The notes under the pieces: model-generated | Told to the model about the DNA's origin: nothing | Seen by the model: only the letters and a program-made list of their open reading frames with translations | Databases searched by the model: none | Program-made: the position numbers and the translations under genes | From: Bacteroidales bacterium | GTDB taxonomy: Bacteria; Bacteroidota; Bacteroidia; Bacteroidales; Muribaculaceae | Direction: 5' to 3' | DNA length: 57,986 bases | Assembly: GCA_020859845.1 (NCBI GenBank) | Contig: JAJBVL010000108.1 | Coordinates: forward strand, 1 to 57,986 | In this document: in pieces, positions 1 to 57,986 of the stretch | How positions within the stretch are numbered: position 1 is the stretch's first letter | Layout: every line of letters starts with the position of its first letter

Positions 1-3000
1 TGTCGATGGTGTCGCCGGGGAGAGTGATGAGAATCTCAGGGCGAATAGTGTCGGAAGGGAGCGAGTCGACGGGTAGAGGTGTAGTTGGCGTTTTGTCCTC
101 ATCTTTCTTCTTGCGCTTGAGATTGAGAAAGGAGAAGATATTGTCGAAGTCGCGTTTCCACACCACGCCTACTCCCTGAGTGGTTAACGCATTCTTGACA
201 TAATAGTTTTGGTCGTTGTAGCGATTGTAGGCTTTTAATCTGACGGAGCCACTACGATTGAGGAGATATTCAATATCGAAGTCGCCGATAAAGGTGTTGT
301 TGTTCATCGCCTTATCGCGATAGCCAAAATTGCCGTTAAAGAGCAGACGGTTGTTGAGCAGATGGCTTGAGAGAGCCAAGTCGACTTCCACATCCGAGAA
401 GTCGCCACGATCGCTACGGAAGTTTGGCGCTATGCTCCAGTTGTCGCTTAGCTGCCCCAGGATATTGCTCAGCTGCGAGGAGACAGTGGCCGAGGCCACC
501 GATACCAGCTCATTGCCCTTAGTGGCTGTCATATAATCGGGGGTATAGAAGCGATTGAGGGCCAGCAGATAGATGATCTGGCGGTTCATCATCTCTTCGG
601 TGCTGACGATGCTCTTCACCTTGCGATAGGTATCCTGTGTCAAGGTGGGAAACTCCAAGTCGAAGCTGATATCGGGCTGTAGCATGTCGCCCTTAGCCAT
701 CAGCAGAGCGTGCACCGGGACATTGGTGCAGTTGAGCTCCTTATCGTCGAGAAACGACTCATCGAGATCGCTAAGGTTGGCGTTGACCGAGTAGACGGCT
801 TGTATGTCGAGTTGAGCAGCGTAGGGGTCGCCATGAAACGATATCGAGCTACCATCGCGTATGGTGAAGTCTTTGATGATGATATCCTGAAGAGTGAAGT
901 TGTAGCTGCCCTGCGACAAGGTGTAGGTGCCAAACATTCGCAGGTCTTCATTTGAAGAGTCGTAGGTCATGCGCAGGTTGCCGCTGCCGTGAGCTCGGAT
1001 GCGGTCGCCTCCTATGGGGTCCATCACCAGAATGACGGTGGCCGACTGATTGACGTCGACGGCGATATTCATCTTGTAGATGCTCCCTCGGCCATCATCG
1101 CTGTGTTGGGCCAAGCGCTCTTTGAGCTCGCGTATGTGTTGAGGTGGGGCCGTCAGAGCGTCGATAGAGTCCTTGCGTGCTTGGTCGCGGTCGCGGAAGG
1201 TCACGAAGTTGTAATCATAGGCCTCTTCGGCGTCAGTAAGGACGAAGGTGAAAGTAGAGTTGGGGGCTGTCGACATGTTTACCCCTATATTTACCAGCCC
1301 CGGCTCTCCTTGTATGTTGGCGCTGCCGTTGCCAAATATACGGCCATACCAGCGTTGCTCCGTGGTCTCAGGTACATCGTAGACCAGCATATTTTGGGCG
1401 TTGGTGATACTGAAGTCAAAACGCGGCTTCTTGAAACACTCGTGGGTAAGCCAGCCGTTAAGCAGGGCAGTATTACCATATTGGTCGCGCAAGGTGATAT
1501 CTTGGAGGAGAATATGGCCAGGGGTGAGCCTCACCGAGTCGGTGGCCCAATAATAGGTGTTGGTGAAGTCGAGCTTGAGCCATACGTCTTGAGCATAAAT
1601 ATCGCCCACCATATCAATCAGCTTGAAGGTGCCATACAAGCGCGCTTTACCCGAGGCATAACCTCCCACCTCGGAAGTGAAAGCCTCCATGAAGGGTCGC
1701 ATAAACCCTATCTCGATCTTGTCAGCATCAAAATTGAAGTCGAGCTCTTCGGCCATTGGCCGTATGCTTCCCTTTATGGTCGAATGACATTCATTTGGCT
1801 GATCGATGCGAGCATCAAGCACTACGGCTTGATTTTCCTGATCCCAAAAGCTTTTTATGGTGGCGTCGCCCATCAGAGAGTGATTGTAGGAGAGATGCTT
1901 GACGCTCAGCAGGGGAGTATACAGTGTAGGAGAGGGAGTGAAAAGGCTTGTGGCTATAAACGTGCCAGTGGCTTGGCCTCCAAACATTGCGTTGCCTATA
2001 TCCAGTGTCTCGAATATGTAGTCGAGATTCACGTCTTGAAGGCGTAGGGTGAGCGTGTCGGAAGGATTAGCCGAGGCCGTCCCACGGATAGAGAGATATT
2101 GTTCTTGGCGTCCTATACGGAGGTCGTTTACTTCAATGTGTTTGTCTTGTATGTTGATGAGTGAGGGGTCGATGTACCACACCGTGTCGTTAAACACCAA
2201 TTGGCTCCTATTAAAGTAAAGCTCGGTCAGAAGCCCCCCGTCGGGTTCTTGGCGCTTAAATGCTGTGGAGAGATCCACCACACCGCTAAAATCGCGTTCG
2301 CGTGCCACCTTCCATTGAAGCTTGGTATCCAAATGGTCGTTGGTGGCATAAGCTGTAGTGGCAAGGGTCATATCTCCGTTTTTGGTGGGCAATATGGTGG
2401 CAAAATACATTTCGGCTTTCCCCAGCGAATCATTCTCATTGTTGATGGCCAGATGGAGGCCCGTATTCTCTATGAGCTTGTTGCCCATCTGTAGGTATGG
2501 AGCATCGAGGCGCAACTTTAACTCGCGTTCTTCGGGGTTGACCGAGCAGTTGATGTCGACGGGATGAATCACAGTCAGAGGCATCTTGACAAGCTGGTCA
2601 AGTTTTTGGGTAGTGATTATCTGAAGAGCTATCTCTACATTGTTATGGCATTGCTCTTCATCTGGCTCCACAGCTTTTGGAGGCACCAAGGCTGGAAATA
2701 TAGGGGAGAGGAGTCCTTGCATTTCCTGGCCTATTGTGGCATAATCAAGAGTGCCGTCAATCTGTGCCGTTGCCACTTCGCTCTTGAGATTGAAGTGCTG
2801 GGACAGGCTATCGGCCGTAGCCACTAGCTCTATGTTGCCTAAGTCTACTGCTTGTAGGTCGTCTTTAGCCTTAAAATACAAGTTGTTGATGTCGATATGG
2901 CCTGCCACATGATTAGGGTCGGGGCCTTGCAGATCAGCGCTCAACGAGAAAGATATGTTGCGCTTGGCCAATGGGCCTTTCACTCCTACCAAGCCCATAT

Positions 3001-4603
3001 TTAGATCGCGACATTGCATAGAAAGGTTGAGGCCCTTCTCGTGGGGCTCATAAAGGCCTTCTCCTATTACTTCAAAGTCAATGTCGGGATTTGCTGACGA
3101 TAGCTCCAGCTGATAGTGGGGCTCCTGAAAGTCTACGCGCCCCGAAATATCATTGAAGGTCTTGTTGCGATATCCTATTCTTTCAGCCTCTAAAGCAATG
3201 TATCCTCGCGGCTTCCGATTCCCTGACAATTGGAGATTATAAGAGAGCGCTGCCTCTACTTCTCCAAGCCCCAAAGAAGCCAGAGAGGTCGATGCCAATA
3301 GTTGGGCTGCATTTACTTCGTCAATAATCGCAGAGCCCTCCACGCCCATCTCCTGCCGATTCGTTTTTGTATAGTAGATGTCAGCCTGGAGGCTGCCTAC
3401 AGCAGTTGAAATCAGCAAGGAGATATCACCCTGTTTTAGCGAGCCTTTCAGCTTCGCCTCTACATCTACAGTCTCCGCGTTTTGAGTAAGGCTGACCACC
3501 ATGGGGCTTGCCTTCACGTTGGCGAGATAAGGAGCTGCATCAGCAGCGGTGGCGTAGGCCTTAAGTGATAGGTCGGCTTGTCGATTATCGTCAAGAAGGT
3601 TGTCGATAGTACCTTTGACGCTAATGCGTCCTGAGTGTCGTGTAGATAATGTCAGAGTGTTGATTGAGAGGTTGTCGGCTGTGCCATCAACGTCAAGAGC
3701 CAAGTCGACAATCTCGTCGAGCGAACGCAAGGCAGGCACAAATGGCGCTAAATCGTTAAGATGGATGTAGCTCTCTGGAAGAAGCTCCACATGGAGAGGC
3801 AATGAGCGCCAAGCCTCGCGCAGACTTTCGCCCGTCCCCCATGACCCATCAAGATTGGCCAGCCGCAATTGCGACTCCCCAAACTGCAAGTGGATATTAT
3901 CAAGGTCGATACCGGTGGCCACGATGCGAAGCTCGCCCGAGAGGTCATGAAGTTCGAAGCCGCTCTTTTCGCTCAGAGCCAGTCGTTTTAACTTCACCTC
4001 AAAAAGGTCGTTTTTGAGGATGGGTATCTGGAGGTCGGCTCTTATATCGCGTAGCCCCACATGGTTTGCATCAAAGCGCGAGGTGTCGGTGGGCTGATTG
4101 ACCACGTCGTAAGAGAGGCGCGATTGGCGTAGCATCACCATGTTGATGCGAAGGTCAAAGCGTGTGGGGTCTTTGTTGGGGTCCTTGGGCTGCAGGGCCT
4201 CTATCATGGGCTGGATGTTGAGAGGGGCGCCTATGCTGTCGCGCTTAAGCCTGACGTTGAGACCCATCAGCTCGGTGTAGTCCACTACCATGCGACGCTT
4301 GGTCAGGAGGTCGTAGAGGTTGATGCCAGCTCCGATGCGCCGGGCTGAAATGGCCGTGTCGCCTTGCTGGTCGATAATGGCCACGTCGCGGATGGTGACG
4401 CGATTGAAGGGGGCCAAGGCCACCTCGCGTATTCTTACCTCCATATCCAGCAGCTGAGTGAGCTCCTCTTGGGCTATAGCACACACCTTGCGTTGCACCC
4501 CTGGCAACGACACCGTGACATAAATCAGGGCGGGCACCACGAGCACCAGCAGTATTGCTAGTACGAGCAAGAAGCGCACTATCTTGTAGAGGGTCTTAAG
4601 CAT
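1..4603 (-). CDS. tamB: TamB-like translocation/assembly module protein (3' end cut by window edge)
   Basis: A very long minus-strand frame starts at the ATG at 4601-4603 and stays open to the left edge, giving about 1534 residues with only a short C-terminal piece missing. The start [18 protein letters not shown] is a single N-terminal membrane anchor, followed by the AsmA/TamB-like segment (TIRDVAIIDQQGDTAISARR) and long beta-rich repeats. Near the left edge the typical DUF490 end appears (SGSVRLKAYNRYND, then TTQGVGVVWKRDFD). TamB proteins span the periplasm and help outer-membrane assembly or lipid transport with an Omp85 partner; no such partner gene is in the window. The start overlaps the stop of the upstream phosphatase gene by 8 bases, so the two are probably translated together. 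Spot checks along the frame gave coherent protein with no frameshift. Confidence 0.9.
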   Translation of the reverse strand, partial: MLKTLYKIVRFLLVLAILLVLVVPALIYVTVSLPGVQRKVCAIAQEELTQLLDMEVRIREVALAPFNRVTIRDVAIIDQQGDTAISARRIGAGINLYDLLTKRRMVVDYTELMGLNVRLKRDSIGAPLNIQPMIEALQPKDPNKDPTRFDLRINMVMLRQSRLSYDVVNQPTDTSRFDANHVGLRDIRADLQIPILKNDLFEVKLKRLALSEKSGFELHDLSGELRIVATGIDLDNIHLQFGESQLRLANLDGSWGTGESLREAWRSLPLHVELLPESYIHLNDLAPFVPALRSLDEIVDLALDVDGTADNLSINTLTLSTRHSGRISVKGTIDNLLDDNRQADLSLKAYATAADAAPYLANVKASPMVVSLTQNAETVDVEAKLKGSLKQGDISLLISTAVGSLQADIYYTKTNRQEMGVEGSAIIDEVNAAQLLASTSLASLGLGEVEAALSYNLQLSGNRKPRGYIALEAERIGYRNKTFNDISGRVDFQEPHYQLELSSANPDIDFEVIGEGLYEPHEKGLNLSMQCRDLNMGLVGVKGPLAKRNISFSLSADLQGPDPNHVAGHIDINNLYFKAKDDLQAVDLGNIELVATADSLSQHFNLKSEVATAQIDGTLDYATIGQEMQGLLSPIFPALVPPKAVEPDEEQCHNNVEIALQIITTQKLDQLVKMPLTVIHPVDINCSVNPEERELKLRLDAPYLQMGNKLIENTGLHLAINNENDSLGKAEMYFATILPTKNGDMTLATTAYATNDHLDTKLQWKVARERDFSGVVDLSTAFKRQEPDGGLLTELYFNRSQLVFNDTVWYIDPSLINIQDKHIEVNDLRIGRQEQYLSIRGTASANPSDTLTLRLQDVNLDYIFETLDIGNAMFGGQATGTFIATSLFTPSPTLYTPLLSVKHLSYNHSLMGDATIKSFWDQENQAVVLDARIDQPNECHSTIKGSIRPMAEELDFNFDADKIEIGFMRPFMEAFTSEVGGYASGKARLYGTFKLIDMVGDIYAQDVWLKLDFTNTYYWATDSVRLTPGHILLQDITLRDQYGNTALLNGWLTHECFKKPRFDFSITNAQNMLVYDVPETTEQRWYGRIFGNGSANIQGEPGLVNIGVNMSTAPNSTFTFVLTDAEEAYDYNFVTFRDRDQARKDSIDALTAPPQHIRELKERLAQHSDDGRGSIYKMNIAVDVNQSATVILVMDPIGGDRIRAHGSGNLRMTYDSSNEDLRMFGTYTLSQGSYNFTLQDIIIKDFTIRDGSSISFHGDPYAAQLDIQAVYSVNANLSDLDESFLDDKELNCTNVPVHALLMAKGDMLQPDISFDLEFPTLTQDTYRKVKSIVSTEEMMNRQIIYLLALNRFYTPDYMTATKGNELVSVASATVSSQLSNILGQLSDNWSIAPNFRSDRGDFSDVEVDLALSSHLLNNRLLFNGNFGYRDKAMNNNTFIGDFDIEYLLNRSGSVRLKAYNRYNDQNYYVKNALTTQGVGVVWKRDFDNIFSFLNLKRKKKDEDKTPTTPLPVDSLPSDTIRPEILITLPGDTID

Positions 4604-5438
4604 CCTCGATCTCCTCAAGCATTTGTCGGGCAGCCTCTAATCCGCTATCTATGCGGTCGGGAAAGTGAGCATCGCTATTGATGACCATCGGGATGGCTGC
4701 GCTCTTCAATCGCCGCCAATAGCGAGTGTTGGGAAACATGCGGTGGGCCACCTGCCACGCCTTCGTGTTGATTTCTATCACCACTCCGCTGGCTTTGATG
4801 GCCTCTATCATAGTCTCAATATGGCGTAGATACCAGTCTTGATCTTCAATACCAGGCTGGTAATAGGAGGCGTTGTGGCCTATCTTGTCCCAGTGGCCCA
4901 GGATGTCAAATCCTCCTTGCTCTATCATCTGGAGGCTCTGCCGATAAAATTCGTCGACCACATAACGTATATCGCCGTCGAAGCATTGGCTCATCTTCTC
5001 CACAAACCGCTCTGGCTTGCCATCGATATCCGTAAAGTTGCCGTCAAGACCTTTGATAAAGTGGATAGAGCTGATGGTATAATCAAGTGGGAGCTGAGTG
5101 AAGTAGGGCGACGACGCGCCCCAGTCGGGCCCCAGATAGTCAATCTCAAGCGAGGTGTAGAGATTGATCTGCTCTCCGTAGAGCGAGCGTAGCCGATTGA
5201 CCTCCTCAAGGTAAGGCTTTACGGAGGTGAGAGCCATGTTGCACGATGTAGTGAAGGGTATTGGAGAGTGGGGAGAGAAGCCATAATGGGTCATCCCACT
5301 CTTTATGGCCGCCTCCACCATCTCTTGCATCGTGGCTCTGCCATCGCAAAATTGGGTATGCGAATGGAGGTTGTAGGCCGTTATTTTGCCTGAGATAATC
5401 TCTTGAAGGAGGGCGTTCATGGGCTTATTTTGGACCAT
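4596..5438 (-). CDS. PHP-family histidinol-phosphatase
   Basis: 280-residue PHP-domain phosphohydrolase. Metal-binding motifs are visible in order: HSHTQFCDG near residue 26, the SPHSP segment, SLEIDY, a central ILGHWDK and the C-terminal NSDAH. This pattern fits the HisK/HisJ type of histidinol-phosphatase, which removes phosphate from L-histidinol phosphate in histidine synthesis. No other his gene is nearby, so the substrate is inferred from family only and another sugar or nucleotide phosphate is possible. The start at 5438 lies 14 bases inside floA; a second ATG at 5420, five bases after the floA stop, is an equally possible start. The gene sits between floA and tamB in one minus-strand run. 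Confidence 0.82.
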
Positions 5439-6387
5439 TTGCTATGTTGTCGCGCATCTGGGTATCGGCCTGCAGATTCTTCATCCGGTAATAGTCCATG
5501 ATGCCCAGATTGCCGGTCATGAATGCCTGCGCCATGGCGCGTGGCAGCTCCGCCTCGGCCTCTATCACCTTAGCACGCGCCTCTTGAGCCTTGGCTTTCA
5601 TCTCTTGTTCAAGAGCGATAGCCATTGCGCGGCGTTCCTCAGCCTTGGCCTGCGCTATATTCTTGTCGGCTTGAGCTTGGTCAATCTGCAAGGCAGCTCC
5701 TATATTTTTCCCTATGTCAATGTCGGCGATGTCGATTGATAGAATCTCAAAAGCTGTCCCCGAGTCGAGTCCTTTGCGTAGCACGAGCTTGGAGATGCTG
5801 TCGGGGTTTTCAAGCACCTGTTTATGGCTTTCGGAGGAGCCGATTGAAGAAACGATGCCTTCGCCCACACGAGCAAGGACGGTGTCTTCACCAGCGCCAC
5901 CCACCAGCTGGCGTATGTTGGCCCTTACGGTGACTCGCGCCTTGGCTATTAGCTGAATACCATCCTTAGCTACGGCGGTCACTGGAGGGGTGTCAATCAC
6001 CTTGGGGTTGACGCTCATCTGCACGGCCTGAAACACGTCGCGACCGGCCAGGTCGATAGCCGTGGCCATCTTGAAGCCCAAGTCGATATTGGCCTTGGCC
6101 GCCGACACCAGAGCGTGGACCACCTTCTCCACATGACCACCGGCCAAGTAGTGGGCTTCGAGATCGTCGCGTGTCACGTCTTGTAGGCCAGCTTTATGAG
6201 CTTCAATCATTGCTCTCACTATTTGGGCGGCAGGCACCTTACGAATGCGCATAAGCACCAACTGGAGCAGCGATATCTTCACACCGCTCACTCGGGCAGA
6301 AATCCAGAGGAAGAAAGGCACGTAGTAAAGAAAGACGCAGAGGAATATTATTACTACTACGCCAAGGATGATGATGGTTAGTTCCAT
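5425..6387 (-). CDS. floA: Flotillin-like protein FloA (UPF0365)
   Basis: 320 residues, matching the usual length of the UPF0365/FloA family. An N-terminal hydrophobic hairpin ([18 protein letters not shown]) anchors it in the inner membrane. It is followed by the SPFH-like core with the family signatures [32 protein letters not shown] and [20 protein letters not shown], then an Ala/Glu/Lys-rich coiled coil ([19 protein letters not shown]). Flotillins scaffold membrane microdomains. FloA is often next to an NfeD-type membrane protein in Bacteria; none is adjacent here. Its stop overlaps the next gene, and 58 bases separate it from the upstream TPR gene. Confidence 0.93.
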
Positions 6388-6445
6388 TGTAGATGTTGGC
6401 TATCTTCGGGTTTGTAATATAGGTTGCTATCGGGTGTTATCAGGG

Positions 6446-7834
6446 TTAGCGTGAAGGCTCGGCCTGCACTATCTGGTTGGAAAGACGTATCAAGTCGATG
6501 CGCTGATTCTCGATGGTGTCCTCCAATGCCAAGATTTGGCGTGCGTTGCCAGTATTTCCTGCGGCATAGGCTGCTCTCATCTCGGCCAGTTGGCGCTTGT
6601 TCTTGGCCATGGCTTGCTCCAGGGCCAGATATTCACGCATATATTTGCGGGCCGTGGCGCTCTTGAAGTCTTCCAACTTGGTGTAGACACGGTGGCCAGG
6701 AAGAGCAAAGTGGAAGTCGGCCTCTGAGGCCATCTTGTCTACTCCCACATTGGCTATGGCATCGCGCAGCGAGGAGTAGTCGGCTCCTGGCTCCCATGTG
6801 TCTTTGATGGAGGTGATGCGCGCCAGAGAGGCGAGGTGAGGCTCATCCACTGGGTAGTTGATGCGCATCTCTTGAGGCTTGAAGATGTAGATGGTGATAT
6901 CGTCCTCCAGTTGGTTGCGCTCCGTGGCCCACCATCCCACGCCTGTCTGCTCATCGATGGCGAGCAGATAGTCGTCGTAGGGCGAGTTGTAGGGCATGCC
7001 AATATTTTGGGGTTGGAGAAACTGGTTGCCATCGAGGCGCGTGATAAAGATGTCGTAGCCTCCCAGCGAGTTGTCGCCATCGTTGGCATAGTAGAGGGTA
7101 AGGCCATCGGCCATTAGGAATGGGAAGTTGGCATCGCCACCCTCGTTGAGATTCGACCCCAGAGGATGAGGTTTCTCCCAAGTGCCGTCCACGAGTTCCG
7201 ACGAGCCCATTAGCTGATAATTTTCATCAGCATCTACATCGGCCCATATCAGATTGTCGTGGCCCTCGCTGCGATACACTGTGGTGTAGGGCGCGGCCGT
7301 AAAGCCCTCCGGGAGAGCCGAGGCGTCGAGCAGGGCTCCCGCTGAGGGTGAGAGCTTGTAGTAGCGGAAGAAAGTCTCGCGATCCACGTTCATGCTGTCT
7401 ATCACCTCTATGCGCTCCACGCGGTCGAGGAGCGATGTGCCAAGATAGATACGATGCATAAGGCTCTCGGCCTCGGCGCTTACGGGCTTTTTGGCCTTCT
7501 TTTGGGCCGCCTCGTAGCTCTCCACATATTCGCGAGCGTCGTCAAAGTTGTAGCGCAGAAATGCTATCTCAGCCAGTCCCAGCAGGCTCTCGTTGTTGCC
7601 GCGCTTGAGGTATTTCACAGCGCGGTCAAGATTGCCCAGACGCAGCAGGGCTGTGCCTGCCATGTTGTTGAGGGCTTTGTTGCGAGGCTCCTTGTCGGCA
7701 GCGCTTTCGAGGGTAGTGACTGCCTCGGCGTATTCTCCTATTTCGTATAGCTCTTTGGCTTTTTGGAGCGTGAGGGCCTGTGCGCCCACCGCAGCCAAGA
7801 GAAAGAGCGAGATGATATATTGTCGTGGTGTCAT
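6446..7834 (-). CDS. Secreted TPR / PD40 (WD40-like) repeat protein
   Basis: 462-residue exported protein. Residues 1-20 form a signal peptide (ISLFLLAAVGAQA). Residues 22-110 look like tetratricopeptide repeats (LYEIGEYAEAVTTLESAADKEP, shown here only in part as YEIGEYAEAVTTLE, and ALLRLGNLDRAVKYL). The centre has PD40-type beta-propeller strands: FPFLMADGLTLYYANDG, GGYDIFITRL and GWWATERN, as in OmpA-linked Pal/TolB-like Bacteroidota proteins. The C terminus is a helical, probably coiled-coil region (LALEQAMAKNKRQLAEMRAA). The function is unknown; the architecture suggests a periplasmic or outer-membrane scaffold. It could lead the operon that continues into floA. Confidence 0.75.
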   Translation of the reverse strand: MTPRQYIISLFLLAAVGAQALTLQKAKELYEIGEYAEAVTTLESAADKEPRNKALNNMAGTALLRLGNLDRAVKYLKRGNNESLLGLAEIAFLRYNFDDAREYVESYEAAQKKAKKPVSAEAESLMHRIYLGTSLLDRVERIEVIDSMNVDRETFFRYYKLSPSAGALLDASALPEGFTAAPYTTVYRSEGHDNLIWADVDADENYQLMGSSELVDGTWEKPHPLGSNLNEGGDANFPFLMADGLTLYYANDGDNSLGGYDIFITRLDGNQFLQPQNIGMPYNSPYDDYLLAIDEQTGVGWWATERNQLEDDITIYIFKPQEMRINYPVDEPHLASLARITSIKDTWEPGADYSSLRDAIANVGVDKMASEADFHFALPGHRVYTKLEDFKSATARKYMREYLALEQAMAKNKRQLAEMRAAYAAGNTGNARQILALEDTIENQRIDLIRLSNQIVQAEPSR

Positions 7835-7873
7835 TATCGTGATGTCATCCTAAAGTAGGGGGTTTTGTAGCCA

Positions 7874-7881
7874 CAAATTTA
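7874..7881 (-). promoter_or_regulatory. Putative -7 element for the TPR/PD40 gene
   Basis: On the minus strand this reads TAAATTTG, the Bacteroidota -7 box TAnnTTTG, about 40 bases before the ATG at 7834. I see no TTTG 20 bases further upstream, so only half of the promoter is supported. Confidence 0.4.
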
Positions 7882-7924
7882 CAAAAAATGCAGTAGATAG
7901 CTATTCTTTACGCTTATTTTATTG

Positions 7925-7932
7925 TAATTTTG
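7925..7932 (+). promoter_or_regulatory. Putative -7 element for RNase P RNA
   Basis: TAATTTTG fits TAnnTTTG and ends five bases before the inferred 5' end of the RNase P RNA, the expected distance to a transcription start. A clear -33 TTTG is not visible. Confidence 0.5.
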
Positions 7933-7936
7933 CTGC

Positions 7937-8342
7937 GCAGAACGGCGTCTTGTCGCGATCAGAGGCTTTCTCCCCATGGGAGGAGGCCGCTGATTGAGGA
8001 AAGTCCGGGCAACGTAGAGCACCATATTTCCTAACGGGAAGCTATCGGCGACGGTAGAGCAATGTGACAGAAAACGACCGCCAGACTTGGCTGCGAGTCA
8101 GTCGTCTGGTAAGGGTGAAAAGGCGGGGTAAGAGCCCACCGGGTGGCGTAGCAATACGTCATGCCGCACATCTTATGGGTTGCAAGGCCAAGTATACCGG
8201 CATCTAAGGGCTGCTCGTCCATTGTCGGGGGGTAGGCTGCGCAGATAAATGACAAGACGGTGGTATGGCCCTGCGGCGTCTTCATAGCGAGGGCGGCGCG
8301 GGAAGTAGACCACCGACATAACCCGGCTTATAGTCGATCTGC
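7937..8342 (+). ncRNA. rnpB: RNase P RNA (class A)
   Basis: Catalytic RNA of RNase P, which removes 5' leaders from pre-tRNAs. Conserved blocks are present in order: GAGGAAAGTCCGGGCA near 7997, ACAGAAA near 8068, GGTGAAAAGGCGGGGTAAGAG near 8115 (quoted only as GGTGAAAAGGCGGGG), AGATAAATGACAAG near 8244 and ACATAACCCGGCTTA near 8316. The ends were set by pairing P1: GCAGAACGGC at 7937-7946 pairs with GTCGATCTGC at 8333-8342 with one mismatch and one G-U. The last conserved block has ACATAA where many bacteria have ACAGAA. Confidence 0.92.
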
Positions 8343-8360
8343 CCGTAGCGAAGCCTCGCT

Positions 8361-8398
8361 GCCGTCGAGGTGGCGTAGGCTACCTACGGCTTTTTTTC
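8361..8398 (+). terminator. Rho-independent terminator of RNase P RNA
   Basis: The inner stem GGTGGC/GCTACC closes over a GTAG loop and is extended by CCGT/ACGG. A run of seven T follows at 8391. It ends 62 bases before the CotH gene start used here. Confidence 0.75.
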
Positions 8399-8459
8399 TT
8401 TTGGATAGGATATGAGAAAAATAATTATAGGAAATCTTACTGTTTTCAACACGTTTATT

Positions 8460-10343
8460 ATGAGACACTCACTATTGTTTGCGCTATCCTTGTCGACAGC
8501 CTCCTTGGGTGCTTGGGCCGACTCCCCGCTGCAAGGCGCAGTGATAGGCACCACTGATTGTTATGATTATTCGGCCTCGCGCCCTTCTACCACCGTCAAC
8601 ACCGCCGCCAATCTCTTTGACGGCGATCCCTCTACTTTTTTTGCCACCAATGCCCGGAGCTATACATGGGCCGGACTGGACCTTGGCGAGCCTCACGTCA
8701 TCACGCGCGTAGGGTGGATGCCACGCGACGATGTGTATGGCGAGAGCCGGGTGGTGCTAGCCATGTTTGAGGGTGCCAATAGCCCCGACTTCATGGATGC
8801 AATCCCTATTTATCTCAACACCGAACGGGGCACTCGGGGCCAGATGTCTTACGCCGACGTCGATTGCTCGCGAGGCTTTCGCTATGTGAGATACGTAGGG
8901 CCCAACGATGCTCGGTGCAACCTTGCCGAACTGGAGTTTTATGGCTACCCAGCGGTGGGCGACGACAGCCACCTCTATCAGCTCACCAATCTACCTATGG
9001 TGGTGGTCAACACCGTCGACCAGGAAGAGCCTTATGATAAGGAGCATGAGATCACAGCCAATATCATTATCATTGACGAGGAGGGTGCTTACTATCTTGA
9101 GAAGGAGGGGGGCATACGCGAGCGTGGCAATGGTTCGCGTCAGTTTCCCAAGAAGCCTTGGCGTATCAAGTTTGCCAAGAAGCAGTCGGTGCTCGACGCT
9201 CCTGCCAAGGCCAAGAAGTGGACTCTCATCAACAATTATGGCGACAAGACCTTGATGCGCAATCGTCTGGCCTTCGACATCGCTGAGCGGATGGGTATGG
9301 AGTGGGTACCTTACTGCCGATTTGTGGATGTGGTGCTCAATGGCGAATACAAGGGTTGCTATCAGCTCTGCGACCAGGTAGAAGTCAATGAGGGCCGATT
9401 AGAGATTGATGAGATGACTCCCGAGGATGTGGATGGCGAGGCTCTCACGGGAGGCTATTTCGTGGAGGTTGACGCCTATGCCGACGAGGAGACATCGTGG
9501 TTTACCACCTCTCATTACCATCTGCCCATCACCATCAAGTCGCCCGATGAGGACGAGATTACTCCCGAGCAGAGTCAATACATCGAGGACTATTTCAACG
9601 AATTGGAGCGCCTCCTCCACGTCAGCTCTTTCACGGACCCTGAGCAAGGTTACCGTCAGATGCTGGACACTCGCTCGTTTATCCAGCACATGCTCGTCAA
9701 TGAGGTGGCTGGCAACACCGACACCTACTGGTCGACCTACATGTATAAGCGCCGCTCCGATCCACTGATTTACACTGGCCCCGTATGGGATTTCGACCTG
9801 GGATTTGACAATGATTACCGCACCTACCACGTCTACAACTCCAAGGATTACCTATGGGATAGCGGCAACGCTTCCTCAGCCGAGGGTATGAGATATTTTG
9901 CTCAGCGCATCCTCAAGAAGGACACCACTACAGCCGCCGAGATACAAGCTATGTGGCAGCAGGTGCGCGACCACGGACTCACTGCCGAATGGCTCAACGC
10001 GCTTGTTGATGCTTACGCCGAGGAACTTGACGCCTCGCAGCGCCTCAACTTCATGCGCTGGCCCATCTTGAGCGAATACGTGCATATGAACCCCGTGGCG
10101 CTGGGCAGCTACAACGCTGAGGTGAGGCGCGTCAAGGACTATGTGGAGAAGCAGATGGCCCATCTCGACAAGGTGATAGGCTACGATCCAGAGCTCAACG
10201 CTATCACCACCGTGAAGGCTGATGAATCCACTGATGGCCCGGTGGAATATTTCACTCCGCAAGGTGTAAGGACTCAGCATCTTGTTGAGGGTCAGATTTA
10301 TATCCGTCGTCAAGGAAATAAAGTAGATAAAATAAGACGTTGA
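8460..10343 (+). CDS. Secreted CotH-kinase protein with N-terminal discoidin-like domain
   Basis: 627 residues from the ATG at 8460, chosen because MRHSLLFALSLSTASLGAWA is a clean signal peptide; an in-frame ATG at 8412 would add 16 residues and sits just after the terminator T-run. Residues about 20-160 resemble an F5/8 type C (discoidin) fold (AANLFDGDPSTFFATNAR, GLDLGEPHVITRVGW). The CotH kinase-like domain follows: RGNGSRQFPKKPWRIKF, GCYQLCDQVEVNEGRLEID and the metal-site motif GPVWDFDLGFDND. CotH proteins are atypical protein kinases first known from spore coats; the role in Bacteroidota is unclear, but secretion with a carbohydrate-binding-like module suggests a surface or envelope role. 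The C terminus (YFTPQGVRTQHLVEGQIYI) resembles a sorting-like tail of Bacteroidota exoproteins. Confidence 0.85.
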   Translation: MRHSLLFALSLSTASLGAWADSPLQGAVIGTTDCYDYSASRPSTTVNTAANLFDGDPSTFFATNARSYTWAGLDLGEPHVITRVGWMPRDDVYGESRVVLAMFEGANSPDFMDAIPIYLNTERGTRGQMSYADVDCSRGFRYVRYVGPNDARCNLAELEFYGYPAVGDDSHLYQLTNLPMVVVNTVDQEEPYDKEHEITANIIIIDEEGAYYLEKEGGIRERGNGSRQFPKKPWRIKFAKKQSVLDAPAKAKKWTLINNYGDKTLMRNRLAFDIAERMGMEWVPYCRFVDVVLNGEYKGCYQLCDQVEVNEGRLEIDEMTPEDVDGEALTGGYFVEVDAYADEETSWFTTSHYHLPITIKSPDEDEITPEQSQYIEDYFNELERLLHVSSFTDPEQGYRQMLDTRSFIQHMLVNEVAGNTDTYWSTYMYKRRSDPLIYTGPVWDFDLGFDNDYRTYHVYNSKDYLWDSGNASSAEGMRYFAQRILKKDTTTAAEIQAMWQQVRDHGLTAEWLNALVDAYAEELDASQRLNFMRWPILSEYVHMNPVALGSYNAEVRRVKDYVEKQMAHLDKVIGYDPELNAITTVKADESTDGPVEYFTPQGVRTQHLVEGQIYIRRQGNKVDKIRR

Positions 10344-10399
10344 GAACCATTCGGCGACACAATTGTTTAAAATATTATACAAAGTAACATATTTTTTCG

Positions 10400-10407
10400 T
10401 AAATTTG
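10400..10407 (+). promoter_or_regulatory. Putative -7 element for the winged-helix gene
   Basis: TAAATTTG fits TAnnTTTG and lies 55 bases before the ATG at 10463. No convincing -33 TTTG is seen. Confidence 0.4.
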
Positions 10408-10462
10408 TCGTCAATTTAATATTCTACTATATTTTGTCTAACAAGATAATATTTAAGAAACG

Positions 10463-10675
10463 ATGAACACTGACACTATTGGTACTTGGGCAGGCCTCGT
10501 ATGGGGAGCCCTTAACGAAGCTGATGTTCTTGGCTACAAACAGATCAAGAAAATCACCAAGCTCAAAGACAAAGAAGTATTTGCTGCCCTTGGTTGGCTT
10601 GCTCGCGAAGGCAAGATAGCCTTTGAGGAGAGCGGCGACGACAAGGATGTACTGGTACGTCTTGTACAGGAATAA
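10463..10675 (+). CDS. Small winged helix-turn-helix protein (DUF2582)
   Basis: 70 residues, a full-length member of the short winged-helix family DUF2582 found mostly in Bacteroidota. The sequence shows a recognition-helix-like KQIKKITKLKDKEVFAALGW followed by a beta wing (REGKIAFEESGDDKDVLVRL). It probably binds nucleic acid or a protein partner; no target is known to me. It is transcribed alone: its own -7 element precedes it and a strong hairpin follows before rsgA. Confidence 0.85.
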   Translation: MNTDTIGTWAGLVWGALNEADVLGYKQIKKITKLKDKEVFAALGWLAREGKIAFEESGDDKDVLVRLVQE

Positions 10676-10685
10676 TAATCTTCTC

Positions 10686-10746
10686 AACGACGGCTCTCAG
10701 CTGCGAGGCTCTCACGCTTGGGCATGGGAGCCGTCGTTGGCTTTTC
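10686..10746 (+). terminator. Terminator after the winged-helix gene
   Basis: AACGACGGCTC at 10686-10696 pairs perfectly over 11 bp with GAGCCGTCGTT at 10728-10738, followed by GGCTTTTC. The in-frame ATG at 10718 lies inside this hairpin, which is why the later start was chosen for rsgA. Confidence 0.7.
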
Positions 10747-10774
10747 ACCTCTCATTTCTTTTTTCTACCGGCTT

Positions 10775-11734
10775 ATGCAACGACAACATAACGACAGGGG
10801 TCTCGTAGTGCGTAATACAGGAAGTAGTTATATCGTCTTGACCGACGAAGGGCAGGAGGTAGACTGCAAGATAAAAGGCAACTTTCGTATCCGTGGTATC
10901 CGCACCACCAATCCCGTGGCCGTGGGCGACCGCGTAGAGATACGCGTAGCGTCGGACGGTAGTGCTTTCATCACCGCTATTAAGCCGCGCACCAATTATA
11001 TTATACGCCGCGCCAGCAATCTTTCTAAAGAAGCCCACATCTTGGCTGCCAATCTTGACCAGGCGCTTCTCATAGTCACACTGGCTCATCCTGCCACTTC
11101 CACCACTTTCATCGACCGTTTTCTTGCCACAGCCGAGGCTTATCGTGTGCCAGCCGTGATTGTCATCAACAAAGTAGACTTGCTTGAAGATGAGGATGAC
11201 AAGGCTCTCTTGGATGCTGTGGCTTATCTTTACACTTCGATTGGCTATCGCGTGATTGAGACGTCGGCAGTCACAGGGCAGGGTGTTGAGGCTCTGCGAG
11301 AGGTGCTGAAGGGAAAAGTGACTCTTCTCTCGGGTAATTCTGGGGTAGGGAAGAGCACGCTTATCAATCTTGTAATACCCGGCCTCAATCTACGCACGGC
11401 TGAGATTTCTGCTTCCCACGACACCGGTATGCACACCACCACCTTCTCCGAGATGTTTGCCCTCCCTGGTGAGGAGGGCGGTTTTATCATCGATACTCCG
11501 GGGGTGAAGGGCTTTGGCACTATCGACTTCTCTCGTCAGGAAGTGGGCCATTACTTCCCCGAGATATTTGCTGAAAGTCGGCATTGTAAGTATGGTGACT
11601 GCACCCACACCCACGAGCCTGGCTGCGCTGTGCGTGAAGCGGTAGAGGAGCAGCGCATCTCTCAGTCGCGCTATGCCTCCTATCTCAGCATCCTCGACGA
11701 CTCCGCTGAGGATAAATATCGCAAGCCCTTCTGA
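10775..11734 (+). CDS. rsgA: Ribosome small-subunit-dependent GTPase RsgA
   Basis: 319 residues. RsgA is a circularly permuted GTPase that checks late 30S ribosome maturation. The permuted order is visible: N-terminal OB fold (residues 8-70), the G4 motif NKVD at 132-135, then the P-loop GNSGVGKST at 187-195 and the G3 motif DTPG at 240-243. The C-terminal zinc site is C271, C276, a histidine in THTH and C284. The start at 10775 ([12 protein letters not shown]) was preferred to an ATG at 10718, which lies inside the preceding terminator hairpin and would add 19 residues unlike the family. Confidence 0.96.
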
Positions 11735-11776
11735 CTTGCCTCAATCTTCCCTGATTTTTACCCTCCACTCTCTCAA

Positions 11777-11797
11777 CCCCCTTTAGGGGCAGTTTTT
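11777..11797 (+). terminator. Weak terminator after rsgA
   Basis: CCCC-TTTA-GGGG stem-loop followed by CAGTTTTTAAA. The stem is short, so confidence is modest. The rest of the 147-base gap holds only the promoter of the next gene. Confidence 0.4.
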
Positions 11798-11809
11798 AAA
11801 GCCAATCTT

Positions 11810-11841
11810 CTTGCCCAATCGAAATATTATTGTTACCTTTG
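11810..11841 (+). promoter_or_regulatory. Promoter of the GH5 gene
   Basis: CTTG at 11810-11813, a 20-base spacer, then TACCTTTG at 11834-11841. This matches TTTG-N20-TAnnTTTG at all but one base and lies 40 bases before the ATG at 11882. Confidence 0.65.
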
Positions 11842-11881
11842 GACCCGATATATTTTTTGAGAAAAAGTAGCTTTATACCAA

Positions 11882-13129
11882 ATGAAACGTCTTATCTTTC
11901 TTGGCGTTGCTCTTGCAGCAATGCTCACGGCTTGTGGCTCCCAGGAGCAGTCGCAAGCCCAGGCCGATGGGTCGTCGGCCTTTGTCCGCATTGACGGCAC
12001 TAATCTTATCACCCCTCAGGGCGACACCCTCTTCATCCTCGGCACCAACCTTGGCAATTGGCTCAACCCCGAGGGCTACATGTTTGGCTTTCGCCGCGTC
12101 AACTCTCCTCATTTCATCGATGAGATGCTGTGCCAACTCGTAGGTCCTACCGAAGCTCGCAAGTTCTGGAAAGCCTTTAAGGACAATTACATCACTCGCG
12201 CCGACATCGACTACATCGCCAGCACGGGAGCCAACACCATCCGCTTGCCCTTCCACTACAAGCTCTTCACCGACGAAGATTATATGGGCCTCACATCGGG
12301 CGACGGCTTTGAGCGTGTGGATAGCGTGGTAGAATGGTGCAGGGCCAACGGCCTGTATCTCATCCTCGACATGCACGATGCTCCCGGTGGTCAGACAGGC
12401 GACAATATCGACGATAGTTATGGCTATCCATGGCTCCTCACCGACGAGGCCTCGCAGCAACAATTTTGCGACATCTGGCGCTCGATAGCCGACCATTACA
12501 AGGACGAACCCACCATCCTTGCATACGAACTTATCAACGAACCCATTGCCCCCTACTTTGCCGAGATGGACAGCCTCAACTCGCTGCTGGAACCGCTCCA
12601 CAAGCGCGCGGTGAAGGCCATCCGGGAGGTAGACAACAATCATATCGTGATGCTCGGCGGAGCGCAGTGGAATGGCAACTTCACGCCATTTACCGACTGG
12701 ACCTACGATGACAAGATAATGTATACCTGCCATCGCTATGGAGGCGACCCTACTGCCGATGCCATCCGTGGCATCATTGACTTCCGCGACAAGACGGGCC
12801 TCCCAATGTATATGGGTGAGATTGGCCACAACACCGATGAATGGCAAGCCGCTTTCTGCCAGACCATGCGCGACAACAACATCGGCTACACCTTCTGGCC
12901 CTACAAGAAAGCCTTTGGCTCATGCTTCACCTCTGTGGAGCCCGGTGAAGATTGGCGTCTGGTGGTTGACTTTGCCGAGTCGCCGCGCTCCGACTATCGC
13001 CAGATACGCGAGGCGCGTCCCGACCAAGCCACAGCCCTCAAGGCCCTCAACGGCTTTATCGAAGCCTCCCGCTTCGCCAACACTCATCCCCAGGAAGGCT
13101 ACATCCGCTCCCTCGGCCTTAATCCCTGA
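11882..13129 (+). CDS. Glycoside hydrolase family 5 lipoprotein
   Basis: 415 residues. A lipoprotein signal (LAAMLTAC, Cys18) exports it and anchors it to a membrane. The (beta/alpha)8 GH5 cellulase-type domain is clear: NLGNWLNPEG, GANTIRLPFHYKL, LYLILDMHDAPGGQ, the acid/base glutamate in YELINEP (E220) and the nucleophile glutamate in YMGEIGHN (E313). GH5 enzymes retain configuration and cut beta-linked glucans, mannans or xylans; the subfamily and substrate cannot be fixed from this reading. No acidic run follows the lipid cysteine, so surface display is not indicated. It is 9.7 kb from the SusCD operon and has its own promoter. Confidence 0.88.
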   Translation: MKRLIFLGVALAAMLTACGSQEQSQAQADGSSAFVRIDGTNLITPQGDTLFILGTNLGNWLNPEGYMFGFRRVNSPHFIDEMLCQLVGPTEARKFWKAFKDNYITRADIDYIASTGANTIRLPFHYKLFTDEDYMGLTSGDGFERVDSVVEWCRANGLYLILDMHDAPGGQTGDNIDDSYGYPWLLTDEASQQQFCDIWRSIADHYKDEPTILAYELINEPIAPYFAEMDSLNSLLEPLHKRAVKAIREVDNNHIVMLGGAQWNGNFTPFTDWTYDDKIMYTCHRYGGDPTADAIRGIIDFRDKTGLPMYMGEIGHNTDEWQAAFCQTMRDNNIGYTFWPYKKAFGSCFTSVEPGEDWRLVVDFAESPRSDYRQIREARPDQATALKALNGFIEASRFANTHPQEGYIRSLGLNP

Positions 13130-13263
13130 TCCATAAAACAGTATAGAGCTAGGGATGCTGAGGATGCTGACACAGTATCTTAAAAGATGGAATTGCCAAG
13201 ATTTGCGTTGCAAAATTTTTGGCAGAGATAATAAATCTTTTGCTTCTTTCAAAAGAGCAGTAA

Positions 13264-13299
13264 AAACGAGAGGGCGAGCCGCAGCTCGCCCTCTTTTTG
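13264..13299. terminator. Bidirectional terminator between GH5 and the ABC ATPase
   Basis: Perfect 11-bp stem AGAGGGCGAGC (13269-13279) with GCTCGCCCTCT (13284-13294), followed by TTTT on the plus side and preceded by AAAAA on the other, as expected for a hairpin serving two convergent genes. Confidence 0.85.
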
Positions 13300-13320
13300 A
13301 TTGAATCTGCTAAATATTGG

Positions 13321-13995
13321 TTACTGGCGCTGCTCGGCCACTACAGTGCCGTCGAAGAGGTTGACTACGCGGTGGGCATACTGGGCGTCGCGCTGTGAGT
13401 GGGTCACCATGAGGATGGTGGTGCCTTCGCGGTTGAGCTGCGTCAGGAGATCCATCACCTCGGTGCCATTGTGGGAGTCGAGGTTGCCTGTAGGCTCGTC
13501 GGCGAGCAGGAGACGCGGACGAGTGACTACAGCTCGCGCTATGGCCACGCGTTGCTGCTGGCCTCCCGAGAGCTGCTGCGGGTAGTGGTTGCGGCGGTGG
13601 GTGATGTTCATCTTCTTGAGAGCTTCCTCCACTCGCTGCTTGCGCTCCTTGGCCGAGAGACCGAGGTATTGCAGCGGGAGCTCGATGTTTTGGCTGACGG
13701 TGAGTTCATCGATGAGGTTGAAGCTCTGAAACACGAAACCTATGCGGCCCTTGCGCAGCGCCGTGCGCTGACGCTCGTGGAGGGTGGCCATCTCTTGATT
13801 GTCGAGGAGATAGCTACCCGAGGTGGGGTTGTCGAGGAGGCCGAGGATGTTGAGCAGTGTCGACTTGCCGCATCCTGAAGGCCCCATGACGGCTACAAAC
13901 TCGCCTTCGTCGATGGTGAGGTTTACATCGTGGAGAGCCTGCGTCTCCACTTCGCTTGTGCGAAACGTCTTATTGAGATTGCTAATGGTAATCAT
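13321..13995 (-). CDS. ABC exporter ATP-binding protein (MacB/LolD type)
   Basis: 224 residues, the usual length of a stand-alone MacB/LolD-type ATPase. Motifs: Walker A GPSGCGKST (38-46), Q-loop FVFQSFNLID, signature LSGGQQQR (142-149), Walker B LLLADEP (162-168) and H-loop MVTHSQ. It powers the FtsX-like permease encoded 28 bases upstream in the same operon. Such mechanotransmission transporters move lipoproteins, peptides or drugs across the periplasm, or signal to envelope enzymes. The nearby divergent two-component system probably regulates it. Confidence 0.93.
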   Translation of the reverse strand: MITISNLNKTFRTSEVETQALHDVNLTIDEGEFVAVMGPSGCGKSTLLNILGLLDNPTSGSYLLDNQEMATLHERQRTALRKGRIGFVFQSFNLIDELTVSQNIELPLQYLGLSAKERKQRVEEALKKMNITHRRNHYPQQLSGGQQQRVAIARAVVTRPRLLLADEPTGNLDSHNGTEVMDLLTQLNREGTTILMVTHSQRDAQYAHRVVNLFDGTVVAEQRQ

Positions 13996-14023
13996 TGCTT
14001 TGTGAGGATATGCGTTTTGGGGG

Positions 14024-16312
14024 TTATTCTGACTTGAGAGAGAGGGTAGGATTGGAGATGGCTGTACGATAGCTGAAGACTATGACACAGAGGAGGATGA
14101 CAGCGAGGACGATGATGGCAGCGATGGCAAGCTTGACCCAAAGGTGATCCACCACGAGGGTAAACTGCTCGAGCCATACTCGGCCAGCAAGCCAGCTCAG
14201 CACAGCGCCTATCGCTACGCCTGGGACTGCAAGCTTAAGCGTATCGCCCGAGATGAGCCACAAGATGTCCCACTCCGAAGCGCCGTTGACCTTGCGGATG
14301 GCTATCTCGCGCGAGCGACGCTGTATCTCGTCGCGCACGAAGCCCACGAGGCCTATCAGGATGATGAAAAGGATGATGATGGTGGAGACGATTGTCATGG
14401 TCTCAAAGAGCTTCACTTCGGAGTAGAGATTCCTGACAAAGGCTTTGTGGCTCTTCACTTCGATGTCGTCCTGTGGCCAGGCTTCATTGACAGCCTCTTG
14501 AAGGCGCTCCATGTTGTAGTCGAAAGGCTCGGCGAGGCGCATGAGAAGCACGCTTTGGGGCCACTCGGTGAGCATGGCCATCAGTGGCTCCTGCTCGGCG
14601 TAGAAGGAGTTGGTGCGGAAGTCCTTCATCACTCCCACAATCCTTACTGAATCGTTCTCCACAAGGTGCTTTGCTGGGAAGCGGCCTATGGCGTTCTCGG
14701 GAGTCCAGCCGCGGCGTCGCACCCACTCCTCGTTGACTACCACGTCGTAGTAGTCCTTAGGCTCGGTGCCTGCCACCATCTGTATGTGGAGCACGTCGGT
14801 GTAATTCTTGCCCCAGAAGTCGAGACGCGAGGAGAAGAGAATATCGCCTTTCTCGTCGGTAGCCCATTGGCCACTGTAGCCTACGGGAGGCACAACCCAC
14901 GAGGTGGTGACAGCCTCTACATAGGGCAGGCTCTCGTAGAATCGCCATGGGGCCATTCGGTCATCGCCAGCTCCGCTGTAGTTGTAGCCACGGACGTATA
15001 CTACGCCATCGGGATCAAACCCCAGTGGGGCATTGACCAGACATTGATATTGCTCAATCACGGTGACAAACACTCCTCCCATAAGCCCCATAGCGATAAA
15101 CTCTACAAGGAGTAAGCATTGCTTCCACCAGCGACGCCCATCGCTGAAGCGGCGAAACACCTGGCTGACGGGTATCTTGCTGAAAATCTGCGCTGGTATA
15201 CAAGCAGAGAGAAGGAAGATGAGCACAGCCACGGCAGCGATGACCCACAGACGGCTCATCGACACATGGCTCACGATAGGCAGATAGATAGCTTCATAAG
15301 CATAATGCTTGGCAAGGAAATACACTCCTACCATAATGGCGATGCCGCCGAGCATCACCAAGGCTGTCTCGAGGATAAACATCGAGTAGATCCTGCCCCG
15401 ACCGGCACCATTACACTTGTGGACCCCGATAGCCTTGGCTCGGCGCGACATTGATGCCAGCGCCAGCAAGACGTAGTTGAGCGCTGTGATGAGGAGGATA
15501 GCTACTGCCAGAATCCAAAGCGTGACGTAGGCCCCATTCTTTAGTGAGTTGTAATGGGTGTCGGTGAGCGGCCGGGCAAACAGTCTACATTCGAGGGTCT
15601 CAGTGGATGGCATGTTTGCATCCATTAGAGCCTTCAGACGATTGTTAAACTCTTCAAGAGTGACTCCTGGGCGCAGTCGGGCATAGGTGGCCCAGCTGTC
15701 GCCACCTCCCCAGCGCACGCTGACACTGTAGAAGGATGAAATGTAGTCGGCGGCTAAGGTTGTCTCTTTACCATAGTCGCGATACACGCCGCGGACAGTC
15801 ACGGGATTTCCATTGATCAGAAACTGAAAGCCGATGGGGTCTTCCCCTGCAGGGATATATTGCTCGGCGAGGCGGTCGCTAATCACGATGGCCGAGGGAT
15901 CGCTGTCGAGCAGCTCGGCAGAGCCTTGAAGCATCTCCACACCCAGAGTGGAGAGAAAATGGCTATCACCGGTCATACCAAAGGCATCGAGCTGATGGTC
16001 GCCGAGAAAAAGAGGATTGGTCCAGCGCGTGCAGAAGGCGTCTTCGACGAGTTCGCCCATATCATCGCGCAGGGCTGGTGCAATGGCATTGAAGCATTGC
16101 GACTGAGGGTCGCGCTCGTCGCCTGCGATGACAAACTGCATCCATACCTGCTGCAGGCGATCAGCCTCGGGGAAGCAGCGATCGAAACCGTGGTCGTAGG
16201 CTATGCGCACGAAGAGAAAGCTGCTCATGGCAAGGCCGAGGCCCAGGGATAGCACCTGGATGGCTGTGGCAGCTTTCTGATGTCGCAAGGTTGATAATAC
16301 GTAGTTAAGCAT
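14024..16312 (-). CDS. FtsX-like ABC permease with MacB-type periplasmic domains
   Basis: 762 residues. An N-terminal helix (AATAIQVLSLGLGLAMSSFL) leads into a large MacB_PCD-like periplasmic domain with NPVTVRGVYRDYGKE. Next come three transmembrane helices with an FtsX core (LWILAVAILLITALNYVLL), a fourth central helix before a second periplasmic domain (VVNEEWVRRRGWTPENAIG, RIVGVMKDFRTNSFY) and a C-terminal FtsX block with RSREIAIRKVNGASEWDIL. This two-module layout is typical of the large Bacteroidota permeases that sit with NtrC-type regulators. It forms a transporter with the downstream ATPase. No TolC or membrane-fusion protein gene is adjacent. A sigma-54-like promoter element precedes it. 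Confidence 0.9.
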   Translation of the reverse strand: MLNYVLSTLRHQKAATAIQVLSLGLGLAMSSFLFVRIAYDHGFDRCFPEADRLQQVWMQFVIAGDERDPQSQCFNAIAPALRDDMGELVEDAFCTRWTNPLFLGDHQLDAFGMTGDSHFLSTLGVEMLQGSAELLDSDPSAIVISDRLAEQYIPAGEDPIGFQFLINGNPVTVRGVYRDYGKETTLAADYISSFYSVSVRWGGGDSWATYARLRPGVTLEEFNNRLKALMDANMPSTETLECRLFARPLTDTHYNSLKNGAYVTLWILAVAILLITALNYVLLALASMSRRAKAIGVHKCNGAGRGRIYSMFILETALVMLGGIAIMVGVYFLAKHYAYEAIYLPIVSHVSMSRLWVIAAVAVLIFLLSACIPAQIFSKIPVSQVFRRFSDGRRWWKQCLLLVEFIAMGLMGGVFVTVIEQYQCLVNAPLGFDPDGVVYVRGYNYSGAGDDRMAPWRFYESLPYVEAVTTSWVVPPVGYSGQWATDEKGDILFSSRLDFWGKNYTDVLHIQMVAGTEPKDYYDVVVNEEWVRRRGWTPENAIGRFPAKHLVENDSVRIVGVMKDFRTNSFYAEQEPLMAMLTEWPQSVLLMRLAEPFDYNMERLQEAVNEAWPQDDIEVKSHKAFVRNLYSEVKLFETMTIVSTIIILFIILIGLVGFVRDEIQRRSREIAIRKVNGASEWDILWLISGDTLKLAVPGVAIGAVLSWLAGRVWLEQFTLVVDHLWVKLAIAAIIVLAVILLCVIVFSYRTAISNPTLSLKSE

Positions 16313-16352
16313 GAGAAACGAATATGAAAATGGTTGATTCTTATGCTAAATA

Positions 16353-16376
16353 CTATTACAGAAAGCGTGCCAAAAA
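16353..16376 (-). promoter_or_regulatory. Candidate sigma-54 (-24/-12) element upstream of the ABC operon
   Basis: Read on the minus strand, TTTTTGGCACGCTTTCTGTA has a perfect -24 TTGGCACG. Ten bases after the GG comes GT where the consensus has GC, so the -12 half is imperfect. It is about 41 bases upstream of the permease ATG, and the divergent neighbour encodes a sigma-54 activator. Confidence 0.4.
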
Positions 16377-16426
16377 CTTAAATAGTTGACCCTTAGCTAA
16401 ATATATGATATGGGGACGAAGGTAGA

Positions 16427-16443
16427 TGTCAAAAATATTTACA
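16427..16443. promoter_or_regulatory. Candidate activator-binding dyad
   Basis: TGTCAAAAATATTTACA is an imperfect inverted repeat (6 of 8 pairs), about 50 bases upstream of the sigma-54-like element and between the two divergent operons. An NtrC-type regulator could bind here; this is inference from position and symmetry. Confidence 0.25.
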
Positions 16444-16507
16444 CCATAGTAAAATTTTCAGACTCTCTTCTCCGTCGGTTCACACTCTTTTTCCTTCACG
16501 AGAAAAG

Positions 16508-16539
16508 CTTGTAGCATTAGTATTAAATGAGTACCTTTG
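16508..16539 (+). promoter_or_regulatory. Promoter of the response-regulator gene
   Basis: CTTG at 16508-16511, 20 bases, then TACCTTTG at 16532-16539. The box ends five bases before the ATG at 16545, so the mRNA should be nearly leaderless. An upstream ATG at 16527 precedes the box and cannot be on this transcript. Confidence 0.65.
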
Positions 16540-16544
16540 CGGTT

Positions 16545-17879
16545 ATGAAACGGCCTACAATTATCATTGTCGACGACAATAAGGGGGCGCTGACGGCTCT
16601 GAGGCTGCTCTTGCGGCCTTACTTTCAGCAGGTGGTGGAGCTCAGCGACCCAAATCAACTGCTGGAGACTCTGCGCGTGCACCCCGAAGCCGGGTGTCTA
16701 CTGCTGGATATGAACTTTCATTCGGCAGTCAACAACGGCAACGAAGGCCTCTTCTGGCTCAGCGAAGTCAAAAAGGCCAGTCCAGGGCTGCCTGTTGTAC
16801 TTTTTACGGCCTATGCCGAGATAGACCTGGCGGTAGAAGGTATGAAAGCCGGAGCTGCCGACTTCGTCACCAAGCCTTGGGACAATGCTCGGCTACTGGC
16901 CACCCTGCTTCGCGCTGCTGATAGCCAAGAGAAGAAGACCAATACGCCGCAGAAAGAAGATAGCGGGATGTATTGGGGCCAGACGCCAGCGATGATGAAA
17001 ATCCGACAAGTAGCCGAGAGAGTAGCCCCTACGGAGGCCAATGTGCTTATCACTGGCGAGAATGGCACAGGAAAGGAAGTGCTTGCCCAGTGGATTCATG
17101 CTCAGTCAGGACGTGCCAAGAGCTCAATGGTGGCGGTGGATATGGGGGCCGTGGCTCCTACGCTGTTTGAGAGCGAACTGTTTGGCCACGTCAAAGGAGC
17201 CTTTACGGGAGCAGGCGCTGATCGACGCGGCAAGCTGGTAGAAGCCAATGGCTCTACACTCTTTCTTGACGAGGTAGGCAATCTGCCGCTGGAGATGCAG
17301 CCCAAGCTGTTGGCAGCCTTGCAGAGCCGACGCGTGACGCCTTTGGGCGCCAATAAGGCAGTAGATATTGACGTGAGGCTGATCAGTGCTACCAATCTCA
17401 ATGTGGAGGAAGCCACGAGCCATGGGACCTTTCGCGAAGACCTCCTGTATCGTCTCAACACCATTACACTTCATCTTCCTGCGCTACGCGATCGCCAAGA
17501 GGATATCCTGCCACTGGCCGAGCGTTTCCTCCGGGAATTTGCTCATCGGTATAGCAGAGAGTGTAGGGCGCTGAGCAAGGAGGCTCAGCAGAGGCTGCTC
17601 TCGTATCACTGGCCAGGAAACATACGCCAAATGCGACACGCCATTGAGAGGGCGGTGATAATAAGCGATGGCGCGACAGTGGAGGAGAGCGCATTCGACT
17701 TGCCTATGACCATCAAAACCCCACAACAAATATCCTCGACCACAACATTAGCCGAAATGGAGCAGCGCATGATTCTTGAGGCCATTGACCGCTGTGAGGG
17801 GAATCTCTCTGCTGCCGCAAATGAGCTGGGCATCACTCGCCAGACACTCTACAATAAGCTGAAGAAGATTAAGGGTTAA
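16545..17879 (+). CDS. NtrC-type sigma-54-dependent response regulator
   Basis: 444 residues. Receiver domain 1-120 with acidic pair D10/D11, phospho-acceptor D55 (LLLDMNF) and K110. The sigma-54 AAA+ domain follows: Walker A GENGTGKE (171-178), the sigma-54-contacting GAFTGA within ELFGHVKGAFTGA (211-223), then STLFLDEVGNLP (Walker B) and RLNTITLHLPALRDR. A Fis-type DNA-binding helix-turn-helix ends it (AANELGITRQTLYNKL). It should activate sigma-54 promoters when phosphorylated by the kinase encoded next. The start at 16545 was chosen because the promoter lies between it and the earlier ATG at 16527. It is divergent from the ABC operon, its likely target. Confidence 0.95.
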   Translation: MKRPTIIIVDDNKGALTALRLLLRPYFQQVVELSDPNQLLETLRVHPEAGCLLLDMNFHSAVNNGNEGLFWLSEVKKASPGLPVVLFTAYAEIDLAVEGMKAGAADFVTKPWDNARLLATLLRAADSQEKKTNTPQKEDSGMYWGQTPAMMKIRQVAERVAPTEANVLITGENGTGKEVLAQWIHAQSGRAKSSMVAVDMGAVAPTLFESELFGHVKGAFTGAGADRRGKLVEANGSTLFLDEVGNLPLEMQPKLLAALQSRRVTPLGANKAVDIDVRLISATNLNVEEATSHGTFREDLLYRLNTITLHLPALRDRQEDILPLAERFLREFAHRYSRECRALSKEAQQRLLSYHWPGNIRQMRHAIERAVIISDGATVEESAFDLPMTIKTPQQISSTTTLAEMEQRMILEAIDRCEGNLSAAANELGITRQTLYNKLKKIKG

Positions 17880-17942
17880 GGCAAAAGTCAAGAGGCAAAA
17901 GTCAAAAGTCAAAAGTCAAGAGGCAAAAGTCAAAAGTCAAGA
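17880..17942 (+). repeat. Nine tandem heptamers filling the regulator-kinase spacer
   Basis: Directly after the TAA stop come nine 7-base units: GGCAAAA, GTCAAGA, GGCAAAA, GTCAAAA, GTCAAAA, GTCAAGA, GGCAAAA, GTCAAAA, GTCAAGA. GTAG and the ATG of the kinase follow. The consensus is G(T/G)CAA(A/G)A. A related array occupies the mazG leader at 48164-48198. Confidence 0.95.
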
Positions 17943-17946
17943 GTAG

Positions 17947-19068
17947 ATGGGTTTCTGGATAGCGATAGGAGTACTGACAGTGGTGCTGGTGATTATTGGC
18001 CGGCGCTACAGGCGGTTGAGGCGAAGAGTCGACTTCCTGCTCGATGCCTTGACCAATGGCGATACGTCGCTCCATATCCCAGAAAAGGCTCCTGATCGTA
18101 AAGCCGCACGGCAACTCAACCAGCTGACGGAGATAGTGCAAAGCGAACGTCAGCAGGTGAAGGAACGAGAGGTGTATTATGAGGCAATCCTGCGCTCCGT
18201 TGGCACTGGTATCTATGTGGTCAATTCCCAAGGCCATATCGTCACAAGCAACTCGTCTGCTCGTCAGCTTCTGGGTCGAGAGGTGCTTACCCATGTGAGC
18301 CAACTTCCTGACATAGCATCAACGTGTCCTTCGGTGACGGTCAATCAATCTTCTGTGATGATAGGAGGGACGGAGTTTCAGATTTATGCTCTCCACGACA
18401 TCCATCGCGAACTGGAGGCGCGAGAGGCTCGCTCGTGGACCGAAATGGCCCGCATCCTCTCCCATGAGTTGCTCAACGGCCTGGCGCCTATCATCTCTAT
18501 CACCGACACCCTTCAAGGCCCCATAGAGCCTGCGGAAATGAAGGAAGGGCTTGAGGCCGTCAATCTGACGGCGCAAGGCCTTCAACGCTTTGTCAACTCC
18601 TTCCGTCAGCTTCTCAATACCCCTCGGCCAGTAGTCGAAAAGATAGAGATGCAGCCTTTTATGGGGCGCATGGTCCTCATGGCCCATCACCAGCCCGATA
18701 GTGAGGGAGTGGTCATCGGCATGAAAGGAGATGATTGTCAGGCGTTGGCCGATAGCAATCTTTTGACACAGGTATGTGTAAATCTCTTGACCAACGCGCT
18801 TCAGGCCTTGAAGGGAGTGAAGGGAGCCAAGGTGGAGATAAAGGTAATGGCCGACCCATCGACAGTGAAGGTAGACTTCACCAACAATGGACCAGCCATT
18901 CCAGAGAGCATGGCTCTTAAGATATTTCTGCCCTTTTTCACCACTCGAGAGGAGGGCAATGGGATAGGACTAAGTCTAAGCCGCCAGTTGATGACGGCTA
19001 TGAGAGGATCTCTCACTCTCTTATCTCACCAGCCTGTGAGATTTCGCCTCACTCTGCCGCGGGCATAG
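17947..19068 (+). CDS. Sensor histidine kinase (PAS, HisKA-like, HATPase)
   Basis: 373 residues. One N-terminal membrane helix (residues 3-18), then a short coiled region, a PAS-like domain about 75-150 (ILRSVGTGIYVVNSQGHIV), an H-box SHELLNGLAPI with the phospho-histidine H173, an N-box NLLTNALQAL, G1 DFTNNGPAIPE and G2 GNGIGLSLSRQ. It lacks a large periplasmic sensor, so it probably senses a cytoplasmic or membrane signal. It is the partner of the NtrC-type regulator upstream, with the heptamer spacer between them. Its last 20 bases overlap the end of the convergent esterase gene. Confidence 0.94.
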   Translation: MGFWIAIGVLTVVLVIIGRRYRRLRRRVDFLLDALTNGDTSLHIPEKAPDRKAARQLNQLTEIVQSERQQVKEREVYYEAILRSVGTGIYVVNSQGHIVTSNSSARQLLGREVLTHVSQLPDIASTCPSVTVNQSSVMIGGTEFQIYALHDIHRELEAREARSWTEMARILSHELLNGLAPIISITDTLQGPIEPAEMKEGLEAVNLTAQGLQRFVNSFRQLLNTPRPVVEKIEMQPFMGRMVLMAHHQPDSEGVVIGMKGDDCQALADSNLLTQVCVNLLTNALQALKGVKGAKVEIKVMADPSTVKVDFTNNGPAIPESMALKIFLPFFTTREEGNGIGLSLSRQLMTAMRGSLTLLSHQPVRFRLTLPRA

Positions 19069-19921
19069 CCGGCTGCTGCCAATGGCTACGGAAGAAGTCG
19101 AGGTGGGGATAGATGCTCTTGCTCCAATAGGGACCAGTGTGTGCTCCCGGATTGGTGATGTAGACATGGTGGATCTTGCGAGCATTAAGGGCGCTGTCGA
19201 GCTGACAGTTGACATCGTAGAAGAAGTCCTCCGTGCCGCAGTCAAAGATGAGGTTGAGGGTGCCCGGCTCAAGGGTGTCGACGATGTTGATCACTGTATG
19301 CTCGGCCCAGCGCTCTGGATTGGCTTCCTGCTCGCCAAGCATGGTGGGCATGTTCCAGCGTGTGGGGAAGGGCATGATGTTGACGCCTCCGCTCATGGCT
19401 CCTGCCGACCCGAAAAGCTCGGGATGGCGCCATGAGAGCCAGAAGGCACCATGGCCACCCATGCTGAAGCCCGTGATGGCGCGTCCTGCGCGGTCAGTGC
19501 GGGTGCGATAGTTCTGGTCGATGTAAGGTATAAGTTCATTGACAAAGAAGCTCTCCATCTGCATACCGGGCACTTCAGGAGAGTCCCAATACCATGAGTT
19601 CATGCCCGACGGACATACGAAGATACATTCATAGGCATTGGCAGCGCTGTCGAGAGGCAGCAGGGTGCTCCACGACTTATGGTTGCCACCGTGGCCATTA
19701 AGCAGATACACGATAGGGTAGTGGGCAGTGTCGCCCTCGGCAAGATAACTCGAGGGGACAGCCACAGTGACCTTCATGGGCTGGTCGAGATATTGGCCAG
19801 TGACGATGATAGTGTCCACTTGGGGAGGGGTTGAACAGCAGTCGGAGGCTGCACCCGAGGTGAGAATCATGGTGGCAGCGCTGGCTACCAACAGAGTTAA
19901 AGGCAAGAAACGCAAGTTCAT
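19049..19921 (-). CDS. Secreted CE1-like alpha/beta-hydrolase esterase
   Basis: 290 residues. The N terminus (FLPLTLLVASAATMILTSGA) is a signal peptide; cysteines at 28-29 might even be lipidated, but no good lipobox is seen. The esterase D / CE1 fold is clear: PIVYLLNGHGG oxyanion region, nucleophile in ITGFSMGGHG (S153), an acid in FDCGTEDFF (D232) and the histidine in GAHTGPYW (H261). Members remove acetyl or feruloyl groups from xylan or act on other esters. The gene is convergent with the histidine kinase and downstream of the glycosyltransferase gene (40-base gap), so the two may share a transcript. Confidence 0.87.
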   Translation of the reverse strand: MNLRFLPLTLLVASAATMILTSGAASDCCSTPPQVDTIIVTGQYLDQPMKVTVAVPSSYLAEGDTAHYPIVYLLNGHGGNHKSWSTLLPLDSAANAYECIFVCPSGMNSWYWDSPEVPGMQMESFFVNELIPYIDQNYRTRTDRAGRAITGFSMGGHGAFWLSWRHPELFGSAGAMSGGVNIMPFPTRWNMPTMLGEQEANPERWAEHTVINIVDTLEPGTLNLIFDCGTEDFFYDVNCQLDSALNARKIHHVYITNPGAHTGPYWSKSIYPHLDFFRSHWQQPAMPAAE

Positions 19922-19961
19922 GATGATTGAAATGAGGGTGTTGATGGGTTGTTAAGTGGGT

Positions 19962-21212
19962 TTATAAAGATTTGAAATTTTCGCTCCACGTGTATTGGCT
20001 CTCCGTGTGTCGCCTAACGAGCCACCTGAATTTCAGGTTGTACAGAGGATACCAAAGCGATAGAAAGGGGACAGTAAAAAACAATCTGCGCGTCATGAGC
20101 GCTTTGCAAGCTCGGCGCCAATAAATCATCACGCTGAGCCATAGCCCAATCCATATTATGGCTACTGCTATCAAGGGTATGAGATAAGGGATAGCCAATA
20201 CTATGGTTGCTGCTGTGGCTCCCAACCATAGCCACCATGCCAGGCTCACGGACCCCCATAGGCGGAAGGGCCACTGGCTCAGGTATTGGCGTGTGAAGTC
20301 GCGTTGATGCCGCTTCTCGCGATGGCCAATAGATGGCATATCGTCGGGAATTTCAATGATGGAAGCTGGAGATAACTCTACGGCGACGCCAGGGAATCGC
20401 TCGGCCATCGACGCTACGAAGAGATCATCGTCGCCGGCTCGCAGATTGAGATAGTCGGCAAATCCTCGGTGGGCAAAGAATGCTTCGCGAAGGTAGGCCA
20501 GATTGGCGCTATCGCCGCGATAAGTATGGCCCTTGATGGCGCATGAGAGGTATCTCACTCCATCGCGCGCCTGGTCGAAGGCTATCCTACGGCTCAACGG
20601 CTTGCTATACTCATTGTCGCCTTCCACTAGCGATGCATATCCTATCACTATCGTGGCTCCATCCCCTCCATTATTGGTGGAGATAAAATGGCGCGTCATG
20701 CAGCGCAGCCAGTCGTGGGAGGTGATGCGTGCATGGCCGTCGGTCACCACTATCACAGGATGAGAGGCAGCCTTTACACCAAGGGTGATGGCGAGCTTCT
20801 TGCGGCTTACATTGCGAGCGCCGAGAGGCACGTAGGTGACCGTCAAGTGGCTATAGCGTTGTTGGAGAGTGGTGATGACGTCGGTAGTGGAGAAATCGGA
20901 GTCTTTGGCATTGTCTTCTGAGCTTTCATCGTGGGCTATTATCACCTCGATGGCCGAGGGATAGTCCTGGCCAAAGATAGCATCGATAAGCGATGCCATC
21001 TGGGCGCCTGTATTGTGAGCGTAGACCACAACCGACACTGCGGGGAGGTCGCTTGTAGGGAGCGGGGCGTCGATTGATTCTTGCTGGGCACCCACCACGC
21101 GTCGAATCCTCGAGGCGACGATGACAACAATGTAGAGCGCGCATAAGAGAGCCACTCCAAGAGCCACCCATGCCAGGGTAGGAGCATCCAATGAAAATAT
21201 AGAATTTTCCAT
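19962..21212 (-). CDS. Membrane family 2 glycosyltransferase
   Basis: 416 residues from the ATG at 21210-21212. One N-terminal membrane helix, a GT2 domain (VSVVVYAHNTGAQMASLIDA, IFGQDYPS, then VIVVTDGHARITSHDWL with a D-G-H in place of the common DxD, and RAGDDDLFVASMA), and two or three C-terminal membrane helices (LWGSVSLAWWLWLGATAATI). It should transfer a sugar from a nucleotide- or lipid-linked donor at the inner membrane; the acceptor is unknown. An in-frame ATG at 21248 was rejected because the promoter (TTTG-N20-TAACTTTG) lies between it and 21212. Confidence 0.87.
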   Translation of the reverse strand: MENSIFSLDAPTLAWVALGVALLCALYIVVIVASRIRRVVGAQQESIDAPLPTSDLPAVSVVVYAHNTGAQMASLIDAIFGQDYPSAIEVIIAHDESSEDNAKDSDFSTTDVITTLQQRYSHLTVTYVPLGARNVSRKKLAITLGVKAASHPVIVVTDGHARITSHDWLRCMTRHFISTNNGGDGATIVIGYASLVEGDNEYSKPLSRRIAFDQARDGVRYLSCAIKGHTYRGDSANLAYLREAFFAHRGFADYLNLRAGDDDLFVASMAERFPGVAVELSPASIIEIPDDMPSIGHREKRHQRDFTRQYLSQWPFRLWGSVSLAWWLWLGATAATIVLAIPYLIPLIAVAIIWIGLWLSVMIYWRRACKALMTRRLFFTVPFLSLWYPLYNLKFRWLVRRHTESQYTWSENFKSL

Positions 21213-21217
21213 AGGTG

Positions 21218-21249
21218 CAAAGTTACACACAATTAAGTTTTCAATCAAA
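21218..21249 (-). promoter_or_regulatory. Promoter of the GT2 gene
   Basis: On the minus strand TTTG (21249-21246), exactly 20 bases, then TAACTTTG (21225-21218), a perfect Bacteroidota promoter. The box ends five bases before the ATG at 21212, so the transcript is nearly leaderless. Confidence 0.8.
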
Positions 21250-21349
21250 AAAATGCTCTTTAACTTTCTTTCTCGGCCATCGCTGAGAATAGATAATATG
21301 GTATAATTATTGCATAAAAATTCCTTTTGCCATATTTCTTCGTCTACTA

Positions 21350-21381
21350 TTTGGAGTACGTCGGAGAATGTGTTAAATTTG
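21350..21381 (+). promoter_or_regulatory. Promoter of uxaC
   Basis: TTTG (21350-21353), 20 bases, TAAATTTG (21374-21381): a perfect match, leaving a 5' leader of about 26 bases before uxaC. It is divergent from the GT2 promoter 100 bases away. Confidence 0.8.
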
Positions 21382-21410
21382 TGGGCATATTTATCTAAAA
21401 AGCTTATCCT

Positions 21411-22793
21411 ATGGATCTCCTACTCCACGCCCCCACCTCACGTCATCTATATCATGATATAGCTGAAAATCTCCCTATTATCGACTATCAGTGTCACCTC
21501 TCGCCGCGCGACGTGGCTCTCGATCGACGTTTCCGCTCCATCACCGAGCTATGGCTCGAAAACGACCCTCTGAAATGGCGCGCCATGAGGTCCAATGGCG
21601 TAGATGAACGCTATATCACTGGCGACGCTTCGGATTGGGAGAAGTTTGAGAAGTGGGCCGAGACTCTTCCTTACGCTTTTCGCAACCCACTCTATAATTG
21701 GAGTCGCCTGGAGCTATCGTCGGCCTTCGACATCACTGAGCCTCTCAACCCGCGCTCGGCTCGCAAGATTTATGATCGGTGTAATGAGATGCTCCAATCG
21801 CCTGAGATGAGCGCTCGCGGGCTGCTCCAGCTCTTCAATGTGGAGACGCTCTGTACTACAGACGACCCTGTCGATACTCTTGAATGGCATTCCCTGCTGA
21901 AGAAGGAGGACTACGACGTCTGTGTGTTGCCATCATGGGCCCCCGACAAAGTGTTGGGGCTTGATGCCCCCGACTATCTCGCCTATATAGGACGCTTGGA
22001 GAGGGCTTCTGGACTCAAGATTACCAGTTATGAAAGCCTGATACAGGCGCTGCAGGTGCGTCATGACTTCTTTGCCAAGCATGGATGTGTGATATCCCAT
22101 CTTAGCCTGGGGGAGGTGCCTCAAGGCAAGCTTTCTCCACGCGAGTGTGACAAACTGTCTCGCCACGTGCTAGATGGTGATCCTCTGCTCAAGGACAATC
22201 TCCAGAAGATGCAGCTGGCCATTCTCGTCGACCTCGCCAGGATGAACCACGCCAAAGGGTGGGCTCAACAGATCCATTTTGGCACCCTCTTCAATGTCAA
22301 TACTCGAATGTGTCGCCTGCTGGGGCCTGGCACTGGTTTTGATACCATAGGCGACGGGCGCAACGCGCGTGCGATGGCCCATTTCTTGGATATTCTCGAC
22401 CGCGACCAGCGTCTGGCCAAGACCATTCTCTCCAATCTTAACCCCGCCGACAATACGTGGGTGGCTGCTATGTTGGCCAATTTTCAAGATAGCACCATCC
22501 CTGGGAAGATACAGATGGGGACTGCGTGGTGGTACAACAACAATTTCCTCGGGATGCAGGCCCAGATGAACGCTCTATCCACCCAAGGCCTCTTTAGCCG
22601 ATTTATTGGGATGGTGACCAATGCACGCTCCTTCATCTCCTTCCCCCGCCATGAATATTTCCGCAGGATCCTATGTCGTATGATAGGAAGCGATGTTGAA
22701 GCGGGAGTGATACCTTTAGGAGAGGAAGAGCGTGTAGAGCAGATGATAGCCGATATCAGCTATTACAATGTGAAGCGTTACCTCGGCCTTTAA
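21411..22793 (+). CDS. uxaC: Uronate (glucuronate/galacturonate) isomerase
   Basis: 460 residues, close to the usual UxaC length. UxaC isomerises D-glucuronate to fructuronate and D-galacturonate to tagaturonate in the cytoplasm. Family motifs: IIDYQCHLSPRDVALDRRF with the metal-binding His, TLCTTDDPVDTLEWH, MQLAILVDLARMNHAKGW, QIHFGTLFNVNTRM and GTAWWYNNNFLGM. It stands alone with its own promoter; no kduD, uxuA or uxaB partners are in the window. The proximity to an esterase and a SusCD operon hints at acidic plant-glycan use, but transcription is separate. Confidence 0.96.
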   Translation: MDLLLHAPTSRHLYHDIAENLPIIDYQCHLSPRDVALDRRFRSITELWLENDPLKWRAMRSNGVDERYITGDASDWEKFEKWAETLPYAFRNPLYNWSRLELSSAFDITEPLNPRSARKIYDRCNEMLQSPEMSARGLLQLFNVETLCTTDDPVDTLEWHSLLKKEDYDVCVLPSWAPDKVLGLDAPDYLAYIGRLERASGLKITSYESLIQALQVRHDFFAKHGCVISHLSLGEVPQGKLSPRECDKLSRHVLDGDPLLKDNLQKMQLAILVDLARMNHAKGWAQQIHFGTLFNVNTRMCRLLGPGTGFDTIGDGRNARAMAHFLDILDRDQRLAKTILSNLNPADNTWVAAMLANFQDSTIPGKIQMGTAWWYNNNFLGMQAQMNALSTQGLFSRFIGMVTNARSFISFPRHEYFRRILCRMIGSDVEAGVIPLGEEERVEQMIADISYYNVKRYLGL

Positions 22794-22831
22794 TTTTATT
22801 AAATAAGAGGGTGTGAAATAAGCACAATCTA

Positions 22832-23770
22832 TTATTCTGTGTCCCAACAGAAGTAGAGGCAGAAGAGATTCCACGATGTGGAGTAGGCTTGCCCCCACAT
22901 ATAGCAATAGCTAAACGAGGCCATATCGCCGTTGGAGTCTACCGAGCCTTTGAGTCGTATCTCAGGCGAATAGCTTGAGCCGTAGAAGAAGATATAGTTG
23001 ACCGTGACAGATGTGTCGGTGCCATATACTTCAAGTTGGGGATTAGCATAGCTATTGTTGGCTTTGTCAAAGAGATACCATTCATTATAATAGGTGGGGT
23101 CAGAGTAGAAGTTGGTGAGAGGCGAGAACTCTGAGTATCCTTTGGTGTCGGTGTCGATAATCTCAAAATCGAGGTCAAGGCCCGAGTTGAACACATTCTC
23201 GAGGCGATATTGATTGGTGCCACCCAAATTGTACATCTTACATTCTACGGCATTGAAGATGGCTTCTTCATAGCTGGAGTTGAGGAAGGTGAGGGTGACA
23301 GGGCTGCCATTGACCTCCTCCCAGTCGGTGATAATCACTGAGGCTCCGTAGGCGTAGAGAGTAGAAGAGTATTCAAGCAAGTATTCTTCGGGTACAGTGA
23401 CAAGCAATTGGGCAGTCTCCTGGCTTGGGAGCGCAGAACAGTCCACTGAAAAGCTTGTGGAGTCTTGTCCGGCGGCGAAGGATACGCTCGCGGGTATTGA
23501 GAGTCGCTCATCGCTACCTGTGGAGATAATAGGCACTTCGACAGCGCTGCTGCTCGACTGACGATAGATGGCCACCTCAATCGTCTTGTCGCCTGTGGGC
23601 AGGAGCACGTAGGAGGAAGGAGCATCGGCCGAGAAGTAGACGCCGATACACGAAGCCTTCTCTGGCTCTCCAGGCTCCCAATTATTGTCGTCGTCGTCGC
23701 TACAAGCTGCCAGCATAAGCATGGCTGCCGGTAGCAGCATATATATCTTGGATGAAAATAAGCGGATCAT
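22832..23770 (-). CDS. Surface lipoprotein at the SusE/F position
   Basis: 312 residues. The lipobox LMLAAC is followed at once by SDDDDNN, the acidic lipoprotein export signal that in Bacteroides directs lipoproteins to the cell surface. The middle looks beta-rich with a Calx-beta-like segment (SIPASVSFAAGQDSTSFSVD) and the C-terminal part is aromatic-rich (FCLYFCWDTE). I do not recognise a named family. As the third gene after susC and susD it should be a surface glycan-binding protein that helps capture the operon's substrate. It is 32 bases downstream of the susD stop. Confidence 0.8.
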   Translation of the reverse strand: MIRLFSSKIYMLLPAAMLMLAACSDDDDNNWEPGEPEKASCIGVYFSADAPSSYVLLPTGDKTIEVAIYRQSSSSAVEVPIISTGSDERLSIPASVSFAAGQDSTSFSVDCSALPSQETAQLLVTVPEEYLLEYSSTLYAYGASVIITDWEEVNGSPVTLTFLNSSYEEAIFNAVECKMYNLGGTNQYRLENVFNSGLDLDFEIIDTDTKGYSEFSPLTNFYSDPTYYNEWYLFDKANNSYANPQLEVYGTDTSVTVNYIFFYGSSYSPEIRLKGSVDSNGDMASFSYCYMWGQAYSTSWNLFCLYFCWDTE

Positions 23771-23802
23771 AATGGGGTGATGGGATTATTATATGTAAGG
23801 AA

Positions 23803-25563
23803 TTATTCGCTCCATTTGAGGGTCTGTGAGACGCTTGATGGGTCGGGGTTGATGAGCACAGCCGTGTTTAGGTTGGCCTCTCGGCGCGGTATGAAGAGTG
23901 TCGACCAGGGGGCTACGTAGCCGTCGATGGAGTTGTACTGGTAAGCTTTGGGATGGTTGGAGCCTGTGTAGCCGCGTGTGATAGCTTTACCCAGACGACG
24001 GAAGTCGAAGAGCACCAGTCCCTCGCCCCAAAACTCTATGCGCTTATGCTTGAGAAGGTCCTCGGTGAAGTCGTCCATATTGTAGGCCAGCGAGGTGTAA
24101 GATCCGTCGGTATAGCGATAAGTGTTGAGAAAACTTGTCAGAGCTGCCACGCCCGAGGATAGGCCTTCGTAGTGGGCCTTGGCTTCGGCTTCAATGAAAT
24201 ACATCTCTTCGACACGCATCAGAGGGATGTCAACTCCGTTGCCGGCGGTGCTCGATGATCCGTCGCCATTGCAGGGGTGGAATTTAAAGCCTACATAAGG
24301 GGCGTAGCATTGCCATTCATCGTAGGAGAGATTGACCTTGTCGGCATACTTCTCATTGAACACCTCTTCGCCTGCCTCAAAGTCGTCGGGGTCAATCCAG
24401 GTGGTCTTGCGCCAGTCCTTGCTGCTGATGCGCTCAAAGAGGGCCGCGTCGATGCAGTGGCAAGAGTTGTAGCTGTAGTGGGCCAGGCCGTAGGTGGCTT
24501 CAGGGCACATATACGACACCCATGAGCGCCATGTGTAGTAGGTCACCATCTGATTGTTGGAGTTGATTGACATAAGCCATATCCACGAGTTGCAGTCGCT
24601 GTTGAAGCCTGTGTTGGGGTTGTGCCACTCGGATTCGGTCAGTACGCTGTAGCCCTGGTTGATTGCTAAGCGTGCATATTCGGCGGCTTTCTGGTAGGCC
24701 TCGTTGGCAGTCTTCACACCCAGCGGGTCGAGGGTGTAGTCGTCGCCAAGCATGTCGTAGTATTGCTCATCCTCGTGGGCTAGAGCCGTTTCCAGATCAT
24801 CGGGGAAGCGGTCAAAGCGTGTGGCGAGTTCGAGCCACACACGCGCCTTAAGGCCATACACCATGCCCGGAGTGGCATGGGTCTTGAGGCCGTTGAGCGA
24901 GGATGCGCGATTGAGCGCGTCTTCGGCCACATTCAGGTCGGTCAAAATAAAGCGATACATCTCGTAGAAAGGAGCTCGTGGGTTGTTGAACGACTGCTCC
25001 TCGGTGACATTCTCGTTGACCAGCGGCACGGTCAAGCCGCGAAGTTTGTCGTAATACTCGGCATCAAGACTTGTGCCCGTCTGCTTAAACTCATACATAC
25101 GTGCCATCTCAAACATGGTGAAAGCGCGATATGCACATCCCGTGGCCAGATTCTGTGCATCGGTGGCACTCTCGCGATCGCAGCTCTTGATGAGGAGGTT
25201 GCAGTCGAGGATTAAGCCATTGTAATAGCTCCACCAGTAGGTCTGCATGGCATAGTCGCCCATATAGAGAAATGTGCAGTAGTAGTACCAGTAGTAGTAG
25301 GAGGGGTCGAGCACTGGCATATCGGCGGTCAGCACGTCGCGTATTATCATATATTGTGGATAACCGATGTCGGTATAGTCGTCGCTTATCAATCCGTGCA
25401 TATAGGAAGCCACGGCGTTGGCCAGGCCATCCTTGGATTCTTGCTCCACTTGCTCTTGAGTGGCTCCGTTGGTCTGAGGCAGCGGTGTCTCCAAGCAGCT
25501 CGAAAGAGTGGTGGAGAAGGCCACTGTGGAGGCTGCGAGCAGGGTTAAAGTGTTTAGTTTCAT
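23803..25563 (-). CDS. SusD/RagB-family nutrient-binding outer-membrane lipoprotein
   Basis: 586 residues, full length for SusD. Lipoprotein signal TLLAASTVAFSTTLSSC. The SusD fold shows helical TPR-like segments (GCAYRAFTMFEMARMYEF, LKARVWLELATRFDRFP), the conserved PLMRVEEMYFIEAEAKAH and the C-terminal LLKHKRIEFWGEGLVLFDFRR. SusD lids the SusC channel and binds the glycan. The gene is 26 bases after susC in the same operon. The substrate cannot be read from the sequence. Confidence 0.95.
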   Translation of the reverse strand: MKLNTLTLLAASTVAFSTTLSSCLETPLPQTNGATQEQVEQESKDGLANAVASYMHGLISDDYTDIGYPQYMIIRDVLTADMPVLDPSYYYWYYYCTFLYMGDYAMQTYWWSYYNGLILDCNLLIKSCDRESATDAQNLATGCAYRAFTMFEMARMYEFKQTGTSLDAEYYDKLRGLTVPLVNENVTEEQSFNNPRAPFYEMYRFILTDLNVAEDALNRASSLNGLKTHATPGMVYGLKARVWLELATRFDRFPDDLETALAHEDEQYYDMLGDDYTLDPLGVKTANEAYQKAAEYARLAINQGYSVLTESEWHNPNTGFNSDCNSWIWLMSINSNNQMVTYYTWRSWVSYMCPEATYGLAHYSYNSCHCIDAALFERISSKDWRKTTWIDPDDFEAGEEVFNEKYADKVNLSYDEWQCYAPYVGFKFHPCNGDGSSSTAGNGVDIPLMRVEEMYFIEAEAKAHYEGLSSGVAALTSFLNTYRYTDGSYTSLAYNMDDFTEDLLKHKRIEFWGEGLVLFDFRRLGKAITRGYTGSNHPKAYQYNSIDGYVAPWSTLFIPRREANLNTAVLINPDPSSVSQTLKWSE

Positions 25564-25589
25564 ATCTACTTGTGAGGATTGGATTAAGA

Positions 25590-28500
25590 TTAGAATGTGA
25601 GATTAATGCCTCCTACAAAAGTGCGCATTGGGGAGTAGCCGGTGTCGTCGTAGGTGGAGCGCACGCTGCGAGGGTCGAATCCCTTGCGTTTGGTCCAGTA
25701 GGCCCCATTGTCCACCGAGAAGTAGACGCGCATCGTGGGCAGGTGGTGTTTCTGCACCAGCGTTTGAGGCAGTGTGTAGCCTATCTGCAGGGTGCGGAAG
25801 GAGAGCGAGTTGGCGTTGGTAAGATACAGCGTGGAGGTGTAGCCATTCTGCGTGTCGCCATATTGCCAGCGAGGGAGGTAGGCGGTGGGAGTCTCCTCGC
25901 TCCAGCCCTTGAGAGCGTCGCGGTGGATGTTATAGCCCACGTGGCTCGAATAAGGAGCATACATCAGGGTGGCGTAGCCCGAGTCGAGTTTCTTGCCGCC
26001 AAGCGAGTAGGTGAAGTTGGCCGTAAGGTCAAAGCCCCAAGCCGTCACCGTTGTGCCAAAGCCGCCGTAGAACGTGGGCAGCGCTGAGCCTGCCAGTTGA
26101 TAGTCGGCTTTCTCGTAGGTGGAGGTGACGTAGCGCCCGTCGGCTGTGGTGACGGGGTTGCCGTTGGCGTCAAGGTCGGCGTTCTCCACCGAATTGGTGA
26201 TCCAACTGGGCTCGCCATTGCTGTTGGGGCCTGCATATTCTTGGATGTACCAAGAGTAGAGGGGCAGACCCTCGCCATAGAAGAGGTAGGAGCCTTGATA
26301 GCCCCAGTGGCCGTCGATCTCTATCTGATGCTTGTCGTCGGGGAGCTTGGTGATACGGTTTTTCTCCCAGCTGCCGTTGAGGTTTACGTTCCAGTTGAAG
26401 TTGCGCGAGCGTATCAGGGTGGCGTTGAGCTGGAATTCAATACCTTGATTCACCATATCGCCGATGTTGGCATAGTATGTCGAGTAGCCCAGCGATGAGG
26501 GAGTCTCTGAGTAGGTGAGCATGTCGGAGGTCTTGCGCCAGTAGTATTCGATGCTACCGCTCAGGCGATAGTTGAAGGCCTCAAATTCAAAACCAGTGTT
26601 GAGAGCTCCGTTTTTCTCCCAAGTGATGTTGGGATTGCCTTTGGTGGAGAAGGCGAGCGCCACTTGGTTGTCGCTATTGGAGATAGTATAGTAGTCGGTA
26701 TACTTAAACGAGCCGATGGCGTCGTTGCCTTGCTCGCCATAGGATATCTTGTATTTGAGCATGGAGAGCAGGGGATTCTTGGGAAACCATTCCTCTTTGG
26801 AAAGGATCCAAGCGCCGCCCACCGACCAGAAGTTGCCCCAGCGATGGTTGGGGTGGAAATACGACGAGCCGTCGCGGCGGAAGGATGCCGAGGCAAAGTA
26901 GCGGCTGGCGTAGTCATACTGAGCGCGGATGAAGTAGCCTTCGCGATTGACCATCGTCTTGGAGCCGCTCATGCTGCCATTCACGATGGCGCCGTTGAGC
27001 TCGAGGTTTTGGGTATACATAGCCACAAAGCTCTTAGAGCCTCCGAGCTGCGTCGTTGAGTAGCGGTTGTATTCATGTCCCAGGAGCACCTCGACGTGGT
27101 TGTGGCCAAAGTCGTGGCTCCAGTTGAGGAGTTGCTGGAAGTTGGTGGTGAGATAGCGATAGTGGTAGGTCGACACTGTACCGTTGGTCTTCTGCGAGTA
27201 GCCATAGTAGGGGTTGGTCGACGAGCCAGAACGAGTCTCTGTCAGGTAGACGCTGCCGTTGATGGTCAAGCGAAAGTCGTTGAGAAAGTCGGCGATGGCG
27301 TAGCCCGAGAAGTTGGCCGAGTTGTTGGTGCTTTGCGACGTGTTGAGGCGGTCGCTTTGCAGAGAGTTGTATTGCTTGAGCACTGGGCGCACCAGTCCGG
27401 CGTTGGTGCCGTCGCCATAGTCGTACATTGCCCCATGCTCATCGGTCATTATCACCCCGTCGCCGTCGCGCAAGAATAGAGGATAGATAGGCGCTATGCT
27501 ATGACAGGCAGAGAATGCGCTGCTCATGGCGTTGACCTCGCTATTGACATAGCTGGTGTTGGCTCCCACCTTAAGCCACGAATAGGCCTGATAGTCGGTC
27601 TTAAGTCGAGCCGTGTAGCGCTTGAGCGAGGATCCATAGCAAATACCATCATTGTCGAGGTAGCCGAGGCTCATGTATACCGAGTACTTCTCACCTCCGC
27701 CCGACAGTGTGAGGTTGTATTCCTGTCGGAAGCCGTTGCGTAGACCATAGTCGCGCCAGCTGTCGGGGGTAAGGGTGTAGGTCTGTCCGTCGTAGGTCAG
27801 TTTGTTGCCCAGAGTGGCGTTGGGATTCAGTTTCCCGGAGCGTCCTATGAGTGTCTGTCCTGAGGGCACAGAGTAGACGATGTAGCCAAGACCACCTTGA
27901 GTGTCGTCGTTGGTTATCATCATATTATTGGCTTGCAGGTGGGCGGCTGCTTCGGTCATTCCCCCGCTGCGCATATAGTAGTTTTTGAGGGCCAGATAGT
28001 GGGCCTCGTAGTATTCGCCGGCGTTGTCGATCACGTCGTAGTCCACTTTGGCATCGGTGTTGACACCCCATTTAGCGTCGAGCGTCACCTTCGTGCGACC
28101 TTTCTGCGCGCTCTTGGTGGTAATCATTATCACACCGTTGGCGCCCCGCGCACCATAGAGGGCGTTGGAAGCCGCATCCTTGAGCACAGATATGTTGTCG
28201 ACGTCGGCGGGATTGATGTCGCGCCAGTTGCCGTTAAACACCAGGCCGTCTACGATGATCAATGGCTCGGTGCCGGCATTGATGGAACTGAGGCCGCGGA
28301 TGTTGATAGTCGACGACTTTGAGGGGTCGTTGGTATCAATCATCGTCAAGCCCGGCACCTTTCCTTGCAGACCGGTGATAGGGTTGTTGACCTGCGATTT
28401 GGTGAGGTCGTCGCTCTTGATCACAGTGGCGGAGCCAGTAAAGGCCTCGCGTTTCTGCTTGCCAAAGGCCACTACCACCACCTCATCGAGCATATCTACT

Positions 28501-28790
28501 TGGGTCTGAAGCACCACTCTCACTTCGGGTTCAATCTTTACGGTGGCTGTCTCCATCCCCACGTAGGTGACGGTGATTGTCTTGTCGCTGCTGGTAAGAT
28601 TAGAGAAAGAGAAGCGGCCCTCCATATCAGTGGCCACTCGCTTCTGGGTGCCCGTCACAGTCACTGTGGCTCCAATTACTGGCTCGCCATCTTCGGCCGA
28701 TACCACAATGCCTTTCATTGACGTGATTTGGGCTATGGCCATTAGGGCTGAGAGCCACATCATGACCATGCATAGGATAGCTTTTTTCAT
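25590..28790 (-). CDS. SusC/RagA-family TonB-linked outer-membrane transporter
   Basis: 1066 residues. Signal peptide 1-21 (MWLSALMAIAQ), then a carboxypeptidase-D-like regulatory domain (GIVVSAEDGEPVIGATVTV), a TonB-box-like stretch (DEVVVVAFGKQKREAFTG), the plug domain (GLQGKVPGLTMIDTNDP, INIRGLSSINAGTEPLIIVD, ALYGARGANGVIMITTKS) and a long beta-barrel ending in GGINLTF with terminal Phe. It imports glycan fragments with its SusD partner using TonB energy. Gene order is susC, susD, surface lipoprotein. No adjacent SusR, HTCS or ECF/anti-sigma regulator is seen. Confidence 0.97.
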   Translation of the reverse strand: MKKAILCMVMMWLSALMAIAQITSMKGIVVSAEDGEPVIGATVTVTGTQKRVATDMEGRFSFSNLTSSDKTITVTYVGMETATVKIEPEVRVVLQTQVDMLDEVVVVAFGKQKREAFTGSATVIKSDDLTKSQVNNPITGLQGKVPGLTMIDTNDPSKSSTINIRGLSSINAGTEPLIIVDGLVFNGNWRDINPADVDNISVLKDAASNALYGARGANGVIMITTKSAQKGRTKVTLDAKWGVNTDAKVDYDVIDNAGEYYEAHYLALKNYYMRSGGMTEAAAHLQANNMMITNDDTQGGLGYIVYSVPSGQTLIGRSGKLNPNATLGNKLTYDGQTYTLTPDSWRDYGLRNGFRQEYNLTLSGGGEKYSVYMSLGYLDNDGICYGSSLKRYTARLKTDYQAYSWLKVGANTSYVNSEVNAMSSAFSACHSIAPIYPLFLRDGDGVIMTDEHGAMYDYGDGTNAGLVRPVLKQYNSLQSDRLNTSQSTNNSANFSGYAIADFLNDFRLTINGSVYLTETRSGSSTNPYYGYSQKTNGTVSTYHYRYLTTNFQQLLNWSHDFGHNHVEVLLGHEYNRYSTTQLGGSKSFVAMYTQNLELNGAIVNGSMSGSKTMVNREGYFIRAQYDYASRYFASASFRRDGSSYFHPNHRWGNFWSVGGAWILSKEEWFPKNPLLSMLKYKISYGEQGNDAIGSFKYTDYYTISNSDNQVALAFSTKGNPNITWEKNGALNTGFEFEAFNYRLSGSIEYYWRKTSDMLTYSETPSSLGYSTYYANIGDMVNQGIEFQLNATLIRSRNFNWNVNLNGSWEKNRITKLPDDKHQIEIDGHWGYQGSYLFYGEGLPLYSWYIQEYAGPNSNGEPSWITNSVENADLDANGNPVTTADGRYVTSTYEKADYQLAGSALPTFYGGFGTTVTAWGFDLTANFTYSLGGKKLDSGYATLMYAPYSSHVGYNIHRDALKGWSEETPTAYLPRWQYGDTQNGYTSTLYLTNANSLSFRTLQIGYTLPQTLVQKHHLPTMRVYFSVDNGAYWTKRKGFDPRSVRSTYDDTGYSPMRTFVGGINLTF

Positions 28791-28854
28791 AAATAGGGTT
28801 TAACTAAATTTTTAAGCATAATGACAACATGGGTTGTGCTATTCATGGGATATG

Positions 28855-28862
28855 CAAAGGTA
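28855..28862 (-). promoter_or_regulatory. Putative -7 element for the susC operon
   Basis: Minus strand TACCTTTG, a perfect TAnnTTTG box, 64 bases before the susC ATG. No TTTG at the expected N20 position. The rest of the 28791-29003 gap is AT-rich with nothing else I can name. Confidence 0.5.
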
Positions 28863-29003
28863 CGTTGAAATATTTAAATGACATCCCTTTCTTTTGCAAA
28901 ATTTTTAGCAAATTGTTGTATCTAAACGTCGTATTGTTACTTATTATTGCGTTTTCGTTTAAAAATTTTCTAAAAGGTACATCTGCCTTCAGCCCCTGTG
29001 CCC

Positions 29004-29097
29004 CTCTGTCCTCTATGCACAGCTCTGTCCGCTCTGTCCTCTATGCACAGCTCTGTCCGCTCTGTCCTCTATGCGCAGCTCAGTCCCCTCTGTCCCT
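29004..29097. repeat. 28-bp tandem repeat, three copies plus a partial fourth
   Basis: Units at 29004-29031, 29032-29059 and 29060-29087. The first two are identical and the third differs at four positions. A shortened fourth runs into the stop codon of the M15 gene. Each unit contains CTCTGTCC twice around TCTATGCACAG. There are no unique spacers, so it is not a CRISPR. Confidence 0.92.
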
Positions 29098-29859
29098 CTA
29101 TTTCTCAAAATGCTGGTAATCCTTGCGATTGGCCCAGTCGCCACCCCATTTAAACCCGTATTGCTTGAAAAGCTTGACGGCCAAGTCGTCGCGGGTAATC
29201 TTGTAGGGAAACTCCTTGGTGCGGTCAACGTATTCTTTGGCCGTAGATGGTTGGAGGGTAGAGAGGTCGGCCTTGCGTGGCTGGAGCTTAGAGTACTTGA
29301 AGTAAGGATTGTAGAGAGGATTGATGTCGATGGCCATACCCATGGAGTGTTTGGAAAGGCGCGCCGACCCCACTATTGAGCGATAGCAGAAAGCCGACGT
29401 GTTGTTGGCCCTCATCGACTTCTCGTCGTTGGCGCCAAAGTCGTCGATTAGTCGCATGCTTTCAATGGGGTATCCGGCTTGGTAGAGCTTAAGGAAGATA
29501 GAGTCGACATCAGCGGCTATACGGCGGTTGACTATCATCTCACCCTTCATTATCTGGCCTTCGGGCCCCACATGGAGCAGCTGCAGATAGCGGAGGTCGC
29601 TCGTCGTGAGGCCTCTCACGCCATCGGGGAGCGAAGAACCCTTGATGCGCTTTGCTATCTGTGGGCTTATTTCCTGCACGCTGAAAGCCACGCCCTCGTC
29701 AATCAAGCGCTGCGCTTCTATGGAGTCGACCGTCTCTCCCGCTTGCCATGCGGGTAGAGGGGAGGGGGAGGTTGAGGTCTGCGCCTCAAGGGAAGAGACG
29801 GTCATAAATAATATTATTAAGGAGATGATAGTCGGGATAATGTATCTCAAATGGGTCAT
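29098..29859 (-). CDS. M15-family D-Ala-D-Ala-type peptidase
   Basis: 253 residues. Signal peptide with the hydrophobic core IIPTIISLIILFMTVSSLEA. The C-terminal half is a VanY-like M15 peptidase: zinc ligands in SKHSMGMAIDINPLYNPY (H and D) and the last histidine in KDYQHFEK. Such enzymes cut the D-Ala-containing cross-bridge or stem of peptidoglycan in the periplasm. It is a single gene, divergent from rarA, and its stop codon abuts a 28-bp tandem repeat. Confidence 0.87.
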   Translation of the reverse strand: MTHLRYIIPTIISLIILFMTVSSLEAQTSTSPSPLPAWQAGETVDSIEAQRLIDEGVAFSVQEISPQIAKRIKGSSLPDGVRGLTTSDLRYLQLLHVGPEGQIMKGEMIVNRRIAADVDSIFLKLYQAGYPIESMRLIDDFGANDEKSMRANNTSAFCYRSIVGSARLSKHSMGMAIDINPLYNPYFKYSKLQPRKADLSTLQPSTAKEYVDRTKEFPYKITRDDLAVKLFKQYGFKWGGDWANRKDYQHFEK

Positions 29860-29878
29860 AATTACAGATTGATTTCCG

Positions 29879-29886
29879 CAAAATTA
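29879..29886 (-). promoter_or_regulatory. Putative -7 element for the M15 gene
   Basis: Minus strand TAATTTTG, 19 bases before the ATG at 29859; fits TAnnTTTG. No -33 TTTG at N20. Confidence 0.45.
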
Positions 29887-29930
29887 CAATTTTTTGAGGA
29901 TTTACCTTCCATTTTGCGTTAATAACGTTG

Positions 29931-29938
29931 TAACTTTG
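29931..29938 (+). promoter_or_regulatory. Putative -7 element for rarA
   Basis: TAACTTTG ends seven bases before the rarA ATG at 29946. A TTTG lies at 29913-29916 but the spacer is only 14. It implies a very short leader. Confidence 0.55.
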
Positions 29939-29945
29939 CATTAAT

Positions 29946-31235
29946 ATGAATCCACCACTTGCCGAGAGGCTCCGGCCCTCCAACCTCGATGATTACATAG
30001 GCCAGACCCACATCGTGGGGCAAGGCGCCATCATCCGCCGCATGATTGAGAGCGGGCGGGTGGCTTCTTTTATCCTCTGGGGGCCTCCAGGGGTGGGGAA
30101 GACTACTCTTGCCCGCATCATAGCCAGCGAGGTGAAGGCTCCTTTCTACACCCTCAGCGCTGTCAATTCGGGAGTAAAAGAGGTGAGAGACGTCCTTGAG
30201 CGTTGTCGCCATGATGCCATGAGTATGTTTGCGGGCGGTAGGCCCATCCTCTTCATCGACGAAATCCATCGTTTCAGCAAGAATCAGCAAGATAGCTTGC
30301 TTGGAGCGGTGGAGAATGGCACAGTGACTCTCATTGGCGCCACCACGGAGAATCCTTCGTTTGAGGTGATACGCCCGTTGCTCTCCCGCGCTCAGGTATA
30401 TACTCTGGAACCACTGAGCAATGCCGACCTCGACGTGCTCCTCCAGCGAGCGCTGACTACCGACCGCGTGCTGAGCGCTCGGCGAGTGAGAGTCGACTCC
30501 ACGGAGGCCCTCTTCAGATTTGCCGGTGGCGACGCCCGTAAGCTACTCAATATCCTCGACCTGCTTGAGCAGTCGACCCCCGACGGCGAAGAGATAGTAA
30601 TCGACGACAAGGCTGTCACTGAGCGCCTGCAGCGCAACCCCGCAGCCTACGATAAGAATGGCGAACTCCACTATGATATCATCTCGGCTTTTATCAAGAG
30701 CGTGCGCGGCAGCGACCCCGACGCAGCCATCTACTGGTTGGCTCGAATGATTGAGGGCGGAGAGGAACCCGAGTTTATAGCTCGCCGCCTGGCCATTCTC
30801 GCCGCAGAGGATATAGGGCTCGCCAACCCCAACGCGTTGCTTCTCGCCAATGCCACCTTTGATATAATCCACAAGATAGGGTGGCCTGAGGGCCGTATAC
30901 CGCTTGCCGAATGCACAATTTATCTGGCCACTTCGCCTAAAAGTAATAGCGCCTATATGGCCATCGACACCGCTCTGCAACTCGTGCGCGACACGGGAGC
31001 TCCTCCCGTGCCACTTCATCTGCGCAATGCCCCTACCAAACTTATGAAGCAGCTGGGCTATGGCGCTGATTATAAGTATGCCCACGCCTATCCAGGCCAC
31101 TTCGTAAAGCAACAGTTTATGCCCGATGCTCTGCAAGGCACGCGCCTGTGGACTCCGGCCGATAATCCCGCAGAGCAGCGCTCGGCCGAGCTTCAGCGCC
31201 AGCGTTGGGGCGGCGATAAACCGCTTGGTGAGTAA
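29946..31235 (+). CDS. rarA: Replication-associated recombination protein A (AAA+ ATPase)
   Basis: 429 residues. RarA (MgsA) is a clamp-loader-like ATPase acting at stalled replication forks. Visible motifs: MNPPLAERLRPSNLDDYIGQ at the N terminus, Walker A GPPGVGKTT (46-54), Walker B ILFIDEIHRF (101-110), sensor GATTENPSFEV, and the C-terminal tetramerisation region (YDIISAFIKSVRGSDPDAA, ARRLAILAAEDIGLANPNA). Its promoter box is nearly on the start codon. It is divergent from the M15 gene and about 80 bases upstream of the glycogen synthase gene, which has its own promoter. Confidence 0.96.
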   Translation: MNPPLAERLRPSNLDDYIGQTHIVGQGAIIRRMIESGRVASFILWGPPGVGKTTLARIIASEVKAPFYTLSAVNSGVKEVRDVLERCRHDAMSMFAGGRPILFIDEIHRFSKNQQDSLLGAVENGTVTLIGATTENPSFEVIRPLLSRAQVYTLEPLSNADLDVLLQRALTTDRVLSARRVRVDSTEALFRFAGGDARKLLNILDLLEQSTPDGEEIVIDDKAVTERLQRNPAAYDKNGELHYDIISAFIKSVRGSDPDAAIYWLARMIEGGEEPEFIARRLAILAAEDIGLANPNALLLANATFDIIHKIGWPEGRIPLAECTIYLATSPKSNSAYMAIDTALQLVRDTGAPPVPLHLRNAPTKLMKQLGYGADYKYAHAYPGHFVKQQFMPDALQGTRLWTPADNPAEQRSAELQRQRWGGDKPLGE

Positions 31236-31242
31236 GACCTTT

Positions 31243-31274
31243 TTTGTTTATTTGGAAAATATTCACTACCTTTG
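31243..31274 (+). promoter_or_regulatory. Promoter of the glycogen synthase operon
   Basis: TTTG (31243-31246), 20 bases, TACCTTTG (31267-31274): a perfect match, 44 bases before the ATG at 31319. Confidence 0.8.
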
Positions 31275-31318
31275 CGCCCAAAATACAGATTACATCATAT
31301 TAACCACCGCGACCTAAC

Positions 31319-32995
31319 ATGCATAAAGCACCTGTAGCGCCCGTCGACCTCCTCTTCGAGACAAGTTGGGAGGTATGCAACAAGATAGGCGGCATTTACA
31401 CAGTCTTGTCAACCAAGGCTAAAACTCTTCAGTCGCTATACAAGGATAAAGTTATTTTTATCGGACCCGACGTATGGACTCCAGATAATCCCTCTCCCTA
31501 CTTCTTACCTTCCGACAGTATCCTCAAGGCGTGGCGCAAGAGCGCGTCGCTTCCTGAGGGGATAAGTGTGAGGTGTGGCCGCTGGGATGTCCCTGGCAAG
31601 CCTATTGTCATTCTGGTAAAGTTTGACTCCTTATATGCCTCCAACCCTGAGTTCTTCGGCAAGATGTGGGAGCTCTACGGTGTCGACTCGCTGCATGAAT
31701 ATGGCGACTATGGCGAGGGATGTGCCTTCGCTCGCGCTGCTGGTATGGTGATTGAGAGCCTCTGCGCCTTTAAGAAGTTTTCGGAGGCCAATAATGTGAT
31801 AGCCCACTTCGACGAGTGGACCACCGGCATGGGTCTCCTCTATGTGAAATGGAAGGTGCCATATGTGGCCACCATTTTCACCACCCACGCCACCAGCATC
31901 GGCCGCAGTATATGTGGCAACGGTAAGCATCTCTACGAGTATCTCCATGCTTACAATGGCGATCAGATGGCTCGCGAGCTCAATATGGAGGCCAAGCACT
32001 CGCTCGAAAAGACAGCAGCCCACCAGGCCGACTGCTTTACGACGGTGAGCGAAGTGACAGCCATCGAGTGTGAGCAGTTGCTCGACCGTCGTCCAGATAT
32101 CGTGACGCCGAACGGCTTTGAGCAAAACTTCGTGCCACCCAAAAGCCGCTTTAAGACGGCCCGTGAAGCCGCTCGCCAAAAGCTCCTGCAGGTAGCATCT
32201 ACTCTGATAGGCCGCGAGCTGCCCCACCACACTTTCCTCGTGGCCACCTCGGGCCGCTGCGAGTATCGTAATAAGGGAATCGACGTGTTTCTCGACTCCA
32301 TCAACCGCTTGGAGCAAATGGACACCCAGCGCCACGTGGTGGCCTTTGTGCTCGTGCCTGCTTGGATGAAGGAGCCGCGCCTCGACCTTCAAGAGGCTCT
32401 CGCTCAACCCTCAAAGCCCGGCGACACTTCTGCGCAGCTCCCCGATCCCGTCATCACCCATTGGCTCAACAACCCCAATGAAGACCCCATCATAGGGCGT
32501 ATCCACAGCTTGGGCTTTGCCAATGCATCTCAGCGCCAAGCCAATGTCATCTATGTGCCCTGCTACCTCAATGGTGTAGATGGCATCTTCAACTCCTCCT
32601 ACTACGACCTCCTGATAGGCTTTGATGCCACGGTGTTCCCCTCTTATTATGAGCCTTGGGGCTACACTCCGCTGGAGAGCATCGCCTTCGGAGTGCCAAC
32701 CATCACCACCTCCCTTTCAGGATTTGGACAGTGGGCCCTTGATACTACCGACGACCAGTTTGAATCGGGCGGGGTAGTGGTAGTGGGCCGCAACGACAAC
32801 AACTACGACGACGTCACTTACAATATAGCGCGTAGCCTGCGCTTCCTCGCCCAGTCGAGCGAGGCCACTCTCCAAGAGATAAGCCAGCAGGCAATGGCCA
32901 CGGCCGAGCGCGCAGCCTGGAGTTATTTCATAGAGTATTATGTCGAAGCCTTTGATATAGCTCTCCGTCACTGCCACGAGCGCCAAGAGAAATAG
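31319..32995 (+). CDS. Glycogen synthase, GT3 (eukaryote-like) family
   Basis: 558 residues. The N-terminal LLFETSWEVCNKIGGIYTVL is the GT3 donor-site signature, followed by FIGPDVW and FDEWTTGMGLLYVK. The second Rossmann half has TSGRCEYRNKGIDVFLDSI and the conserved catalytic-side FPSYYEPWGYTPLESIAFG. It extends alpha-1,4-glucan from a sugar nucleotide in the cytoplasm. GT3 enzymes of animals and fungi use UDP-glucose; donor use here is not shown by sequence. It leads a run with glycogen phosphorylase, pyrK and pyrD. A different, GT5-like gene is at 50384. Confidence 0.94.
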   Translation: MHKAPVAPVDLLFETSWEVCNKIGGIYTVLSTKAKTLQSLYKDKVIFIGPDVWTPDNPSPYFLPSDSILKAWRKSASLPEGISVRCGRWDVPGKPIVILVKFDSLYASNPEFFGKMWELYGVDSLHEYGDYGEGCAFARAAGMVIESLCAFKKFSEANNVIAHFDEWTTGMGLLYVKWKVPYVATIFTTHATSIGRSICGNGKHLYEYLHAYNGDQMARELNMEAKHSLEKTAAHQADCFTTVSEVTAIECEQLLDRRPDIVTPNGFEQNFVPPKSRFKTAREAARQKLLQVASTLIGRELPHHTFLVATSGRCEYRNKGIDVFLDSINRLEQMDTQRHVVAFVLVPAWMKEPRLDLQEALAQPSKPGDTSAQLPDPVITHWLNNPNEDPIIGRIHSLGFANASQRQANVIYVPCYLNGVDGIFNSSYYDLLIGFDATVFPSYYEPWGYTPLESIAFGVPTITTSLSGFGQWALDTTDDQFESGGVVVVGRNDNNYDDVTYNIARSLRFLAQSSEATLQEISQQAMATAERAAWSYFIEYYVEAFDIALRHCHERQEK

Positions 32996-33069
32996 GCGCC
33001 CTCAAAGCAGCTATAATCCACGAAAGCTTAATAGAGTAAACCCAATTTAATTACAATTACTAAGGTATT

Positions 33070-35628
33070 ATGAAGATTCAAGTTAGCAACACCAACGCTC
33101 CTGTGTGGCGTGAAGCTACTGTTCAAGCCGAGCTCCCTATGAAGCTCAAGCCGCTTGAAGAACTTGCCAAAAACCTCTGGTGGGTATGGAACAGCGAGGG
33201 CAAATCGCTCTTCCGCACACTCAATCCCGACCTTTGGCGCTCTACGGGCGAAAACCCTGTGATGCTCCTGCAGCGTCTCTCGGCCGAGCGTCTTGATGAG
33301 ATCCTCCACGACCGCGAACTGATGGAGCGCATCGACCATGTGTATGCCAGCTTCAAGGAGTACATGAAGCAACCCATGCGCGACGATGTACCCTCCGTCT
33401 CCTACTTCTCTATGGAGTATGGTCTTTGCAACTGTCTTAAGATTTATTCCGGTGGTCTCGGCGTACTCGCCGGCGACTACATCAAAGAAGCCTCCGACAG
33501 CCGCGTGAAGATGACGGCCGTGGGCTTCCTTTACCGTTTTGGCTACTTCACCCAGACCCTCTCGGTCGACGGCCAGCAGATAGCCAACTACGAAGCCCAA
33601 AACTTCAACCAGCTCCCCATCGAGCAGGTATGTGAGAAGGATGGCCATCCTATGATTCTCGAGGTGCCTTACCCCGACCGTATCGTCTACAGCCACATTT
33701 GGCGTGTGTCCGTGGGTCGGATGAACCTATACCTGCTCGACACCGACTTTGACATGAATAGCGAGTTTGACCGCCAGATTACCCACAAGCTCTATGGTGG
33801 CGACTGGGAAAACCGTATCAAGCAGGAGTATCTGCTCGGTATAGGTGGCGTGCTCATGCTCAAGAAGCTCGGCATCAACTCCGACCTCTACCACTGCAAC
33901 GAAGGCCACGCCGCTCTGCTCAATCTCCAGCGATTGGTTGACTATGTGCAGGGTCAGAAGCTTACGTTCAACGAGGCTCTCGAAGTGGTGCGCTCGTCGT
34001 CGCTCTACACCGTGCACACCCCCGTGCCTGCCGGCCACGACTACTTTGACGAGGGCCTCTTCTGGAAATATATGAGCGAATTTCCCGGTAAACTCGGTAT
34101 CACTGGTCAAGAACTCATCAACATGGGCCGTGAGAACCCCGATAGCAACGAGCGCTTCTCGATGAGCGTCTTCGCTCTCAACACCTGTCAGGAGGCCAAC
34201 GGTGTGAGCTGGCTCCATGGCGAAGTGTCGAAAAAGATGTTCCAGGGCGTATGGAAGGGCTATTCTTGGGAGGAGAGCCACGTGGGCTACGTCACCAACG
34301 GTGTCCACATGCCCACCTGGGCTGCCTCGGAGTGGAAGGCCTTCTATGGCGACCATCTGGGTCAGCAGGTGTTTGAAAACCAGAGCGACCCCGAGGCCTG
34401 GAAGGGTATCTTCGATTGCAGCGACGAGTCGATTTGGGATATGCGCGTGCGTCTCAAGAAGAAGTTTATCGAGTTTGTAAAGCGCGACTTCAAGGAGAAG
34501 TGGCTTAAGAATCAAGGCGATCCAGCAGCCGTGATGCAGGTGCTCGACAAGATCAACCCCAACGCTCTTATCTTTGGCTTCGCTCGTCGTTTTGCCACCT
34601 ATAAGCGTGCCCACCTCCTCTTCAACGACCTCGACCGTCTGGCCAAGATTGTCAACAATCCTCAGTTCCCCGTGCAGTTTATCTTCTCGGGTAAGGCTCA
34701 CCCCGCCGATGGTGCAGGCCAAGGCCTTATCAAGCGCATAATGGAGATATCGCGCATGCCTCAGTTCCTGGGCAAGGTGATCTTCCTTGAGGACTACAAT
34801 ATGATCGTAGCCAAGCGCCTCGTGACAGGCGTTGACGTATGGCTCAACTTCCCCACGCGTCCTCTTGAAGCCTCTGGCACCTCGGGCGAAAAGGCCGAGA
34901 TGAACGGCGTGCTCAACTTCTCGGTGCTCGACGGATGGTGGTATGAAGGCTACCGCAAGGATGAGAAGGGTGGCTGGGCGCTCACCGACGTGCGCACCTT
35001 TACCGACCAGGCACAGCAGGATAAGCTCGACGCTGCCACCATCTACAACATGCTGGAGAACGAGATTATCCCTCTCTACTTCGCCAAGAATTCACGCGGC
35101 TACTCGCCCGAATGGATCCAGTATATCAAGCGTTCTATAGGCCACATCGCTCCCCACTTCACCATGAAGCGTCAGCTCGACGACTATATCAGCCGCTTCT
35201 ATTGCCCCGAGGACAAGCGTTTCCGCGCCCTCATTGCCAACGACTATGCCCTCGCCAAGGAGATTGCTGCTTGGAAGGAGAAGGTGGCAGGCCTCTGGGA
35301 TGGCATCAAGGTGATAGACATTAAGCTCAACATGCCTTCTGGCACTACGTTTACCGGCATGTCGTACGACGTAGAGGCCGTAATTGATACCAATGGCCTT
35401 GGCGACGACCTTGGTCTGGAAGTAGTGGTCTACAAGATGGAGAATGGTCAAGATCGCTTCTTCGAGACACGTCCGTTCAACGTGGTGAGGCGCGATGGCA
35501 ATATCTACACCTACGACCTCCACGAGAAGATACGCGAGGCTGGAGTGTTCCGCTACGGCCTTCGTCTCTATCCTAAAAACCCCAATCTGCCTCATCGTCA
35601 AGACTTTGCATTCGTGCGTTGGATATGA
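33070..35628 (+). CDS. Alpha-glucan (glycogen) phosphorylase, GT35 short type
   Basis: 852 residues. Belongs to the alpha-glucan phosphorylase group with the N-terminal [17 protein letters not shown] block. Other marks: [62 protein letters not shown] and [20 protein letters not shown] around the pyridoxal-phosphate/phosphate site. It releases glucose-1-phosphate from glycogen or maltodextrins. Pairing with the synthase 74 bases upstream gives a build/degrade couple. The stop codon TGA overlaps the ATG of pyrK (ATGA), implying translational coupling to pyrimidine-synthesis genes. Confidence 0.94.
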
Positions 35629-36434
35629 TACCCTCACGTCAACAGTCAGCCACACGGCAGATGACCGATATGATGATAGCCGCCACTGTGCGGCTATCTT
35701 CTTCTTATGGCCTGCTGCGTCTGTCGCCAGCCGACGGCTCGCCCCTCTTGGAGGCCGAGCCCGGCCAATTTGTACAGGTGTTGGTGCCCGATAGTCCCAC
35801 CACCTTCCTGCGCCGCCCCATCTCGATATGCAATATCGACGCTGAGCGCGGCGAGCTGTGGCTTCTCGTGCGTGATGCCGGCGAGGGCACGCGCCATCTT
35901 ATCAACCTCCCAGCAGGAAGCGTCCTCAACATCATCTATCCTCTAGGCCACGGCTTTGACATCCCCGAGGGGTGTAGGAGGCCGCTGCTCGTGGGTGGCG
36001 GTGTAGGGGTGGCTCCGCTTTTATATCTGGGACGTGCTTTGCGTCAGCGAGGTGTGGAGCCCACTTTCTTGGTGGGAGCTCGCAGCCGCGCCGACCTGTT
36101 GCTTCTCGACGAGCTTGCAGCCATTGGCGAGGTAGTCACCTCCACCGATGATGGCTCCTATGGCGAGCCAGGAGTAGTCACCCTCAACAGTGCCTTCCAG
36201 CGCCCGGACATCGACTATATCTATTGCTGTGGCCCCATGCCTATGATGAAGGCTGTGGCTCGTAGGGCAGTGGAGAAGGGCGTGGAGTGTCAAGTGTCGC
36301 TTGAGAATACCATGGCTTGCGGGCTGGGTGCTTGTCTTTGCTGCGTAGAGCCTACGGTGAAGGGCAATGTGTGTGTATGTACTGAAGGACCCGTATTCAA
36401 TATCCACCAATTGACATGGCAGATCTCAGAGTAA
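35625..36434 (+). CDS. pyrK: Dihydroorotate dehydrogenase electron-transfer subunit
   Basis: 269 residues from the ATG at 35625, which overlaps the phosphorylase stop as ATGA (an in-frame TTG at 35619 is less likely). Ferredoxin-reductase-like: FAD-binding [15 protein letters not shown]-binding [13 protein letters not shown], and a C-terminal [2Fe-2S] cluster with cysteines in CGLGACLCC and [10 protein letters not shown]. It passes electrons from dihydroorotate oxidation in PyrD to NAD+. It overlaps pyrD by 19 bases. Confidence 0.94.
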
Positions 36435-37321
36435 ACATTGGAGGGCTGGAGCTCAAGAACCCCGTCCTCACAGCGTCGGGCACCTTTGGCTATGGCGAAG
36501 AGTTTGCCCCATTTATCGACCTTAATCGCCTCGGTGGCTACATCGTCAAGGGCACTACCATAGCCCATCGCGAAGGCAATCCCTATCCCCGCATGGTGGA
36601 GACACCCTCGGGCATGCTCAATGCCGTGGGGTTGCAAAATAAAGGCGTTGACTATTTCATCGAGCATATCTGGCCTCGAATGGAGGCCGTGGAGTCGCCG
36701 CTGATAGTCAATGTATCAGGAGCCACCGTGGCCGACTATGTAGCCGTGTGCGAGAAGCTGGCTCCCATTGAAGGCATACCAGCCATCGAGGTCAATATCT
36801 CGTGTCCCAACGTCAAGCAGGGGGGTATGGCCTTTGGCACATCATGTGCGGGTGCTGCCGAGGTGACGAAGGCGGTGCGCCGAGCCTTCCCTCGCACTGT
36901 AATCGTCAAACTGTCGCCCAACGTCACCGACATCGCCTCTATAGCTCGCGCCGTGGAGGCGGAGGGTGCCGACAGCGTGTCGCTCATCAACACCCTGATG
37001 GGCATGGCCATCGACGTGGAGCGTCGTCGTCCCTACCTCTCCACCATCACCGGTGGCCTCTCCGGACCAGCGGTTAGGCCTGTAGCTGTGCGCATGGTGT
37101 GGCAGGTGGCCAAGGCTGTTAAGATACCCGTCATAGGTCTCGGAGGCATTATGAACGGACGCGATGCCCTCGAGTTTATCATGGCAGGCGCTACGGCCGT
37201 GGAGATAGGCACGGCCAACTTTATCGACCCCACTGTCACCATTAAGGTGATTGATTATCTCGAAGATTACTGCCGTCGTCACGACGTAGCCTCTATATCC
37301 TCTCTACGAGGCATCATATAG
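36416..37321 (+). CDS. pyrD: Dihydroorotate dehydrogenase, class 1B catalytic subunit
   Basis: 301 residues. An FMN TIM-barrel enzyme that oxidises dihydroorotate to orotate in pyrimidine synthesis. Class 1B marks: the catalytic cysteine region IEVNISCPNVKQGG, NPVLTASGTFGYGEE, SLINTLMGMAID, ITGGLSGPAVRPVAVRMV and the FMN-phosphate loop VIGLGGIMNGRDALEFIMAG. Together with the overlapping pyrK it forms the heterotetrameric NAD-linked enzyme. A long perfect dyad follows the stop. Confidence 0.97.
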   Translation: MADLRVNIGGLELKNPVLTASGTFGYGEEFAPFIDLNRLGGYIVKGTTIAHREGNPYPRMVETPSGMLNAVGLQNKGVDYFIEHIWPRMEAVESPLIVNVSGATVADYVAVCEKLAPIEGIPAIEVNISCPNVKQGGMAFGTSCAGAAEVTKAVRRAFPRTVIVKLSPNVTDIASIARAVEAEGADSVSLINTLMGMAIDVERRRPYLSTITGGLSGPAVRPVAVRMVWQVAKAVKIPVIGLGGIMNGRDALEFIMAGATAVEIGTANFIDPTVTIKVIDYLEDYCRRHDVASISSLRGII

Positions 37322-37336
37322 GTATAAAAAAACATA

Positions 37337-37381
37337 ATTTCTCATAGTGCGCTGCCCCATCGTGGCGCCACTATGAGAAAT
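37337..37381. terminator. 13-bp perfect dyad between pyrD and bamD
   Basis: ATTTCTCATAGTG (37337-37349) pairs perfectly with CACTATGAGAAAT (37369-37381). It has no long T-run on the plus side, so it is either a terminator of weak classical form or an operator-like dyad just before the bamD promoter box. Confidence 0.55.
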
Positions 37382-37387
37382 AATATG

Positions 37388-37395
37388 TAACTTTG
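37388..37395 (+). promoter_or_regulatory. Putative -7 element for bamD
   Basis: TAACTTTG ends ten bases before the ATG at 37406. The -33 position falls inside the preceding dyad and has no TTTG. Confidence 0.5.
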
Positions 37396-37405
37396 CGGTT
37401 GCATT

Positions 37406-38242
37406 ATGCCTAATACAATCATTACTAAGCTACGTTCTATGCCATATAGATACCTCGTGCTGCTCGTGGGCCTATTGATGCTCTCATCGTGCGGCGAATA
37501 TCAGCGTATGCTCAAGAGCAACGATGCTGATGCTAAGCTTGACTTTGCTCGGCGTGCATTTGCCGAGAAGAAGTATGTACAGTCGGCTACGATCCTCACC
37601 GACATCGTCACCGTGCTCAAAGGCTCCGACAAGGCCGAAGAGGCCCTCTACCTCTTGGCTCTAAGCCACTACGAGAACAAAGACTATGTCAACTCGGGCG
37701 CATACTTCAAGACCTACTACACGCGTTATCCAAAAGGCAAGTATACCGAGCTGGCGCGTTTCTATAGCGGCTATGGATATTATCTCGACTCCCCAGAGCC
37801 TCAGCTCGACCAGAGCGACACGATGAAAGGCATCGAGGAACTGCAAGCCTTCCTCGACTATTTCCCTCGTAGCGACAAAGTGAGCATCGCCCAAAACGCC
37901 ATCTTTGAGCTTCAGGACAAGCTTACCCTCAAGCAGCTCGAAAACGCCCAGCTCTACTACAACCTCGGCAACTATATGGGCAACAACTACCAGAGCGCTA
38001 TCATCGTGGCCCAAAACGCTATCAAGAACTATCCTTACTCGCGCTACAAGGAAGACCTCGAACTTTTGATCCTTAAGAGCCGTTATCAAGAGGCAGCCCA
38101 GAGCGTCGAGGAGAAGCAGGTTGACCGTTATCGCGAGGTGGTCGATGAATACTATTCTTTCATCAACAACTACCCCGACAGTCCTAACCGCCAGGAGGCC
38201 GAAAACATCTTCAAGATAGCTCAGAGCCACATCAAAGATTAA
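37406..38242 (+). CDS. bamD: Outer-membrane assembly lipoprotein BamD
   Basis: 278 residues. Lipoprotein signal LVGLLMLSSC with Cys29; an alternative start at residue 12 would give a tighter signal peptide. Five or so TPR-like helical repeats follow (AKLDFARRAFAEKKYVQSAT, ALYLLALSHYENKDYVNSG, YFKTYYTRYPKGKYTELARF). BamD docks on BamA in the beta-barrel assembly machine at the inner face of the outer membrane. It is followed 39 bases later by the RNA polymerase omega gene, an order common in Bacteroidota. Confidence 0.93.
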   Translation: MPNTIITKLRSMPYRYLVLLVGLLMLSSCGEYQRMLKSNDADAKLDFARRAFAEKKYVQSATILTDIVTVLKGSDKAEEALYLLALSHYENKDYVNSGAYFKTYYTRYPKGKYTELARFYSGYGYYLDSPEPQLDQSDTMKGIEELQAFLDYFPRSDKVSIAQNAIFELQDKLTLKQLENAQLYYNLGNYMGNNYQSAIIVAQNAIKNYPYSRYKEDLELLILKSRYQEAAQSVEEKQVDRYREVVDEYYSFINNYPDSPNRQEAENIFKIAQSHIKD

Positions 38243-38281
38243 GAATACATCCCTTCCAAAAATTCATAACTGACCTTTAAG

Positions 38282-38617
38282 ATGGATTATAAGAAAAGTA
38301 ATGCTCCCCTCAACACCGTGACACGCGATATGATCGCGCTCTCGGAGGACACCGGCAACGTTTACGAGACCGTCTGCATCGTGGCCAAACGCGCCAACCA
38401 GATTGCAGCCGAGATGAAACACGATCTTGAGAAGAAGCTCGCAGAGTTTGCCACTCTCAACGACAACATGGAGGAAATCTCCGAAAACCGCGAGCAGATA
38501 GAGATCTCACGCTACTATGAGAAGCTCCCAAAGCCCACTCTGATAGCTACACAGGAATACGTAGACCATAAAATCTACTTCCGCAATCCCGCCAAGGATA
38601 AGCCCAACATGGACTAA
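38282..38617 (+). CDS. rpoZ: RNA polymerase omega subunit, Bacteroidota Rpb6 type
   Basis: 111 residues. The Rpb6/omega core is recognisable (NTVTRDMIALSEDTGNVYET, VCIVAKRANQIAAEMK), and the C-terminal YEKLPKPTLIATQEYVDHKI is typical of the Bacteroidota form. It stabilises the beta' subunit during polymerase assembly. Co-directional with bamD and probably co-transcribed. Confidence 0.9.
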   Translation: MDYKKSNAPLNTVTRDMIALSEDTGNVYETVCIVAKRANQIAAEMKHDLEKKLAEFATLNDNMEEISENREQIEISRYYEKLPKPTLIATQEYVDHKIYFRNPAKDKPNMD

Positions 38618-38737
38618 CATCCCTCAGCCCTTATCCATAGGGGCAATCGTCATATAGTGGCTGTGTCACAATTGCATTAACTCAACGAATCCCGTATGGA
38701 TTCTTCCAATTAGCTAAAAATAATTTACCCCTTTCCC

Positions 38738-38764
38738 GAAACGGCGCCTTAGGCGCCGTTTTTG
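38738..38764 (+). terminator. Terminator after rpoZ
   Basis: AACGGCGCC (38740-38748), loop TTA, GGCGCCGTT (38752-38760), then TTTG. In the 301-base gap 38618-38918 this is the only feature I can support; no promoter match was found before the next gene. Confidence 0.85.
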
Positions 38765-38918
38765 TTGGGGGATGGTACAACTGCCATCTGTTTGGAATAA
38801 CCCCAATGGGGTTGCAATAGATGATGCCATTTTTGACACCCACAGCTTCTTTTTTGCTCGTTCTAAAATCCTTTTGCCCTAATAGGGTGTTTCAATTTTA
38901 AAATCTGGATGTAAACAA

Positions 38919-40238
38919 ATGATGGAAGAAAACACTATCTCTCAGAAGCCACAACGCGAGCGTATCGTCGTGATAGGCGGCGGCTTTGCCGGCCTCAATC
39001 TTGTAAAGCGCCTTGACAAGAAGCGCTTTGATATCGTGCTCGTAGATCGTCATAATTACCATAGCTTTCCCCCGCTTTTTTATCAAGTGGCCTCCAGCGG
39101 CCTCGACCCGGGCAGCATCTCCTTCCCCTTTCGCCGCGAGATGCAGAAGAGCAAGCTCAAGGGCACACGTTTCCACATGGGCCAGGTGAAAGAGATCAAT
39201 ATGGAGCGCCGTGAGGTAGTCACACAGTTTGAGACTCTCCCTTTTGATAAGCTCGTCATCGCAGCCGGCACCACCAACAACTTCTTTGGCAACCCCGACC
39301 TCGTGAAGTATGTCTACACCATCAAGTCGACTCCTCAAGCCCTGCGTTGCCGCTATGAGATACTATACCGCCTCGAACGCGCCTGTCTGACCAAGGACAT
39401 GGAGTTGCGCAAGAAGCTGTTGACGTTTGTAGTCGTGGGGGGCGGTCCCACAGGAGTAGAAGTGGCTGGAGCTCTTGGCGAGATGAAGCGCGAGATTATC
39501 AAGAAGGAATATACCACCCTCAAGCCCGAGGATGTGAAGATTATCCTCCTCGAAGGTGCCGACCACCTGCTGGGCCCCATGAGTCCCCATTCCCAAGAGA
39601 AAGCCCTACAGTATCTGCGCGACAATCTGCTCGTCGACGTGCGCCTCAACACTCTCCTTAAGGACTATGTGGGCAATATCGCCACCCTTAGCGATGGTAC
39701 CACCATCGACTCGGGCATGGTGATTTGGACCGCTGGCATCACTGGCGTCAGCTTTGACATCAAAGGCGCTCCAGCCGACTTTAAGCTTGCCCCTGGCAAC
39801 CGCTTCACCGTCGACCGTGCCAGCCGCGTAGTGGGGCTTGATGGGGTCTTTGCCCTGGGCGACATCGCCTACATGACCAGCGAGGATTATCCGCGCGGCC
39901 TCCCACAGCTTGCCCAAGTGGCCATCCAACAGGCCAAGCTGCTTGCCGATCAAATCAATAAGGACGACTACAGCCGAGAGTTTCATTATGTCGACAAAGG
40001 CTCCATGGCCACCGTGGGACGTAACCTCGCCGTGGCCGACCTCAAGCACGTACACCTCGACGGCTTCCTCGCGTGGCTCACTTGGATGTTTATCCACCTC
40101 ATCTCGCTTCTGGGCATGCGCAACAAGCTAACCGTGCTCATCAACTGGATGTGGAGCTACTTCTCCTATGCAACCTCCCTACGCCTGCTCTTCCACACCA
40201 CCCGTTATCCCCTCCGAAGCCGCTGGGGAGAACGCTAA
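38919..40238 (+). CDS. ndh: Type II NADH dehydrogenase-like FAD oxidoreductase
   Basis: 439 residues. Two Rossmann dinucleotide sites: RIVVIGGGFAGLNLVKRL (FAD, about 16-33) and TFVVVGGGPTGVEVAGAL (NADH, in the middle). Also the FAD-contacting VFALGDIAYM with QVAIQQAKLLADQI. The C-terminal hydrophobic segment (FLAWLTWMFIHLISLLGM) attaches it to the inner membrane. NDH-2 enzymes pass electrons from NADH to quinone without pumping protons. The start has two consecutive ATG codons. It stands alone between rpoZ and the initiator tRNA. Confidence 0.9.
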   Translation: MMEENTISQKPQRERIVVIGGGFAGLNLVKRLDKKRFDIVLVDRHNYHSFPPLFYQVASSGLDPGSISFPFRREMQKSKLKGTRFHMGQVKEINMERREVVTQFETLPFDKLVIAAGTTNNFFGNPDLVKYVYTIKSTPQALRCRYEILYRLERACLTKDMELRKKLLTFVVVGGGPTGVEVAGALGEMKREIIKKEYTTLKPEDVKIILLEGADHLLGPMSPHSQEKALQYLRDNLLVDVRLNTLLKDYVGNIATLSDGTTIDSGMVIWTAGITGVSFDIKGAPADFKLAPGNRFTVDRASRVVGLDGVFALGDIAYMTSEDYPRGLPQLAQVAIQQAKLLADQINKDDYSREFHYVDKGSMATVGRNLAVADLKHVHLDGFLAWLTWMFIHLISLLGMRNKLTVLINWMWSYFSYATSLRLLFHTTRYPLRSRWGER

Positions 40239-40314
40239 ACTTGAAATTTTTGCGAGCGTAAATCATTGTATTGCTGCGTATTAACATATATTAGTAAAAT
40301 TATATGAGCAAAAG

Positions 40315-40346
40315 TTTGGTCAGCTGTGTTATTAGTAGTAAATTTG
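40315..40346 (+). promoter_or_regulatory. Promoter of the initiator tRNA
   Basis: TTTG (40315-40318), 20 bases, TAAATTTG (40339-40346), 17 bases before the mature tRNA 5' end. A perfect match to the window's consensus. Confidence 0.8.
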
Positions 40347-40363
40347 CACTCGCAAAACGATAT

Positions 40364-40438
<75 letters not shown>

Positions 40439-40466
40439 AAGCGATTTTTAACGCGAATTTAACAGT

Positions 40467-40512
40467 TTGAGGCTCCGAGACGCCAACTGCGTCCCGGAGC
40501 CTCAATCGTTTC
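40467..40512 (+). terminator. Hairpin downstream of tRNA-fMet
   Basis: TTGAGGCTCCG (40467-40477) pairs perfectly with CGGAGCCTCAA (40495-40505); TCGTTTCT follows. Probably the tRNA terminator. It ends two bases before the IS remnant. Confidence 0.65.
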
Positions 40513-40513
40513 T

Positions 40514-41183
40514 TGTCCTGAAATAGGTTGACTCTGAATTAAACCTATTTAAGGATTAATGAAAGCAAAAGTAAACCGAATTTCGGACGAAGAAAAGCGC
40601 CGCTACGTTGATCTCTATATCACCGGAGAGTACACCATTCGGGAAGCGGCGGCAATGGACGGTTTTTCCCATACTTCTCTTCCCTCGTTCCCAGTATATC
40701 CCAGTCTCGTCAAAGAGATTGTCCCAATGCGACCTAACGAGGTTTAGGTCAGCGACATCACATATATCCGTGCGGAAGAGGGCTTTATGTATTTATTCCT
40801 CATCACCGATATGTACTCAAGAAAAATTGTCGGGCGGGCGTTGGCCGACAATATGCTGGCGTAGCATGCCATAGCGGCGCTTCGCATGGCCTTTTCACAA
40901 AAGGCTGATTTATGGCTCCAGACAATCCACCATTCCGACAAGGGCACTCAATACTGTTGTGCGGCATATTCATAATTACAACACATTCCGACTTCACGCA
41001 TCTATTGGATGGTTGACCCCCGAAGAAGCACACCACAGCGAAGGATCGTTGGAAAGAAAATGGTGAGCCTGATACCGGTGTAAACCACACATCGGACGTA
41101 GCGACTCGAAAGTCAACTATGAATAGTATTATCGTGAATTTAACCCAATATTAACAAATTCAGAGTCAACTTTTTTCAGGACA
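40514..41183 (+). mobile_element. Degraded IS3-family-like insertion sequence (670 bp)
   Basis: The ends are 27-bp inverted repeats, 40514-40540 and 41157-41183, identical at 25 of 27 positions (outer part TGTCCTGAAA, inner part GTTGACTCTGAATT). They begin TG and end CA. The interior carries remnants of an IS3-type transposase with deletions and stop codons. The element is about half the usual IS3 length. I see no clear target duplication, which suggests an old insertion. Confidence 0.85.
40559..41066 (+). pseudogene. IS3-family transposase remnant
   Basis: The N-terminal helix-turn-helix of an OrfA-like protein survives (YITGEYTIREAAAMDG). An internal deletion then jumps to the integrase core. 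In the core VSDITYI is preceded by a TAG where Trp is expected (40746-40748). [20 protein letters not shown] is followed by another TAG. LQTIHHSDKGTQYCCA is then broken, and the C-terminal HASIGWLTPEEAHH is in another frame. It cannot make an active transposase. Confidence 0.85.
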
Positions 41184-41228
41184 CCTCACTTTGTCTGGCG
41201 CCCAATACCAACGAATATGGCCGGGGGC

Positions 41229-41723
41229 TTATTTGAGACGGGAGAGGCGGCGCTTCGCCGGGGTGCATATCGCGGGGAGTTGGATTAGGATGCCTCCGAA
41301 CGCCACGATGGCCGCTATGTTGGCCGCCTTTTGCCAGACGACGTATGCGGGGCTTCCGAATTCCAAGAAGTGGTAGGCCATGGCTCCCGCCACAGTCGAG
41401 GCGCAAAGCGTCATCTGGAGGACGAGGCACAGCCTTTCGCTCCTAGTGAACCTCGCGGTTTTGTCCTTCTCCTTGGCGGAGCCACCGTCCCCAAGGTCCT
41501 TCGGAGAGCCTGTCTCCTTGAGGGCTCCGTGCATGTCGGTCTTCACAAGGCGCCTGCAAAGGTCGCATAGGTAGGCTATGGCGCCGCTGGCGATGGCGAC
41601 GGTCAAGGTCGTCGGCGGGAATATGATCTGCGCCAGGTCCATAACGAGCACTGCAAAGATGGCCATCGCCATGTTGAAGGAGAGCGACGACCTCAACGTT
41701 TCCTTGGAGGGTGAGAATGCCAT
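41229..41723 (-). CDS. Unknown small membrane protein with about four transmembrane helices
   Basis: 164 residues that I cannot assign to a family. Two N-terminal hydrophobic segments (FNMAMAIFAVLVMDLAQIIF, LTVAIASGAIAYLCDL), a charged cytoplasmic-looking loop of about 40 residues (ETGSPKDLGDGGSAKEKDK), then two more segments (LVLQMTLCASTVAGAMAYHF, AANIAAIVAFGGILIQL) and a basic C terminus (AKRRLSRLK). Its promoter is a perfect TTTG-N20-TACCTTTG, so it is likely expressed. It lies in the accessory stretch between an IS remnant and an Rpn-family gene. The size and topology recall holins or immunity proteins, but nothing in the sequence proves this. Confidence 0.65.
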   Translation of the reverse strand: MAFSPSKETLRSSLSFNMAMAIFAVLVMDLAQIIFPPTTLTVAIASGAIAYLCDLCRRLVKTDMHGALKETGSPKDLGDGGSAKEKDKTARFTRSERLCLVLQMTLCASTVAGAMAYHFLEFGSPAYVVWQKAANIAAIVAFGGILIQLPAICTPAKRRLSRLK

Positions 41724-41745
41724 AGGGTTTGATGGTTTTTATTTG

Positions 41746-41777
41746 CAAAGGTAATGCATGATTGGCGGATAACCAAA
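41746..41777 (-). promoter_or_regulatory. Promoter of the unknown membrane-protein gene
   Basis: Minus strand TTTG (41777-41774), 20 bases, TACCTTTG (41753-41746); 22 bases before the ATG at 41723. Confidence 0.8.
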
Positions 41778-42349
41778 TCCATGGAATTGCACTCAAGTAG
41801 GTCGATTCGCCTGCGAGAAGAGAGTTCAATCACCCCGTCAATCGCTTTTGTAATCGCCTTCGGAATGCCCAATCATGGCATTATGAAGGTCATTCGAGGG
41901 GAAAAATACACGCATGATGAGGTCCGAGAATGTAAGCGAACCCTTTCCTCGGCGTTATGTCCAATACTTGTTTTGGCATTTGGAGGATTGCTAGAAAGCA
42001 ATACGAGCATTGCCGAATGCTGACAGTTTATCAGTTCTCCGAGGGGAATGCCCTCGAGTTTTATTGTTTTGTCAACTTCCCCGATTGTGTCAACTTCCTC
42101 GTTTTTATGACCGATTAAAAGAGGACAAATCCACTACTAACTCATCTGCGAAAGCTGACGCAGAGAGGAAAGATGTCCCCTTGAAGCAGCTTGGATGAAT
42201 CTCTTTGGGATTCAGAAAGTGATAGTTTTCCGTAAACGTGGCTATTCACTTGTGAATAAAAGACGGGCACAGAGAGAAGCTTGGTAAAGGAGGTCCAACG
42301 CCTCTGTCTTAGAAAAAACAGAGATTGGCGCCTTGTATGGGATTACCCC
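41778..42349. other. About 570 bp with no supported gene
   Basis: No frame here reads as a known protein on either strand; short open stretches lack promoters and family signs. Visible small structures are a direct repeat TGTCAACTTCC at 42070-42080 and 42088-42098, and a hairpin GCATT-GCCG-AATGC at 42007-42020 similar to one at 57937-57950. It may be the eroded remains of an insertion. Confidence 0.5.
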
Positions 42350-43258
42350 CTAGAGAAGGGCCTTGATGCTGTCTACTGGGAGACCGGTCAGGGAAACAAT
42401 CTCATCAAGCGACATTCCCTTGCCCAACATCAGGCGGGCAACGTCAAGCCGCGCCTCTATGGCGCCCTCGGCTCTCCCCTCGGCCAGTCCCGCGGCTTTG
42501 CCCTCGGCTAGTCCTGCGGCTCTCCCCTCGGCGAGCGACTCCTCCCGGGCGAAGTTGATGGTGTTGAAGTAGTCGCGCATGGCCTTGAGGCTCGACTCGT
42601 AGGCCATCCGCTCTTCGGGGTCCATCCTGGCCACCTCGGCGTGGAGGAAGAAGCTCTCGATGAGCGAGCCGCCCAGCTCCTCCGGGCACTGGAGCATGTG
42701 GTTGATGTTCTTCAGGATGTACATCCATTTGTCGGTGGTTGTCACGAGGTCCTTCAGCCCCTTGTCAAACTTTGGCATCTCCAGGTAGTAGTACTTGAGC
42801 TTGTCGTAGGCCACCTTTCCCGTGGCGACATCGCACAGGCAGAGCTCGTGTTTCCACTCGGGCGAATCGGCGAAGAAAGGCATGCGGAAGTTGAGCAGGG
42901 CCACGGTCACCACCTTGGGCAGGTCGAAGTCCCAGTCGCCCACCTTTGCGGCCTCCTGGATGGGGAATGTGGAGTAGTAGATGCTGCGGTCCATGAAGAA
43001 GCGCTGCGAGCCGTTCTGCATCTCCACTATGATGTGGTGGCGGTGCTCGGTGGTGCAGTAGAGGTCGAAGATGGCGTTGCGGTCGCCTGGGTGGAGCCCG
43101 AGCTTCTCGGGGTTGTGGTAGGTTATCTCCACGATGGGGTCCTCCTCCTCAAGGAGCCCGTTGAGGAAGCTGATGAGGAAGGGCTTGCTGGCCACGGTGC
43201 CAAACATCCGCTTGAAGCCGAAGTCGGTGTAGGGGTTGATGTATCTTTCTTTGCACAT
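42350..43258 (-). CDS. Rpn-family / PD-(D/E)XK nuclease family transposase-like protein
   Basis: 302 residues, full length for the PF12784-type family. The N terminus YINPYTDFGFKRMFG is the family hallmark. The nuclease core shows an Asp in AIFDLYC and the E-x-Q of HIIVEMQN, as in PD-(D/E)XK enzymes. A DLPKVVTVALLNF stretch follows. Rpn proteins promote RecA-independent recombination and some act in phage defence; most copies in Bacteroidota are numerous and of unclear role. The C terminus has three octapeptide repeats of AEGRAAGL type and then a helical tail (GMSLDEIVSLTGLP). The gene stands alone in an accessory segment. Confidence 0.88.
   Translation of the reverse strand: MCKERYINPYTDFGFKRMFGTVASKPFLISFLNGLLEEEDPIVEITYHNPEKLGLHPGDRNAIFDLYCTTEHRHHIIVEMQNGSQRFFMDRSIYYSTFPIQEAAKVGDWDFDLPKVVTVALLNFRMPFFADSPEWKHELCLCDVATGKVAYDKLKYYYLEMPKFDKGLKDLVTTTDKWMYILKNINHMLQCPEELGGSLIESFFLHAEVARMDPEERMAYESSLKAMRDYFNTINFAREESLAEGRAAGLAEGKAAGLAEGRAEGAIEARLDVARLMLGKGMSLDEIVSLTGLPVDSIKALL
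42461..42532 (-). repeat. Three 24-bp repeats inside the Rpn-family gene
   Basis: Units 42509-42532, 42485-42508 and 42461-42484 encode AEGRAAGL, AEGKAAGL and AEGRAEGA. Whole-unit gain or loss would keep the reading frame, so length variation between strains is likely. Confidence 0.8.
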
Positions 43259-43282
43259 GGGGCGGTTCTATTTATCCGTCCA

Positions 43283-43290
43283 CAAAATTA
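43283..43290 (-). promoter_or_regulatory. Putative -7 element for the Rpn-family gene
   Basis: Minus strand TAATTTTG, 24 bases before the ATG at 43258. No TTTG at N20. Confidence 0.4.
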
Positions 43291-43385
43291 CAAAAACTCG
43301 CCGACTGAGGAAAGGGCCGCAAAGGAAATTGCGCTCAATATTAAAAGATAGCAATGCAGGAGGCATATAAAACACTTCTTGATCT

Positions 43386-43785
43386 TCATCTCTTTTTGCA
43401 AAAGCAATCTACAAGATGGTCATCCACATAACCGGCAGCTTGCAGGAAAGCGTAACACATCGTGGAGCCGAAGAACTTGAAACCGCGACGCTTCATGTCC
43501 TTGCTTATGTCATCACTCACTGTGGAAGTGGCTGGAATATCGACCAGTGTCTTTGGACTGTTCACAATTCTGCGCCACCTTCTCGGCATCGAAGCCTCAG
43601 AATGCCTCACGATAACCCTCACGCTTGCGTAGGATGGTTATCCAGCTCAGACCGGCCTGTGCGCTTTCGAGCACGAGGAACTCAAACAGCCGCTGCTCGT
43701 CATCGGGCATCAGCCGTCCCCACTCATTGTCGTGGTAGGCAACATATAGCGGGTCATCGCCGCACCAAGGGCATCTGTTCTGCAT
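43386..43785 (-). pseudogene. tag: DNA-3-methyladenine glycosylase I, broken
   Basis: The N-terminal third is intact (CPWCGDDPLYVAYHDNEWG, ESAQAGLSWITILRKREGYR, with the Cys and Trp residues of Tag). After REAF an in-frame TGA stands where a Cys or Trp codon would fit, and reading through gives GFDAEKVAQ. About 70 central residues are then missing. The C-terminal part continues in another frame (DIPATSTVSDDISKDMKRRG, FKFFGSTMCYAFLQAAG) with the zinc-site-like DHLVDC. Tag removes 3-methyladenine from alkylated DNA; this copy lacks the catalytic centre and is a pseudogene. Confidence 0.9.
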
Positions 43786-43794
43786 TTTTGCGAA

Positions 43795-44142
43795 TTACTC
43801 TTTTACTGGTTCATAATCAATCTTGCTCTCCTCGTCAGTTGCTTCGAGTTTGAAGATGACGGGGCGCAGACCGTCGTTGCACGAGCATATTGCCACGCCC
43901 GGCTTGCGTATCCAGTCGCCATAGTAAAACGTCTCCTTGCCCGCTCCGTGAGCCAGGGCAAAGACATACTGATATATAGCCTTCCATGCTTCATCGCACA
44001 AGCCCTCTGGTTTGGCATAGTCGGCATAGAACACCTGTCCTTCGCGGAGCATCGGGCAAGCAGTCAATCCTTCAACCCCAAATTCCTTCGCAAAGTCTTC
44101 GTTGAACATCTTGCGAAGCACCGTTATCTTGACTTTGCGCAT
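43795..44142 (-). CDS. TIGR04076-family protein
   Basis: 115 residues, full length for this small uncharacterised family. Typical features are the N-terminal KVKITVLRKMFNEDFAKEF, the central CPMLREGQVFYADYAKPEG and the ending CSCNDGLRPVIFKLEA with conserved cysteines. The function is not known; the conserved Cys pattern suggests a metal or redox role. It lies one base downstream of the flavodoxin-fold reductase gene, so the two probably form a unit. Confidence 0.85.
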   Translation of the reverse strand: MRKVKITVLRKMFNEDFAKEFGVEGLTACPMLREGQVFYADYAKPEGLCDEAWKAIYQYVFALAHGAGKETFYYGDWIRKPGVAICSCNDGLRPVIFKLEATDEESKIDYEPVKE

Positions 44143-44143
44143 A

Positions 44144-44680
44144 TCATTTTAGTTTTTTGCCCAGTTCGTATGCCTGGAGCGGATAGTCGGTCTGCTTGAT
44201 GTCATCCACAGTCCAGCAACTCAAGGCGGCAATCACGCCAAGGTTCACCCACTTCATGTAGTTGGTGTAGCGATCAAAGAACACCGTCGGTCCATCAGCC
44301 GATTCATGGCTGTCATCTGCCATAGTGAGCAGCAAAGCCGCCTTCTTGTGTCCTTGTAGGGCTGCATTGTTGGCATAGAAGCGGTCCATCACGGCCTTTA
44401 TCTGGGCGTTGATGTTGTAGTAATAGATGGGCGATGCGAACACCAGCACATCTGCTTCAAGGATATGCGGATTCAGTTCTTGCATATCGTCCTTATAGAC
44501 GCAGCCTTTGCCCTGGTTGATGCACGTGTCGCAACCCAAGCAGGGATGCACGTCTTTGAATGCGGCATCGAAGCGGAACACCTCGTGCCCTGCCTCCGTA
44601 GCGCCCTTGATAAACTCGTCGGCCAGCAAGGCCGATGTGCCGTGTCGGTGGGCACTGCCTGTAATCACTGTTATCTTCAT
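44144..44680 (-). CDS. Flavodoxin-fold NAD(P)H-dependent (iron-sulfur) flavoprotein
   Basis: 178 residues. The FMN phosphate loop is TVITGSAHRHGTSALL at the N terminus. CLGCDTCINQGKGC is a Cys cluster as found in iron-sulfur flavoproteins, and VLVFASPIYYYNINAQIKAV is the second FMN loop. It should reduce quinones or other small acceptors, or shuttle electrons. The start at 44680 (MKITVITG) is set by the family; the frame stays open upstream into the Cys-rich peptide gene. It is followed closely by the TIGR04076 gene. Confidence 0.88.
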   Translation of the reverse strand: MKITVITGSAHRHGTSALLADEFIKGATEAGHEVFRFDAAFKDVHPCLGCDTCINQGKGCVYKDDMQELNPHILEADVLVFASPIYYYNINAQIKAVMDRFYANNAALQGHKKAALLLTMADDSHESADGPTVFFDRYTNYMKWVNLGVIAALSCWTVDDIKQTDYPLQAYELGKKLK

Positions 44681-44693
44681 ACTTTTTATGCTT

Positions 44694-44912
44694 TTATTTC
44701 TTCTTGCCGCGGTAGAGGGGACAGTCGCGGCAGGCATCGTCGGTGCAGTGGCAAGTACCAGAAGCGTCTTTCTTGCAATCGTGGCCCTTGTCTCTGTCGC
44801 AGCAGCTGCGTCCAGCTTTGCGGCGCTTGATGCGCACCACAATCCACCCCACGCAGTAGGCAAGGATTACGCCCACGCATAGCAGCTGTATAGTGTCATT
44901 GTCCAGCTCCAT
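44694..44912 (-). CDS. Cys-rich single-pass membrane peptide (FeoB-associated type)
   Basis: 72 residues: one N-terminal membrane helix (IQLLCVGVILAYCVGWIVV), a basic stop-transfer (RIKRRK), then a short cytoplasmic tail with many cysteines (SCCDRDKGHDCKK, GTCHCTDDACRDCPLY). It resembles the FeoB-associated Cys-rich peptides, though no feoAB genes are nearby. The Cys clusters suggest metal binding. Its start overlaps the end of topB by 17 bases, so it depends on the topB transcript. Confidence 0.75.
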   Translation of the reverse strand: MELDNDTIQLLCVGVILAYCVGWIVVRIKRRKAGRSCCDRDKGHDCKKDASGTCHCTDDACRDCPLYRGKKK

Positions 44913-46953
44913 ATTGCTTTTGTATTAGTGTGTTAAGTCGGGCAGGTGTCAAGTCGGCTGCATAGGTGTCAAACGTCAGTCTCAACCCGCATCCTTCAGC
45001 GTAGCGGCTACATCCATAGGCCGTGCGCCCCTTCAACAGATGGCCTTGACCGCATAGAGGGCAAGGAATATCTTCAATCTTCTTTGGCGAGGGTTTGCGA
45101 GGCTTCTTGGGAGCATCAGACTTTTCTTTTGTAGTGGTCTTCTTAGTCTTTTTCACCTCCTCGTCGGGCACGGCAATCTTATGCATCGAGTTGTCGCTCA
45201 GGACGCTTATCACCACCTTGCTCACCATCTCCTTTAGCTCGTCGAGAAACTCACGAGGAGAATATTCGCCACGCTCGATGCGGCGCAGCTTGTTCTCCCA
45301 CTGGCCGGTGAGTTCGGCGCTCTTTATCAGGCGCTCTTGAATGGTGTTGATAAGGTCAATGCCAGCCTGGGTTGCCACAATGCTCTTGCGCTCACGGGCT
45401 ATGTAGCGGCGTTTGAATAGGGTCTCAATGATACCGGCGCGAGTCGATGGGCGTCCAATGCCATTCTCCTTCATGGCATCGCGCAGGCTCTCGTCGTCGA
45501 CGGTCTTTCCTGCTGTCTCCATAGCTCGTAGGAGGGTGCCTTCGGTGTAGTATTTAGGAGGTTGTGTGGTCTTTTTTACTGTTGCTGGCTCGTGAGGACC
45601 ACTCTCGCCGACGATGAACGTCGGCAGTAGACGGTCGTCGTCGCTGTCGTCGTCTTTGGCAGCGTCGTTGCCAGCATAGACGGCCCTCCAGCCGGGCGCC
45701 GTCACCACCTTGCCCGAGGTGCGGAAAGGCGTCTTGTCGACGATGGCGTTGACAGTGGTGGCATCAAACTGGCAGTCGGGGTAAAACGCAGCAATAAACC
45801 TCAGCGCTATCATGTGGTAGAGCGGACGCTCGTCGCCACCAAGCACCGTTGGCGACTGCCCCGTAGGGATGATGGCATGATGGTCTGTCACCTTCGAGTT
45901 GTCAAACACCTTCTTCGACTTCGGAATCTTACCCCCAAGCACAGGCGCTGTTAGAGCCGCGTAGGGGGTCATCTGTTTGAGAATGGTGGGAATTTTAGGG
46001 TAGATATCCTCGCTGAGATAAGTAGTGTCGACGCGTGGGTAGGTGGTCACTTTCTTCTCGTAAAGACTCTGGATAAGGCCCAGGGTCTTGTCGGCGCTCC
46101 ATCCCCATCGTTTGTTACACTCCACCTGAAGCGACGTCAAGTCGAAAAGCCGAGGTGGTGCCTCTCTGCCTTTCTTCTCTTTAACGTCGACAATGGTCAG
46201 GGGTAGACCCTTAAGAGAATTGACAAGTTCCTCGGCTTTCTCTTGAGAGTCGAAGCGTAGTTCCACGCCGTTGAATGTCGTGGAGCGATAGAGAGTCTTT
46301 ATCTCCCAATAATCCTGCGGAACGAAGCTATCAATCTCCTCCTGACGCTTCACTATGAGGGCGAGCGTAGGGGTCTGCACACGTCCTATCGACAACACCT
46401 TTCCTGGCTCGGAATATTTAAGCGAGTAGAGGCGCGTGGCGTTCATGCCCAGTATCCAGTCGCCGATAGCTCGCGTCAGGCCTGCGTAGTAGAGGTTGTC
46501 ATATTCCTCCTGTGGCTTAAGCGCGGCAAAGCCGTCGCGGATGGCTTCGTCGGTGAGCGACGATATCCAAAGCCTCTTTACTGGACAGTGGGCACCGGCT
46601 TTTTGCATCACCCATCGCTGTATCAACTCCCCCTCTTGCCCTGCATCACCACAATTGATGATTTCGTCGGCCTGTTGCATAAGAGTCTCTATCACCTTGA
46701 ATTGGCGCTTGTATCCATCGTTGTCGATAAGCTTGATGCCAAACTTTGGGGGGATCATAGGCAGGCGCGACAGCGACCAGCGCTTCCAGTCGTCGGTATA
46801 GTCGTCGGGGGCCTTTAGCTGACACAGGTGGCCTATAGTCCAGGTCACCTGATAGCCATTGCCTTCATAGTAGCCGTCGTGGCGCGAAGTGGCTCCTAAT
46901 AGCGTGGCTATATCCTTGGCCACGCTATGCTTTTCGGCTATGCAGACCTTCAC
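44896..46953 (-). CDS. topB: DNA topoisomerase III
   Basis: 685 residues. Type IA topoisomerase: TOPRIM domain with KVCIAEKHSVAKDIATLLG and INCGDAGQEGELIQRWV, the SIGRVQTPTLALI block, the active-site tyrosine in VTTYPRVDTTYL, and the NGIGRPSTRAGIIETLFKRR motif. A C-terminal zinc ribbon reads CPLCGQGHLLKGRTAYGCSR. It passes single DNA strands to decatenate and resolve recombination intermediates. The start codon is GTG at 46951-46953, overlapping the upstream TGA by four bases (GTGA). Confidence 0.96.
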   Translation of the reverse strand: MKVCIAEKHSVAKDIATLLGATSRHDGYYEGNGYQVTWTIGHLCQLKAPDDYTDDWKRWSLSRLPMIPPKFGIKLIDNDGYKRQFKVIETLMQQADEIINCGDAGQEGELIQRWVMQKAGAHCPVKRLWISSLTDEAIRDGFAALKPQEEYDNLYYAGLTRAIGDWILGMNATRLYSLKYSEPGKVLSIGRVQTPTLALIVKRQEEIDSFVPQDYWEIKTLYRSTTFNGVELRFDSQEKAEELVNSLKGLPLTIVDVKEKKGREAPPRLFDLTSLQVECNKRWGWSADKTLGLIQSLYEKKVTTYPRVDTTYLSEDIYPKIPTILKQMTPYAALTAPVLGGKIPKSKKVFDNSKVTDHHAIIPTGQSPTVLGGDERPLYHMIALRFIAAFYPDCQFDATTVNAIVDKTPFRTSGKVVTAPGWRAVYAGNDAAKDDDSDDDRLLPTFIVGESGPHEPATVKKTTQPPKYYTEGTLLRAMETAGKTVDDESLRDAMKENGIGRPSTRAGIIETLFKRRYIARERKSIVATQAGIDLINTIQERLIKSAELTGQWENKLRRIERGEYSPREFLDELKEMVSKVVISVLSDNSMHKIAVPDEEVKKTKKTTTKEKSDAPKKPRKPSPKKIEDIPCPLCGQGHLLKGRTAYGCSRYAEGCGLRLTFDTYAADLTPARLNTLIQKQYGAGQ

Positions 46954-47402
46954 TTAGGAGCTCCTCCTTTCTCGTTGATGACCCACGACGACTCGCCGCG
47001 AGGCCCCGAAAGCTTCACTACCCACGCGCGCTGAGGCTTCATGGCCGGGAAGTCGATTTCTACGGGGATTACCCCCTCGTCCTCCCACTGAAACCAGCGC
47101 TTGAAGTCGACGCCATCGATATCGGTGGCGTCGGCTGCTTGATTGTCGACCATGAGCATCATCATGTCGATGCGATTGGAGGTGTGAGGCATACCCATCA
47201 GGCGTCCGTAGAGACGCGTCAGGTCGGAGCGATACTCTATACTGTCGGCTATGAAGTCGAGGCTTCCTGTGACGCGCGTAGTGAGTTGGGCCCTAACCTC
47301 CTTAGGAGCCTTTTTCTGCGCCAGGCAGCCAGCCGTTGTGGCTATGGCCATCAGCAGCGCCTGCAAGAGTATTAATGATAAAGATGCTTTGCTTCGTCCC
47401 AT
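46950..47402 (-). CDS. Small exported (lipo)protein of unknown function
   Basis: 150 residues. The N terminus LSLILLQALLMAIATTAGC looks like a lipoprotein signal with Cys26. The rest is a compact domain with LTRLYGRLMGMPHTSNRIDM and a basic, beta-like end (AWVVKLSGPRGESSWVINEK). I do not recognise the family. It overlaps mazG by 31 bases upstream and topB by four bases downstream, so it is part of the dsbD-mazG-topB operon. An internal ATG at residue 18 would lose the signal peptide and is less likely. Confidence 0.7.
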   Translation of the reverse strand: MGRSKASLSLILLQALLMAIATTAGCLAQKKAPKEVRAQLTTRVTGSLDFIADSIEYRSDLTRLYGRLMGMPHTSNRIDMMMLMVDNQAADATDIDGVDFKRWFQWEDEGVIPVEIDFPAMKPQRAWVVKLSGPRGESSWVINEKGGAPK

Positions 47403-48163
47403 ATCTTATCCATTTCGGCAAGGGTCATATCCTTGAGTTGGCGTCCTTGCTCCTTAGCTTTTTGCTCGAGATAGTTGAATCGGGAGATAAACTTCTTGTT
47501 GGTGCGCTCCAGGGCGTTTTCGGGATTCACGCCGTAGAGACGGGCAGCGTTGACCACGCTGAAGAGCAGGTCGCCCATCTCGGCCTCCACCTCTTCTTGG
47601 GCGCCAATGGCGATTGCCTCCTTCACCTCTGAGAGCTCTTCGGCCACCTTGCCCCATACTTGGGCGCGGTCGTCCCAGTCAAAGCCCACATTGGCCGCCT
47701 TCTCTTGGATACGGTCGGCTTTAATGAGGGCAGGGAGGGCTGTGGGGACTCCGGCCAGCACGGTCTTATTGCCCCCTTTCTCTTTGAGCTTAATCTGCTC
47801 CCAGTTTTGCTCCACCTTGTGGGCATCGCCATCTACTTCCACGGTGCCAAACACGTGGGGATGACGGAATATTAGCTTCTTGTTGAGGGCGTCGGCCACT
47901 TCGGCAATGTCAAATGCCTCCTTCTCCTCGCCTATCTTGGCGTAGAAGAGCACGTGGAGCAGCACGTCGCCAAGCTCTTTCTTGATATTTTGGTTGTCGT
48001 CGTTGATAAGCGCGTCGCAGAGTTCGTAGACCTCTTCGATTGTGTTGGGACGCAGGCTCTCGTTGGTCTGTTTGCGGTCCCAGGGACACTCCACGCGCAA
48101 GCGATCGAGAGTGTCAATCACCCTTCCCAGCGCTTCAATCTTTTCTTCTCTTGTATGATTCAT
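47372..48163 (-). CDS. mazG: Nucleoside triphosphate pyrophosphohydrolase MazG
   Basis: 263 residues, the length of the two-domain MazG. The first domain has LRVECPWDRKQTNESLRPNT, EEVYELCDAL and ELGDVLLHVLFYAKI with the E-x-x-E and D metal ligands. The second has VGFDWDDRAQVWGKVAEEL, SEVKEAIAIG and EAEMGDLLFSVVNAARLYG. It hydrolyses (d)NTPs to monophosphates and pyrophosphate, cleaning non-canonical nucleotides and lowering stringent-response signals. Its leader, between the dsbD stop and this ATG, is a heptamer-type repeat. Confidence 0.96.
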   Translation of the reverse strand: MNHTREEKIEALGRVIDTLDRLRVECPWDRKQTNESLRPNTIEEVYELCDALINDDNQNIKKELGDVLLHVLFYAKIGEEKEAFDIAEVADALNKKLIFRHPHVFGTVEVDGDAHKVEQNWEQIKLKEKGGNKTVLAGVPTALPALIKADRIQEKAANVGFDWDDRAQVWGKVAEELSEVKEAIAIGAQEEVEAEMGDLLFSVVNAARLYGVNPENALERTNKKFISRFNYLEQKAKEQGRQLKDMTLAEMDKIWDEAKHLYH

Positions 48164-48198
48164 ACTTTTGCCTTATGACTTTTGACTTTGCCTTTGCC
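48164..48198 (-). repeat. Heptamer-type repeat filling the dsbD-mazG spacer
   Basis: Read on the minus strand directly after the dsbD TAA: GGCAAA, GGCAAA, GTCAAAA, GTCATAA, GGCAAAA, GT and then the mazG ATG. The units match those at 17880-17942, and both arrays begin right after a TAA with GGCAAA. Confidence 0.85.
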
Positions 48199-50187
48199 TT
48201 AGCGCGCAGCGCTTTGGTAGCACTCTATGTTTTGCTGGAGCCAGTCGGCAAACTTTGCCACGTTTTCGTCGTAATAATAGGGTTGGCCCATCACGTCGCC
48301 TTGGTTGTTGAGCACCACGTAGTAAGGCTGACTATTGGCAGCAAACTTATGACGCTGCAGGTAGCTCCACTTGTCGCCCACCGTCGAGAGTCTCACCTTG
48401 CGGCCATTCTCTTCCACCGTGATGGGCTGGGCGAGCTTTTGCTTGTCATCGACCATCAGCTCTATCAGCACGAAGTTGGCTTCGATCATCTCCTTAATCT
48501 CTGGAGCGTCAAACACGGCTCCCTCCATCTTGCGGCAGTTGACGCATCCAAATCCCGAGAAGTCCATCAGCACAGGTCGACCATGCTCGGCGGCGTAGCG
48601 CATACCCTCCTCGTAGTCGGAAAACTGCTTAAACTGATTGCCTTCGTAGAGGTTGAAGTCTTGTGTAAATAGCGGAGGCACGAAGGCGCTGACGCTTTTC
48701 AATGGTGCACCCCAAAGGCCAGGGATAAGATATACCGAGAAACTCAGCGATACCAACGCCATGAAGAAACGAGCCACGCCCACAAACTTCAGACGCGAGT
48801 CATGCGAGAACTCAATCTTGCCCAGCAGGTAGAAGCCCAGCAGTGCAAAGATGATAATCCAGAGCGACACGAACACCTCGCGGTCGAGGATACCCCAGCC
48901 GTAGGCAAGGTCGGCCACGGAGAGAAATTTGAGCGAGAGAGCCAATTCCAAAAAGCCTAACACCACTTTAACTGAGTTGAGCCAACCACCTGAGCGAGGC
49001 ATCTCCTTGAGCCACGAGGGGAAGATGGCAAAGAGAGTAAAGGGGATGGCAAGGGCCAGTGCAAAGGCCCCCATGCCGATAGCAGGGCCGGCGATGTTGC
49101 CCACAGAGGCTGCTTCTACCAAGAGAGTGCCGATGATAGGGCCCGTACAAGAGAAGCTCACCAGCACCAGCGTAAAGGCCATAAAAAAGATTGATATGAT
49201 ACCGGTGGTGCGCTCAGCCTTGCTGTCAACGCCATTGCTCCACTTCGAAGGGAGCTTGATATCGAAAGCGCCGAAGAATGAGATGGCGAATACCAATAGC
49301 AAGAGGAAGAAGAGCAGATTAAACACTGCGTTGGTGGCCAAGTCGTTGAGCTTGCTCGCTCCGAAGATGAGAGTGATGGCGAGGCCGAGCGCCAGATAGA
49401 TGACGATGATACCCCCTCCATATATTAAGGCATCGCCAATGGAGCGACTACGCGAATTGCCTTTCTTCAAGAAGAAGCTCACCGTCAGTGGTATCATAGG
49501 CCATACGCATGGGGTCAGCAACGCCACCAAGCCGCCGATGAAGCCCCATATAAAAATGTACCACCACGACGACTGGGCAATGTTTTGATTGTTGGTTTCA
49601 TCCGTGTCGGGAAACACTGCTGGAGCCCACCAACTGCTCTCGCCTCCCAATCCGTCAGGTATAGTCTCTGTTATCTTTGGGGCAGGGGAGTCCTCTTTGT
49701 CAGAAGGAGAGGCCGCCGTGGCATGGCTTGAAAATTCAAAGGCGCTCTTCGCTGGGGCAATGCAGCTTTCGTCGTTGCATCCTTGATATGATATGTCGCC
49801 GGCAATCTTGAAAGCACCGTCGGGGCTCGTCACGCGGAAGCGCTGCTTCAGCTCCACATCCTCGCTCCAGTAGGCCAGCTTGAGGTGAAACACCATGTCG
49901 ACCTCCTCCTTGGGGGCCACGCTGGGCTCCAATTCCCCCTCCAGCTCCACGCCCTCGAGGGTGGTGTAGGTCACCGAGGTAGGTCGTGGGCCTCCATCGG
50001 GGAGCTTAAGGCCATAGAGGTGCCATCCAGGCTCTATCGAAGCGTAGAATGTGATGGCTCCCGAGCCATCTTGAGGTTGTATGAGGCGCGTAGTCCATCC
50101 CACAGGCTCAATTATCTGAGCTTGAGCCAGCAGAGCGGTCGTAAATAGCAAGAGTAGGGCGCATAAGGCCCGAGCGGTTCTCTTCAT
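48199..50187 (-). CDS. dsbD: Thiol:disulfide interchange protein DsbD
   Basis: 662 residues. Signal peptide with the core ALCALLLLFTTALLAQA, an N-terminal beta-sandwich domain (VELKQRFRVTSPDG), a membrane domain of about eight helices including the paired-Cys segments GGLVALLTPCVWPMIPLTV and LVSFSCTGPIIGTLL, and a C-terminal thioredoxin domain with CVNC near residues 547-550 (FSGFGCVNCRKMEG). It carries reducing power from cytoplasmic thioredoxin to the periplasm. It heads the run dsbD-mazG-lipoprotein-topB-Cys-rich peptide. Confidence 0.95.
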   Translation of the reverse strand: MKRTARALCALLLLFTTALLAQAQIIEPVGWTTRLIQPQDGSGAITFYASIEPGWHLYGLKLPDGGPRPTSVTYTTLEGVELEGELEPSVAPKEEVDMVFHLKLAYWSEDVELKQRFRVTSPDGAFKIAGDISYQGCNDESCIAPAKSAFEFSSHATAASPSDKEDSPAPKITETIPDGLGGESSWWAPAVFPDTDETNNQNIAQSSWWYIFIWGFIGGLVALLTPCVWPMIPLTVSFFLKKGNSRSRSIGDALIYGGGIIVIYLALGLAITLIFGASKLNDLATNAVFNLLFFLLLLVFAISFFGAFDIKLPSKWSNGVDSKAERTTGIISIFFMAFTLVLVSFSCTGPIIGTLLVEAASVGNIAGPAIGMGAFALALAIPFTLFAIFPSWLKEMPRSGGWLNSVKVVLGFLELALSLKFLSVADLAYGWGILDREVFVSLWIIIFALLGFYLLGKIEFSHDSRLKFVGVARFFMALVSLSFSVYLIPGLWGAPLKSVSAFVPPLFTQDFNLYEGNQFKQFSDYEEGMRYAAEHGRPVLMDFSGFGCVNCRKMEGAVFDAPEIKEMIEANFVLIELMVDDKQKLAQPITVEENGRKVRLSTVGDKWSYLQRHKFAANSQPYYVVLNNQGDVMGQPYYYDENVAKFADWLQQNIECYQSAAR

Positions 50188-50230
50188 GTAGGGAGTAGTA
50201 GTGATGTTGGGGTTTTATCGTTTTGACTTG

Positions 50231-50238
50231 CAAAGTTA
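50231..50238 (-). promoter_or_regulatory. Putative -7 element for dsbD
   Basis: Minus strand TAACTTTG, 43 bases before the ATG at 50187. No TTTG at N20. Confidence 0.5.
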
Positions 50239-50333
50239 CACAAAAAAAGTAAATCTTCCACTCTCCGCGGCCAATTACAGGGGTGTTTGTCCGATTCTTG
50301 AGGCTAAAGGGTGTCAGAATGAAATAATTTTGT

Positions 50334-50341
50334 TAACTTTG
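50334..50341 (+). promoter_or_regulatory. Putative -7 element for the GT5-like gene
   Basis: TAACTTTG, 42 bases before the ATG at 50384; no clear -33 partner. Confidence 0.5.
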
Positions 50342-50383
50342 CAGTGGATTTTATCCTCCTCAATCACCACCAACCACTCATCA

Positions 50384-51205
50384 ATGAAGCAAAAAGTTTT
50401 ATACATTTCGCAGGAAATCTCACCTTACTTGTCAGAATCTCCCATGGCGGTTCAGGGACGCGACCTTCCCCAAGCCGTTCAAGAAAAAGGTTTTGAGGTG
50501 AGAACCTTCATGCCCAAGTACGGTTCGATCAACGAGCGCCGCAATCAACTCCACGAGGTGATAAGGCTCTCGGGGAAGAATATCATCATTGATGACACCG
50601 ATCATCCATTGATAATCAAGGTAGCCACATTGCAGCCCACACGCATGCAAGTCTACTTTATCGACAACGACGACTTCTTCCACAAGTTTCCCTGCAAGGG
50701 CCTGGAGACCGACACTGACCCTGCCCAAAACGACGAGCGAATGATGTTTTTCACCCGCGGCGTTGTGGAGACCGTTAAGAAGCTGCGCTGGGAGCCTGCC
50801 ATCATCAATTGTATGGGCTGGATTACGGCCATGCATCCCGCAGCTCTGCGCACTCTCTACCACGAAGACCCAGCCTTCGCTTCGGCACGCATTGTCTATG
50901 CCTTGCGTCCTGAGGACTTCGAGGGCACTCTCGACCCGCGCTTCCAGGAGAAGCTTCGCCAGTGGGATGTGGCCCCCGAGACTTTAAAGGCACTCGGCAC
51001 CGAGCCTGTCACCGCCGCCGCTCTCCATCGCTTTGCCATGGACTATGCCGACGCCATCGTGCTCGACGCTCCGGGAGTAGATCCCGAGCTTATAGCCTAC
51101 GCCGAGGCCACGGGCAAGCCCTTCCTGCGCCCTGACTATGATGGCGACGTCGTGCAGCAGTATGCCGACTTCTACCATTCGCTCCTTGGAGCCGACTGCG
51201 CTTAA
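50384..51205 (+). CDS. Glycogen/starch synthase-like protein, GT5 N-domain only
   Basis: 273 residues from the ATG at 50384; a longer frame to 50201 has no support and would precede the promoter box. The fold of the GT5 catalytic N-domain is visible (VLYISQEISPYLSES, FEVRTFMPKYGSINERR, QVYFIDNDDFF, PAIINCMGWITAMHP). The family's donor-binding K-T-G-G-L motif is replaced by SESPMAVQ, and the whole C-terminal Rossmann domain is absent (GT5 enzymes are usually near 480-500 residues). It is therefore probably not a working synthase. Similar short proteins next to DUF4270 lipoproteins occur in Bacteroidota. Its role is unknown. Confidence 0.82.
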   Translation: MKQKVLYISQEISPYLSESPMAVQGRDLPQAVQEKGFEVRTFMPKYGSINERRNQLHEVIRLSGKNIIIDDTDHPLIIKVATLQPTRMQVYFIDNDDFFHKFPCKGLETDTDPAQNDERMMFFTRGVVETVKKLRWEPAIINCMGWITAMHPAALRTLYHEDPAFASARIVYALRPEDFEGTLDPRFQEKLRQWDVAPETLKALGTEPVTAAALHRFAMDYADAIVLDAPGVDPELIAYAEATGKPFLRPDYDGDVVQQYADFYHSLLGADCA

Positions 51206-51275
51206 GCGCATACCCGGCTTTCCCTTCCACTCATTCAGCACATAGTTCTCTGAATTTTTCCCCCTGAATACGACA

Positions 51276-52640
51276 GTGAATCGTTTCCCATTCTTCCTGC
51301 TTATCAGCCTTGTAGTAGCGAGCCTTATCGCTGCTTGCGATGACAATGTCTCCACCGTCGGCTCGAGCCTTATCACCGACAAAGTGGAGATTATCATCGA
51401 CTCTTCATTTGTTGCCACTGGCAAGACAGTCCCCAACACAGCGGTGCAGAGCCGCACGTTGACCCAGCTCCTGGGATGTTTCCACGCCGAGGAGTATGGC
51501 GAACTGCGCTCCAATTTCGTCACCCAGTTTATGCCCACCATCTCCATCGACACCACAGGCATGGCCGAGGAGCGTATCGACTCCATCAAGCTGCTGATGT
51601 TTTTGGACACTGGCGACTTTACTGGCGACTCTCTTGTGCCGATGGGCTTAACCGTCTATCCACTCACCAAGGCCTTGCCTTCGCCTATCTATAGCGACTT
51701 TGATCCTGAGGGCTACTACGACCCCACCCCCATTGCCACTCAGATGTATACCGCGAATGCTCTGTATAGCGACTCTGCTGCTGGCCTCACATATCGTCCT
51801 ATCTACGTAGACCTCCCACGCCAGATGGCCATCGACTTCTACCAGAAGTATATCGATAGCCCTTCTACTTTTGCTTCTCCTCAGGAGTTTGTCGAGTGGT
51901 TCCCTGGTTTCTACGTGAAGAGCACATTTGGCTCAGGCCTCGTGGTCAACATCACTGAGTCGCGTATGCAGTTCTACTATCGGCAGCACGACGTAGTGGA
52001 GACCGACTCCACCTCCACCGACACCTTGTATAATAAAGTGCAAATCCTCTGCACAGTGTCGCCCGAGGTGATTACCAACAACGACATCCACTACACCATG
52101 AGCGAGAGCCTCAAGGCTCGCGCAGATGCCGGCGAAGTGCTTATCGTGGCTCCTCTGGGCTACAATGCCGAGATACAACTGCCACTTGAGAGTCTGCTGC
52201 AGACCTTCCGCAATCAGGGAGGCAACCTGTCGGTGCTCAACACCCTCACCATCACCCTTCCCGTGGAGGAGATCCCCAACGACTATGATATCGACCCGCC
52301 CACACAGGTGCTTCTCGTCCTCTCCAAAGACAAAGAAGCCTTCTTTGAGGACAGCGAGATATCTGACAATATCACCTCGTTTGTGGCAGAGTATAGCTCC
52401 ACATCCAAGGCCTACATCCTGTCGTCGATGCGGTCCTACTTCTTGGAGATGCTTGACCGCGACTCGATAACCGAGGAAGATTATACCTTCACCCTCTTGC
52501 CCGTCACCGTTGATGTAGAGTCGTCGACAAGCTACATTACCACAGTCTCTCCTTACGTAGAAACCCCCGCGATGGCAAAAATCTTGGTAGATGAAGCAAA
52601 AATTACGCTCACATTTAGCAAGAATACCGTAAATTATTAG
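51276..52640 (+). CDS. DUF4270-family lipoprotein
   Basis: 454 residues from a GTG start at 51276. Lipoprotein signal FLLISLVVASLIAAC followed by DDN, mildly acidic, so surface display is possible. The family features are the opening STVGSSLITDKVEIIIDSSF, LLGCFHAEEYGELRSNFVTQ and many beta strands (IDSIKLLMFLDTGDFTGDSL). It is restricted to Bacteroidota and its function is unknown. It lies 70 bases after the GT5-like gene and probably shares its transcript. A hairpin lies after its stop. Confidence 0.88.
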   Translation: MNRFPFFLLISLVVASLIAACDDNVSTVGSSLITDKVEIIIDSSFVATGKTVPNTAVQSRTLTQLLGCFHAEEYGELRSNFVTQFMPTISIDTTGMAEERIDSIKLLMFLDTGDFTGDSLVPMGLTVYPLTKALPSPIYSDFDPEGYYDPTPIATQMYTANALYSDSAAGLTYRPIYVDLPRQMAIDFYQKYIDSPSTFASPQEFVEWFPGFYVKSTFGSGLVVNITESRMQFYYRQHDVVETDSTSTDTLYNKVQILCTVSPEVITNNDIHYTMSESLKARADAGEVLIVAPLGYNAEIQLPLESLLQTFRNQGGNLSVLNTLTITLPVEEIPNDYDIDPPTQVLLVLSKDKEAFFEDSEISDNITSFVAEYSSTSKAYILSSMRSYFLEMLDRDSITEEDYTFTLLPVTVDVESSTSYITTVSPYVETPAMAKILVDEAKITLTFSKNTVNY

Positions 52641-52648
52641 TAACTTTG
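52641..52648 (+). promoter_or_regulatory. Putative -7 element for tRNA-Thr
   Basis: TAACTTTG just after the DUF4270 stop, 65 bases before the tRNA. A TTTA lies 23 bases upstream; the -33 is weak. Confidence 0.45.
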
Positions 52649-52652
52649 CAGC

Positions 52653-52692
52653 CGTAAAAACGCAGGGGCCTTCCACGTCCCGCGTTTTTACG
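52653..52692 (+). terminator. Perfect hairpin between DUF4270 and tRNA-Thr
   Basis: CGTAAAAACGC (52653-52663) with GCGTTTTTACG (52682-52692), 11 bp perfect, extended by GGG/CCC. It could end the DUF4270 transcript; the T-run is inside the stem. Confidence 0.55.
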
Positions 52693-52712
52693 ACCACCAT
52701 AACAAAGACCAA

Positions 52713-52785
52713 GCCGCAATAGCTCAGTCGGTAGAGCATTTCATTCGTAACGAAAAGGTCGTGGGTTCGAGTCCCACTCGCGGCT
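52713..52785 (+). tRNA. tRNA-Thr (CGT), CCA not encoded
   Basis: Cloverleaf with acceptor GCCGCAA/TCGCGGC (one A-C mismatch), D arm GCTC-AGTCGGTA-GAGC, anticodon loop TTCGTAA (anticodon CGT), T arm GTGGG-TTCGAGT-CCCAC and discriminator T. The anticodon stem also closes with an A-C mismatch. TCTCAT follows, so CCA must be added after transcription. Confidence 0.92.
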
Positions 52786-52794
52786 CTCATTTTA

Positions 52795-52828
52795 CAAGGC
52801 AACCCTCCGATATCGGAGGGTTGACTTG
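52795..52828 (+). terminator. Hairpin after tRNA-Thr
   Basis: AACCCTCCGAT/ATCGGAGGGTT is a perfect 22-base palindrome at 52801-52822, extended by CAAG/CTTG. TTGTTG follows. The rest of the gap to 53012 holds only the brxA promoter box. Confidence 0.6.
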
Positions 52829-52977
52829 TTGTTGGGGGAGAATTTGTCCCATATTTGCTCCACTGAATATTTTGGATAAAAAGATTGGACCCTTAGACAC
52901 CACCCCCATGGTCGTTTTTTTTGCGGGGATGCAGGATTTTTGCGGGGCAAAAGGATGGAAGGATGATGGAAAATCGT

Positions 52978-52985
52978 TAACTTTG
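52978..52985 (+). promoter_or_regulatory. Putative -7 element for the BREX operon
   Basis: TAACTTTG, 27 bases before the brxA ATG. The -33 position has no TTTG, so other factors may be needed for expression. Confidence 0.5.
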
Positions 52986-53012
52986 TCATCTTACAAATCA
53001 GGATACCTATAA

Positions 53013-53639
53013 ATGCAGGCAAAAAGTCCCTATACAGCAGCCATTACTGGAGGCGGTCTCCTTTTTGAGGAGACTAATGTCATGTTGCCCTTGCTCCTTT
53101 CGCCCGACCGTACAACTTTGGTGAAAGATGAAGTGTCAAATAATCGATTGTTGCGCATCAACGCAGAAAAATCACGTTATAGAGCGGTGGCTGAGATTGG
53201 TCGTCGCTTCGATGCTATGCCTTCTTCTTTTTGGCAGGATTACCTTTTGATGAACGAAGAAGAACGGCGAGTGGCTCTTTTGCTTGTCATGCTAAAAACC
53301 TATAAGATACTTTTCGACTTTCACATCAATGTCACGCTGCGCCGATGGAACTCTATTTCCAAAAGCGTCTGCATTGATGACCTGATGATGGAGTTCAATG
53401 AAATATCGGCTCGTGATGAATTTGTAGATTCATGGAGCGACAACACCAAAGACCGTGTGGCCAGTGCTTACCTTTCTGTTCTGCGAAAGGTGGGAATGCT
53501 TGACCGCGCCAACAGGCTGTCTGCGATTAAATCCACCAATATGGATTACTATCTTACCCATGGTGAAGCTTGGTTCCTGGAAGCCTGTCTGCTGCAACCT
53601 TACCAAATAGAGCAAATAAGAAAGGAGGCAATGTCATGA
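53013..53639 (+). CDS. brxA: BREX protein BrxA (DUF1819)
   Basis: 208 residues, the usual BrxA length. The opening YTAAITGGGLLFEETNVMLP is the family hallmark, followed by NRLLRINAEKSRYRAVAEIG and the helical LLLVMLKTYKILFDFHINV. BrxA is a small DNA-binding protein of BREX phage-defence systems. The gene is the first of the operon, starting 228 bases after tRNA-Thr. Its stop overlaps the start of brxB (ATGTCATGA), so translation is coupled. Confidence 0.93.
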   Translation: MQAKSPYTAAITGGGLLFEETNVMLPLLLSPDRTTLVKDEVSNNRLLRINAEKSRYRAVAEIGRRFDAMPSSFWQDYLLMNEEERRVALLLVMLKTYKILFDFHINVTLRRWNSISKSVCIDDLMMEFNEISARDEFVDSWSDNTKDRVASAYLSVLRKVGMLDRANRLSAIKSTNMDYYLTHGEAWFLEACLLQPYQIEQIRKEAMS

Positions 53640-54250
53640 CAGTCCAAGCACTATACACCAAACTCTGCGACCCTCGCTTTCAACAGCCTGAAAACGGCGA
53701 CCTGTTCTATAACTTCTTTATCTATCAATATCCGGCAGATAAGGAATACGAGATGCGTCGCCAGATAGAAGAGTTCAAGGCAAACCTGATACGTCCTACC
53801 AGCTATGTTGATGTGCTTACCCTGAACCTCTTTGATGAGTTCTGCACATATCTAGATGGTCAGCACTTCCTGAAATATCCGTCTATGCTGCAATATCTGC
53901 TTGAGCAGGAACAAAGTCAGCCAGATAAGGCCGACAAGGTACTATCTACCCTCCAACGCCATGCCCATAGCGAGAAGTTCCTTCGCTTCTTGCATGACCG
54001 CATTATGCATCACATCACTCTTGAGGACGAGTATCATCGCCCGTATGTTTTCTTCTATGGCATCGGCTCCATGTTCCCTTATCTGAGGGTCAATGAGTTG
54101 CTGGCAGCCTATGAGGATTATAATGATACCGAGAAATATCGCATCCTTGTGTTCTATCCTGGTCATCGGGAGGAAAACTCGTTCCGCCTGTTCAATACAT
54201 TAAGCGATCATCACACCTACCGAGCTACTCTATTAATTAACGATGAATAA
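53636..54250 (+). CDS. brxB: BREX protein BrxB (DUF1788)
   Basis: 204 residues from the ATG at 53636, which overlaps the brxA stop by four bases. Family marks include GDLFYNFFIYQYPADKEYEM, FHKF-like basic helices (SEKFLRFLHDRIMHHI), the YVFFYGIGSMFPYLRVNELL block and the closing ILVFYPGHREENSFRLFNTL. BrxB is an essential BREX component of unclear activity, thought to be part of the modification and defence complex. It overlaps brxC by eight bases (ATGAATAA). Confidence 0.94.
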   Translation: MTVQALYTKLCDPRFQQPENGDLFYNFFIYQYPADKEYEMRRQIEEFKANLIRPTSYVDVLTLNLFDEFCTYLDGQHFLKYPSMLQYLLEQEQSQPDKADKVLSTLQRHAHSEKFLRFLHDRIMHHITLEDEYHRPYVFFYGIGSMFPYLRVNELLAAYEDYNDTEKYRILVFYPGHREENSFRLFNTLSDHHTYRATLLINDE

Positions 54251-57200
54251 AATGCTACTCCGCGACCTCTACCTGAAAGAAATCACACGTCCAGTAAATC
54301 CTGCTGTTTCGGCTACTAAGTTTGACCCCAAGACCATTGAAACGGAAATCAGTGAATATGTCTTCACCGATGAGATTCTTAATGGCCTCTTCCGCATACT
54401 TGATGCCATCAAGAACAATGCGCCATACGACCATGTGGGCATCTGGATTGACGGCTATTATGGCAGCGGTAAGTCTCATTTCTTGAAGTTTCTGGACTAC
54501 TGCATCACACCCTCCACCCGTGAGGACGCCTTAAGGCGGCTGATGGAAACGGTGGAAGCTATCGACCCGATGGATGACGAGCACAACTTACAGTTTGACC
54601 GTGGGCAGTTGCGCAGCATTGCCACCTGGCTTCAGAAAGCGACCATAGATACTTGCATATTCAATCTGGAGACTTCATACAACGCTCAGACCGACAAAAA
54701 GAAAGCCTTTCTTCAGGTATTTTGGGATGAGTTCAATGGCAAACGTGGACTCAACAAGTTCAATCTTACGCTGGCGCAACTCCTAGAAAAGCCTCTGATG
54801 GAGCGTGGCTTGCTTGATGCATTCAAGGAACGCATCGCCGACATGGGCGGTAATTGGGATGATCCCAACGAAGCTGCCGACATCGTGGACCAAAGCCTCG
54901 AAACGGTGGTAGAGATAGCCAAGGAACTGAATCCGCAGTTCGATGCCCAAGCACTCTACAACCATATCGACAAGCGTGACTATGCCGTCTCTATTGAGCG
55001 ATTCGGTATGGAACTTGCTTCTTACTTGGATGACAAAGGTGAAGACTACCGCCTTATTCTACTGGCTGATGAGGTGAGCCAGTTCATCAACAAGGAGCGC
55101 GACCGCTACCTCAACCTTCAGGAAATCATCACCAAACTCTCCGAGGCTTGCCACAACCGCGTGTGGGTGGCTTGCACTGCCCAGCAAGATCTGTCGGAGA
55201 TTATGGATGACTGCAATATCAACGACGAGAAGGACAAGGAGGGCAAGATCAAAGGCCGCTTCGAGGTGAAGGTGTCGCTCAAAGGCACCCAGCCTGAGGT
55301 TATCACCCAAAAGCGTATCCTTGAAAAGAAAGAAGAAGTAAAGCCCATACTGGCTGAGATGTATGATAAGCAGAAGGCAGCCTTTGACCTCCAGTTCAAG
55401 TTGCCGACAGCCTATACTGCCTACGAGAGCCAAAAGGCATTCGTGGACTTCTATCCTTTTGTGCCCTATCAGTTCAAACTCATCATGCAGGTGTTCGACT
55501 CCTTCCTGGCACTGGGTTATGTAGCCAAGGAGGTGAAAGGTAACGAACGCAGCATCATCAAGGTCATCCATGCCACGGCAAAGCGCGAGGCTGGGACTGA
55601 GTTGGGGCAGTTCGTGTCGTTCGACAAACTGTACAACAGCATGTTTGAGGAGGGCCTTCAGGCTCGCGGACAGAAAGCAGTGGAGAACGCCCTCACGGTG
55701 GCAGACAAATATCCTGCCGACCGCGTGCTGGCTCGACGTGTAGCCAACGTCCTCTTCATGATATGCAACATATCCAAGAACAACCAGCTCCAGTTCCCTG
55801 CCAACCTGGACAACATCACCACTTTACTCGTCACCGATATGTCGCGCCCGCGCCTTGCTATAAAGAATGAGGTGGAAAAGGTGGTTGACTATCTGTGCGA
55901 CAACAATATCATTCGCCGAGAACAGGGTAAGAACGGTATGCCCGACTACTACTCTTTCTACAGTGAGGAAGAGATGAAAGTGGCCGAACTTATCAAGAGC
56001 CAGAATGTGGACAACAACCAGCAGGCAGAAACCTTGAAGGACATCTTTGGCAAGTATTTCAAGACCCTGCGCAACAAGGAGACCTATCGCACCCGCACCT
56101 TTGCCGTGGGCGAACTCATAAAGGGACGCACCTATTTGAGCAATTCACCCGATGTTGTGGTGGAGTTTGCCATGGACTGCGACTACGACACTCCCGAATT
56201 GCTGGCACTGCAGAATCAGACCAATCGGCTTGTGTTCTACGTAGGCCCACAGTTCATGCAGAACCAGCGGCTGCGCAACCAATTTTATTGGTGTTGCAAG
56301 GTGAACAGTTATCTGGCCACACCTGTCAGCAGTGAAGAAAATGCACAGACGCGCAAAGAGTTTGAAAAACGTGCCGGCCAGATATTTACAGATATTGTGG
56401 AGAAGGAGTGTCATAAGATTCTCGACACGTGCCCCATTATTTCTGGCGTGTCGGTCATCACCGACGATACCGAGCTTAATGGCCGTCGTGCTGCCGACCG
56501 TTTCTCCGCTGCTATGCAGAAGCATCTTGCCAGCATCTATACGAAGGCAGCCTTGGTGGATAACCCCACTGTACCGCGCAATACCGAGGCTCTGCGCAAA
56601 GCTATTCAGCGCAATATAGAACCAAGAGAATACTCAGAACTGGGGGCTGCCCTCAGCGATGCAGAAAAGGAAGTGGAAATCTATTTGGCCAAGCAGTTCC
56701 AAGAGGTTAATCTCAGCGACGTTGTGGCCAAGTTCAGCAAAGCGCCTTATGGTTGGGATGCCATCTGCACACTTTATGTGGTGAATGAACTAGTACGCCG
56801 CCACAAGCGTGACTACAGCTATGCCAACAACCCCAATGTGGATACCGCCATGGTGGCCAGCAGGATTGTGAGCGAAACCAACAAGTTCACCATTCGCGAA
56901 GCCAAAGCAATCAGCACGGAACTCATCAATCGTTTCCTCGATGCTTGGAAATCCGTATTTGGCCTGGCGGCAACCTTCTCAACCAATGACAGCACCCAAC
57001 TCTTCCGCATGACACGCGAGAAGCAGAGTGGTGGTGAACGGTCGTTGGAGAATATTGTGGAACGCTATCGCCGTCTGGCCGACGACAATGCGCAGTATTC
57101 GTTCATACGTCCTTTGCGCGACATGGTGCACCTCATGCAAGGCTGGCAAGCAGAGCGCGACCCCATGGCCTACTTCAATCGCATCATTGAGGAAAGTCCG

Positions 57201-57818
57201 AAGGCCAAGCAACTCTTCGACCAGTGCAAGGAAGTCGTTGCCTTCCTGCAAGACCAGATAAGCAACTACCGCGACACACTCGCCTTCGTGCGTCAGAACC
57301 ACGACAACTTCCAGTATCTGCCCGAGGAAATGGCAGAAGCGGTTGCCAACCTGCAAGCCATCGAGACCGCTGTATGGCCTATCAAAATGCGCGACTATAT
57401 CAAATTGCGCAATATCGTTGGTGGTGCCATTGACCAGCAGCGGGGTGAGTTGCGTCAGCGTATCACCGAAGCATATACCAACACGTATGCCCAATTGGAG
57501 CAAGGTTGCCAGCAGGAAGGTGTTCCTACCACTGTCCTCACACCTCTCGATGTCACCATCAGCCTGAAGACCAAGAGCGAGAGCATACCAGTGCTTCAGA
57601 ACAATCTTTTTACCGACCAGTTCTTTGCAGAGCAGTCGGCTAAGATATTGGCGGCCAAGCCCCAAAAAGAAAATCATGCCACCTCCTGTATTGCCCTCAA
57701 CACCCGCACCATACTGCCTCTGAAAACGGAGGAAGAGGTTGACAAATACCTCGCTCGTCTGAAGAAACAGATGATGGCGGAGATAGAGAAAGGTAACAGC
57801 GTGAAGATTATCAAATAG
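54243..57818 (+). CDS. brxC: BREX ATPase BrxC
   Basis: 1191 residues, full length (BrxC is about 1200). Walker A GYYGSGKS at 71-78 within GIWIDGYYGSGKSHFLKFLD; Walker B LILLADEVSQFI near 270-280. Then KVSLKGTQPEVITQKRILEK, FYPFVPYQFKLIMQVFDSFL and a long helical C-terminal half (EAKAISTELINRFLDAWKSV) ending in AEIEKGNSVKIIK. BrxC is the P-loop ATPase required for both BREX methylation-based self-marking and phage restriction. It starts inside the end of brxB. The next expected gene, pglX, does not begin within the remaining 168 bases. Confidence 0.96.
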   Translation: MNKMLLRDLYLKEITRPVNPAVSATKFDPKTIETEISEYVFTDEILNGLFRILDAIKNNAPYDHVGIWIDGYYGSGKSHFLKFLDYCITPSTREDALRRLMETVEAIDPMDDEHNLQFDRGQLRSIATWLQKATIDTCIFNLETSYNAQTDKKKAFLQVFWDEFNGKRGLNKFNLTLAQLLEKPLMERGLLDAFKERIADMGGNWDDPNEAADIVDQSLETVVEIAKELNPQFDAQALYNHIDKRDYAVSIERFGMELASYLDDKGEDYRLILLADEVSQFINKERDRYLNLQEIITKLSEACHNRVWVACTAQQDLSEIMDDCNINDEKDKEGKIKGRFEVKVSLKGTQPEVITQKRILEKKEEVKPILAEMYDKQKAAFDLQFKLPTAYTAYESQKAFVDFYPFVPYQFKLIMQVFDSFLALGYVAKEVKGNERSIIKVIHATAKREAGTELGQFVSFDKLYNSMFEEGLQARGQKAVENALTVADKYPADRVLARRVANVLFMICNISKNNQLQFPANLDNITTLLVTDMSRPRLAIKNEVEKVVDYLCDNNIIRREQGKNGMPDYYSFYSEEEMKVAELIKSQNVDNNQQAETLKDIFGKYFKTLRNKETYRTRTFAVGELIKGRTYLSNSPDVVVEFAMDCDYDTPELLALQNQTNRLVFYVGPQFMQNQRLRNQFYWCCKVNSYLATPVSSEENAQTRKEFEKRAGQIFTDIVEKECHKILDTCPIISGVSVITDDTELNGRRAADRFSAAMQKHLASIYTKAALVDNPTVPRNTEALRKAIQRNIEPREYSELGAALSDAEKEVEIYLAKQFQEVNLSDVVAKFSKAPYGWDAICTLYVVNELVRRHKRDYSYANNPNVDTAMVASRIVSETNKFTIREAKAISTELINRFLDAWKSVFGLAATFSTNDSTQLFRMTREKQSGGERSLENIVERYRRLADDNAQYSFIRPLRDMVHLMQGWQAERDPMAYFNRIIEESPKAKQLFDQCKEVVAFLQDQISNYRDTLAFVRQNHDNFQYLPEEMAEAVANLQAIETAVWPIKMRDYIKLRNIVGGAIDQQRGELRQRITEAYTNTYAQLEQGCQQEGVPTTVLTPLDVTISLKTKSESIPVLQNNLFTDQFFAEQSAKILAAKPQKENHATSCIALNTRTILPLKTEEEVDKYLARLKKQMMAEIEKGNSVKIIK

Positions 57819-57986
57819 TGACGATGGAAAAAATAAGCCCAAAAATCAACCTTATTTTTACTTTCGACCGCAACGCATTAAAATACAAATGGTTAAACTG
57901 GTAATTTAAGAAATAGTATGTCGGATAACAACGTAAGCATTCGGTAATGCCCGTATTGCGTACTTCGCCGAAGTAGCCCGAACTTC
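57819..57986 (+). other. Gap after brxC: micro-frame and two hairpins
   Basis: A 26-codon frame from the ATG at 57825 (MEKISPKINLIFTFDRN, ending in KWLNW) lies six bases after the brxC stop; I cannot tell if it is translated. Two short inverted repeats follow: GCATT-CGGT-AATGC at 57937-57950 and TACTTCG-C-CGAAGTA at 57961-57975. No start of pglX is seen before the edge. Confidence 0.5.

Follow-up and report, generated by a model that had tools for sequence, protein, structure and literature searches.

Type 1 BREX phage-defense systems comprise six core genes (PMC9240713). By analogy with the gene requirements given in PMC9122589, PglX together with BrxB, BrxC and PglZ, and in some systems BrxA (the coli BrxA was reported to be dispensable), would mark host DNA by methylating the N6-adenine within a 6-bp non-palindromic motif; with all of the genes present, the replication of unmarked phage DNA would be blocked. 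A BrxL-HKD variant, with a lysine-to-arginine change, was described for 1030 of the 2913 BrxL-bearing type 1 taxa (PMC12839542).

Two of the closest relatives of the locus studied here, from Bacteroides mediterraneensis (L016) and from G214 (L163), a genome of the same family, both have pglX followed by a gene for a SIR2-domain protein; the genome studied here has what looks like a SIR2-type fragment, and its pglX was not found. The order in G214 is brxA-brxB-brxC-Schlafen-like gene-pglX-SIR2 protein-pglZ-brxL. B. mediterraneensis carries a PARIS pair (AriA, AriB) between brxC and pglX (L016:14845-16421). Identities to our genes are, for B. mediterraneensis and G214 respectively, 64% and 59% for brxA, 70% and 68% for brxB, and 63% and 54% for brxC. 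Other relatives, such as L166, have different genes between pglX and pglZ. In the closest relative of our brxA (76%; L015/L170, G237:C181), the order is pglZ-brxL-brxA-brxB-brxC-pglX, so gene order is not fixed even in close relatives. At this last locus the brxC match comes in two pieces, one of which has an internal TGA. Judged by eye from the gene starts, a BREX locus of an uncultured Prevotellaceae has a tandem pair of pglX-like genes (L021:15617-20618). At L172:5382-5828 (G363:C7) there is a 148-aa ORF that, past its first residues, matches the PglX C-terminus; we take those first residues to resemble a YafQ-type toxin, and the ORF is an apparent rearrangement remnant.

The window that we analyzed, 57,986 bases long, makes up all of contig C23. 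The assembly totals 2.92 Mb in 112 contigs and has a completeness rating of 97.87%. The features of the locus are collected in Table 1.

Table 1. Features of the proposed BREX locus on contigs C23 (the window) and C53
Feature	Location	Strand	Size	Evidence and remarks
tRNA-Thr (anticodon CGT)	52713..52786	+		ARAGORN; left flank of the BREX genes
brxA	53013..53639	+	208 aa	PF08849 85.9 bits (curated cut-off 23); 12 PADLOC BrxA models, best 66.1 bits
brxB	53636..54250	+	204 aa	PF08747 83.7 bits (curated cut-off 26.8); PADLOC BrxB 116.5 bits
brxC	54243..57818, start more likely 54252	+	1191 aa from 54243	NCBIfam NF033441 788.5 bits (curated cut-off 400)
Possible next frame (MSDNN)	57918..57932	+	five codons	putative, read from the sequence; cut by the insertion sequence
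IS66-like insertion-sequence end	57933..57986	+		repeated element with a terminal inverted repeat of 27 bp (GTAAGCATTCGGTAATGCCCGTATTGC); the contig breaks off within it
Partial protein, C-terminal part	end of contig C53, upstream of pglZ		297 aa	no Pfam, NCBIfam or PADLOC family match
pglZ	end of contig C53		871 aa	TIGR02687 277.1 bits (cut-off 270.35)
brxL	contig C53		690 aa	TIGR02688 510.8 bits (cut-off 329.3); PADLOC BrxL 842.8 bits

Near its right end the window has three intact ORFs, adjacent and on the same strand, in the brxA-brxB-brxC order of type 1 BREX. PADLOC calls agree on the identity of all three products, and no NCBIfam model matched brxA or brxB. This confirms the original prediction of three complete genes, and the peptide signatures quoted in it (YTAAITGGGLL, YGIGSMFPYL and GYYGSGKS, the last being the BrxC Walker A motif at residue 71) are all present in the translations. 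It had also been stated that the genes overlap in their start and stop codons. This holds for brxA and brxB, which overlap by 4 bases. The overlap of brxB and brxC, 8 bases, exists only with a brxC start at 54243; since the closest full-length relatives (L016, L017, L163 and L103) align to brxC from residue 4, which corresponds to ATG 54252, the start is more likely at this position, just past the brxB stop and without any overlap.

The distal core genes were found on contig C53. PglZ scored over the BREX-1 type A cut-off, and the adjoining brxL lies 2 bases from a converging gene that we read by eye, as for all lld names here, as lldG. With these two genes in the same genome and with matching gene models for brxA, brxB and brxC, the reading of the window genes as the front portion of a type 1 BREX operon is supported. 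BrxL also matched TIGR02653 with 523.1 bits, which is under the cut-off of that model (628.25). Its C-terminus matches PF16565 (phospholipase-D-like) and contains the HxR(x4)D motif as HDRRILTD at 637; compared by sequence, we saw no difference in these traits from the type 1 BREX with BrxL-HKD described in PMC12839542. The assembly contains one BrxB match, one BrxC match and three matches to PglZ models, of which the one on C53 is BREX-type. The other two, on C88 and C106, were ruled out as BREX parts by eye from the neighboring genes; the C106 protein matched no PADLOC model.

Upstream of pglZ, C53 ends within a partial protein of 297 aa. This fragment aligns to residues 651-940 of the 971-aa SIR2-domain protein of G214, which occupies the same position before pglZ, with 23% identity (E=4e-9 in a single comparison), and by this sequence match it looks like the C-terminal part of a SIR2-type accessory protein. 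It had no matches in viral contigs or plasmids. The main text of PMC12839542 does not contain the word SIR2, and a search of one literature collection found no titles or abstracts naming BREX, SIR2 and PglX together; an association of BREX with SIR2 may be little described. Nothing else in the assembly matches the terminal sequence of C53, and no contig joins C23 to C53.

According to the original prediction, the rest of the operon should follow just past the right edge of the window, which does not hold in that form. Since the window is a whole contig, nothing can be read beyond that edge, and what comes next after brxC is an insertion sequence, which the prediction had not mentioned. One end of a repeated element, inserted 114 bases 3' of the brxC stop, occupies the final 54 bases of the window. 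The assembly contains 11 copies of a 25-base core of this end; 10 lie no more than about 60 bases from a contig end, and one (C4:3943) is internal. The copies fall into two kinds, which have the outer 27 bases in common and then diverge, as the opposite ends of a single element do. Exact 8-bp target duplications were found in 3 of 30 left/right end pairs (C14/C10, C56/C75 and C4/C80), for a chance expectation of about 0.0005 (30 / 4^8). Terminal inverted repeats starting with GTAA and 8-bp target duplications, which we take to be the marks of IS66-type insertion sequences, are both present here, and they point to an element of this type; neither its interior nor a transposase was seen in the contigs read. 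The mate of the C23 element end (the end beside GTTGTTAT) is absent among the 11 end copies, which indicates that the neighboring contig is missing from the assembly. The terminal repeat had no match among viral contigs, and a 188-base piece of C4 with an insertion-sequence remnant had no plasmid match. An insertion-sequence end is also carried by the short contig C39 (L026, 4,359 bases), of which the sequence looks unlike the genome by eye; this contig is possibly foreign or a contaminant.

Directly before the element, a frame starting at 57918 appears to be interrupted after five codons. Because MSDNN is unlike the PglX N-termini of close relatives (MDTN, MDTS, MNTN, MNTT or METT), the interrupted frame may belong to an accessory gene rather than to pglX.

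A pglX gene was not found in the assembly with either the NF033452 model or an alignment of PglX from five relatives. The model gave two matches, of 44.1 and 28.9 bits against a cut-off of 500, which we read as other methylases. BrxC scored over its cut-off in 10 of 397 genomes of the family, our own included, and the PglX alignment matched all nine others with E-values of 1.7e-15 or better, one of its five rows having been supplied by one of these nine (G237). The weak match among them was that of G305 (55.3 bits). Three of the BrxC proteins, from G374, G305 and G230, are distant, with 24-27% identity to ours over the aligned part. In eight of the nine genomes pglX lies on the same contig as brxC, directly after it or one gene on; in the ninth, G044, it lies on another contig.

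We also considered a pglX-less BREX as a family trait, as brxC (L103, contig C256) is followed directly by pglZ and brxL in G044. This was rejected, since G044 has PglX on contig C216 (L169); moreover, in the remaining genomes whose BrxC exceeds the cut-off, pglX follows brxC directly or with one gene in between. Downstream of brxL, G044 has genes that we read by eye as a kinase, a vWA protein and a probable PP2C phosphatase.

Two ORFs of our own genome were set aside as pglX candidates. A 1108-aa methylase on C43, which adjoins an SNF2/PLD helicase, scored 766.6 bits with a type IIG restriction-methylase model as against 41.2 (PADLOC) and 45.5 (NCBIfam) with PglX models. A 517-aa ORF on C65 was read by eye from its neighborhood as a type I methylase. 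The latter contig (L038:1791-6739) carries two converging hsdS-like ORFs with similar starts, adjoining a possible recombinase and the probable type I methylase (all by eye), and is possibly a phase-variable type I system.

Taken together, the locus resembles type 1 BREX in the order of brxA, brxB and brxC, in its sequence families, in a PglZ of the type A class and in the presence of BrxL in the genome. It differs in that pglX was not found, in that the genes are spread over two contigs and in that an insertion-sequence end comes directly after brxC. The reading that we favor, with a probability of roughly 0.8, is that brxABC are the promoter-proximal part of an incompletely assembled type 1 BREX whose BrxL is of the HKD type, with pglX in the gap. 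The proposed order would run from brxABC through an IS66-like insertion in the gene just after brxC to pglX, a SIR2-type gene, pglZ and brxL, and the operon would end with brxL tail to tail with lldG. On this reading the assembly broke at the repeated insertion sequence and did not retain the stretch beyond it, so that the middle is missing. In terms of GC content, the sequence 3' of brxC (32%) and the end fragment of C53 (37%) are both low relative to the window upstream of the tRNA (53%); within C53 the values are uneven (pglZ 48%, brxL 57%). As the alignment finds pglX in all nine other genomes and GC is low at both edges of the gap, a pglX in the gap that separates C23 from C53 is the most economical and the most likely reading. 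We infer the physical linkage of the two contigs, the place of pglX in the gap and any activity of the system. The locus is a known kind of system, incomplete by assembly and possibly interrupted by an insertion, which could reduce or prevent the expression of the genes beyond it.

A decayed system would account for some of the same observations. Transposition, or a deletion next to the insertion sequence, would then have taken out pglX along with the first part of the accessory gene, and brxABC and pglZ-brxL would be remnants that lack a methyltransferase. This would fit the element end immediately 3' of brxC, the failure of an alignment that hits all nine other genomes to find pglX here, and the accessory protein, of which just the C-terminal portion is visible where its contig ends. 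However, the far side of the insertion and its target duplication are absent from the end copies as well, which a missing contig explains without any loss, and the five brx, pglZ and brxL genes have open frames that span almost the full length of their models. We therefore consider decay unlikely. We also consider it unlikely that pglX was truly lost by a transposon-associated deletion with intact brxABC, pglZ and HKD-type brxL retained, in a system that is either on its way out or restricting without self-marking through accessory effectors.

A different question is how an incompletely assembled type 1 BREX came to lie beside the tRNA-Thr gene, where the original prediction had seen an inserted defense island. 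That brxA is next to this gene is correct, the distance from the tRNA 3' end being 226 bases by our recount rather than 228. The system is not at the same place in all relatives: none of the genus's other 33 genomes gave a BrxC match, though many are incomplete (14 of the 34 genus genomes are at least 90% complete), so BREX is not a fixed gene of the genus. Its sporadic presence is consistent with horizontal gain. The BREX part also has a GC content of 49.6%, under the range of 50.6-55.9% across 4.8-kb stretches elsewhere in the window. BrxC had no match among viral contigs and matched 288 of 72,556 plasmid records, every one with less than 60% identity. A tRNA-Thr-targeted integrative island should carry at its far side a direct repeat of the 3' end of this tRNA, but the 12,865-base piece of C53 contains no tRNA and no match of at least 13 bases to 52713-52830; the longest, of 12 bases, comes from the 5' part of the tRNA. 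Should C53 not be the neighboring contig, the far end could lie in another place. Among 14 pieces of our own genome that were compared (187,407 bases), one matched 14 bases of the 3' end of the tRNA, on C106 (L039:10567), though inside a long ORF; the C106 piece had no called tRNA and nothing of BREX was noticed on it, and we read this match as chance. Neither did we notice an integrase by eye in the ORFs of window positions 50000-57986 and of the C53 piece.

The tRNA-Thr site itself varies in the genus. The pair of a DUF4270 gene and tRNA-Thr is conserved in 24 of the 30 loci scanned, our own included. Of the 29 other loci, 12 from congeners were read over longer stretches, and 9 of them had a called tRNA. 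The genes beyond the tRNA, on the side away from DUF4270, differ between most of the 12 loci, with no BREX there; L100 and L102, both without a called tRNA, share genes at that side. None of the ORFs of at least 90 aa from the 12 loci hit window positions 53013-57818. The lldF gene was present in 4 of the 34 genus genomes, our own included. No clean empty site could be defined. Variation of the far side in congeners without BREX speaks against a dedicated island, and the site appears to be a boundary where rearrangements recur, not an established attachment site. We thus consider carriage of the BREX genes by a tRNA-Thr-targeted island very unlikely, leaving sporadic presence as the part of the island claim that holds.

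In practical terms, the incompletely assembled type 1 BREX serves as a warning that a repeat within a defense operon can split an assembly, so that the methyltransferase then looks absent. If pglX were truly gone, the locus would offer a direct test of whether BREX effectors persist without self-marking. For the genus, our findings add a sporadically occurring type 1 BREX whose BrxL is of the HKD type; none of the other 33 genomes searched gave a BrxC match. If the insertion blocks distal expression or pglX is lost, the system would be inactive; if it is complete, host DNA would be marked and unmarked phage DNA would be excluded.
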